Virus record (IMG/VR): IMGVR_UViG_3300025138_000126
Location: 1 to 36,933 of that record
Source of the DNA: a virus
DNA: 36,933 nucleotides
Reading direction: 5' to 3' (one strand)
The notes beneath the pieces are model-generated. The model had not been told where the DNA came from. It did not search any database and saw only the letters and a program-made list of their open reading frames with translations. Shown here piece by piece: positions 1 to 36,933 of this stretch; the stretch's first letter is position 1; every line of letters starts with the position of its first letter. The position numbers and the translations under genes are program-made.

Positions 1-934
1 TATATTTAAAATAAATAGCATACCTTTTTTTATTACCATTGTAATCTTCTAAATATACTATTTTTTTAGCAAATGCTTTTCCGTTGTAGGCACGGCGCCA
101 TTTATTCATATTCATAGCTTCTGTTATATTTTCTTCAGTTAAATCATCAACGGAGGTTATATAGTCTTCAACTGTTTCATCTACTACGTCTATAGTAGCA
201 TCTACTACAGCATCAATTTTTGGCTCATTAAGTTCAAAATCAAGGTATTCTTGAGCACCAACTACAGCCTCTTTTGCCTTGAATATTTTACTCTGCCACC
301 ATGATGGTAAATCTACTTCACCCATGTCATCAAATTGATCTAATACTTTATATAAAGCCATTGAAGCTTTGCCAATTTGATATAAATCACCTTTAATCAT
401 ACCTGGTTCATTATCTTCATGACCTAAATCTAAATCCTCTTTTACCGATTCTACTTCATCATCTGATAAATCTCTTAAATAATTAAGTATTCTGTTAAAT
501 TTTTGATTTTTAGAATAGTCTTTTTGTTCTTTATCTTGTATAGCATCATAAATTCCTAACATTGCCTTAGCTAAAGTTTGAGCATCTTTAATTTCATTAG
601 AAAATTTATTGATAATAGCATTTGGCATTTCAACCTCATCAATATTTTTTTCAATAGCAGCTCCCCTAGTTTTTTCGTAATCAGATAATTTACCATCCTT
701 ATTTAAATCGGCTTTTTTAGGATTTTTTAAAACATCTTTGATTAATTCAGTTAATTTAGGGTCTCTCATTTCTTTAGTTTGTTTTTTTGCCATATTAGTT
801 GCGCGACCATACATGACTGCTTCTGCATCCTTACCATATTTTTTAACTAAATCTCTTTTATTATCTTTCATATTCATGATAATATCTTCTCTTTTCTTGA
901 GTTCAGCTTTGGAAAGTTTGCGCTCGTTAATCAT
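1..934 (-). CDS. Phage protein with EF-hand-like loop, 3'-truncated by the window edge
   Basis: The frame is open from an ATG at 934 to base 1 (about 311 codons) with no stop, so the C-terminus lies outside the window. The first 60 residues are Lys-rich and helical. At about residues 80-91 the stretch DLNKDGKLSDYE fits an EF-hand calcium loop (D, N, D, G, hydrophobic, S and final E at the right spacings). A later helical segment carries DLGHEDNEPGMIKGDLY, followed by LPSWWQSKIFKAKEA. I recall similar segments in marine phage proteins, but I cannot name the family. The gene starts 4 bases after the stop of the upstream small gene and is probably co-transcribed with it. Function unknown; a virion or internal head component is an inference from its neighbours. 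Confidence 0.75.
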   Translation of the reverse strand, partial: MINERKLSKAELKKREDIIMNMKDNKRDLVKKYGKDAEAVMYGRATNMAKKQTKEMRDPKLTELIKDVLKNPKKADLNKDGKLSDYEKTRGAAIEKNIDEVEMPNAIINKFSNEIKDAQTLAKAMLGIYDAIQDKEQKDYSKNQKFNRILNYLRDLSDDEVESVKEDLDLGHEDNEPGMIKGDLYQIGKASMALYKVLDQFDDMGEVDLPSWWQSKIFKAKEAVVGAQEYLDFELNEPKIDAVVDATIDVVDETVEDYITSVDDLTEENITEAMNMNKWRRAYNGKAFAKKIVYLEDYNGNKKRYAIYFKY

Positions 935-938
935 CTAT

Positions 939-1109
939 TTATTTTTTATCTTCAGCTACAGATGCCTTTCTATAATCTGATATTAATTTTTTAATACCAC
1001 CTAATGCTTTTCTTGCACGACCATGAGCTGCTTTTGATTTGCCCCCATGTTCGATTGAAAAAGTTTCATATAATGCATCTAACTGTTCTTTTAATATTTG
1101 AGTATCCAT
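939..1109 (-). CDS. Small basic protein resembling Bacteroidota histone H1 (Hc1-like)
   Basis: A 56-residue ORF starting MDTQILKEQL. The first half is a helix with acidic and hydrophobic residues. The second half, KAAHGRARKALGGIKKL then SDYRKASV, matches my memory of the Hc1-type histone H1-like proteins of Bacteroidota, which have an A-A-x-x-R-x-R-K-A core and a YRK...SV tail. Such proteins bind and compact DNA. The gene sits 30 bases below the acidic-repeat gene and 4 bases above the EF-hand-loop gene. An upstream A-rich stretch and the absence of a Shine-Dalgarno sequence fit Bacteroidota translation. The reading frame is secure; the family call is from pattern only and could be replaced by a generic head-associated basic peptide. 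Confidence 0.6.
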   Translation of the reverse strand: MDTQILKEQLDALYETFSIEHGGKSKAAHGRARKALGGIKKLISDYRKASVAEDKK

Positions 1110-1139
1110 TTTTTAAAAATTTTATTTGTTAATAACTAT

Positions 1140-1910
1140 TTATTTAATTCCTGCTAATAATCTAAATCTTTTTACTTCTTCAGATTCTTGTAAATTTAAA
1201 GCTGCTTCTGCATCTAACATGCTAGCTGTATCTCCATCACCTTTAGTAACATCTAATTCAGCATCTACAGGATCTCCGTATTCACCACTTTCTAAATCTT
1301 CATTAGTAGCTACAACGTGTGCTCTAGTGTAATAAGTAATTGTATTTCCTATTTGATCAAGTAATTTTTCATCACCCATGCTTTTTGCTTTTTCTTGTGC
1401 TTTAGTTAAAAGACCTAATATAGCTGCTACATCAGAAGATTCACCTGCTAATTCAGAATCTACTTCAATTTCTGATTTGTCAGATTCGTCATCAATATTT
1501 ACTTCATCTTCAATATCAACATTAATGTCTTCATTATCTTCAACATCTACTTCTTCTGCTTCTCTCATTGTATCGTCTTCTTCATACTTACCACGCATGC
1601 CTTCATCCATATCATCATCTCCACCTCTCATAGCTTCATCAATGTCATCTTCTTCATAAGTATTACGCATACCTTCTTCAACATCATCCTTTTTCATTTC
1701 CTCAGAAACGTCTTTAGGTTCGTCTTTTTTTAATTTAGCTAGTTTAGCTTCATTATCTTTAATGTCTTTTTCAAGATTTTTGATATGATCTCTATCATCG
1801 CGAATAGCACCTTCCATACGCTTTTGCTCTTCTTTGTTTCCTTTTTTAGAATCCTCAGCTTCTGCTAAGAAAGAAGATTTAATAATTTCTTTTAATTCCG
1901 ATTTTTTCAT
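1140..1910 (-). CDS. Highly acidic repeat protein, possible prohead core or internal head protein
   Basis: This is a 256-residue protein. The N-terminus MKKSELKEIIKSSFLAEAE is amphipathic and contains L-K-E and L-A-E, which fit the (I/L)xE cleavage pattern of T4-type prohead proteases. Residues 25-65 are a charged coiled-coil-like helix. Residues 78-120 hold degenerate repeats: EEGMRNTYEEDD, DEAMRGGDDD, DEGMRGKYEEDD, then DTMREAEE. Residues 120-155 are almost entirely D, E, V, I, N and S. The C-terminal 90 residues look like a folded helical domain ending RFRLLAGIK. Extreme acidity is common in T4-like scaffold-core proteins (gp22, gp67, gp68 types), but homology is not demonstrated. A -7-like box lies about 30 bases upstream. 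Confidence 0.7.
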   Translation of the reverse strand: MKKSELKEIIKSSFLAEAEDSKKGNKEEQKRMEGAIRDDRDHIKNLEKDIKDNEAKLAKLKKDEPKDVSEEMKKDDVEEGMRNTYEEDDIDEAMRGGDDDMDEGMRGKYEEDDTMREAEEVDVEDNEDINVDIEDEVNIDDESDKSEIEVDSELAGESSDVAAILGLLTKAQEKAKSMGDEKLLDQIGNTITYYTRAHVVATNEDLESGEYGDPVDAELDVTKGDGDTASMLDAEAALNLQESEEVKRFRLLAGIK

Positions 1911-1941
1911 TTTTAAAATTTTATTTAGTTGGGTTTATTTA

Positions 1942-1949
1942 TAAATATA
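1942..1949 (-). promoter_or_regulatory. Possible -7 box only (weak promoter candidate)
   Basis: On the coding strand this reads TATATTTA, followed by TAAATAAA, about 31 bases before the ATG at 1910. No TTG lies 19-21 bases further upstream, so this belongs to the weaker class of sites with only the downstream box. It could be a late promoter read by the phage sigma factor or just AT-rich sequence. Confidence 0.3.
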
Positions 1950-1989
1950 TAAAAAATTTTTCTAATTACGTATTTTTGCGTGTTTTTAT

Positions 1990-2574
1990 TTATTTTTTCT
2001 TGTATTCTGCTTTTTTTGTATTTTTAACAAATTGCTTTCCTTTTTTATCTCCTCGAACTTTTTTAGCAACTGTTGCCTTACGTTCTGCTTTAGTTAAAGA
2101 TTGAGCTTTTTTCTTAGGCAAACATCTTGTAGTTGCTTTACCTTTTTTCATGGTACCACAATCGCCTGATATATTACCTGATGTATTAATACGTACCCAA
2201 TTTTCTTTTTTAAACCAATCACGCAATGATTCATCAACTACTTTTTTAACTCTTTCATATCCAGAACCATAAGGTGCAGCTTTACCTTTTATTTCTTCTA
2301 AATCTTGCTTATCATAATAATCTTGTGGGTGAAATTTCATTTCTACTAATTTTCCATCTTCTTTTATACTTTGACCATCAACTAAAATTTCAACTGGGTA
2401 TGGTTTGTCTGGTTTATCGTACCAATAAGCCATTTCATAACCACCATTGTCCAATAATTCTACTATTAAACCTCTTTTATAGTCTGTGTCTTCGGCTTGA
2501 AGTATTACTTTTTTACCTCTAGGTAAAATTAAAGCAGCTTCAGGTACTTTATTACTGTCTTTTTTCTCAGCCAT
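1990..2574 (-). CDS. Basic-tailed phage protein with DUF5872-like Cys-containing segment
   Basis: This is a 194-residue protein. Residues 1-100 hold beta-rich segments (LILPRGKKVILQAED, GLIVELLDNGGYEMAYW). From about residue 119, WFKKENWVRINTSGNISGDCG and then TRCLPKKKAQSLTKAER match a short module I recall from marine phage proteins (DUF5872-like), where W-V-R-I-x-x-x-G-x-I-x-G-x-C-G precedes R-C-L-P-x-x-K-A. The last 35 residues are Lys/Arg-rich. Function unknown; the tail suggests nucleic-acid contact. The start codon overlaps the stop of the 335-residue gene by one base, so the two are translationally coupled. The two cysteines are the only candidates for metal binding. Confidence 0.75.
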   Translation of the reverse strand: MAEKKDSNKVPEAALILPRGKKVILQAEDTDYKRGLIVELLDNGGYEMAYWYDKPDKPYPVEILVDGQSIKEDGKLVEMKFHPQDYYDKQDLEEIKGKAAPYGSGYERVKKVVDESLRDWFKKENWVRINTSGNISGDCGTMKKGKATTRCLPKKKAQSLTKAERKATVAKKVRGDKKGKQFVKNTKKAEYKKK

Positions 2575-3581
2575 TACTTCTTTTTCTTCTTACCACTCAT
2601 TTGTCCTTTACAAACTTTAACAGCACGACCAGATAAATAAGCAGATGATTTTTCTCCAGCTGCCATTCTACGTTTACGATATGCTTTACCTTTAGCACAA
2701 AGTTCTTCATTTAGTTGATTACCTAATTTTTCAATTTCTTTTAATTCAGCTTTAATTTCTTCACTTGTGAATTCTGGGTTGTTTTCTTTAATAAAACGAA
2801 ATGTTTCTTTAATTGCCTCTTTATTTTCATACATTCTTAAATCATCAATATCTTTTTGAATTAATTCCCTTCTAGAATCAATATCATTAAGTCTAGAACC
2901 ATAATCATCTGCTATTTCCCCACCTTCAGGTTCTGCCTCTTGTTCCATGTCAATCATTAGTTGAGCTCTTTCATCTTTTAGATCTTGAAGTTCTTGTTTT
3001 AGATTTATTTCAGCATCTAATTTATCCATAAAATTGGAACCATATTTTTTATCTAATTCTGCTTGTTTAGCCATTTCTTTTTCATCAGCCATTTGAGCTG
3101 CTCTTGCTTTAACTAAAACAGGATCATTCATATCAATTTCTTCATCTATAGAATAGCCTTTTTTTGACCAATCATCCATAGCTTTTCCTTTAGCATCAAC
3201 ATAACCTTTTTTATCTTTTAAAAATTTTTCATCATCAATTTTAACTTTATCAAACCAAACACTAGCTTCTGGTTGTAGTAATAGATTTACTTTACCATAT
3301 CTTTCAAGGGTTTTTTCTTTCCAATCTTCAAAAGCACTCATATCTCCTACCTTTGATAAAGAATCATCTGGGTTTGGAAAGCTAACTGCATCCTTGTAAT
3401 AATTACCTTCTTCACCATTAGGTTGTTTTCTTGAAAAGTGAACATTTTGATATTGATCTTTAAATGTGTCTTTAACCATATCAAATGTTAAATCATCTAA
3501 ATTTACTGAGACAGATTCAATGATTATATGTTCTTTTATATATTGGTTTTTAAACCATTTAGTAGTATCAAAATTATCCAT
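2574..3581 (-). CDS. Charged coiled-coil protein with head-targeting-like leader and basic C-terminal module
   Basis: This is a 335-residue protein. Its leader MDNFDTTKWFKNQYIKE resembles the leader of the kinase gene that starts at 6912 (MDNFDYKKYIAEG), and I-K-E fits a prohead-protease site. The middle (residues 150-275) is a long charged helix or coiled coil (for example DLKDERAQLMIDMEQEAE). The end, ELCAKGKAYRKRRMAAGE then SSAYLSGRAVKVCKG and a Lys run, looks like a recurring C-terminal module of phage proteins with a C...C pair. Role unknown; a packaged internal head protein is an inference. A well-formed promoter lies directly upstream (3595-3626) and implies a leader of only about 9 bases. 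Confidence 0.72.
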   Translation of the reverse strand: MDNFDTTKWFKNQYIKEHIIIESVSVNLDDLTFDMVKDTFKDQYQNVHFSRKQPNGEEGNYYKDAVSFPNPDDSLSKVGDMSAFEDWKEKTLERYGKVNLLLQPEASVWFDKVKIDDEKFLKDKKGYVDAKGKAMDDWSKKGYSIDEEIDMNDPVLVKARAAQMADEKEMAKQAELDKKYGSNFMDKLDAEINLKQELQDLKDERAQLMIDMEQEAEPEGGEIADDYGSRLNDIDSRRELIQKDIDDLRMYENKEAIKETFRFIKENNPEFTSEEIKAELKEIEKLGNQLNEELCAKGKAYRKRRMAAGEKSSAYLSGRAVKVCKGQMSGKKKKK

Positions 3582-3594
3582 TAGATTTTATTTA

Positions 3595-3626
3595 TAAATA
3601 TACGTTATTTTCTTGCTTCTTCCCAA
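3595..3626 (-). promoter_or_regulatory. Bacteroidota-type promoter for the gene starting at 3581
   Basis: On the coding strand TTG (3626-3624), a 21-base spacer and TATATTTA (3602-3595) match TTG-N19..21-TAnnTTTG of Bacteroidota primary sigma factors except for the last base. The box ends 13 bases before the ATG, so the mRNA leader would be about 9 bases. The site overlaps the end of the 190-residue gene. Confidence 0.6.
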
Positions 3627-4177
3627 GCTTTAATTGTTTCATTAAGAGCTTTAAGGGCTTTTTGTTTATCTACACCCCCACGCCAGGTTTCTACATCACC
3701 TTTTTCTGATATAAATGAGGTGTTTGAAACTTCTAAACTATCCATTATCCAATCTTTATACCAAGCAATAAAAGAATCTATATTACCATTAGATGTTTTT
3801 TTCTCCCATTCATCCCATAAACCAGTTGCTTTTAGTTGGGTTTCAAACTTTTTAAAGCAAGAAAAACATTGGTTTACAGCCATATAGTAACTGGGATCCA
3901 TTCCTTTATTCATTACTTTTTTGCATTTAGGGCAAAATAAAGGAACTATATGTGATTTTTTGGCTTTATCTAATTTTGTAATATTTTGTTTAATTCCTTC
4001 TTTAATTGTCCATTTACGTCCATTTTCTTCCCATACATCACCCTCTTTATAAAAGGTTTGGGCTTTATTATAGCCTATACTTTGACCATTTTTTTCATTA
4101 TGTTTACCTGACATTAAATTTCTAAGTCGTGTAACGTCAGTTTTTCCAAACTCTTTTTTTAGAACATTTTCACTCAT
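3605..4177 (-). CDS. Zinc-finger phage protein of unknown function
   Basis: This is a 190-residue protein. The central zinc-binding motif has C82-x2-C85 (FCPKCKK) and C104-x2-C107 (QCFSCFKK), a treble-clef or zinc-ribbon style pair. The segment before it (KEGDVWEENGRKWTIKEGIKQ) is a compact beta unit. After it comes a helical region with many W and E residues (LWDEWEKKTSN, AWYKDWIMDS). The layout matches a conserved phage hypothetical protein that I recall from marine myoviruses, but no activity is known to me. It may bind nucleic acid or protein. It shares one base with the upstream 115-residue gene and is in the same operon. Confidence 0.72.
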   Translation of the reverse strand: MSENVLKKEFGKTDVTRLRNLMSGKHNEKNGQSIGYNKAQTFYKEGDVWEENGRKWTIKEGIKQNITKLDKAKKSHIVPLFCPKCKKVMNKGMDPSYYMAVNQCFSCFKKFETQLKATGLWDEWEKKTSNGNIDSFIAWYKDWIMDSLEVSNTSFISEKGDVETWRGGVDKQKALKALNETIKAWEEARK

Positions 4178-4524
4178 TATATGTTTGTCTTTAAATCTTT
4201 AATTATACTATTAATATCATCTTTTGTTAAATTTTTATTATCATAAAGTAATTTAATTTTATCTGATATATCTTTAAAATTTACTTTAACAGCATTATTA
4301 ATAAAATCTTTTTTTACTCTTGTATTTTGAATATCTGATTTATACCCTTTAGATAATGTACTTACTTTTCCATCCATTTTTTTTTCTTTTTTAATTGTAG
4401 GTTCTATAGGTTTAATCTGCATTGAAGATAATTTAGGTAGTGTTTTTTTTACTATTTTCCCTTTATCTCTATTTTTTGGAGAGTTACTATTATACCCTTT
4501 AGATAGTGAATTTATTGGACTCAT
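4177..4524 (-). CDS. Small basic protein with a duplicated LSKGY motif
   Basis: A 115-residue, Lys- and Asn-rich protein. The motif L-S-K-G-Y-x-S occurs at residues 7-13 and again at 57-63, each followed by a matching R and K 12 and 14 residues from the first L, so about 15 residues appear duplicated. The C-terminal 45 residues form a probable helical domain (INNAVKVNFKDISDKIKLLY). The start overlaps the end of the four-domain gene by 4 bases (ATGA type). No family is recognised. The repeats could be short binding motifs for a structural partner. Confidence 0.6.
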   Translation of the reverse strand: MSPINSLSKGYNSNSPKNRDKGKIVKKTLPKLSSMQIKPIEPTIKKEKKMDGKVSTLSKGYKSDIQNTRVKKDFINNAVKVNFKDISDKIKLLYDNKNLTKDDINSIIKDLKTNI

Positions 4525-6092
4525 AAGCCTAATTTTTTTAATTGGGAAATAGTATCAGAAGCTGATGTATGTAATATACCAATTCCCCCCTGTGCTATCC
4601 ATTGATCAATATTTGATTTTCTATCATCAATTAATATGTGGTTAGGAGCAGCATAGTTTTGTTTTTTAGCTGCTTGAGCTAATGTTAATTTTATACCTGG
4701 CATATTATTTCTAACCCATAATCTTTTACCTAACCTAGATGTAGAAGATCTTGAAGGTGATGATAATAGTTCAGTATCATAATTTTTTATGTAATCCCAA
4801 TATTGTTTTCCATCTTCCATCCAAGGCATTCCTACCCAATATCCTACTCCTTCACCATCAATTAATTCCCAAAATTTATCTTTACCGAATTTTTTTTCGT
4901 AATCTGATGGAGCTATGCCATCTGCTCTTTTTTTAAATGAAGCATTAAAATCAGTTAATACACCATCCATATCTGAAAATATTTTATATTTTGTTGCTTC
5001 AGCTACTTCGTTTATAAATTTTTCTAAACCAAAATAATCTTTATTTTCATTCATAGGTTCATTATTATGTCCGCATTTATGACACATATATAAATCATCA
5101 CCACCATCTACTATATCCCAGCTCCAACTACATTCATCACATTCAATTTTATTTCCTACAACTGCTTCATTTAATGTGTCTGTCCAATTTCTAAAAGTCA
5201 TGTTACCATCTGTGTATGCTTCTTTTTCAATTTTACTTAAATTATCATCTTCAGTAGTATTAGTAGTATTAATACCATCTAATCTATCTTCTAAATGTTG
5301 TGTATGATGTACCATTTCATGAGCGTATGAACGCACTATATCCTTAGGGTGTCTACCCTCAGTATATAATACTATAGTTTGAGTATTTGGGTCATAATAC
5401 GCTGTCTTACCAAAAAAGTCACTTGCATTTTCTGTATCACCATCTACAAATTCTAATTTAGGTAAGGGCTCTATATTTCTTTCTTGCTTTAACATATAAT
5501 CTGTTAAATCATTTATCATAGATTGAATATCTATATTTTTAGAATATGTAGCATTTTCATTTAAATTTTCTTCTACTGATGGTCTTAATATTGAAAATAT
5601 TTCTGACTTTTCTTTTACTTTATTTGGTAGAAATTGAATAAACTCTTCTTCAGATTTATCTAATGCCTTTCTAGCATTTGTTCCACTCATGTTAGGGTTA
5701 TATGTTGGGATAACTTTAACTTCAATGTTTGGATATTTTTCACTTAAATTTCCTGTTCTTGAGGACACATCATCTAAATCATCTTGTCTACCATCTCTAT
5801 AACCTATTACAAAATAAATAGTATCTTGAGGATTATTTTTAGCTAAACGAATAATATCTCCAATTGGAGATTTTACGGGTTCTATTTTAACTTTATTTGC
5901 TAAATATTTTTTATAAATGTCCCAAACTAAAACAGCTTCAGTTTGGTCTATACCATCACGAACTTTACCTCCTACATAAATAATAAATTCATCTATTTCT
6001 GGATATTTTTCTAATGCTGTATCTACTATTTCAAAGTGACCAGCTGTTGGTGGTTTAAATCCACCTCCATATGCTGCTAAAATTTTACCCAT
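4521..6092 (-). CDS. Four-domain protein: nucleotidyltransferase, HExxH metallopeptidase-like, zinc ribbon, HAD phosphatase
   Basis: This is a 523-residue fusion. Residues 1-145 are a cytidylyltransferase/NMNAT-type domain: GGGFKPPTAGHFEI holds the (H/T)xGH motif at 16-19, and MSGTNARKAL at 135-144 matches the C-terminal SxTxxR-like motif. Residues 185-312 hold H258-E259-x-x-H262 in YAHEMVHHTQHLE with E291 as a possible third ligand, a zinc-peptidase signature. Residues 318-340 are a zinc ribbon (C318-x2-C321, C337-x2-C340). Residues 368-523 are a HAD phosphatase with D374-M-D376-G-V-L-T and a later IDDRKSN motif, of the 5'-nucleotidase-like type. The linkers contain NLNEN and LEKFINEVAEA, which resemble prohead-protease leaders. 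The combination suggests nucleotide or NAD-related chemistry, but the substrate is unknown. It overlaps both neighbours (8 and 4 bases). Confidence 0.85.
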   Translation of the reverse strand: MGKILAAYGGGFKPPTAGHFEIVDTALEKYPEIDEFIIYVGGKVRDGIDQTEAVLVWDIYKKYLANKVKIEPVKSPIGDIIRLAKNNPQDTIYFVIGYRDGRQDDLDDVSSRTGNLSEKYPNIEVKVIPTYNPNMSGTNARKALDKSEEEFIQFLPNKVKEKSEIFSILRPSVEENLNENATYSKNIDIQSMINDLTDYMLKQERNIEPLPKLEFVDGDTENASDFFGKTAYYDPNTQTIVLYTEGRHPKDIVRSYAHEMVHHTQHLEDRLDGINTTNTTEDDNLSKIEKEAYTDGNMTFRNWTDTLNEAVVGNKIECDECSWSWDIVDGGDDLYMCHKCGHNNEPMNENKDYFGLEKFINEVAEATKYKIFSDMDGVLTDFNASFKKRADGIAPSDYEKKFGKDKFWELIDGEGVGYWVGMPWMEDGKQYWDYIKNYDTELLSSPSRSSTSRLGKRLWVRNNMPGIKLTLAQAAKKQNYAAPNHILIDDRKSNIDQWIAQGGIGILHTSASDTISQLKKLGL

Positions 6093-6912
6093 TTATAAAT
6101 GATTTTAATTTTGCTTGTGCTTCCTCTGCTGATACTGAATTATCAATAACATCTTTTACCCCATCATCTGATAATAATGATTTTATTTGAGCATTTATTG
6201 CTGCTTTTCTTTTATCTGATCTTGCTTGTGCTTTAGCATCCTTAGGTTTTGTACCTTGAGGTTTATAGGGGGTTAAATACTTATCTACTATATCTTCTAA
6301 ATTATCTAATTTTTCATCTTTTAAAGTATTAGCAACTGATACAAAATTATTACCAAAAGAACTTTTATATTCATTATAATTTTGAGTTACATCGTTCCAA
6401 GTAGTCATAACAATTGCTGGAGCTAAACTTCTATCTTCACCTCCAGATTTATCAAATCTATCTTGGTTTTGTTTTAATGAACGTTCTAAATCTGTATAAA
6501 CATAGAGCATAAATACCTCATATCCTGCATTTTCTAATTCATCTTTTAATTTAAGAGTAGCTCGACTTGAAGCTCCTGTACCATCTAATATAAATGATTC
6601 TCTATTAGCTATTGCTTTAGGCAAATCTTCATCTTTTAATTTTGAAGCTGCTTGCCTCATTAATTTAGATGATGTACTTCTTTCTTCAGGAGTAGCATTT
6701 TTTAAATCTAAGGTAACACCTGCTTTTTTTAGTAAAGGAACAAAATCTAAATCTAAATTATAAGTAGTTAAACCTGATAAATCTAAACCTCGTAAAATAT
6801 AACCTTTACCAGCACCCGGAGCACCTGCTAATATAATTGCTTTAGGTTTATCTGAAGCTTCTTTTAGTAATTTTCCTTCTGCTATATATTTTTTGTAGTC
6901 AAAGTTATCCAT
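6085..6912 (-). CDS. P-loop kinase (zeta-toxin or AAA_33-like) with head-targeting-like leader
   Basis: This is a 275-residue protein. The Walker A motif G30-APGAGKG follows a hydrophobic strand (KAIILAG). It ends in G like adenylate kinases rather than in S/T. Downstream, NLDLDFVPLL, FILDGTGASS and VFMLYVYTDLERSLKQN fit the P-loop nucleotide/phosphotransferase fold of zeta-toxin or polynucleotide-kinase relatives. The leader MDNFDYKKYIAEGKLLKE is close to the T4 capsid-targeting sequence of internal proteins (MKTYQEFIAE) and contains I-A-E and L-K-E. It sits next to the nucleotidyltransferase fusion, overlapping it by 8 bases. The likely role is phosphorylation of a nucleotide, nucleic-acid end or small molecule; the substrate cannot be read from sequence. 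Confidence 0.78.
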   Translation of the reverse strand: MDNFDYKKYIAEGKLLKEASDKPKAIILAGAPGAGKGYILRGLDLSGLTTYNLDLDFVPLLKKAGVTLDLKNATPEERSTSSKLMRQAASKLKDEDLPKAIANRESFILDGTGASSRATLKLKDELENAGYEVFMLYVYTDLERSLKQNQDRFDKSGGEDRSLAPAIVMTTWNDVTQNYNEYKSSFGNNFVSVANTLKDEKLDNLEDIVDKYLTPYKPQGTKPKDAKAQARSDKRKAAINAQIKSLLSDDGVKDVIDNSVSAEEAQAKLKSFING

Positions 6913-6933
6913 AATATAATTTTATTATAAATA

Positions 6934-7704
6934 TTATAATTTTCTTTTAGCTGTAGTTTTAAATTCAGTAAATACAGGTTTATGTTTTGGAAACTCTAAA
7001 TCAAATAATCTTTTTACAGTATTAAATATATCTATATTTTCACTTTGTGTACGTTTTGATTCATACATTTCCCATCCTTTACCTTGTATAGCACCTTCTT
7101 TAGGACCTCTTTTAGATGATTTTAACCATAAAACCCCATAACGATCAGCTTTTTTACCAAAACATTCTTCATAACATTTACCATAAATCGCAGTTTGGAG
7201 GTCATATGTAGTTTGTAAATGGTTTGATGTTTTAAAATCAATAATCCATAACTCTCCATCAATTTCACAAACCATATCACAAGTACCTGCTACTCTAATT
7301 TGATCTGAAAATAAGTGTACTTCAGTTTCAATTAAAGTTGGGTTGTAAGTTTCCCAAAAATCAACAAAACGTAAAAACATTTGCCAAACTAAAGGATTAT
7401 ACATTGGGATGCCATTTTGTAAAAAATTTAATTCTTTACCATTAAGATAATCCTCACACATTTCATGTACTTGTGTTCCCTCTTCTGCTGCTTTTTTTAC
7501 AATCCAATCAGCCGAGTATCCTACTTTTTTTAACCAATCTTGAAAATGTTTACCTTTAGGATAACAACTTAATACATAAGTTATAGATGGATAGTATTCG
7601 CCATTTCTTTGATAATACCTGGAGTCAGGTAAAGTAATTTGTTTAGCATCTTCACTAATCTCTAAAATCCTATTATAGGATTTTTTAATTGTTTTCTTGC
7701 TCAT
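6934..7704 (-). CDS. PD-(D/E)XK nuclease, RecB/Cas4-like
   Basis: This is a 256-residue protein with the full RecB-family motif set. G76-T-Q-V-H80 supplies the GxxxH motif, D143 lies in AGTCDMV, D156-F-K158 in LWIIDFKTS supplies the D-(D/E)XK core, and Q170-x3-Y174 in LQTAIYG is the family's QxxxY motif. These residues coordinate metal and cut DNA, normally as an exonuclease or single-strand nuclease. The protein is a stand-alone nuclease without a helicase domain, as in many phages where it acts in replication or recombination. The start overlaps the end of the primase gene by 4 bases, so the two form a replication pair. Confidence 0.85.
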   Translation of the reverse strand: MSKKTIKKSYNRILEISEDAKQITLPDSRYYQRNGEYYPSITYVLSCYPKGKHFQDWLKKVGYSADWIVKKAAEEGTQVHEMCEDYLNGKELNFLQNGIPMYNPLVWQMFLRFVDFWETYNPTLIETEVHLFSDQIRVAGTCDMVCEIDGELWIIDFKTSNHLQTTYDLQTAIYGKCYEECFGKKADRYGVLWLKSSKRGPKEGAIQGKGWEMYESKRTQSENIDIFNTVKRLFDLEFPKHKPVFTEFKTTAKRKL

Positions 7705-8630
7705 ATAAGTTGTAATTTCTTTTCCATTAAATCATATTGTGTTAATGGAACGGTATTTTGGATTAATTGAGTAAAATCGGTAAATCCCATTTCACTAGGG
7801 TCTTTCCCCTGAAGCTCTACCATATAAACTTCTTTACCTTCATTTATAAATTCTTCTGCATATTTTATTGCTTTTTTAATTGCATCAGAATCTAGTGCTA
7901 TATATATTTTTTTAACTGTTGAAGTTACTATTTTTTTCATTAAAGAACCCTGTATGTTACTACCTAATAAAGGAATTGCATTTCTTTTAATTGCTATAGC
8001 ATCAAATGGACCCTCACATAATATTAATGGTAAGTTCCAATTGATGAATAATTCAAAAGGTATAATATTTCTTGATGCTTCTGGGTTTTTATATTTTCTA
8101 TATGGGTCTTTTTCAAATGATCTACCTGTATAGTAATTTAATTTACCGTTTTCATCATAAGAAGGAATGATTATCATATTACTATAATTACCATATTCAC
8201 AATATCCTAAATTATATTTTAATACATCATCAATAGTAATTCCTCTATTTTTTAAATAATTCCATGCTTTTTTACCTGTTAAATCTATTGAATTATTACT
8301 GATAGATTTAAATTCATTAGGTAGTTTTACTTCTACTTTATTTTCTTCTTTCTGGTATTCTTTCTCCTCAGATACTAGCTTGTATAGGTCTGTAAATTTT
8401 TCGGGTTGTGCCTTTAATTGTTTAAATAATGTAGATATTCTTGTACCTTTTTTACCACATACCCAACAATGCCATGGATTATATCCTTTTTTATTTTCTG
8501 AAAAATTAACTTCTAATTTAGGTTTTGTATGATGGCAGAAAGGACAATTATAGGCTTGATTACCTCTTGCTGTCCTTTTTCCAGTACCTAGTACCGAATT
8601 AACTAAGTTAACTAGTAGTTCATTTATCAT
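7701..8630 (-). CDS. DNA primase with zinc finger and Toprim domain
   Basis: This is a 309-residue protein. The N-terminal zinc-binding motif is C29-P-F-C32 with H54-C55-W-V-C58, as in DnaG and phage primases. The middle contains a DnaG-type core segment (KNRGITIDDVLKYNLGY and NMIIIPSYDENGKLNYYTGR). The Toprim domain has E206 in LILCEGPFDA and D247-S-D249 in IYIALDSDA, the metal-binding acidic residues. It lacks a helicase domain, so it would synthesise primers with a separately encoded helicase outside the window. It overlaps the nuclease gene by 4 bases. A promoter at 8635-8664 would make the transcript almost leaderless. Confidence 0.9.
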   Translation of the reverse strand: MINELLVNLVNSVLGTGKRTARGNQAYNCPFCHHTKPKLEVNFSENKKGYNPWHCWVCGKKGTRISTLFKQLKAQPEKFTDLYKLVSEEKEYQKEENKVEVKLPNEFKSISNNSIDLTGKKAWNYLKNRGITIDDVLKYNLGYCEYGNYSNMIIIPSYDENGKLNYYTGRSFEKDPYRKYKNPEASRNIIPFELFINWNLPLILCEGPFDAIAIKRNAIPLLGSNIQGSLMKKIVTSTVKKIYIALDSDAIKKAIKYAEEFINEGKEVYMVELQGKDPSEMGFTDFTQLIQNTVPLTQYDLMEKKLQLI

Positions 8631-8634
8631 AACC

Positions 8635-8664
8635 GTAATGTACGAATAATATTTTGCTAATCAA
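8635..8664 (-). promoter_or_regulatory. Promoter for the primase gene
   Basis: The coding strand reads TTTG, a 19-base spacer and TACATTAC ending 4 bases before the primase ATG (8630). It matches the TTG-N19..21-TAnnTT pattern of the other sites, and the surrounding TTCGTACATTACGG resembles the TTCGTATATTTACGG of the two best sites. Transcription would start at or next to the ATG, giving a leaderless or nearly leaderless mRNA. Confidence 0.5.
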
Positions 8665-9106
8665 AGTCTTTTGTAAAGAACTTTCCAAGAATGTTATCAT
8701 TCCAAAATTCATCAGGTTTTTCTAATGCTTGGTATATAAATAAGTATTTAGATTCATAATATGTTAGTAATTTTTTAGATTGACATGCTATAAGTATTTG
8801 TCTTTCCCAATTTTCAGAGGGTTCTGAAATTACTAATTCTTTCATTTCTTTATTTGAACCAAAATATGTTTTCCAATCTGATTCTTTTACTGCTAGTTTA
8901 TAAGATGGTCTTCTACCTACAACTCCTTCAAACTTTCTTAAATCTTTTTTACCTAATTTTACTTTACGAGTAAAAAATAATATTTTCTTTCCTATATATT
9001 TTTTTCCTGTTGGTAGGTGAGTTATAACGTATACAAACCCATAAGTCTGATCTGGGAAGTCGTCTATTTCAGTGACTTCCTCATTTATATATGTCCAGTT
9101 TATCAT
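8657..9106 (-). CDS. GIY-YIG-like endonuclease
   Basis: This is a 149-residue protein. YGFVYVITHLPTGKKYIGKK at residues 22-41 carries a G-x-V-Y then K-Y-I-G-K pair that fits the GIY-YIG core. The later segments VKESDWKTYFGSNKEMKE and TYYESKYLF (with a conserved E) match a phage nuclease type that I recall from cyanophage and other T4-like genomes. It probably nicks or cuts DNA, either as a homing endonuclease or in host or competitor DNA breakdown. It stands between the tail block and the primase and shares 4 bases with the preceding tail gene, so it is firmly embedded in the operon rather than a recent free-standing insertion. Confidence 0.72.
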   Translation of the reverse strand: MINWTYINEEVTEIDDFPDQTYGFVYVITHLPTGKKYIGKKILFFTRKVKLGKKDLRKFEGVVGRRPSYKLAVKESDWKTYFGSNKEMKELVISEPSENWERQILIACQSKKLLTYYESKYLFIYQALEKPDEFWNDNILGKFFTKDFD

Positions 9107-10422
9107 GTATCGAAATTTACTACAAACGTTGTGTCTGTATATAGTGAAATTGGAATAGGTTGGGATAACTTTCCAACAGCTACTAACTGGTAAGATCCAT
9201 TATATAAACCTATTGTAGTTACATATGGGCTAAAATATGATCCTGTAGCATAATCATAATATACTTGGTTAGGATCATCAATAAATGATAAATTAATAGT
9301 ATCTCCTCCTTGTAATTTTATAGGAATATCTCCAGTAGCATTAAATATAACTTGCCCTCCACCTGGTCTAAGTTGTTCCATATCTAAATTTATTTCATCC
9401 CCTTTTAGATAATTTTTTCCTTCATATAATGTAGTTATATTAGTAACTTTACCTGCAGGACCTATAATTACAGTTGCTGTAGCTCCTGATCCTGCTCCTG
9501 TTAAAGTATTATAATCTAAAACATAAGTACCGGCACTTCCATCATCCCCATATGTGCTATTTTCTATAGATGATGATAAAATATTATTAATTCCTGATAA
9601 GTTATTAGTAGGCTTTAATGCTGATGGATTTTGAGTATAAGAATATTCATTATCATTTATAACACATTTATATTGATTTTCTCTTATTGTAATTGATGAA
9701 GAAAAAGAAATTGAAGCTGAGTCAAGGTTTGAGTTTGCTGTTCCATTTTGATCATTTACTATGCTACCTATATTACTTAAACCACCTATCCCTTCAGTTA
9801 ATATAGCCATACCTTGTGAATAGAAAATTTGTCCTACTACTCCTTCATTTACTATAGTACCATCTGGGTTAGATTGAGTTGCTAATAAATTGCCTTCACT
9901 ATCATCATAAACAAAACTTTGGACTTGATTAAGTGAAGATGTAAAAGTAAATTCAAAAGTTGAGGGTGGAATTTTTTCACCAAAAAGCATTGAAGGGATT
10001 GATATTACAGTTGGACCATTTATATTTGCTGATGATGAAAATTGTGCAAATCTTCTATCTTGCATTTCTGATGATTGTAAAAAATTATCATATCTAGGAC
10101 CTTCTATTTTTCCTACATACTGATCATATTCTGGTAAAGGTCCAGGTACTAAGCTTGATGTTGATACATTATCTCCTCTAGATGATGTTAAATAATTACT
10201 ATAATATAATTGTTTAACGTTCCCAAATACTAGTACCCCATCTAATCTAGTTTTAAATCCTGTTGGAAATGATCCTGATTTATAAGGGCCTTGTGTAGAT
10301 TGATAATATTCTATTCCTACATTAGATGCTGTGATGTCAGATCCTATAAATCTAAAATCTTTATTAGCATAAAAGGGAGTTAATACTACCTCATTTGTAT
10401 TAAATTGTTTGAATGCAGCCAT
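9103..10422 (-). CDS. Tail or baseplate-associated structural protein
   Basis: A 439-residue, Ser/Thr/Gly/Asn-rich, beta-strand-rich protein typical of phage fibres and baseplate appendages. At about residues 330-350 it has GKVTNITTLYEGKNYLKGDE, the recurring G-x-x-Y-x-x-G-D module seen in other structural proteins of this window. The last 40 residues (TTIGLYNGSYQLVAVGKLSQ) align by eye with the end of the next protein upstream (TTVGLYSKTNELVATAKLSR), so the two are paralogous at least at the C-terminus. It lies at the promoter-distal end of the tail block. Exact position in the virion is unknown. Confidence 0.75.
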   Translation of the reverse strand: MAAFKQFNTNEVVLTPFYANKDFRFIGSDITASNVGIEYYQSTQGPYKSGSFPTGFKTRLDGVLVFGNVKQLYYSNYLTSSRGDNVSTSSLVPGPLPEYDQYVGKIEGPRYDNFLQSSEMQDRRFAQFSSSANINGPTVISIPSMLFGEKIPPSTFEFTFTSSLNQVQSFVYDDSEGNLLATQSNPDGTIVNEGVVGQIFYSQGMAILTEGIGGLSNIGSIVNDQNGTANSNLDSASISFSSSITIRENQYKCVINDNEYSYTQNPSALKPTNNLSGINNILSSSIENSTYGDDGSAGTYVLDYNTLTGAGSGATATVIIGPAGKVTNITTLYEGKNYLKGDEINLDMEQLRPGGGQVIFNATGDIPIKLQGGDTINLSFIDDPNQVYYDYATGSYFSPYVTTIGLYNGSYQLVAVGKLSQPIPISLYTDTTFVVNFDT

Positions 10423-10427
10423 CCATC

Positions 10428-11522
10428 TTAAAAATCTAATTTAACTCTTACAAGTAATTCTTTTGTAAAATCTTTTTCTAAAGGTCTTGATAATTTAGCA
10501 GTTGCTACTAATTCATTAGTTTTACTATAAAGACCTACAGTTGTAATGTAGGTTGTTGGATTTTCTACAAATGAATCAAATACAATAGCTCCTGTTGAGG
10601 ATGAAATAAATGATGGATTGGAAGAATAATTAAATTCTGAATTTTTAGCTCTACAAAATATAAAATCACTTGATAAATTTTCTTGACTATTTAAAGTAAA
10701 TCCTGTTGGAGCTACTGTGTCTAATCCCGCTCTGTTTAGGGCATTAATTAAAAGCCCATTATTTCCTCCTTGAGATTGATTATATGTGTCTGAAGCTCTA
10801 GATGTGTTTAAAGCAATTCCTCCATCAACTATAGCTCCATCTAATGCTTCGCCATTTAAAATTAGTAAATTTACATCAGGTAAAATCCAACCATAAGACC
10901 CTGAACCAGGTGTCCAACCATCTGCTTGATTTGAGCCTGCATATCCTGAAGCTACTACACCTGCTGAGCCTGATATAATATTATAATATCTACCAGCATC
11001 AGAAAATTGAGCTACATTGTTTATTATACTGTCATCCGTTAAAATTAATTTATCATTTGCTGCTCCAGTAGAACCTGATAATTTTAATGTCCATGTTCCT
11101 GGGAGAATATTTTGTTTATATCTTGCCCTTTCTAGGTTCATTACATAAAAATATGATGAAGAATAATTACCAAATATAAATGAGGCATTTTCATCTCCTA
11201 AAACTAAATTTCTATATTGTCCATAATTAGTTCTTGTAGGAGAAACTCCTGTTACAAGAGGATTTAAAAATTTACTTCCGCTTCCTTCAGCATCACAGTA
11301 AACTGAATCAAATTGTATTTCAGCTGTTATATCTGTAGAAGCTGTTTGAAACACTGATATATAGTAAGGAGCAGCTGCACTAGCTAACTGAGCCGAACTT
11401 GTGTAATATTCTCTTAAAGTTGGGGAATTATTACTCCACATAGCTGATGTAACAGAATCATTACTTAATACTATTTCATCACTTGTTAAAGGTATAAATG
11501 CTCCTCTGTTATTGTCTGGCAT
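10428..11522 (-). CDS. Tail or baseplate-associated structural protein, paralogue of its neighbour
   Basis: A 364-residue beta-rich protein (MPDNNRGAFIPLTSDEIVLS). It contains a long Ser/Gly/Tyr-rich region and a C-terminal segment TTVGLYSKTNELVATAKLSR that parallels the end of the 439-residue protein. I recall this type (a TWTLKLS segment followed by a GLYS...NELVATAKLS end) as a conserved marine myovirus virion protein near the baseplate genes. No enzymatic motif is visible. It starts 10 bases below the end of the 227-residue gene and ends 5 bases before the next one, so it is part of the tail operon. Confidence 0.75.
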   Translation of the reverse strand: MPDNNRGAFIPLTSDEIVLSNDSVTSAMWSNNSPTLREYYTSSAQLASAAAPYYISVFQTASTDITAEIQFDSVYCDAEGSGSKFLNPLVTGVSPTRTNYGQYRNLVLGDENASFIFGNYSSSYFYVMNLERARYKQNILPGTWTLKLSGSTGAANDKLILTDDSIINNVAQFSDAGRYYNIISGSAGVVASGYAGSNQADGWTPGSGSYGWILPDVNLLILNGEALDGAIVDGGIALNTSRASDTYNQSQGGNNGLLINALNRAGLDTVAPTGFTLNSQENLSSDFIFCRAKNSEFNYSSNPSFISSSTGAIVFDSFVENPTTYITTVGLYSKTNELVATAKLSRPLEKDFTKELLVRVKLDF

Positions 11523-11532
11523 ATCTAATTTT

Positions 11533-12216
11533 TTATCTAGTTGTTGTTCTTGTTATTTCTATAGGTACTTGTATTCTAGCACCACTATCTAATCCTATTA
11601 CAGTTAATGTAGTATATATTGAAGTGTTAGTACCAAATAAAATAGGATTTCCTGTTCCAGTTAATGTTAAAGAAGTTCCAATTACTGTTTGTGAAACAGA
11701 TGTACCATTTGTAATCACCATATTAGAGTTTTGAACATCTAATTCTTTAGATGCTTCCGAATCATCACCTGTTGCTACAAACCCTGTTGTTGATTGACAT
11801 ACTCTCACATCAGCTATTGTAAATGAATATCCTGATTCTGATATTGCTTCTGCGTTGCCTAAATAATTTGACGTTTTAGGAACAATATTAGTTGGGGTTA
11901 ATTGTCTTTCTTTTATTCTATTTACACCCCCAATAACAGGCATTACTGCTGTTCCTCTATTTAATGTAACTAATTTATATTTCATCATTTGGCTTTCATC
12001 TGGAAATGCTTCCATTAAAGGCATATTTTGAATTGCTTCCCCATAAAATGCTGATCCCGATGGGTGTGTTGGATTATATAAGGTATAATCAATTTCATCA
12101 TCAGACAAAGCAAATTGAGTGATATTAAAAGACCCATCACCCTTTGCTAATAATTCTCTTCCCTTATTAGTTAAAATAGCATCTACTGTTATTACTTGGT
12201 TATTTAAATATCCCAT
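11533..12216 (-). CDS. Conserved phage tail/baseplate protein
   Basis: This is a 227-residue protein. The N-terminal block is VDAILTNKGRELLAKGDGSF followed by ITQFALSDDEIDYTLYN. It is a highly recognisable phage signature: the NKGRELLA phrase followed by a D-D-E-I-D-Y element occurs in structural proteins next to baseplate genes. MMKYKLVTLNRGTAVMPVI continues the conserved part, and the C-terminal half is a beta-rich Ser/Thr domain. It probably forms part of the baseplate periphery or a fibre connector. The promoter at 12235-12265 is directly upstream and would restart transcription of the last three tail genes. Confidence 0.78.
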   Translation of the reverse strand: MGYLNNQVITVDAILTNKGRELLAKGDGSFNITQFALSDDEIDYTLYNPTHPSGSAFYGEAIQNMPLMEAFPDESQMMKYKLVTLNRGTAVMPVIGGVNRIKERQLTPTNIVPKTSNYLGNAEAISESGYSFTIADVRVCQSTTGFVATGDDSEASKELDVQNSNMVITNGTSVSQTVIGTSLTLTGTGNPILFGTNTSIYTTLTVIGLDSGARIQVPIEITRTTTR

Positions 12217-12234
12217 GTTCTATTATTTTAGTTA

Positions 12235-12265
12235 TAAATATACGTAATTTTATTTTTTATTCCAA
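12235..12265 (-). promoter_or_regulatory. Promoter inside the tail gene block
   Basis: The coding strand has TTG (12265-12263), a 20-base spacer and TATATTTA (12242-12235), 18 bases before the ATG at 12216. The spacing and both boxes match the Bacteroidota primary sigma consensus. It lies in the 57-base gap after the giant tail gene, the widest gap within the tail block. Confidence 0.6.
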
Positions 12266-12273
12266 GTTTAAAT

Positions 12274-15200
12274 TTAAGATGTTTGATTATTTCCACTATC
12301 TGTAGCTGTATCACCTGGGAATGCGTTTTTCTGTCTTAATTGGTTAATAATATTTAAAGCATTTTTCTTTTGAATGCTAGTAAAATCATTTGGTATTAAA
12401 AATCCACCACCTGTTTGTGTTAAAAATCCTTCAGAACCTAAACTAGGAGGAGTATTTTTAATCATTACTTTTCCATCGTTTTCAACTTGTTTTCTTATAG
12501 TAAATTTAGTTACTGCTCCTCCAGGTAGTCCTTGCAAAACATCTCCTGGGTTTCTGAAGGTTTTAATAAAAGAAGGCATTGATACCGGAACATCTCCTGT
12601 GTTATTTCTTTCATAAGCATATTCATTTGTACATCCAGGATTTAAAGTTGATGCTACTGAAAATGGATTTCCTATACCTCCTGTATTTAACATCTCTGAT
12701 GTTAAAGTAATTATTACATTGTATAATTGTGTTGCATTACTAAAAATAGAATTTATAGTTTGAGAAGTTATTGTTATAGTATCTCCTACTTCATAACCTC
12801 CTCCATTATTACCAAAAGAAACTCCAGGAAATACAAATGATGTTCCTTCAAGTATATAAGTTTGTCCACTACTAAGACTTTTTTGATCGGATACAACTGG
12901 AGTAATATTTATTTTTCCATTAGTTCCAATACCAGAAGTAGTAAACTGAGTTGAGTTAATTTGAACTGCTGATGGGGGACTGGTGTAACTTCCTATTGAA
13001 TATCCATTAGAAGTTTGAAATAAATCATTAAAATTTGTTGTTATAGAAGTATACCCTCCATAATTATTTGTTGGACCTGATCCCGGTACAAATGAACCAT
13101 TAGTAGGTTCATTATATGATGCTGAGTAATAAAAATCTTGTACTTCTTCAACTGTAAAATCTTCTATAAAATCTATAGATGATGTTAATGAGGCTGAAAT
13201 TACAGTTTTTACTCCTTCAATTCTTAATACATCTCCCCTTTCAATTAAAAATGGTATTTGATTATCTTCATAAGTATCACAATCAGATCCTGATGGTGAC
13301 CATTGATAGTAATTGCTAGGATCCGCAGCATCAATACCTTCTTGTACAAATAAAGGATTAAAATATACTGCTTGATCTATAGGACAAGTAAATGGAAATC
13401 TTAGCATTTCTTTAGCTACTGTTTGATTATAAGCATGATAGAGAGCTAATTGAGGACCTGATATTGATAATTTCATATTATCTGGTAGATCTTTATCTCC
13501 TGAAAGTCTGTTATTTTGTGAAAAAGGAACATAATATGCAGAGGATAATCCACCATTATTTGTCTTATCATAAGGAATGTCGCCATTTGCATCAAAAGGT
13601 CCATTGAGTTGAACTGTTCCACTACCACTTAATAAAAATCCAAATTGTTGGCCTTCACCAGTAACCTGACTAGCTGTTATCATTTGAATAGTTTCATTAG
13701 GTTGAGATATCTTATTAGTTTTTTCTAATAAAACATTTTCTTCAGGAAGTCTAAATACTAAATCCCCAACAAAACCTGAGTATCCGTTTAAATTTATTAC
13801 ATAATTAGGTATTGTAATAATATCTCCGGGAAGAAAACCATAGGGTTGTACTCCTGAAGAAACTTTATCAGTAAAACCATCCTCCCATATATCAGGGTAT
13901 AATGTAATTTTTGTTACAGATCTAGATCCTAATGAAACTCCATCTATTGAAATATATGCACCTGTACCCGCTCCATTAGTTTTAGAATGATTAGCTATAA
14001 TACTTCCATTAGTATTCCATAATATTATAGCATTTTGCTTAGTGTTTTGATCCCCAACTAAAGGATTGTAGTTTGAAATTAATCCTGATCCACTTTCAAT
14101 AATATTATCAGCACCTACAATTGATCCACTTAAACCTCCAATAAACCCTCCATTATATGGTCCCAAACCTAACATTTGAAAGTTATTAGTGGAAATACCT
14201 AAATCCACAGTTTGTCCCATTTTCCTTCCACCTATTGTATAAGCATATTGGTTTGAATTAGTGCTAATTGATTTAGCATTACCATTCATAGTTAAAAATT
14301 GAACGCTGCCTCCTAATATATCATAATTTCCTACAGGTAAAGTTTCTAAATTTATTACTTTTGTACTTGTAGAATTTTGTGTAGTAAATGAAACTCCTAC
14401 TTTTCTAGTAGGTTCAAATACAGATGATACCCATTTTTTATAAGCATTAGATCCATCTATATCAATTGATTCAGGAGTTATTTCTTTTCCACCTAAATCA
14501 TCCATTGAAATTGAAATTAATGAATCAATTGTAAAATCACGAGAATTATAAAAATTAAATTGTTCAAATGATCTATTAAAATGGGCTATATATTGAGGAT
14601 GTTTATCAATAACAGCTGTTTTTCTTTCATTTACATCATCTCCATCCCAACTACCTGTTGAACCATCTAAAAAGTTTGTTGCTACACTATAAGATACATT
14701 TACATTTTTCCTATTAAAAGATTGGGCTGGTAATGTATTTACTGGTTTTACAGATCCTGATGGGGTGAAGAAATTATAATCTAAACTTTTTATTTTAGTT
14801 CCATCATATGTTGGATTTAAAGCTGCTAATGATGTGTAATTACTATCTACTACAGGAGCAGTTAATGGACCTAATGGAGAAGAAGCTGAAAATGGGTTAT
14901 ACATTACATCAATTATACTTTGAAGATTTTCAATAGTATTTTGATTTTCATATTCTACTTGATAGTGATTTGTACTTCTTCTATTTTGAGATACATTATT
15001 GTTTAAAGGATTATAATCTGAATTTTCAAATACTAAACTCTGTGTGTTTAAAATTTCAAATGAACCTGATGTTAAAGGATTATAATTATTTATAACATTT
15101 AAATCCCAAGGAATTGCATTTTGTACTTTTTCATATATACCCCCTACCCCTGTAATACTAAAATTGTTGAGTGTTCCAATTAATCCTGCATCAGCTGCTA

Positions 15201-18200
15201 ACATAAGAGAATATGAAAAATTAAGATTATCCCATAAAGCGTTATTTTTACCTGCTGGTACAGATGAAGAATTATCTGATGTTTCGGGAGGAGTATACAT
15301 AAATGAAAAAGAAACAGCTGTATTACCTAGATTTCCTCCTACAAGACCAGCATTTGGAGTTAAAACTCCATTTACATATGAAAACTCTGATCCATTAGTA
15401 TTTCCGGCATAGTTATCTTGTGGCCCCCCATAAAAATTAGAACTAAACGCTCCACCACCTTGTATCATTGACAATCCCACTACTGCTGAATAATCATAAA
15501 TTTGGGTTAGATTTATATCATAACTAATTTCGTATGTTTGGAAGGGTTTAATGAGAAATGGAACAGTTTCTGTAAAGTAACCAGGACCTAATCCGGCAGC
15601 CCCAGTTATAGTATTAAAACTTGTATTTTCGTTATCTATTGCTGTCCACGCCCCAGCTCCATTAAAATCATGGGCTTGTGTTAAAATTGGTTTTATTTCA
15701 GGTATATTAACTAATTCCGAAGATGGGAGTATTGATTTATAAGGATTTGACTGAGTTATTAATGTTTTTAAAGCACTTCCACTATACTCACCATCATAAA
15801 ATTCTTCTTGAAAATTACCTATTGTAGGAACTATTCCTAAAGTAGTTATATTATTTTCTATATATGATTGAGTATTTGGAGAAATTGAAGCTGAAATATC
15901 TGGTAATGTAGCTAAAGATTCAAGATCTTCTGGTCCTATTGTGGGATTATAAGTTTTCCATACCCAATTAGAAATAGTAGCAATACTTATATTATTTCCA
16001 CTATTATAAGCAAATAAATTTAATGTTTCTTTAGGATCAATATCTATTAGAGGAGTAATTGAAGATGTATTTCCACTCCCAACCCAAACCTTATCTAAGT
16101 TAAATAATTCTCCTCTTAAAGATGAACTTATTATTAAAGCTACTGAAGTTATAGGACCATCAGCGTGGATAGAAAATTGAGTACTAATAGGTTTTTTAGA
16201 TCTTAAGCCAGTACTATCATTCATTGTTGGTGGATTAGCAAAACTATTCCCATTATATTCTATATAAAAATCACCATACTCAAGTTCGAGTGTTGCATTA
16301 GGCATAAGGTTTAAATATCCACCTGCAGATATTGCATTTGGAATATCGCTTAAAAATCCCATTGAACCTGTTTGAGTAGCTAAGAAATTATATTCATTTG
16401 CACTACCCCCGGCACTACCACTAAATTCATATAAATCAATACTACCCGTTATTTCTAAATTTTGTTGGGGTAAAGGAATATTATTAATAGCATAGGATTG
16501 CGTAGAATATGAATTAACTTGTGGTTCTCGGTACCTATTACGTTCAAGCATATTTTGTTTAATTACAACGCCTGTAGATACACTAGTACGTGCTGGTACG
16601 TAGTTTTTAATTGCTTTAAATAATGAATCATCAAAATATTTAATTAATCTTAAATAATCAAAAATATCACTACCTACATATTTTCTAAAATAATCATTTG
16701 CTATTTTATCTAATTGAGGATAAGTATAAGTTGAAGATGTCCTAAACCTTGGATCTGCTATTGCACTTTGTATAGCACCATATCCTAAGGTTTGAATAAT
16801 ATCATCATTAATTTCATCCTGGGGTGAGAATGCTACTTCTAAAGTATTTATATTTTCTGTGTAGCTTTGGCTTATAAATGGATCTGCCTGTATACTTTTT
16901 ACATTAGATAAAGCAGTTCCAAAATTTAAGTTACTTGTAGCTTGTATTTTATTTGATATTCTATTTCTAATTCCAATTGATGGTTGATCTAAGAAATATG
17001 TTTCTACGTTTTGTTTACTATAAGTTCTTTTTATAGTATTTGGTTGATAATTAATTACATAATCATTTATAATATTTCCAGTACCATCATTAAAAGAACC
17101 TGTTATATATTCAGGTGCTGAGGCTGTTATAGCTGGGTGTACTGATTTTATTGTTTCAGTATGTGCTATTAATTGTGAGGATGTGAAAAAACTTTCTAAT
17201 TCATTTCCTAAAGGAGCTCTAAAATTAATTATATCAAAAGAAGCTTCTGAACCTGTTATTTTATTTCCTTCAATAGATTCAGGATTCATAACTGTATCAT
17301 TAAATACAGATTCACTTATAGCATTTGAGTAATATCTAAATTCTTGAAAGGATCCAGAGAATCCAAATCCATCTTCATTAGTTATAAATCCAGTAGTGCT
17401 TCCTATTCTAGATCCTTGTAATTTACCCCCTACATATACACCATCTTTTATAGTAGTACCATATTTATTCCAACCGTGATTAATTGATTCTGATATATAA
17501 CCTCCAAATAAAGCAGTTCCGAAATCATCATTTCCATAAACCCCACCTGATGAAGTATCTAAATTAGTTATACTTGCTGATCCTTCAAATCCTATACTAT
17601 TACCATCCCAACCATCATATAATTTATTTTTAACATATAATGTATAAGTAGTAGAATCTGTGTTTACATTTGAGTGTTTATCTCTTTGCAAAAGAACGGT
17701 CCACCAACCTTTATCAAAAAATGGTAAATAAATAGGATCTGATTCTACAACTCCCCCATCTGCAGCTGCTCCTGACATATAAAATTTTATTTGGCCATAA
17801 TCTCTATAATCACTATTAGATGAACCTGAGTATGAACCCGATGTTGATCCTGTGTAAAATAAAGCTATACCCCAATCAAATATATCATCATCTAACCCAT
17901 TAGATTTTTTTACTGCTAATGATTGACTATTAAAACTACCATGATATGATGAGGATGGATATCCTGTTGTTTTAAATCTAAAACCTACTCCATCTGGTAC
18001 TATATACTCTGTTTCTGCTATATAATTTCTTTGTAAGGGCATCCAAGGCATAACAGCAGATGCACTTGCTTGGTAAGAATTAGCTACAGGTGTATATGCA
18101 TAGCTATATCTTTGATACCATAAATCATAATCATCAGTTTCATCCTTATTTTTTCCACCAAATTCATTTATTCTTAATATGGTATTAGGTATTCCCCATA

Positions 18201-20040
18201 TATTAATTAATTGTCTTAATCCAGCTACTGTTCCTTTCTTTTTAACAAGATAGGCCATATTATGATAAAGACGTTTAAATATTTCTTTACTTACTCTATC
18301 AATTGGATATGGGAAACCTTTTGTAATTAGTTGTTCAACATAATCATCCCATGAATATCCATCTTGCCAATAGTTAGTAATTGTTCCTTTATTAATAGCT
18401 ATATAATTAGTTATTAATTCACTTCCAGTTGGAGGGACATAACTACCATTATCATTACCAATTAAACCTATAAAATTATCTTGATTATTATAATTATTTC
18501 CAAATCCAGTATATCCTAAAGAAGTTATTACATCATCAGCTAATGATAAAGGAACTCCTTTATCTAATTGATTTGTTGTATTTAATTTTTCAGTTACTGC
18601 TTTTGTATATAACCATAATTCATCAAAAGATTGTCCAACTAAATTACAAAATTCTACATAATTATCATTATTATTTTGTTCAGTTATAAACGTTGGTATA
18701 GTATAAAACAACCAATTTTCATTATTATTATCATAATATGAAGCAGAATAAAGCATTCCTCCATAATATTGATTTAAATCATCGTCACTACCTAACCATG
18801 TTAAAACTTGATTACTATCATAATCTAATAATTCAAAAGGATATGTTTTTCCAGATGAAGTATCTTTTGGATAAGCATCTGAACTTGTATTATAATATTG
18901 ATAATATTCAAACCCATCAAAATTCTTTATTTCATCTTCAACTTTAGTATATAATGCAGCCATACTAGATGATACAGCTGATGAATTCGAACCTGTAGTA
19001 GCTGATATAAGTCTTATATCATTTTCATAAGTTTGAATATTTTGTACTTTTAAATAAAAATTATTTACTCTTGATTTTGCAGATGAAAAATTAACAAATT
19101 CATTAAAAGATGCTGAAGAATAATTAGGTTGTAAATGTATACCTTTTCGGTTTAAAACATTTCCTAATTCATCTCTAGAAGCTGTTGATTTAGTATTAAT
19201 TAATTCATTTTTATTTTTATAAGTTGATGAATTATTAATAAAATCTTTAATATTTAAATTTGTATTAGGACCTTGTAATCTTATTGAATCATCTGGTATA
19301 TTTATACTTTCTTCAAAATTAATTTGAAATGCTTGAGTTTCTGCTGTTTTTGTAACAACATAAATCTCATTTCCTACTTTATATTTTAAGGGTAAAGCAT
19401 CAAATAGTTTAATTAAAATTGAATATTTTGGAATATCAACATCATCATTATTAATTTCAAGTTTAGTATTTATCCCTATATGATTTTCATTATTACCAAA
19501 TGAAATATAAAATTCATCAAAATAATCTGCTTGTTTTAAGGTTTGTTCAAAAGTAATAAAGGATGATTGAATGCTACTATTTGAAATATAATTTGATTTT
19601 AATCTTATTTCAGTTCTGTCTCCTGATATTTCTGCTAAATAATATGGATTATCTACAGAAGAACTTAATTCATGATTAACAAAATTATAAACAGCAGTTA
19701 ATTGACCGTTTGTAAACCCTACATCATATGTATTTTGTTCTGGATTTAGATTAATTATATTAGTTGTTCCTGTAATATCATCTTCTAATTGAACTCCACT
19801 AGGTGTAGCATTAGGGTTTGAATTATTAGTTATACTAAATCCTGAAAAATTATAATCAGAATATTGTACTTGTTTTTGAGCATCATATACATAAAATTCT
19901 ATATTATTTAGATTTTGAGTAAAAGACCCTGAGTAATCTTCACTTGGGATTATAGCTTGGGTAGATAACTCAAACCCATCTGTAAAAAAGGTAGATGGGT
20001 TTATTTGAGATATAGATGATGTAACTTCTATTAATGCCAT
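12274..20040 (-). CDS. Giant (2588 aa) tail/baseplate structural protein with LamG-like domain
   Basis: A single uninterrupted frame codes for 2588 residues. Near residues 590-640 it has YHNMAYLVKKKGTVAGLRQL and then WGIPNTILRINEFGGKN, a phrase I recall from large tail proteins of Bacteroidota phages. Residues about 680-920 (GVGFRFKTTGYPSSSYHGSF through GSFQEFRYYSNAIS) look like a concanavalin/LamG-type jelly roll. About residues 1100-1175 (DYLRLIKYFDDSLFKAIKNY) form a conserved helical segment. The rest is beta-rich, with G-D modules near 2070 and 2415. It may be a baseplate wedge initiator or a receptor-binding appendage. The position between gp6-like and peripheral genes supports baseplate assembly, while the lectin-like fold suggests glycan contact. 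Confidence 0.85.
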   Translation of the reverse strand: MALIEVTSSISQINPSTFFTDGFELSTQAIIPSEDYSGSFTQNLNNIEFYVYDAQKQVQYSDYNFSGFSITNNSNPNATPSGVQLEDDITGTTNIINLNPEQNTYDVGFTNGQLTAVYNFVNHELSSSVDNPYYLAEISGDRTEIRLKSNYISNSSIQSSFITFEQTLKQADYFDEFYISFGNNENHIGINTKLEINNDDVDIPKYSILIKLFDALPLKYKVGNEIYVVTKTAETQAFQINFEESINIPDDSIRLQGPNTNLNIKDFINNSSTYKNKNELINTKSTASRDELGNVLNRKGIHLQPNYSSASFNEFVNFSSAKSRVNNFYLKVQNIQTYENDIRLISATTGSNSSAVSSSMAALYTKVEDEIKNFDGFEYYQYYNTSSDAYPKDTSSGKTYPFELLDYDSNQVLTWLGSDDDLNQYYGGMLYSASYYDNNNENWLFYTIPTFITEQNNNDNYVEFCNLVGQSFDELWLYTKAVTEKLNTTNQLDKGVPLSLADDVITSLGYTGFGNNYNNQDNFIGLIGNDNGSYVPPTGSELITNYIAINKGTITNYWQDGYSWDDYVEQLITKGFPYPIDRVSKEIFKRLYHNMAYLVKKKGTVAGLRQLINIWGIPNTILRINEFGGKNKDETDDYDLWYQRYSYAYTPVANSYQASASAVMPWMPLQRNYIAETEYIVPDGVGFRFKTTGYPSSSYHGSFNSQSLAVKKSNGLDDDIFDWGIALFYTGSTSGSYSGSSNSDYRDYGQIKFYMSGAAADGGVVESDPIYLPFFDKGWWTVLLQRDKHSNVNTDSTTYTLYVKNKLYDGWDGNSIGFEGSASITNLDTSSGGVYGNDDFGTALFGGYISESINHGWNKYGTTIKDGVYVGGKLQGSRIGSTTGFITNEDGFGFSGSFQEFRYYSNAISESVFNDTVMNPESIEGNKITGSEASFDIINFRAPLGNELESFFTSSQLIAHTETIKSVHPAITASAPEYITGSFNDGTGNIINDYVINYQPNTIKRTYSKQNVETYFLDQPSIGIRNRISNKIQATSNLNFGTALSNVKSIQADPFISQSYTENINTLEVAFSPQDEINDDIIQTLGYGAIQSAIADPRFRTSSTYTYPQLDKIANDYFRKYVGSDIFDYLRLIKYFDDSLFKAIKNYVPARTSVSTGVVIKQNMLERNRYREPQVNSYSTQSYAINNIPLPQQNLEITGSIDLYEFSGSAGGSANEYNFLATQTGSMGFLSDIPNAISAGGYLNLMPNATLELEYGDFYIEYNGNSFANPPTMNDSTGLRSKKPISTQFSIHADGPITSVALIISSSLRGELFNLDKVWVGSGNTSSITPLIDIDPKETLNLFAYNSGNNISIATISNWVWKTYNPTIGPEDLESLATLPDISASISPNTQSYIENNITTLGIVPTIGNFQEEFYDGEYSGSALKTLITQSNPYKSILPSSELVNIPEIKPILTQAHDFNGAGAWTAIDNENTSFNTITGAAGLGPGYFTETVPFLIKPFQTYEISYDINLTQIYDYSAVVGLSMIQGGGAFSSNFYGGPQDNYAGNTNGSEFSYVNGVLTPNAGLVGGNLGNTAVSFSFMYTPPETSDNSSSVPAGKNNALWDNLNFSYSLMLAADAGLIGTLNNFSITGVGGIYEKVQNAIPWDLNVINNYNPLTSGSFEILNTQSLVFENSDYNPLNNNVSQNRRSTNHYQVEYENQNTIENLQSIIDVMYNPFSASSPLGPLTAPVVDSNYTSLAALNPTYDGTKIKSLDYNFFTPSGSVKPVNTLPAQSFNRKNVNVSYSVATNFLDGSTGSWDGDDVNERKTAVIDKHPQYIAHFNRSFEQFNFYNSRDFTIDSLISISMDDLGGKEITPESIDIDGSNAYKKWVSSVFEPTRKVGVSFTTQNSTSTKVINLETLPVGNYDILGGSVQFLTMNGNAKSISTNSNQYAYTIGGRKMGQTVDLGISTNNFQMLGLGPYNGGFIGGLSGSIVGADNIIESGSGLISNYNPLVGDQNTKQNAIILWNTNGSIIANHSKTNGAGTGAYISIDGVSLGSRSVTKITLYPDIWEDGFTDKVSSGVQPYGFLPGDIITIPNYVINLNGYSGFVGDLVFRLPEENVLLEKTNKISQPNETIQMITASQVTGEGQQFGFLLSGSGTVQLNGPFDANGDIPYDKTNNGGLSSAYYVPFSQNNRLSGDKDLPDNMKLSISGPQLALYHAYNQTVAKEMLRFPFTCPIDQAVYFNPLFVQEGIDAADPSNYYQWSPSGSDCDTYEDNQIPFLIERGDVLRIEGVKTVISASLTSSIDFIEDFTVEEVQDFYYSASYNEPTNGSFVPGSGPTNNYGGYTSITTNFNDLFQTSNGYSIGSYTSPPSAVQINSTQFTTSGIGTNGKINITPVVSDQKSLSSGQTYILEGTSFVFPGVSFGNNGGGYEVGDTITITSQTINSIFSNATQLYNVIITLTSEMLNTGGIGNPFSVASTLNPGCTNEYAYERNNTGDVPVSMPSFIKTFRNPGDVLQGLPGGAVTKFTIRKQVENDGKVMIKNTPPSLGSEGFLTQTGGGFLIPNDFTSIQKKNALNIINQLRQKNAFPGDTATDSGNNQTS

Positions 20041-20046
20041 TTTTTA

Positions 20047-20565
20047 TTAATTTTCTGGTATGATTTCTCTTGCTTCGTTAATTGCTTTATCTATTTCTTC
20101 TTTTGCTCCTAATACGTTACCTATATCTAAAGTTAATTGTAAATTTTGTTCTCTTAATTCTGCAATTTCATCTAATAAAGCTTGTATTTCTAGCCTATTA
20201 GCTTGATAATTTACATATTCACTACTTTCCTCTATTAATGTAGTATGTGAATTAGGTCCTGTTTTTGGTATTAAAAAGAATAAGTTTTGATATATATTAA
20301 AAAAATCTCCTACGGTAGCCAAATTAGGATTAAAGAAAGATAAATCAGGTTCAGTTACCCCCAATTGTGTAAATTCTGTGTTTATAGTTAAATTAAACAT
20401 TTCTTTATTAAATGCTTCTCTAACTAAAGTAACTGGGATGGAGTTGTTGGTTAAATCAGCATTAGTTACTTCAATTGTACTCCCAGAAGGAGGGTTTGAA
20501 GGATTAATGGGTTTAATTTCATCCTTTAATTTTAATTCCACACTATTGTAATCTGTTTTAGCCAT
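20047..20565 (-). CDS. Small structural protein with C-terminal coiled coil
   Basis: This is a 172-residue protein. The first 110 residues are mixed beta/coil with a Pro/Asn-rich start. The last 60 (ANRLEIQALLDEIAELREQN onward) have heptad spacing and are a probable oligomerising coiled coil. It lies between the 624-residue DNRLRE-like protein (sharing one base) and the giant tail gene (6-base gap), so it probably joins two tail components or forms a trimeric connector. No family is recognised. There is no signal peptide or membrane segment. Confidence 0.7.
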   Translation of the reverse strand: MAKTDYNSVELKLKDEIKPINPSNPPSGSTIEVTNADLTNNSIPVTLVREAFNKEMFNLTINTEFTQLGVTEPDLSFFNPNLATVGDFFNIYQNLFFLIPKTGPNSHTTLIEESSEYVNYQANRLEIQALLDEIAELREQNLQLTLDIGNVLGAKEEIDKAINEAREIIPEN

Positions 20566-22439
20566 TATCCATTTACTACTTTAAACATTACATCTTGATC
20601 AAACACATGAGTAGTTCCATCTACAACTGTTTTTATTAAAATTGTATAATATCTTTCAGGTTCTAACCCATTCATATAAATATCAAAATAACTTGAGGTT
20701 GAGTCTGCACTAATTTTTGTATAATCATTATCAAAAGGAATTACAAATTCATTAGTATCTGTATCTTTAATAGCGTATAAAGATGAATTTTTATGTAAAT
20801 AAAAATTAGTAGTGTATAAAGATGATGTTTGAAATACTATATCTGGATATTTTGGGATTGCTGCTATTCTGAATCTTTCAACACTTTCAGAATAATATGT
20901 TCCATTATTATTATAAACGGACATAAATGCTTCAGGTGTACCTAAAGTTATATTATTAGATGACCCTGTATCATAATACCAATCTGACCATTTTAAATCT
21001 AATAAAGGAGGATAAATTGTATTTGTATCAATTGAAAAATATCTAAAAGTAGCTGTTGTTGCTTGACTATTGATAAATTCTTTTGAACTTGATTGTTTTA
21101 CTAAAAACCCATCATTTTTAAACCCAACTGTATTATCTACTAAAGAATTAGTATACCAAGTTTTTATAGTATCTGTTACATCAACACTTAAATCAACCCC
21201 AATACCATATGAAAATGATTGTGATTGTATTACAGGTAATTCTAAATTTGATCCTGTATACCAATTTCCTCCTCCATCTACAGATGATGAAAAAGATGCT
21301 GTTGCATAAGGTTGAAAAGGTCCAGTTGTTTGCCATTTTTGGGCTCCAATATCTGACCCAGAATATGTTCTCCATTCCCAACTTGCACCATCAGTTGACT
21401 GGGGTAAATTTGAAAATTTTCCACTTCCCATCCCCCAACTTCCGGATATAGGGTATATTTTTAATTCTTGATCTATATTTAAACCACTAACTACTGCTGC
21501 CGAATTTCTTAAATCAACTCCAAATTTTCTATTGCTCCAATTAGATGCTGATATAGCTGGTGATGATAATGTTATTTTTATATCATCTGACATTGGGTAG
21601 CCTGAAAATGATTCTGATTTGAATATTAATTTATCTCCAGGCCTATAACCAATTCCATAAGGTGGTTGTGCCTCTAAAACTGTAACTGTTGTTACTAAAT
21701 CATCAGCATGAATTTTAAAATAAAAAGTATCATCAGGATAAGCTCCAGCAAATGTAAATACTCCTGCTCCTACAGTTGAATCTATAGCTGCAGGTGTTAA
21801 ATAAATATCATTATTATCAAAATATGAAAAATAATCTTGACTTACATATGAAGCAGATCCATTATTTACTATGGGTGCAGATATTACTTTATTATCTTTA
21901 ACTACTAAATTTATTGAAGCACTTAAAGAAGATGTTGTAACTGTATTTTGTACATCATCATTTGATATAATAAAAGGACCATAAGTACCATCATTTGCTG
22001 TAAATGTAGGAGTAATTACTAAATCATCTACTATATCTCTATTAGGTATAAAGTAAGTTCCATGTGTTTGAACATTAAAATGTTGTCCTCTTCCATTTCC
22101 TGTTGATGAAGATGGTATTAAATCCCATGAAGGTGTTATATATCCTACACCATTTGATTGTGTTGGATAGTTAGCAGATGATGTCATTGTTTGATCATAT
22201 AAAAGATCAGATCCACCTATATCTGTATTAAGTACTGTTACTCCTGATCCTGATATATAAGTTGTTATAAAATTATTTATTTCTGGTTGTGAAAATTCTA
22301 ATAAATATCTACTAACTTGTGGAAGAGCACCTTCTATGTAAGTAGAAGCTTCTAATATTTCATCCAAACCAGTATTTAAACTCTGAGAAACTGAGTATAA
22401 TGATGTATCTTTTGTAGGAAAAATTTTATATATTGCCAT
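20565..22439 (-). CDS. Virion protein with DNRLRE-like N-terminus and beta modules
   Basis: This is a 624-residue protein. The opening YKIFPTKDTSLYSVSQSLNT then GLDEILEASTY fits the start of DNRLRE-type beta domains (P-x-x-D-x-x-x-Y ... N-x-G), found in extracellular adhesive proteins. About residues 255-285 contain YGIGYRPGDKLIF, another copy of the G-Y-x-x-G-D module, and the C-terminal 100 residues resemble a fibronectin-like fold (YMNGLEPERYYTILIKT). It is followed directly by the coiled-coil protein and preceded by the gp6-like gene (9-base gap). A tail fibre or baseplate plate protein that may touch the host surface is the best reading. Confidence 0.75.
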   Translation of the reverse strand: MAIYKIFPTKDTSLYSVSQSLNTGLDEILEASTYIEGALPQVSRYLLEFSQPEINNFITTYISGSGVTVLNTDIGGSDLLYDQTMTSSANYPTQSNGVGYITPSWDLIPSSSTGNGRGQHFNVQTHGTYFIPNRDIVDDLVITPTFTANDGTYGPFIISNDDVQNTVTTSSLSASINLVVKDNKVISAPIVNNGSASYVSQDYFSYFDNNDIYLTPAAIDSTVGAGVFTFAGAYPDDTFYFKIHADDLVTTVTVLEAQPPYGIGYRPGDKLIFKSESFSGYPMSDDIKITLSSPAISASNWSNRKFGVDLRNSAAVVSGLNIDQELKIYPISGSWGMGSGKFSNLPQSTDGASWEWRTYSGSDIGAQKWQTTGPFQPYATASFSSSVDGGGNWYTGSNLELPVIQSQSFSYGIGVDLSVDVTDTIKTWYTNSLVDNTVGFKNDGFLVKQSSSKEFINSQATTATFRYFSIDTNTIYPPLLDLKWSDWYYDTGSSNNITLGTPEAFMSVYNNNGTYYSESVERFRIAAIPKYPDIVFQTSSLYTTNFYLHKNSSLYAIKDTDTNEFVIPFDNDYTKISADSTSSYFDIYMNGLEPERYYTILIKTVVDGTTHVFDQDVMFKVVNG

Positions 22440-22448
22440 AATTTATTT

Positions 22449-24311
22449 TTATAATGGTACTACTCTACCTTTAATATCTTGTGTTGGATTTTTTACTTCA
22501 AAAACCATTGGATCAATTGATGGGTAAATAACCCCATTAACTGTTGCAAGAGGTATGTCATATGAAAATTTACTATATCCTAAAGCTTCACCTGCTAAAT
22601 TATTTACTGTTATATTTTGTACTGTTTGTACTCCATTTACTTTATCTAAAAGAATTGAAATATCTTTTAATAAAATAGGTTCATTAATTTGCCATTTATC
22701 TATATTGAAAAAAGTTGTTAAAGAATCTACACATTTAGTTATAACCTCATCATTATTAAAATTAGGTAAAACTATTATATCGAATAAAACTTCAATATTA
22801 ACTATGTAAGCATCTTTTATATTAATAGAATCATTAATCATTCTATATTCTGATAAATAAGTCTGTAAATTTCTTTTTAATAAAAATGAAGCAGATCTTA
22901 ATTTTTTATTTATATCATAAGATAATATATATAAATCTAATACTGTTGGTAATTCACCAGCTTGATAATCACCTATTTTTTGAGGTTCAGCATGGGCTTT
23001 AGCTATTACTCCTAAATTAGCAGGCATTGATAATGATCTAACTAAATAATCTTGTGTTGTTACTGTTCTTAATTGGTTTTGAAAATTACCTAAAGAATTT
23101 AATCTTATATCTTCAATAGTATCCCCATCCATCCCTCCATCTGCTGCTAATACATTATTACTTGATACAGAATTAAATATATTATTTGCTAATGTAGTAT
23201 TGTTTAAGTCTGGGTTGATAAAAACTATATTAGTATCATCTACTATTGTTAAAGATCCGGCTTCAACATTTGCTGCTGCTCCCCCACCTGTTAAATATCT
23301 TACTGATAAAGTAGTATTGTAAGGAGCAATCCCATAAGTATTTGTAAATACAAAATTTACAGGTGAAAAAGCTGTTGTTAATTTAGTTTTTTCAAAAGGT
23401 AAACCTAAACCTACATTATCTGGATTAGGTATTATTTCTTCTGTTGTTGATCTAGTACTACCTGCTCCAAATTGAAGTTGTAAATTATTTTCATTTAAAA
23501 ATCTAGTAGCAAATCTTCTTTGTACTGTTTTTAATTCTAATATATATGGTACTTCTGTATCTATTGAATAGTTAGGGTCATTTGTATTTGTGTTTCTAAT
23601 CGAATTAAATACGTTTTCTTGCGCTAAATTAGGTACTTCATACCAGACATTGCCATCACTATCTAATACATCTAATACGCTTATAATATTACTATCATTA
23701 ATAGTTCTTGTATCAAACTTTTTAGAAGCTGTGAATGTAAATTGTTCTGTATTAACAGTAGCTGAAATTGCTTTTCTTGCTTTTTTTAATAAATAATATG
23801 TTGGGTTTAAACCAGATATTTGGTATACGGATACTATTGTAGGATCTAATGAGCTTGAAGATGAAAAATCAATTGCATCTTCTATTATAAATTTTTGAGT
23901 TGAATTTGTATTAGATGAAACTTGAGTATTTTCAGGAATTATTAAAGAATAATTATAATCTGGGACAAATTCTCCTCCTACCTGTATAGCTGGTACTTGT
24001 TGGTAAAAATCAATCATAGTAGAAGCTACTGTTGTTACTTTAGGAACATAACCTAAAGAATAAGCTAATGCATATAAATTAGTAGTCTGTCTGGCTTTTT
24101 GAATGAAAGTTTCTTGTATTTGATTATCTAAATAAAAAGATAAAACATCTCCTACATAAGCTGCCATTTCCATAAACAGCATACCTGTAGAGGTTTCAGT
24201 AAAGTCATTATAAGTGTTAGGAAAATATGTTTTAGAATATTGTATTAAAGAATTTCTAAGGGTATTAAAATCTCTATCAATATATCTTATGTCTCTTTCT
24301 AGTCTAGCCAT
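22449..24311 (-). CDS. Baseplate wedge protein, T4 gp6-like
   Basis: This is a 620-residue protein. The opening LERDIRYIDRDFNTLRNSLI is followed by FTETSTGMLFMEMAAYVGDV and FYLDNQIQETFIQKARQTTN. This is the conserved start of T4 gp6 / Baseplate_J-like wedge proteins, where gp6 forms the iris ring that drives sheath contraction. The length is close to that of T4 gp6 (about 660). It follows the gp25-like gene with a one-base overlap, the same gp25-gp6 order as in T4-like genomes, which strengthens both calls. C-terminal residues (VQNITVNNLAGEALGYSKF) are consistent with the family's beta domain. Confidence 0.87.
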   Translation of the reverse strand: MARLERDIRYIDRDFNTLRNSLIQYSKTYFPNTYNDFTETSTGMLFMEMAAYVGDVLSFYLDNQIQETFIQKARQTTNLYALAYSLGYVPKVTTVASTMIDFYQQVPAIQVGGEFVPDYNYSLIIPENTQVSSNTNSTQKFIIEDAIDFSSSSSLDPTIVSVYQISGLNPTYYLLKKARKAISATVNTEQFTFTASKKFDTRTINDSNIISVLDVLDSDGNVWYEVPNLAQENVFNSIRNTNTNDPNYSIDTEVPYILELKTVQRRFATRFLNENNLQLQFGAGSTRSTTEEIIPNPDNVGLGLPFEKTKLTTAFSPVNFVFTNTYGIAPYNTTLSVRYLTGGGAAANVEAGSLTIVDDTNIVFINPDLNNTTLANNIFNSVSSNNVLAADGGMDGDTIEDIRLNSLGNFQNQLRTVTTQDYLVRSLSMPANLGVIAKAHAEPQKIGDYQAGELPTVLDLYILSYDINKKLRSASFLLKRNLQTYLSEYRMINDSINIKDAYIVNIEVLFDIIVLPNFNNDEVITKCVDSLTTFFNIDKWQINEPILLKDISILLDKVNGVQTVQNITVNNLAGEALGYSKFSYDIPLATVNGVIYPSIDPMVFEVKNPTQDIKGRVVPL

Positions 24312-24718
24312 TATTGTAGTAATATGTTTATATTATCTTCTATTCCGAAATTAACAATCTGATATGTTAAGTTAAAATTAACAGTATTTTCATCTTGTTG
24401 ATTATTAAATTCTATTTCTTTTACAACAACACTAGGGAAATATATTGATATGTTATTTTGTATTGTTGATTTTAACTCTTCAGTTGTTACATCTAATATT
24501 TGTTCAAATAATAAACTTCTTAAATCAGCTCCAAATAAAGGTCTAAATACTCTTTCTCCCTTATTAGTTAATAAATAATTAACTAAATTAGCTTTTATTT
24601 GTTCTCTTGTAGTATAAGTAGGTATAAAAACAGCATCCCCATCTAATGGAAAACCAAATCCAACCGCTCTACTTGGTTGAAGATCTATAGGAAATTTGCT
24701 TTGTATTATTCTTGCCAT
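24311..24718 (-). CDS. Baseplate wedge protein, T4 gp25-like
   Basis: A 135-residue protein, the normal size for the GPW_gp25 family. FKFPIDLQPSRA-like opening residues, AVGFGFPLDGDAVF, and TREQIKANLVNYLLTNKGER then PLFGADLRSLLFEQ are the family's signature (the NKGER phrase and the F-G-x-x-L motif). gp25 joins sheath to baseplate and starts sheath polymerisation. It overlaps the gp6-like gene by one base and starts 2 bases below the end of the small 115-residue gene. Confidence 0.9.
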   Translation of the reverse strand: MARIIQSKFPIDLQPSRAVGFGFPLDGDAVFIPTYTTREQIKANLVNYLLTNKGERVFRPLFGADLRSLLFEQILDVTTEELKSTIQNNISIYFPSVVVKEIEFNNQQDENTVNFNLTYQIVNFGIEDNINILLQ

Positions 24719-24720
24719 TT

Positions 24721-25068
24721 TTATTTACTCATTAATCCCATTATTTGATTCATATCAACTTCTCCAGGAGGTAATGTACCATTTGCTACATCCATTCCAG
24801 CTTGTGGTTGAAAAGACTGAGCATTATTACTTGTAAAAGTTGCTGCAGTATCTCCTAAAATATTTTCATAAGCAGATCTTTTATCTGCTGAAGACATTGT
24901 AGGTGTTTGCGGAATAGGTGGAATTGTAGGTGATATATTTTCTACTATTGGTGATTGTGTTATAACTTTTGGAGTTTTAACAGCTTCTAATAAAATTTCT
25001 TTCAATTCTTCCTGAATTGCTTCTCTTACTGCTTCTTTAATTACAGATTTTAGGGCTGATGTCTTCAT
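24721..25068 (-). CDS. Small virion-associated protein with amphipathic leader
   Basis: This is a 115-residue protein. The first 30 residues (MKTSALKSVIKEAVREAIQE then ELKEILLEAV) are an amphipathic helix with several (I/L)xE triplets and resemble the start of the acidic 256-residue protein (MKKSELKEIIKSS). The middle is Pro/Ile/Thr-rich and probably disordered. The end, QAGMDVANGTLPPGEVDMNQ, is short and charged. I recall similar small proteins in marine T4-like phages but no function. It lies immediately before gp25. The upstream -7-like box would place the transcript start within a few bases of the ATG. Confidence 0.65.
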   Translation of the reverse strand: MKTSALKSVIKEAVREAIQEELKEILLEAVKTPKVITQSPIVENISPTIPPIPQTPTMSSADKRSAYENILGDTAATFTSNNAQSFQPQAGMDVANGTLPPGEVDMNQIMGLMSK

Positions 25069-25098
25069 TTTATTTATAAATATTACGTTATTAAATTT

Positions 25099-26721
25099 TT
25101 ATGTTGTTCCTATTGAAAAATTAGCTTGTGCTCCATTTCCTCCTTGATACATTGTTAGAGTATATTCATATATTCCTGGAGTTAATAATATTAAACTATC
25201 TGATCCAACCATACTACCAGCTACATATAACTGCATACTCTGTTCGGGTTTAGGTGGTTGACTAATTCTAAATATAGATGTAATATCATTATTAGAATTA
25301 CCTCCGCCAGTAACGTTTAAAACTATTCTAATATTATTTTCTGTAGTTGTTATAGTTCCTTCAACTTGTGAATATGGAGTATTAATTACATTAGGCCCAT
25401 TTAAAGTATATGGAGGTACATATCGAGATGAATTTGTACTTGTAATTGCATTTGTAGTTACATTTTCTAAAAGAGGTCCACCTCTTACTATTTGATCTAT
25501 TTCTAAAGCTTCTGTTGCTTCGTTTATAGCAGCAAATTTATTTGCTCTTGTTGTTAACCCATCTAAATATTGATCTATATTATATTTCATTTCCTCAACT
25601 AAAACTTGAACTGATGAACTAAATGAGTATCTATTTTGAAGTTGAGGGTCATTATATAAAGTTATAGGACCACTTAAAGGAACTAATGTTCTACCAGTAA
25701 TTATAGGTTCTGCATAATAAAAAATATCTGCTGTTTGAGCATTTGATGAAAAATATCTTACTCCTTTTATTCTACGAGAAGGAAAGAAAAATGGATTATC
25801 TTCTGGTGGTTCAGTTTCTAAAGTTAATGTAAAATTTCTATATACATAGGGAGGTTCTGAATTGAATTGTAAAGATGCAATCAAATTTTCTTCATTTGCT
25901 ACATTTACAGCTGCTATAGAAGATTCTCCTAATTCTGCTAATGCAGCTTGAATGTCTGATGTTACTATATTTTTAATAATATCTATATCTCCTTGACTTA
26001 CACCATCTCCTCCGGCATTTGGACAAGAATCCCCTAATACTGATTTTGCTTTAATAAATGCTAAAATATCTAATATTGGATTTATTCTTGCTGTTGTATC
26101 ATCTATTAAAACTATTGTTTGGGAAATCATTCCTAATATAGCATTTACTAAAATTGGAATTGCTGTAGTAATGGCTGCACCCATTGTTAATAATTTGTCT
26201 AATTGATCTAAGGCATCAGATAAAATAGTAATTATATTTACAGGTATACCAACACCTGGTGGAACAGATGTAGGGATTGGAATTAGTTTTATTACTTTAA
26301 CAGCAGCTTTAACTGTTACTATAACATTTCTTAAATTACTTGAAGTTGTTTCTAATATTTGAAGGGGTTGTTGTATTTGAATTAATGCTTCCTTTAAAGA
26401 AGAAATATTATCAATGGTATTTGTAAGATTAGCTTTTAAAATTTCATTTTCTTTTTCTACACTATTTATTTGGGTTTGGGTCATAGCAGGAAAACTGCAT
26501 AAAACCTCAGGAGTTAAAATATCATCAGTATCATCTAATTCTCCTTTTGCTAATGCTTCTATATCAAAAGGTAATAATTGAGGATTAATTTCTGCTTTTT
26601 CAACTAATTTAAGCCCAGAAACTGTTAGTTTATCTTTCATTAAACTCAAAGATCCCTGTATTTTAACAGTATCCTTTGCTACTTTAACTACTTGTTTTAC
26701 TATGACTTTTTCTAATCCCAT
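25099..26721 (-). CDS. Tail/baseplate structural protein with coiled-coil and hydrophobic helices
   Basis: This is a 540-residue protein. Residues 80-135 are a coiled coil (VEKENEILKANLTNTIDNIS). Residues 140-215 contain long hydrophobic helices (VPPGVGIPVNIITILSDALD; ITTAIPILVNAILGMISQTI) that could insert in a membrane or pack inside the tail tube. The C-terminal 250 residues are beta-rich and end with Gly/Asn-rich strands. It is set between the spike-like protein and gp25, so it may be a hub, tape-measure-like or tail-tip protein. It is short for a tape measure of a long tail. No family is recognised with confidence. Confidence 0.7.
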   Translation of the reverse strand: MGLEKVIVKQVVKVAKDTVKIQGSLSLMKDKLTVSGLKLVEKAEINPQLLPFDIEALAKGELDDTDDILTPEVLCSFPAMTQTQINSVEKENEILKANLTNTIDNISSLKEALIQIQQPLQILETTSSNLRNVIVTVKAAVKVIKLIPIPTSVPPGVGIPVNIITILSDALDQLDKLLTMGAAITTAIPILVNAILGMISQTIVLIDDTTARINPILDILAFIKAKSVLGDSCPNAGGDGVSQGDIDIIKNIVTSDIQAALAELGESSIAAVNVANEENLIASLQFNSEPPYVYRNFTLTLETEPPEDNPFFFPSRRIKGVRYFSSNAQTADIFYYAEPIITGRTLVPLSGPITLYNDPQLQNRYSFSSSVQVLVEEMKYNIDQYLDGLTTRANKFAAINEATEALEIDQIVRGGPLLENVTTNAITSTNSSRYVPPYTLNGPNVINTPYSQVEGTITTTENNIRIVLNVTGGGNSNNDITSIFRISQPPKPEQSMQLYVAGSMVGSDSLILLTPGIYEYTLTMYQGGNGAQANFSIGTT

Positions 26722-27956
26722 TATTTACTTTTACTTACTTGAGACTTATATGTCTGAATGTTATTTAACATTTTAGAGGCTGCACTATTAACTTGTACTG
26801 CTGGAACCGGGATTGTAGGATTTATTACTCCTGGTGGCCCCATTCCTATTGGGGTTGATAGTGCATTTGTTAATGTCATCAAGGTAGACATTAAAGATTG
26901 AAAATCATTTAAAAATTTATCTCCTAATATTACAGATTCTCTTGCATTTTTATCACCTAATAATATTGTATCAGATTTTATTACTGTAGTAGGAGAATCT
27001 AAATTAATACTATCAATAGAATTAAGATTAATAGTTTTAAAAGCACTTAATAATATTGAATCATTTTTTGAATTAAACAATAACCTCCCTGATGATAAGA
27101 TTATTTGATTATCTGTAAATTTACTAGGTGCTGTAGGAGGACTAAAATAAGAATTATAGCTCTTACTTGCTACTTCAATAGGTATAGCTTGTGTAGATGT
27201 TAAATATATATTAGATAGATCTGTATTAATATCTTCTACTTGTGGTACCCAAGGATCTGTATCTTCTTCATGTTGACCATTTTTTATAATAGTAATAGGA
27301 TCACCATCATTACCAGCATTTGACCAAGGGTTTGGAATTGTTGCTTCAGTAACAGTTGATCCAAATCTAATAGTATTACCCCATCTTCCTTGAAGTAAAT
27401 TATCACCTTCATAAGGTAATAAATTTCTTATTTCTAATTTTTCTTCAAATGTGTCACCTAAATCTATTTCTGTTCCCCCATCTGTAACCCTTCTTACTGA
27501 TCCTCCTTCTGTTTGTTCATAATCTTGTTGTTGGGATTCTGGAAGAGAATTACCATTAATAGGGTCTGGTATAGCGTTGTGATGGACACTATTCCAAATA
27601 TTTATAGGTTGAAAGTAATAATATGATAAATTATTTACATTTGATTGGATATCGCTGTTAGGTAAAGCCATTATATAAACAACTTCATTTTCTAAGGGTA
27701 TTGTAGATTGGTTGGGAAATAAAGGCCTAGCAAAATTATCAGTTGCAAATTGTGGACTTGGGTTAGGTTGATTAATTTTATCAAAAAATATACAACCTAT
27801 AGAACTCCATTCACCAAATTTTTTAAATGCTTTAGGTTGTGTTTGATCATCAAGCATAGCATATCTCACTCGCCCGGAAAATACACTAGATTGTCCAGGG
27901 GATGAATTTGAGGGTCCTGCTAAAGAACCTAAACCTGTTGTGGGTTTAATAGCCAT
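26721..27956 (-). CDS. Baseplate central spike/hub protein, gp5-like OB-fold and beta-helix, no lysozyme domain
   Basis: This is a 411-residue protein. Residues 22-115 (VFSGRVRYAMLDDQ, EWSSIGCIFFDKI, IPLENEVVYIMAL) have the strand pattern of the OB-fold in T4 gp5/VgrG-like spikes. Residues about 285-340 (LLFNSKNDSILLSAFKTINL; NLDSPTTVIKSDTILLGDKN) show the alternating short strands expected of a triple-stranded beta-helix with a fibre of repeated S-x-x-x-I/L units. There is no lysozyme-type catalytic segment, unlike T4 gp5. The spike punctures the outer membrane at injection. It shares one base with the 540-residue gene and begins next to the end of the 114-residue gene. Confidence 0.72.
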   Translation of the reverse strand: MAIKPTTGLGSLAGPSNSSPGQSSVFSGRVRYAMLDDQTQPKAFKKFGEWSSIGCIFFDKINQPNPSPQFATDNFARPLFPNQSTIPLENEVVYIMALPNSDIQSNVNNLSYYYFQPINIWNSVHHNAIPDPINGNSLPESQQQDYEQTEGGSVRRVTDGGTEIDLGDTFEEKLEIRNLLPYEGDNLLQGRWGNTIRFGSTVTEATIPNPWSNAGNDGDPITIIKNGQHEEDTDPWVPQVEDINTDLSNIYLTSTQAIPIEVASKSYNSYFSPPTAPSKFTDNQIILSSGRLLFNSKNDSILLSAFKTINLNSIDSINLDSPTTVIKSDTILLGDKNARESVILGDKFLNDFQSLMSTLMTLTNALSTPIGMGPPGVINPTIPVPAVQVNSAASKMLNNIQTYKSQVSKSK

Positions 27957-28301
27957 TTATTCTTCTTTATCTTTAATTTGAAGTTTTTCCATTTCAGCCA
28001 TAAGTGCTTCTTTCTCTTCTTCACTTATCCCTATACTACCATCATCATTAGTGTTTTGTACTGCTCTCTGGATAATAGTAGCCATTTTAATTAGTTGCTC
28101 ATCATTTTTAACACCTATCTCCATATATTCCTTTATTAAGGGAACTATTAAAGTAGCATCTCCAATTTCATTAACTAATGGCTTAAGCTCTGATATAAGA
28201 GCTGTTACTTGACCTTCTCTCCTTTTTTGGTTTTTATAGATTTCTTCTAAAATATTAGAAAATGTTGTTTTACCAAATACTATTGAATCTAATTGGCTCA
28301 T
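27957..28301 (-). CDS. Small helical phage protein, baseplate-associated
   Basis: A 114-residue, all-helical protein (MSQLDSIVFGKTTFSNILEE; ATLIVPLIKEYMEIGVKNDE). The first 30 residues and the helix around ISELKPLVNEIGDAT match a small conserved marine myovirus protein that I recall as adjacent to baseplate genes. It may be a chaperone or assembly factor. The C-terminus is acidic. It ends one base before the start of the spike gene. A box TATATTTA (28321-28314) without an upstream TTG lies 12 bases before the ATG. Confidence 0.65.
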   Translation of the reverse strand: MSQLDSIVFGKTTFSNILEEIYKNQKRREGQVTALISELKPLVNEIGDATLIVPLIKEYMEIGVKNDEQLIKMATIIQRAVQNTNDDGSIGISEEEKEALMAEMEKLQIKDKEE

Positions 28302-28313
28302 AATTTTTGGTTA

Positions 28314-28321
28314 TAAATATA
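28314..28321 (-). promoter_or_regulatory. Possible -7 box at the head of the tail block (weak)
   Basis: The coding strand reads TATATTTATAACC, 12 bases before the ATG at 28301. There is no TTG at the matching distance. It could be a late promoter read by the sigma factor encoded just upstream (28328-29137), since it lies exactly at the border between that gene and the tail genes. Confidence 0.35.
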
Positions 28322-28327
28322 AACAAA

Positions 28328-29137
28328 TTAAACCTTTGAGGGAGGATAATAACCATGTTCTAAATAAACTAAATACTTTTCTTTAAATATTTTATATAAA
28401 ACATTAGCTATTTTAGTAATTTTTGGAGTCTTTACATCAACCATTTCTCTTATATAAATGTATAATGCTTTTTTATTAAAAACATCAATAACATCCCTTT
28501 TTCTAAATAATTCTAAAACAGCATCTGCGATTTGAGCATCGTTTCCTTTAGGAAATATTATATAAATTCTTTCAGTACATTCATCTACAAATTGATCAAT
28601 AAAAATTGATAATTTATCTTCATATTTATAACCTTTTAAAGCTAATTCATCACCTTCAAATTCTTTCTCTACTACTTTCATTAAACCATCTTCCATTTTC
28701 TGTGACGTAATAAATCCTGGATTTAATTGGTCTAAATTTGAATAATTTTGTAAATCACTAATTGTAATATTTTGTATTTTTTTACCATAATTTTTAGTAT
28801 TATATACTATTAACCATCTTTTTACTATAGTACCAAAATAAGAATATGCTTTAGCTCCATTTTCTGGGTTAAATAGATGGATTTTTGATAAAAGAAATAC
28901 CATAAGTTCATGTTGTAAATCTTCTAAATTTTCAACTTCTGTATAGTAAAATTTAAAGGTATGAATTATATTTTGAGTTAATTTATAAAAAGGCCAATGA
29001 ATATGATCTTGATATAGATCACTTCTTTCTAACTTATCTGTAGAATTATTATATTTGACAATTGCTGCTTCTGTGTCTTTTGTGAAATATACTCTACCTT
29101 TTCTAATCTTTTTATTTTTCTCAATTATGTGGTCCAT
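28328..29137 (-). CDS. RNA polymerase sigma factor, T4 gp55-like (late transcription)
   Basis: This is a 269-residue protein. Residues 70-115 (NLEDLQHELMVFLLSKIHLF then NPENGAKAYSYFGTIVKRWL) match sigma region 2: the F-x-P-x-x-G-x-K-A/F-x-x-Y-x-x-x-x-x-K/R-W element is the classic core-binding and -10 recognition helix, as in phage gp55 proteins. The N-terminal 65 residues contain an aromatic helix (LYQDHIHWPFYKLTQNIIHT). The C-terminal half is helical and Lys-rich, with no clear region 4 helix-turn-helix. It is longer than T4 gp55 (185 residues). It sits directly before the tail genes and would direct host polymerase to late promoters; which sites it uses is unknown. Confidence 0.68.
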   Translation of the reverse strand: MDHIIEKNKKIRKGRVYFTKDTEAAIVKYNNSTDKLERSDLYQDHIHWPFYKLTQNIIHTFKFYYTEVENLEDLQHELMVFLLSKIHLFNPENGAKAYSYFGTIVKRWLIVYNTKNYGKKIQNITISDLQNYSNLDQLNPGFITSQKMEDGLMKVVEKEFEGDELALKGYKYEDKLSIFIDQFVDECTERIYIIFPKGNDAQIADAVLELFRKRDVIDVFNKKALYIYIREMVDVKTPKITKIANVLYKIFKEKYLVYLEHGYYPPSKV

Positions 29138-29143
29138 TTATTC

Positions 29144-29419
29144 TTAAATTTTTCTTACATTAAAATCATTAAGAATTGCTTGAATATCCTTAATAGTTTT
29201 GAAGAAATGTCCTACTTCATCATCCCCTTCAAACGATCCCTTAATATCTGTTGTTTTAATTTTTTCGTCTGAAACCTCTATTAATCTAGATATGTTATCT
29301 AAGTATGTTAAATACCCTAATAGTATATCTTCTTGTTTTTCATTCTTACGTAGTAGATTAATAGTCGTAAACCCTAAAGCTACGACTATTACTGAAAGTA
29401 TTATTATTGTTGTTATCAT
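29144..29419 (-). CDS. Single-pass membrane protein
   Basis: This is a 91-residue protein. Residues 2-22 are a strongly hydrophobic helix (TTIIILSVIVVALGFTTINL) followed by RKNE, so it is probably an N-anchored inner-membrane protein with its C-terminal 65 residues in the cytoplasm. The soluble part is helical and acidic. I recall similar small TM proteins next to the HD hydrolase in other marine T4-like genomes, but no role is known. The start overlaps the stop of the HD gene by 4 bases and the end is 6 bases before the sigma gene, so the three are one operon. Confidence 0.68.
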   Translation of the reverse strand: MITTIIILSVIVVALGFTTINLLRKNEKQEDILLGYLTYLDNISRLIEVSDEKIKTTDIKGSFEGDDEVGHFFKTIKDIQAILNDFNVRKI

Positions 29420-30180
29420 AAGTTATCTAACATGTTTTTAAGTCCTGGACTTGATATTGTACCTAGTGCTTTAGACTTAGTTGATTTATTAGACAATGTA
29501 TAATTTTTCTTACTGGTATCCAAATTATTTTTTAATTTAGGTAACCATTCTTTTTCAAACTCAATTCTAGCTGCCATCATATCTGCTTGATGTAGGATAA
29601 ATGGTAATGAAGTTCTTGGTTTTGTTTCGGGCATATAGCCTTTTAGATATTTATCATTTGCTGGATCATATAAACCATCATGAGTTTGTATAGCTATCAT
29701 TTCATTAAAGGTATACTTAATATCATGTTGTTGGAGTAAAAATAAACCTCTATCAGGGACTGCAGCAAATGCAATTTCTTTATTATGCATATAATCTTCA
29801 CCTAACTTATCTTTTCTCCACTTATCAGTCTGAGGTAGATAAGATTCATGTTCTGAATCACCCATTTTACCTAAATCATGATTTATAGCTGAGAATACTA
29901 ATTCTTCTTGTGTAAATGTAGACATATCGGCTCCAAACCCATCCCAAACAGCAGACATAGATAAAGCAGCTTTAACTACTCTATTAACATGGTCAACATA
30001 ACCACCTGGAAAAGCGTTGTGATATTCTTTTTTATGTGAAGCCGGCATTAGTGAAACACGCTCTTCATATTTTTTATAAAAATCCAATAATTTTTGTTTA
30101 CGATCTCCTGTAATGTGTTGTTCAATATTAGTATTAAATTCAACCCAATTGGATTGTATTTTTTCTGCTGATAGTTTCAT
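29416..30180 (-). CDS. HD-domain metal-dependent phosphohydrolase
   Basis: This is a 254-residue protein. The HD motif set is complete: H64 in GGYVDHVNRVV, H101-D102 in AINHDLGKMG, H167-D168 in IQTHDG, and D200 in LHQADMMA. HD proteins hydrolyse phosphate esters of nucleotides or cyclic and alarmone nucleotides. In T4-like marine phages such a protein is common near the sigma/baseplate region, which fits the position here. Candidate roles are nucleotide pool adjustment or removal of a host signalling nucleotide; the substrate cannot be read. The start is preceded by AAATAAAAGTTATG, an A-rich leader shared with three other genes and lacking a Shine-Dalgarno sequence. Confidence 0.85.
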   Translation of the reverse strand: MKLSAEKIQSNWVEFNTNIEQHITGDRKQKLLDFYKKYEERVSLMPASHKKEYHNAFPGGYVDHVNRVVKAALSMSAVWDGFGADMSTFTQEELVFSAINHDLGKMGDSEHESYLPQTDKWRKDKLGEDYMHNKEIAFAAVPDRGLFLLQQHDIKYTFNEMIAIQTHDGLYDPANDKYLKGYMPETKPRTSLPFILHQADMMAARIEFEKEWLPKLKNNLDTSKKNYTLSNKSTKSKALGTISSPGLKNMLDNL

Positions 30181-30197
30181 AACTTTTATTTTTTAAT

Positions 30198-30392
30198 TTA
30201 TCCGTTTCTTAATGGTGTACCTTCTCTTTCTAAAGTAGAAGTTAATTGATCAATAATATCCTGAGTATCGTCAATTTTTTTGACAAAATCATCTACTGGT
30301 TGTTGAGATTTTACCATTAATTTTAAATTTTTAAGTGATCCCGATAATCTATCTAATAGACGAGATACTGTTTCTGGGTTACGTAATGCCAT
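30198..30392 (-). CDS. Small helical phage protein
   Basis: This is a 64-residue protein that is nearly all helix (MALRNPETVSRLLDRLSGSL, then FVKKIDDTQDIIDQLTSTLE) with heptad-like spacing, so it is probably dimeric. It has no cysteines, no membrane segment and no known motif. It is conserved in style with small T4-like ORFs but unnamed. It has its own promoter (30500-30530) and an unusually long purine-rich leader of about 100 bases containing a hairpin, so its expression may be controlled after transcription starts. It ends 17 bases before the HD gene and could be co-transcribed with it. Confidence 0.6.
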   Translation of the reverse strand: MALRNPETVSRLLDRLSGSLKNLKLMVKSQQPVDDFVKKIDDTQDIIDQLTSTLEREGTPLRNG

Positions 30393-30434
30393 AGTTTTAT
30401 TATTTGTTATAATTGTTGTAATGATGAGTATTTT

Positions 30435-30450
30435 AGGTACTTATGTACCT
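30435..30450. promoter_or_regulatory. 16-base inverted repeat in the leader of the 64-residue gene
   Basis: AGGTAC, loop TTAT and GTACCT form a perfect 6-bp stem with a 4-base loop, about 43 bases before the ATG at 30392. In the transcript it is followed by A-rich sequence rather than a U run, so it is not a typical intrinsic terminator. It may be an operator or a structured leader element. Confidence 0.45.
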
Positions 30451-30499
30451 TATTTCTCTTTATTCTCTTATCTTATCTTTCTTTCCCTTTCCTGTACCT

Positions 30500-30530
30500 C
30501 CAATATACGATTAAGAATTATCCACTCCAA
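30500..30530 (-). promoter_or_regulatory. Promoter for the 64-residue gene and HD operon
   Basis: The coding strand has TTG (30530-30528), a 20-base spacer and TATATTGG (30507-30500). The box differs from TAnnTTTG at one position and has the G that most other sites lack. It overlaps the end of the 152-residue gene. The leader to the ATG at 30392 is about 100 bases. Confidence 0.55.
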
Positions 30531-30969
30531 CCTTAGATTGAAGACTTTTTGATTTATTTAATATTTTTAATAAGAATGCACATTTTTCATATTCTTCGTG
30601 TTGTTGAAAAAAACTAATTCCTAACTTTAATGAAGTATCTAAATATTCATCTTTATAATAGTTAATACTTTCTATATGTTTAGGATCATCCAAATCAATA
30701 TTTTTTAAAAACCCATAAGCTCTATTATATGTAACAAACTCCCCAGCTTCCTTTATATCATTAATTTCAAATTCTTCATTTGCTTTTTTAAAGAAACTTA
30801 AAACTTTTTTATTAAAATTTATGTGATTTAATATTAATTTTTTGTACATCCCCACATAGTACATAGGTGATGATTTTAATTCATCATAACTAGTTTTATT
30901 CTTTTCATTATTAAAGTCATAATCATCTTCTTGAGAAAATAATCCAAATATATTACTTAAATCTGCCAT
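30511..30969 (-). CDS. Helical phage protein of unknown function
   Basis: This is a 152-residue protein, Lys/Glu/Phe/Tyr-rich and helical (MYYVGMYKKLILNHINFNKK; EYLDTSLKLGISFFQQHEEY). No motif or family is recognised. The size and location near the sigma factor would allow a transcription accessory role such as a gp33-like co-activator, but nothing in the sequence supports that directly. It overlaps the upstream 61-residue gene by one base, so the two are coupled. Its last codons contain the promoter of the next gene. Confidence 0.6.
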   Translation of the reverse strand: MADLSNIFGLFSQEDDYDFNNEKNKTSYDELKSSPMYYVGMYKKLILNHINFNKKVLSFFKKANEEFEINDIKEAGEFVTYNRAYGFLKNIDLDDPKHIESINYYKDEYLDTSLKLGISFFQQHEEYEKCAFLLKILNKSKSLQSKVGVDNS

Positions 30970-31154
30970 TAATATTTTTCTAAGGATTCTCCCCCTTTAA
31001 TTCTATAAAGGGCATACTCCCACTTTTCAGCAATTTCTTTATGCCGATGTTTATCCTGATATTTCATGCTTTCTATTTGCCTATCAAAAAGAGATTTTAA
31101 TCCTTTTTTTTCAACTTCATAATAAACATTATATAATCTATCTTCACTACTCAT
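30969..31154 (-). CDS. Small charged phage protein
   Basis: This is a 61-residue helical protein rich in K, E, Y and R (MSSEDRLYNVYYEVEKKGLK; HKEIAEKWEYALYRIKGGES). It shows no metal-binding or membrane feature. It starts 25 bases below its promoter (31179-31209) and shares one base with the 152-residue gene. The tyrosine-rich first helix and basic middle could support binding to polymerase or nucleic acid, which is speculation. The frame is supported by tight packing with the next gene and by the promoter. Confidence 0.6.
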   Translation of the reverse strand: MSSEDRLYNVYYEVEKKGLKSLFDRQIESMKYQDKHRHKEIAEKWEYALYRIKGGESLEKY

Positions 31155-31178
31155 TTGTGAAATTTTAAGTGGTTAGTA

Positions 31179-31209
31179 TTAATATATGTTATAAATACCA
31201 ATAATCCAA
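31179..31209 (-). promoter_or_regulatory. Promoter for the 61/152-residue genes
   Basis: The coding strand has TTTG with TTG at 31209-31207, a 20-base spacer and TATATTAA (31186-31179). It fits TTG-N19..21-TAnnTT and lies just after the stop of the secreted-protein gene, 24 bases before the ATG at 31154. Confidence 0.5.
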
Positions 31210-31210
31210 A

Positions 31211-31834
31211 TTATCTATAATATTTAGTTACTCCATTTTTATTTTTAACAATATAAAACCCACGTAGATTTAAACTATTAATATCGTTTGTTATATGTAA
31301 CACATTACCATAAATATCGTGTATATAATGCGTTAAATTGCGTGTATATTCGCTTACATTTACTAAGCCATAGCAATTATCGAATACAGGGTTAAATGCA
31401 ATATAATTATTACTACCATTTAAATCTAAATTAATACTATTATTAGGACCTACAGCACTAACAGTAACTATACAGTTTTCTTGATAATAATCAAAAGCAG
31501 AATTAAAACAATTGAAGGGATCATTCCAATTTCCAAAATAATAAGTAATAGTATCATTTAAACCTAAAGCTGGATAGAAAAAAGTAAAAGCTGATGATGG
31601 AATTAGACAACTATACCCATCAAAACTAAATCCTAGTTGCATAACATATAGAGAATCCTCAGAGGGTACCCAGAAAGGAGTACTTGAATTACTACAGTTA
31701 TTATCATTTAAAGTTAAAGTAATAGTTTCTTCATCCCAATTAATATCTAGAAGTTCTAGATCACACGTTGAAACTTGAGATAATAATGATGAAGACCAAA
31801 CAAAAAACGCCCAAAAGAAAAAGAGATTTTTCAT
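31211..31834 (-). CDS. Secreted protein with signal peptide and T9SS-type C-terminal sorting domain
   Basis: This is a 207-residue protein when started at MKNLFFFWAFF (31834). The longer frame from 31921 would begin inside the tRNA-like gene and bury the signal peptide, so the internal ATG is chosen. Residues 1-20 form a signal peptide with a probable cut before Q in SLLSQVSTC. The middle is a beta-rich domain with Cys residues and Asn/Ser-rich loops. The last 45 residues (VSEYTRNLTHYIHDIYGNVL, then SLNLRGFYIVKNKNGVTKYY) have the strand pattern and the G-(F/I/V)-Y-I/F-V-K ... K end of type A sorting domains used by the Bacteroidota type IX secretion system. The protein would reach the host surface or medium. 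Function unknown; surface alteration or exclusion of other phages is inference. Confidence 0.72.
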   Translation of the reverse strand: MKNLFFFWAFFVWSSSLLSQVSTCDLELLDINWDEETITLTLNDNNCSNSSTPFWVPSEDSLYVMQLGFSFDGYSCLIPSSAFTFFYPALGLNDTITYYFGNWNDPFNCFNSAFDYYQENCIVTVSAVGPNNSINLDLNGSNNYIAFNPVFDNCYGLVNVSEYTRNLTHYIHDIYGNVLHITNDINSLNLRGFYIVKNKNGVTKYYR

Positions 31835-31894
31835 TGAAATATGTATTAAGTAAATTATAGGAATTGGTAACTTTTTACCATTAATACATATAGG

Positions 31895-31971
31895 TAGGCA
31901 AGGAGAGACTTGAACTCTCATGTAACCAATTACTCTTTCTACAAGGTATAAGCTTGAGGAGATACATGCCT
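31895..31971 (-). tRNA. Aberrant tRNA-like gene, no canonical D-arm
   Basis: It lies 3 bases after the encoded CCA of tRNA-Arg. The coding strand has acceptor AGGCATG paired with CTTGCCT (one T:T mismatch), discriminator A followed by CCT, and a perfect T-arm (GAGAG, loop TTCAAGT, CTCTC). Before the T-arm is a GTAA-TTGG-TTAC hairpin that looks like a class II variable arm. The 5' half contains no GG-bearing D-loop. Two anticodon readings are possible: loop TTGTAGA (GTA, Tyr, agreeing with a class II arm but with a poorly paired stem) or loop CTTATAC in a CAAG/CTTG stem (TAT, Ile). It may be a decayed tRNA or an unusual functional one. Confidence 0.45.
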
Positions 31972-31974
31972 ATA

Positions 31975-32051
31975 TGGTGAACCCGGTAGGATTTGAACCT
32001 ACGACCGATACCTTAGAAGGGTATTGCTCTATCCAGCTGAGCTACGAGTCC
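31975..32051 (-). tRNA. tRNA-Arg (TCT), CCA encoded
   Basis: A complete cloverleaf is visible on the minus strand. The acceptor is GGACTCG/CGGGTTC with two wobble pairs, the D-arm is GCTC-AGCTGGATA-GAGC, the anticodon arm is ATACC-CTTCTAA-GGTAT (anticodon TCT), and the T-arm is GTAGG-TTCAAAT-CCTAC. Discriminator A and CCA are encoded. It reads AGA/AGG, arginine codons common in AT-rich phage genes. Confidence 0.95.
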
Positions 32052-32082
32052 ATTCTATAAAAAAATAACGTTTTGGGAGTGT

Positions 32083-32171
32083 TGGTACCGCTGGGCGGAC
32101 TCGAACCGCCACGAGCCGTTCGGCTCAACAGATTTTAAGTCTGTCGTGTCTACCAATTCCACCACAGCGGC
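32083..32171 (-). tRNA. tRNA-Leu (TAA), CCA encoded
   Basis: A complete class II cloverleaf is visible on the minus strand. The acceptor is GCCGCTG/CAGCGGT, the D-arm contains AATTGGTAGA, and the anticodon arm is ACAGA-CTTAAAA-TCTGT (anticodon TAA). The long variable arm is GAGCC-GAAC-GGCTC, the T-arm is GGCGG-TTCGAGT-CCGCC, and the end is discriminator A with encoded CCA. It reads UUA/UUG, by far the most used leucine codons here. It follows the 62-residue gene by 7 bases and is probably co-transcribed with it. Confidence 0.96.
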
Positions 32172-32178
32172 ATTCGGT

Positions 32179-32367
32179 TTATTTACCTAAGAGGGCTATT
32201 TGGTTTTGAAGTTCTTCCATAGCTTTATCGATTTTAGGTATTTCAATATTAACATCTACAGAATGAGGGTTAGCAGGGTGAAAACTCCAATACTCATCTC
32301 TAATCTTTGATAGTTGAATAAGTTCATTAATTAATTCTGCTTTAGGATCTTTTTTTGTCTTTGACAT
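32179..32367 (-). CDS. Small helical phage protein upstream of the tRNA cluster
   Basis: This is a 62-residue protein (MSKTKKDPKAELINELIQLS, then a coiled-coil-like IPKIDKAMEELQNQIALLGK end) separated by a short Trp/His/Pro loop (YWSFHPANPH). Two helices around a turn suggest a hairpin or dimer. No family is recognised. It has its own promoter (32391-32422) and the shared A-rich start AAATAAAAGTTATG. The transcript would run on into the tRNA genes, so it may serve as the lead gene of the tRNA operon. Confidence 0.62.
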   Translation of the reverse strand: MSKTKKDPKAELINELIQLSKIRDEYWSFHPANPHSVDVNIEIPKIDKAMEELQNQIALLGK

Positions 32368-32390
32368 AACTTTTATTTATTATTTATACT

Positions 32391-32422
32391 TAAATATACG
32401 AATGAAATTTTACAAATCCCAA
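32391..32422 (-). promoter_or_regulatory. Promoter for the 62-residue gene and tRNA cluster
   Basis: The coding strand has TTG (32422-32420), a 21-base spacer and TATATTTA (32398-32391), 23 bases before the ATG at 32367. TTTA/TAAA half-sites just after the box form a small dyad. The site overlaps the end of the 69-residue gene. Confidence 0.6.
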
Positions 32423-32619
32423 TCTTGTGCTGCAATTTGTAAAGAAAGAAGTGGTGATGATTCTGGATTATTTTGCATTTCTTTTAATGCTGTAACTACT
32501 ACTTCTGTAGTAAGTCCAAAGTCATTTGCTCTATCTAATATTTCAACAATTTCAATCATTTTATCACTTTTAATTGTATTGAGGAATTCTTTTTTAAATT
32601 GTGGTAGCATCTTTATCAT
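32410..32619 (-). CDS. Small helical phage protein
   Basis: A 69-residue protein if started at 32619, or 66 residues from the internal ATG at 32610 (MLPQFKKEFLNTI). It is a bundle of short helices (KMIEIVEILDRANDFGLTTE, VVVTALKEMQNNPE) ending in an acidic tail. No motif is visible. The start lies within the end of the 156-residue gene (26-base overlap, or 17 with the later ATG), so translation is probably coupled. The pattern of D-R-A-N-D-F-G-L-T-T-E-V-V suggests a small adaptor domain, but I do not know the family. Confidence 0.58.
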   Translation of the reverse strand: MIKMLPQFKKEFLNTIKSDKMIEIVEILDRANDFGLTTEVVVTALKEMQNNPESSPLLSLQIAAQDWDL

Positions 32620-33064
32620 TTTTAATTACAACTGGAATTTCTGTAGTAGAGCCATCTTTATTATTTATAGTGGCTTCGAATTGTGATTTTGATTTTTCTT
32701 TATTTATTTGATGTTGCATAGTTTGAGCAATAGCATATTTAAATCCTTGAGGATATTCTTCCATACATCTTTCTCTACCTAAAGTTTTATAAATTTTTAG
32801 AAGGTTTTTATTAGTTTGCCTACGATCTTTGTACTCATCAAAGCTTTCTCCTTCTTCTCTTTTATCACTTAAATTTAATCCTTCAAATAATGAAATTTGA
32901 CCCTCTTTAAGTGCTTTATTAATAGTAGCTTCTTTAAGTGCTTTTGACTTTTTAATAGCTTCTTTAGTTAAAGGATCATCTTTACGCATTGTATAACCTT
33001 CATCACCAAATGTAACTAAAGTATCATGATTTTCTTGGTAATCTTTTTTAATATCTTCTGCCAT
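32594..33064 (-). CDS. Hypothetical phage protein, Lys/Glu-rich
   Basis: A 156-residue soluble protein rich in K, E, D and Q. The middle contains SLFEGLNLSDKREEGESFDE then YKDRRQTNKNLLKIYKTLGR. This resembles short conserved phage proteins with the F-x-E-Y-x-x-R-R-x-x-N-x-x-x-L-K element, but I cannot assign a name. There is one Cys. The C-terminus is a small beta hairpin (STTEIPVVIKNDK). It has its own promoter (33078-33108) with a leader of about 9 bases. It overlaps the next gene by 17-26 bases. Confidence 0.62.
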   Translation of the reverse strand: MAEDIKKDYQENHDTLVTFGDEGYTMRKDDPLTKEAIKKSKALKEATINKALKEGQISLFEGLNLSDKREEGESFDEYKDRRQTNKNLLKIYKTLGRERCMEEYPQGFKYAIAQTMQHQINKEKSKSQFEATINNKDGSTTEIPVVIKNDKDATTI

Positions 33065-33077
33065 AATGTTTTTGTTT

Positions 33078-33108
33078 TAAATGTACATAATTGATTTTAA
33101 TTCTCCAA
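33078..33108 (-). promoter_or_regulatory. Promoter for the 156-residue gene
   Basis: The coding strand has TTTG with TTG at 33108-33106, a 20-base spacer and TACATTTA (33085-33078), 13 bases before the ATG at 33064. It matches the Bacteroidota consensus apart from the last box position. Confidence 0.57.
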
Positions 33109-33115
33109 ACTTATT

Positions 33116-33757
33116 CTATAAAATAATAATTTTTATTTGATCTTCTATTAATTCACTTTCTCCCATATCTGTATTAAATGTAGTTTCTATAAAAATATTA
33201 ATTGTATCCCCTACCATTTCATCATCTAAAAATATATTTTGAGTAGGTTGATAAGTATATTTTGAGTAAGTTCCTAATAAAGTATGAGCAGCAGGATGAT
33301 CTACATCAAAATATCTAGGGATTTGATAACCAACAATATTTAAAGGAGGATATAATGAAATCATATCATTTAAAGTAATAATCATATTTCCTACTGCTAT
33401 AGGATCATTTAATGAATTACTATTAAACCAACCTAAATAAGAATACATAGGGGTTTGAAAAGTTAAACTATCTAATACAACCCAATAATCAGAGTCAAAC
33501 TTTGCTTCAATTAAAGGAACGCCATTTAAAACATAATCATCATTTAGTGGGGTAAGATAACCGGATATTTGAAAGTAATTTAACTCATCCCACTCTACTT
33601 CATAATATCCGTCTACATTAGGAGAAATTAAATTATTTTTATATATAACTCCATAAGAAGTTTCACAATCTCCATTACAAGGAGTTTGAACAATAGCTTC
33701 TTTAGTACATGAAGAAAAAGCTAAAAGAATTGATAGGGCAAATATTGTATTTTTCAT
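33116..33757 (-). CDS. Phage-encoded lipoprotein
   Basis: This is a 213-residue protein when started at 33757 (MKNTIFALSILLAFSSCTKE). The longer frame from 33799 is rejected because it would displace the signal peptide, and because the shared A-rich start (AAATAAAGGTTATG) lies at 33757. The signal peptide ends in a lipobox F-S-S-C with a charged residue soon after, the style of Bacteroidota outer-membrane lipoproteins. The mature part is beta-rich (YYEVEWDELNYFQISGYLTP), with two Cys in TPCNGDCET that may form a disulphide. It is expected in the host envelope. Superinfection exclusion is a common role for phage lipoproteins, but is only an inference here. Confidence 0.72.
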   Translation of the reverse strand: MKNTIFALSILLAFSSCTKEAIVQTPCNGDCETSYGVIYKNNLISPNVDGYYEVEWDELNYFQISGYLTPLNDDYVLNGVPLIEAKFDSDYWVVLDSLTFQTPMYSYLGWFNSNSLNDPIAVGNMIITLNDMISLYPPLNIVGYQIPRYFDVDHPAAHTLLGTYSKYTYQPTQNIFLDDEMVGDTINIFIETTFNTDMGESELIEDQIKIIIL

Positions 33758-33794
33758 AACCTTTATTTTAATTAATATGATATGCTTTATGCAT

Positions 33795-33820
33795 CTCATT
33801 TACTCCGTAAATATACGAAC
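33795..33820. repeat. 26-bp element, copy 1 (second copy at 35932-35957)
   Basis: These 26 bases match 35932-35957 at 25 positions (T versus C at the tenth base on the plus strand). The element covers the -7 box and a TTTAC-N3-GTAAA inverted repeat of the promoter upstream of the lipoprotein gene. Confidence 0.75.
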
Positions 33821-33839
33821 AAGATTTCGGGGAGCCAAA
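33808..33839 (-). promoter_or_regulatory. Promoter with operator-like dyad, lipoprotein gene
   Basis: The coding strand has TTTG (33839-33836), a 20-base spacer and TATATTTA (33815-33808), then CGGAGTAAATGAG. TTTAC-GGA-GTAAA spans the expected transcription start and could bind a repressor. The leader to the ATG at 33757 is about 46 bases. Confidence 0.65.
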
Positions 33840-33913
33840 TGTTTTCATAGAAGTCTTCGTTTCTCTCAAAAAGGTCTCCCTTCTACATATAATAATATTT
33901 AAATACGTATATA

Positions 33914-34627
33914 CTATGCAATTGTTAGTATAAAATGACCGCTTGATTTAATTAAGTATGAGCTAGCGGGTATAGTTGTAGTAGGCGTGAATTTAAATTC
34001 TCCTAATGGTTGTGGGTTAGATGGTGTTTGCTCGATGTTAAACGCAAATCCACGTGAAGAAGACACGAAATTCGATTGAGATATATCATTTGTAAAGTCT
34101 TTAAATGTACCAGTAAAGTCGGATGAAATATAGCTACCTTCAATATGATCAGGGAATAAATCAAGTTGTTGAGAAGCATCAGCATTAGAAAATCCAGCAG
34201 CTTGTAAGTCATTTTGACTAATTGTAATACCATCACCACTAGTAAAATTTTGCCCACCTTTAGTAACATTAGCTCGTGTTATAACTCCCGCAGTTGAAGT
34301 AAGTTCTATTTGAGCACTACTTCCTTGTTGATCACCATCAACATCAAATGTAAATGTAGTATTTGCACCAATGCCAGTTATAGAACCAACCGTATTAGAA
34401 AGTGGAATAAGTCCACCTTTTAATGCACCTACTTTTGCGTTTGTGGATGAGCCTTGAAGGTTTGAATTAGTAGTAGTTGATGAGTCAACCATAAAATAAG
34501 CAGAGTTAAAGTATGTTGATTGAGATGGATATGCGAATGTCTGAAGTGCGAATGTGTATTCTACTCCCGCCGTAAGTGCTTCACCAAAAGCTCCTACCCA
34601 CATTGATGATGAATTGTAATTTGCCAT
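33914..34627 (-). CDS. Virion-like beta protein
   Basis: A 237-residue, Ser/Thr/Asn/Gly-rich, Lys-poor protein with no signal peptide (MANYNSSSMWVGAFGEALTA). Residues 105-140 contain GVITRANVTKGGQNFTSGDG, the same G-x-x-(Y/F)-x-x-G-D module as in four tail proteins of this window. The C-terminus (IPASSYLIKSSGHFILTIA) is a hydrophobic beta strand pair typical of capsid-decoration or fibre proteins. It lies far from the main tail block, between metabolic genes, so it may be a separately expressed decoration protein or fibre. A -7-like box lies 15 bases upstream. Confidence 0.68.
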   Translation of the reverse strand: MANYNSSSMWVGAFGEALTAGVEYTFALQTFAYPSQSTYFNSAYFMVDSSTTTNSNLQGSSTNAKVGALKGGLIPLSNTVGSITGIGANTTFTFDVDGDQQGSSAQIELTSTAGVITRANVTKGGQNFTSGDGITISQNDLQAAGFSNADASQQLDLFPDHIEGSYISSDFTGTFKDFTNDISQSNFVSSSRGFAFNIEQTPSNPQPLGEFKFTPTTTIPASSYLIKSSGHFILTIA

Positions 34628-34642
34628 GCTGGAATTTTATGA

Positions 34643-34650
34643 TAAATATA
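34643..34650 (-). promoter_or_regulatory. Possible -7 box only, virion-like gene (weak)
   Basis: The coding strand reads CATATATTTATC, 15 bases before the ATG at 34627, with no TTG at 19-21 bases upstream. It joins the weaker class that precedes structural genes. Confidence 0.3.
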
Positions 34651-34652
34651 TG

Positions 34653-35081
34653 CTAGTTGTGGGTTCCATTTATAATTGCGGAGGAACTTAAACCTTCATA
34701 GCGAGGTACGTAAATAATTTCTTTTATATATTCACTTCCAATTATGGGTTTATTCTTATAATCATCTCCTATTATCATATATTTAGGTGCATGCGCTTTT
34801 ATTAACCCTCGAAGCATATCATCGCTATGAAAAGCGTAAACTTCATCCACCCATCTTATCGCGTGTAAGAAATCCATTCTATTTTTTAAAGTATTAACTG
34901 GTCGGCCTACTCCTTTCGATTCTTTTATTCTTTCATCCGTATCTACTCCAACTACAATTTTCCAACTAAAACTTCTAAATTCATCTGTTGCTACTTCATG
35001 AGCTTTTTGAAGAAGTTTGATGTGCCCCATATGAAGCACATCAAACGTTCCATTTATCCAAATATTTTCCTTATGAAGCAT
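34653..35081 (-). CDS. Nucleotidyltransferase of the cytidylyltransferase-like family
   Basis: This is a 142-residue protein. IWINGTFDVLHMGHIKLLQK carries the GTFDxxHxGH signature (H17, H20), and YEGLSSSAII at the end supplies the SSxxI-type C-terminal motif. TLKNRMDFLHAIRWVDEVYA is the R-x-x-x-L-x-x-x-x-x-V-D-x-V element of glycerol-3-phosphate cytidylyltransferases and HldE/RfaE C-domains. The full family length (about 130-160) is present. It would transfer CMP or AMP onto a phosphorylated sugar or alcohol. This may modify DNA, a surface glycan or a cofactor. It overlaps the DUF932 gene by 11 bases and is therefore coupled to it. Confidence 0.82.
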   Translation of the reverse strand: MLHKENIWINGTFDVLHMGHIKLLQKAHEVATDEFRSFSWKIVVGVDTDERIKESKGVGRPVNTLKNRMDFLHAIRWVDEVYAFHSDDMLRGLIKAHAPKYMIIGDDYKNKPIIGSEYIKEIIYVPRYEGLSSSAIINGTHN

Positions 35082-35886
35082 ATGATAATGCTACTTCAAA
35101 TAGCTCTTTATTAATTCTCATATCTTGCTTGAAGTTTTTAATCTCACGAGCTTTACGTGCTTTATTACCTGCTCTGTAATCGAAGTCACCTGTAATGATT
35201 TTTTCTTGAACTACATTAAATACTGACCAAAGATCTGAGCCTGCGTCTTCTTTTCTAACGGGATTTACGAGTTCTTTTAAATCAATTTGAATACGATTCA
35301 TTTCTTTAGCTGAAAATCGTGTATTGATAGCTGCTCGCGCAAAATCAAGAATTTCTTCTTCTGCCATTTCTTTGGCTTTCATGATATTCATCGACTCTAC
35401 CGTTAGTGGTAGCTTTTCAACCATCTCTTTAATTAATCCTTGTAGATCCTCAAATGAATAACCCATATGACGCATTTTAACTGCTTCAAATTGTGTATCT
35501 GCAATAACTAATCCATTAGAGCAAATCAAACGAAATAAACCTGCTTGAAATTGAAATGCATTTTTACCATCATGCGAATTAGTCATTAGAATTTGTGGAA
35601 AAACTGTATCACCATCATCTCCATTAATAACAACTTCTTCATTACGAAATGTCAATAGGTGTTTTTGAAAGCCTCTCGTTGAGTTCTTACGAGCTTTAAC
35701 TTCGGTTGCTTGAATTGGCTTCCATCCTAGAAGCTCCATATCATCAATTACCCTTTCGGTTGGAATGTGTGTGTAGTGCTTAGAAACTTCACTACTTGGT
35801 TCACTTGCGAATACTGATGGAGCTAAGCTCGCAATATTCTTCTTTGTTAAAAACTTTGCATCTTGCAAATCGCTGGAATTCATCAT
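35071..35886 (-). CDS. DUF932-family phage/plasmid protein
   Basis: This is a 271-residue protein. The core FPQILMTNSHDGKNAFQFQA then GLFRLICSNGLVI is the DUF932 signature (N-S-H-D-G-x-x-A-x-x-x-x-x-G-x-x-R-x-x-C-x-N-G-L). The first 60 residues are variable. The C-terminus is helical and Lys/Arg-rich (YRAGNKARKAREIKNFKQDM). DUF932 proteins are widespread on phages and plasmids; their biochemical role is not established to my knowledge. Two ATGs stand in tandem at the start; the outer one is used here. The start is preceded by AAATAAAAGTTATG and a promoter 58 bases upstream (35945-35975). Confidence 0.85.
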   Translation of the reverse strand: MMNSSDLQDAKFLTKKNIASLAPSVFASEPSSEVSKHYTHIPTERVIDDMELLGWKPIQATEVKARKNSTRGFQKHLLTFRNEEVVINGDDGDTVFPQILMTNSHDGKNAFQFQAGLFRLICSNGLVIADTQFEAVKMRHMGYSFEDLQGLIKEMVEKLPLTVESMNIMKAKEMAEEEILDFARAAINTRFSAKEMNRIQIDLKELVNPVRKEDAGSDLWSVFNVVQEKIITGDFDYRAGNKARKAREIKNFKQDMRINKELFEVALSYAS

Positions 35887-35931
35887 AACTTTTATTTATT
35901 TAAATTAACTTGTGTTTTATTGGCTTCGCGC

Positions 35932-35957
35932 CTCATTTACCCCGTAAATATACGAAC
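35932..35957. repeat. 26-bp element, copy 2 (first copy at 33795-33820)
   Basis: It is identical to 33795-33820 except at one base. It covers the -7 box and the TTTAC-GGG-GTAAA dyad of the DUF932 promoter, while the flanks differ, so the identity is limited to the regulatory element. Confidence 0.75.
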
Positions 35958-35975
35958 GCTTCCTCGCTACTCCAA
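35945..35975 (-). promoter_or_regulatory. Promoter with operator-like dyad, DUF932 gene
   Basis: The coding strand has TTG (35975-35973), a 20-base spacer and TATATTTA (35952-35945), then CGGGGTAAATGAG. The TTTAC/GTAAA inverted repeat overlaps the predicted start of transcription. The leader to the ATG at 35886 is about 55 bases. Confidence 0.65.
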
Positions 35976-35993
35976 GCGCTTTACCGGAAGCCT

Positions 35994-36074
35994 TTAAGAA
36001 ATTGTTGCTAATGTAAACACTACAACCATAAGTGTTATATAAATCGCTGTAGATATGTCTATTTTACGTTTCAT
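35994..36074 (-). CDS. Possible 26-residue single-pass membrane peptide
   Basis: An ATG at 36074 opens a short frame ending in TAA at 35994. It has a basic start (MKRKIDIST) and then a continuous hydrophobic helix (AIYITLMVVVFTLATIS). The arrangement is that of a small inner-membrane peptide with its N-terminus inside. The stop lies 19 bases above the -33 box of the DUF932 promoter, so the frame just fits between the gap and the promoter. No homologue is known to me. Such short hydrophobic frames can occur by chance in AT-rich DNA. Confidence 0.35.
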   Translation of the reverse strand: MKRKIDISTAIYITLMVVVFTLATIS

Positions 36075-36535
36075 GTCAATATATATTGGTTTCAATCGAT
36101 TATCTGCGATTATTCATATTACCCCATAATGAAGTAGTTATTACGTTATATACATATATCTCCTATCGATGCCAAAAAATCGTCGTTCGCTATGATTTGC
36201 GCCCTGCGGATTTTCAATTCAATTATCCTATATGGCTCTTGCATGAATATATTTGTATATACAATCGATGGGTTAGAGTTGTATACGATCTATGAAGCCC
36301 GCTACACCCTTGTCCCCACATATACACGCGCGATAGACGGCGGCGCGCCGTGGGTATTTATACCGCATATACGCCGTACGCCGCCAGCCCTACTATAGTT
36401 ATTATTATATATCCAGTATGTAGCACCTAGGTAGTATTATATAGTAAGGTACCCACCACGGTAGGTTATGTCACCGCGGGAGTACCAACTATAATCGTCG
36501 TCACGACCCTATATTTTATAATTACGTACGGTTAC
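36075..36535. other. Structured, locally GC-rich gap without a confident gene
   Basis: About 460 bases lie between the small peptide and the peptidase gene. Two plus-strand ORFs of 68-69 codons and a 32-codon minus-strand ORF (36146-36244) show no recognisable features. The segment 36300-36380 is rich in CGGCG/CGCCG, unlike the AT-rich surroundings, and includes a perfect hairpin (36337-36351) with a GGCGCGCC core. A 12-base palindrome TTGTATATACAA is at 36253-36264, and ATCGAT occurs at 36095, 36165 and 36264. It could be a regulatory region, a structured RNA, an origin or a module junction. Confidence 0.5.
36337..36351. repeat. GC-rich inverted repeat
   Basis: ACGGCG, loop GCG and CGCCGT form a perfect 6-bp stem with a 3-base loop, the most stable simple hairpin seen in the window. 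There is no T run on either side, so it is not an obvious intrinsic terminator. Confidence 0.6.
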
Positions 36536-36933
36536 TTACTGTACTTGGTACGCACCCTCTACTACGCGCCTATAACCATCATACTGATAATTACCATTGT
36601 CAATCACCACGCCATCCTTAATCGCTAATGCGTGTTTATTCACGGCTAGTATGTAATTACCTTTATTAAACCGCTGTGCAAACGCTTTAACTGTATATGC
36701 TACTGGCTTGTGCTTATATTTTGGATTAACCATGTCACCACCTTGTTTTGGTCCGTGACCTACAAAATTTAACGTTCTAGTAATGCCATCATTAAATAGA
36801 CTCAACTGGCCCACCTCATCAAACGTCATTTCCTTAACGTTGTCCAAAGTAGACATAAACTGTTTTGTACCTTCACCTTTCTTACGTTTGAAAGTGTCAG
36901 TAACATATTTGTGTGCTTGGGAATAATTCACGT
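36536..36933 (-). CDS. Putative papain-like/C39-like phage peptidase, 5'-truncated
   Basis: The frame is open to the window edge; the GTG at 36931 may be internal, so the start is assumed to lie outside. Visible are YSQAHKYVTDTFKRKKGEGT and then VKAFAQRFNKGNYILAVNKH with ALAIKDGVVIDNG. This fits the second half of small phage papain-like proteins, where H in K-H-A-L and an Asp/Asn after D-G-V-V form the active site. The nucleophilic Cys normally lies just before the first of these segments, which here is beyond the edge. The protein could process a virion protein or a host substrate. The call is moderate; the base composition here is less AT-rich than in the tail block. Confidence 0.6.
   Translation of the reverse strand, partial: VNYSQAHKYVTDTFKRKKGEGTKQFMSTLDNVKEMTFDEVGQLSLFNDGITRTLNFVGHGPKQGGDMVNPKYKHKPVAYTVKAFAQRFNKGNYILAVNKHALAIKDGVVIDNGNYQYDGYRRVVEGAYQVQ

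What the first reader, a model, noticed from the sequence alone, without database searches (positions are those of the whole stretch)
31211..31834. Phage gene encoding a likely type IX secretion cargo
The protein has a flavobacterial-style signal peptide and a C-terminal strand pattern ending in the G-F-Y-I-V-K-x-K-x-G-V-x-K-Y-Y style of T9SS sorting domains. A phage using the host's T9SS to place a protein on the cell surface would be an uncommon strategy, for example to block adsorption of rival phages or alter the glycan coat. The gene lies in the same one-strand array as the tRNAs and promoters, so it is not obviously a host fragment.
Basis: partly seen in the sequence, partly recalled or inferred. 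Interest (0 to 1): 0.78.

Follow-up and report, generated by a model that had tools for sequence, protein, structure and literature searches.

The report
Phage-encoded protein with host surface-export tag
A phage of a Flavobacteriales-type bacterium carries a small protein with an export signal at its front and a divergent version of the bacterium's own type IX secretion tag at its end, so the infected cell probably places it on its surface; a few such phage proteins have been reported before, but this small, cross-phage, tag-swapped kind was not found in the literature I could search.

Summary
The gene is real: window 31834..31211, minus strand, 207 aa, directly downstream of phage tRNA genes. 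It has a signal peptide whose predicted mature end is Gln20 in all 12 full-length homologues (Bacteroidota "Q-rule"), a beta-rich body with six conserved cysteines, and a 64-aa C-terminal domain. Curated sorting-domain HMMs miss it (TIGR04183, Pfam), so it is not a formal member. More sensitive tests do find it. A profile of the phage tails, run on 396 Flavobacteriales genomes, returns C-terminal T9SS sorting domains for 27 of its 30 best hits; the window's tail alone gives 16 of 30; a reversed profile gives weaker hits, half of them across stop codons. Profile-profile comparison scores 26.9 against at most 14.3 for 59 shuffles. The glycine and lysine shown to matter in solved sorting domains are invariant. 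The body is about 70% identical between two unrelated phage groups, while signal peptide and tail are 11-34% identical: a conserved effector with exchangeable address labels. One of those phages carries a second, unambiguous T9SS cargo (41 bits). Phage T9SS cargo was reported before (Cryophage, 2020), so this is a new variant of a known kind. Surface delivery is likely; the function is untested.

The parts
31211..31834 (-). CDS of the phage T9SS-like cargo, 207 aa plus stop
   Evidence: start set by homologues
31778..31834 (-). signal peptide, residues 1-19 (MKNLFFFWAFFVWSSSLLS), predicted cut before Gln20
   Evidence: hydrophobic core (best 10-residue Kyte-Doolittle mean 2.2) and Gln at position 20 in 12/12 full-length homologues; Q-rule in PMC5837995
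31406..31777 (-). body, residues 20-143: beta-rich, fold unknown; with Cys154 at the junction to the tail it holds six conserved Cys (24, 47, 76, 109, 121, 154)
   Evidence: alignment, Cys positions, predicted strands at low confidence
31214..31405 (-). C-terminal T9SS sorting-domain-like region, residues 144-207
31307..31309 (-). Gly176, invariant; equivalent by alignment to the glycine of motif L-beta3-beta4 of solved sorting domains
   Evidence: invariant in alignments A2, A4 and A6; functional role in PMC11285876
31223..31225 (-). Lys204, invariant; equivalent to the conserved lysine of the last strand (motif C-t.)
   Evidence: PMC11285876
31975..32171 (-). tRNA-Arg(TCT) and tRNA-Leu(TAA), the neighbouring phage tRNAs that mark the accessory slot
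   Evidence: same pair in L017, L019 and L020

Best explanation
The gene encodes a small protein that the infected Flavobacteriales-type cell exports in two steps. (1) Sec export and signal peptidase I cut after Ser19, leaving Gln20 at the mature N-terminus (inferred from sequence). (2) The body folds in the periplasm, probably with three disulfides (inferred from six conserved Cys). (3) The last 64 residues, a divergent type-A-like T9SS sorting domain, are recognised by the host's type IX translocon, which carries the protein across the outer membrane to the cell surface or the medium (homology shown here; transport inferred). The body is the working part and is shared between unrelated phages. 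The two address labels diverge or are exchanged, plausibly to suit each host's translocon, since sorting domains of different species can be incompatible (PMC11285876). Most likely use, at about 0.35: it binds or covers a surface structure of the infected cell and so hinders adsorption of competing phages or of the phage's own progeny.
For: Tail profile against 396 Flavobacteriales genomes in six frames: 27 of the top 30 hits are sorting domains at protein C-termini, 25 of them recognised by a T9SS HMM built here from host domains, two by eye. The window's tail alone: 16 of 30. The full-length profile: its two best hits are both sorting domains, aligned at profile positions 144-207. Reversed-profile control: best E 8.4e-4 against 2.4e-6, with 15 of 30 top hits crossing stop codons. 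hhalign against 66 host sorting domains: probability 74%, score 26.9, versus 8.7 reversed, at most 14.3 in 59 shuffles, and probability 0.4% for the body. Window tail 7.7 bits against shuffles of mean 0.8, sd 1.5, 0 of 199 as high. Gly176 and Lys204 invariant. Gln20 in 12/12. Window against the second phage group: SP 11-21%, body 69-71%, tail 24-30% identical. The L018 phage also carries a protein with TIGR04183 at 41.3 bits, over the cut-off. Relatives of other window genes are in Flavobacterium phage immuto, which alone among annotated phages has the neighbouring lipoprotein.
Against: No curated sorting-domain model reports a match to it. Both structure models are weak (pLDDT 47 and 60), and the structural matches, which include seven T9SS sorting-domain entries, are tied with unrelated folds at Z 2.2-3.3. 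The tail lacks the canonical YPNP motif (it has FNP). No signal-peptide predictor was available. The host is inferred, not observed; one baseplate gene is equally close to a Microcystis phage. One related clade has lost the front half of the gene, so it is dispensable.
Confidence: 0.78

Rival explanations
1. It is an exported periplasmic protein. The tail is a degenerate or vestigial sorting domain that no longer directs type IX secretion, so the protein acts in the periplasm, for example in lysis or in blocking incoming DNA.
For: The tail is below every curated threshold and evolves faster than the body. One clade has a truncated gene.
Against: The tail stays under purifying selection (dN/dS 0.19-0.50), its motif glycine and lysine are invariant although tails of the two groups are only 24-34% identical, and both phage groups keep a sorting-domain-like tail although its sequence has largely changed.
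Confidence: 0.15
2. The resemblance is convergent: the tail is simply the last strands of a single beta-rich body domain, and a virion or other extracytoplasmic role explains the protein.
For: The FNP motif and Cys154 that begin the tail are conserved together with the body. A low-confidence model cannot separate the two.
Against: The body has no similarity to sorting domains (probability 0.4%) while the tail has 74%. The hits are overwhelmingly C-terminal sorting domains, with a negative reversed control. Conservation drops sharply at about residue 156.
Confidence: 0.07
3. The protein is a T9SS cargo (as in the best explanation) but works away from the infected cell: it is released and acts on extracellular polymers or neighbouring cells, like the enzyme cargoes of Cryophage. 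This shares the delivery route with the best explanation and differs in the use.
For: Known phage T9SS cargoes include an endoglucanase and a GH39 enzyme (PMC7468147). Sorting domains can direct either release or attachment (established knowledge of T9SS).
Against: The body is short and matches no enzyme family, and its invariant residues show no obvious catalytic motif.
Confidence: 0.3

Closest known systems
Cryophage T9SS type A cargoes (Bellas et al. 2020, PMC7468147)
   Same: Phage-encoded proteins carrying a type A sorting domain in a Bacteroidota phage, in variable gene slots, with superinfection exclusion already proposed.
   Different: Those are an endoglucanase, a GH39 and a PA14 protein with recognised sorting domains. 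This is a small protein of unknown fold with a divergent tail, shared between unrelated phages with changed address labels.
T9SS type A sorting domain, TIGR04183 (Por_Secre_tail)
   Same: Position at the C-terminus, NP motif, YD-x-x-G turn, G-x-Y strand, final K strand; recovered as homologous by profile searches.
   Different: Not detected at the curated cut-off; about 16 residues between the turn glycine and the G-x-Y motif, against about 20-23 in typical host domains (compare).
P. gingivalis phage proteins that obey the Q-rule (PMC10367356)
   Same: Phage proteins of unknown function whose predicted signal peptides expose an N-terminal Gln, taken there as use of host export.
   Different: The text of that paper holds no mention of type IX secretion or sorting domains.
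crAss-like phage contigs with T9SS sorting domains near BACON proteins (PMC6949934)
   Same: Sorting-domain proteins in Bacteroidota phage contigs.
   Different: BACON-repeat context near head genes in gut phages; no known domain was found in this body.

Membership tests
T9SS type A sorting-domain protein (TIGR04183) | Score over the curated cut-off (23 bits) | tested here: not met
   No TIGR04183 match in the protein, its homologues or the window; a different protein in the L018 phage scores 41.3 bits
T9SS type A sorting-domain protein (TIGR04183) | Detectable homology of the C-terminal domain to host sorting domains | tested here: met
   with controls
T9SS type A sorting-domain protein (TIGR04183) | Sec signal peptide at the N-terminus | tested here: met
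   By heuristic only: Lys, hydrophobic core, Gln20 in 12/12; no signal-peptide predictor available
T9SS type A sorting-domain protein (TIGR04183) | Domain at the extreme C-terminus with conserved glycine (motif L-beta3-beta4) and lysine (motif C-t.) | tested here: met
   Gly176 and Lys204 invariant; motifs from PMC11285876
T9SS type A sorting-domain protein (TIGR04183) | Ig-like 3+4 beta-sandwich fold | tested here: inconclusive
   Model pLDDT 60; the last four strands are the confident part (about 70-80) in the expected order; RgpB, NucA, mirolase, RemZ, RemA, PorZ and HBP35 entries are listed at Z 2.2-3.3 but tied with others
T9SS type A sorting-domain protein (TIGR04183) | Secretion depends on the T9SS translocon of the host | not testable with these tools
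   Needs an experiment
CARDB domain (PF07705), considered for the body | Profile similarity to CARDB | tested here: not met
   No hit; hhalign probability 0.1%, score 8.6, below shuffles that reach 18.1

The most novel reading that the evidence does not exclude
Flavophages share a dedicated, non-enzymatic surface effector that moves between unrelated phages as a body whose two address labels are replaced to suit each new host's export machines: a modular way for phages to use type IX secretion for remodelling the surface of infected cells, for example superinfection exclusion.
Probability: 0.35. Interest if true: 0.75.

Novelty: new variant of a known kind. Interest (0 to 1): 0.55.

Why it matters
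Superinfection exclusion in Bacteroidota phages is poorly understood, and type IX secretion is a main route to the cell surface in these bacteria. A phage cargo that is conserved in its body but not in its address labels gives a small, testable candidate for a phage-made surface coat. It also shows that curated sorting-domain models miss some phage T9SS cargo, so the number of such proteins in viral databases is probably underestimated.

Tried and rejected
Curated HMM scans of the protein, its tail and its relatives in NCBIfam, Pfam and PHROGs gave nothing. Sequence searches of solved structures gave nothing. CARDB as the body's fold, suggested by eye, was tested and rejected. A host-chromosome origin of the body: no relative by a genome-contig scan and no credible body hit in 396 Flavobacteriales genomes. 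The whole-protein structure model was too poor to search with. The structure search with the C-terminal model gave no significant match: Foldseek best E 1.1, best Z 3.6 to a cellulase. A host-type short tail common in marine Flavobacteriales ('DxLGRE...YIYDDGTVEKK') resembles the tails of the second phage group (10.4-13.5 bits) but not the window's tail (1.1 bits). The idea that the neighbouring lipoprotein and this cargo are lost together was dropped: lipoprotein genes are common without the cargo. A Bacteroidota promoter motif gave no excess. My first canonical HMM was built partly from wrongly oriented loci; it was rebuilt and only that one is used.

Full report
What is there. Window 31834..31211 (minus strand) encodes 207 residues. 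The mechanical ORF begins further upstream at 31921, but that stretch overlaps a tRNA-like sequence, and homologues with different upstream DNA begin at the same methionine. The gene follows tRNA-Leu and tRNA-Arg on the same strand and precedes phage genes, with baseplate wedge genes further along. The record is a 36.9-kb viral fragment.

Relatives. No annotated phage record has a relative (best E 0.3). Viral metagenome contigs hold about a dozen distinct ones. One group (L001-L008, L017, L020) is syntenic with the window. The other (L013-L016, L018) lies in different gene contexts; its members that I tested are phages with ribonucleotide reductase, DNA polymerase, DnaB helicase, thymidylate synthase or glycosyltransferase genes. 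The window-type body is closer to the second group (69-71%) than to that of the syntenic relative L017 (59%), most of whose neighbouring genes are 66-87% identical to the window's. That points to transfer between phages. The slot beside the tRNAs lacks the gene in several close relatives (L335, L337, L338), so the gene is accessory. One clade (L006-L008, L019) has lost the start codon and first half.

Three modules. Between the window and the second group the signal peptide is 11-21% identical, residues 20-155 are 69-71% identical (up to 75% for other members of the first group), and the tail is 24-34% identical. Purifying selection acts on both body (dN/dS 0.06-0.31) and tail (0.19-0.50). Despite the low identity, all 12 signal peptides place Gln at position 20, as the Bacteroidota Q-rule predicts (PMC5837995). 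Six cysteines are conserved.

The tail. Curated models miss it, so it is not a formal member of TIGR04183. I therefore asked an open question: what in Flavobacteriales genomes does it resemble most? The full-length profile, searched in six frames over 396 genomes, gave three hits at E <= 0.01. The best two align at profile positions 144-207 and are a textbook type A domain ending '...IYPNPTADELNVTPLTKANKYVIYNSNGNVIKKGKIRKNINVSQLPTGLYIIKFSDGSSHKFIKK' and a type B domain. The tail-only profile gave 27 sorting domains among its 30 best hits: 25 by an HMM built here from 66 host domains, and two by eye. The window's tail as a single sequence gave 16 of 30; 11 of these are type B domains recognised by eye, mostly from a few repeated protein families, so they are not independent. 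By comparison, the six host genomes examined carry 46-78 TIGR04183 matches each, a few per cent of their genes (the percentage is my estimate). A reversed profile gave weaker hits, half of them across stop codons. Profile-profile alignment gave score 26.9 and P 2.9e-5, against 8.7 reversed and at most 14.3 in 59 column shuffles; the body gave nothing. In solved sorting domains a glycine in the loop between strands 3 and 4 and the region of a conserved lysine in the last strand matter for secretion (PMC11285876). The residues aligned with them, Gly176 and Lys204, are invariant in the phage family. A model of residues 141-207 has four fairly confident strands in the expected order but is too weak to settle the fold.

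Host. Direct evidence is lacking. The nearest annotated phages for several genes are Flavobacterium phage immuto (31-44%); for two of them Microcystis phage Mel-JY01 is about as close. The neighbouring lipoprotein is found in immuto only. The second-group phage L018 carries a second protein with a full TIGR04183 domain at 41.3 bits, 2.4 kb downstream. A T9SS-positive host is thus well supported for that phage and likely for the window.

How it probably works. Sec export, cleavage before Gln20, periplasmic folding, and T9SS transport to the surface are inferred from the anatomy. What the body does is unknown. Surface masking or superinfection exclusion fits a small, apparently non-enzymatic, accessory protein best, but this is a guess (about 0.35).

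Known or new. Phage-encoded T9SS cargo was reported for Cryophage (an endoglucanase, a GH39 and a PA14 protein, PMC7468147) and sorting domains were noted in crAss-like contigs (PMC6949934). Neither these papers nor my other literature searches showed a protein of this build or the change of address labels around a conserved body; the library holds open-licence papers only. I therefore rate it a new variant of a known kind.

Noticed in passing
window 33116-33757 (-): Probable lipoprotein (MKNTIFALSILLAFSSC|TKEA...) with 26 related loci in viral contigs (41-78%) and a relative in Flavobacterium phage immuto only; the cargo gene is often absent where it is present.
   Followed up: partly
L018:12938-13672: A second secreted protein (245 aa) in a phage that carries the cargo homologue, with a full TIGR04183 sorting domain (41.3 bits): an unambiguous phage T9SS cargo.
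   Followed up: yes
L141-L147 (e.g. L143:5853-8447, L147:8718-10922): Seven viral contigs encode 'FYIYDDGTVEKK'-type C-termini; the full-length copies seen are long proteins (about 730-870 aa) with a signal peptide. The same short tail ends proteins in at least 120 genome stretches, nearly all Flavobacteriales, and the three samples tested score below TIGR04183's cut-off; it may be an unmodelled class of T9SS tail.
   Followed up: partly
window 31893-31975 (-): tRNA-like sequence with matching acceptor ends and T-arm, conserved with a paired change in L008, but not called by ARAGORN or Rfam; its fold energy is not unusual.
   Followed up: partly
L006:4387-4803, L007, L008, L019: The cargo gene has lost its start codon and first half by a deletion that leaves the tail in frame.
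   Followed up: yes
ends of contigs L002-L005 and L013: Several contigs break within about 215 bases upstream of the cargo gene, near the tRNAs, which suggests a variable or repeated region there.
   Followed up: no
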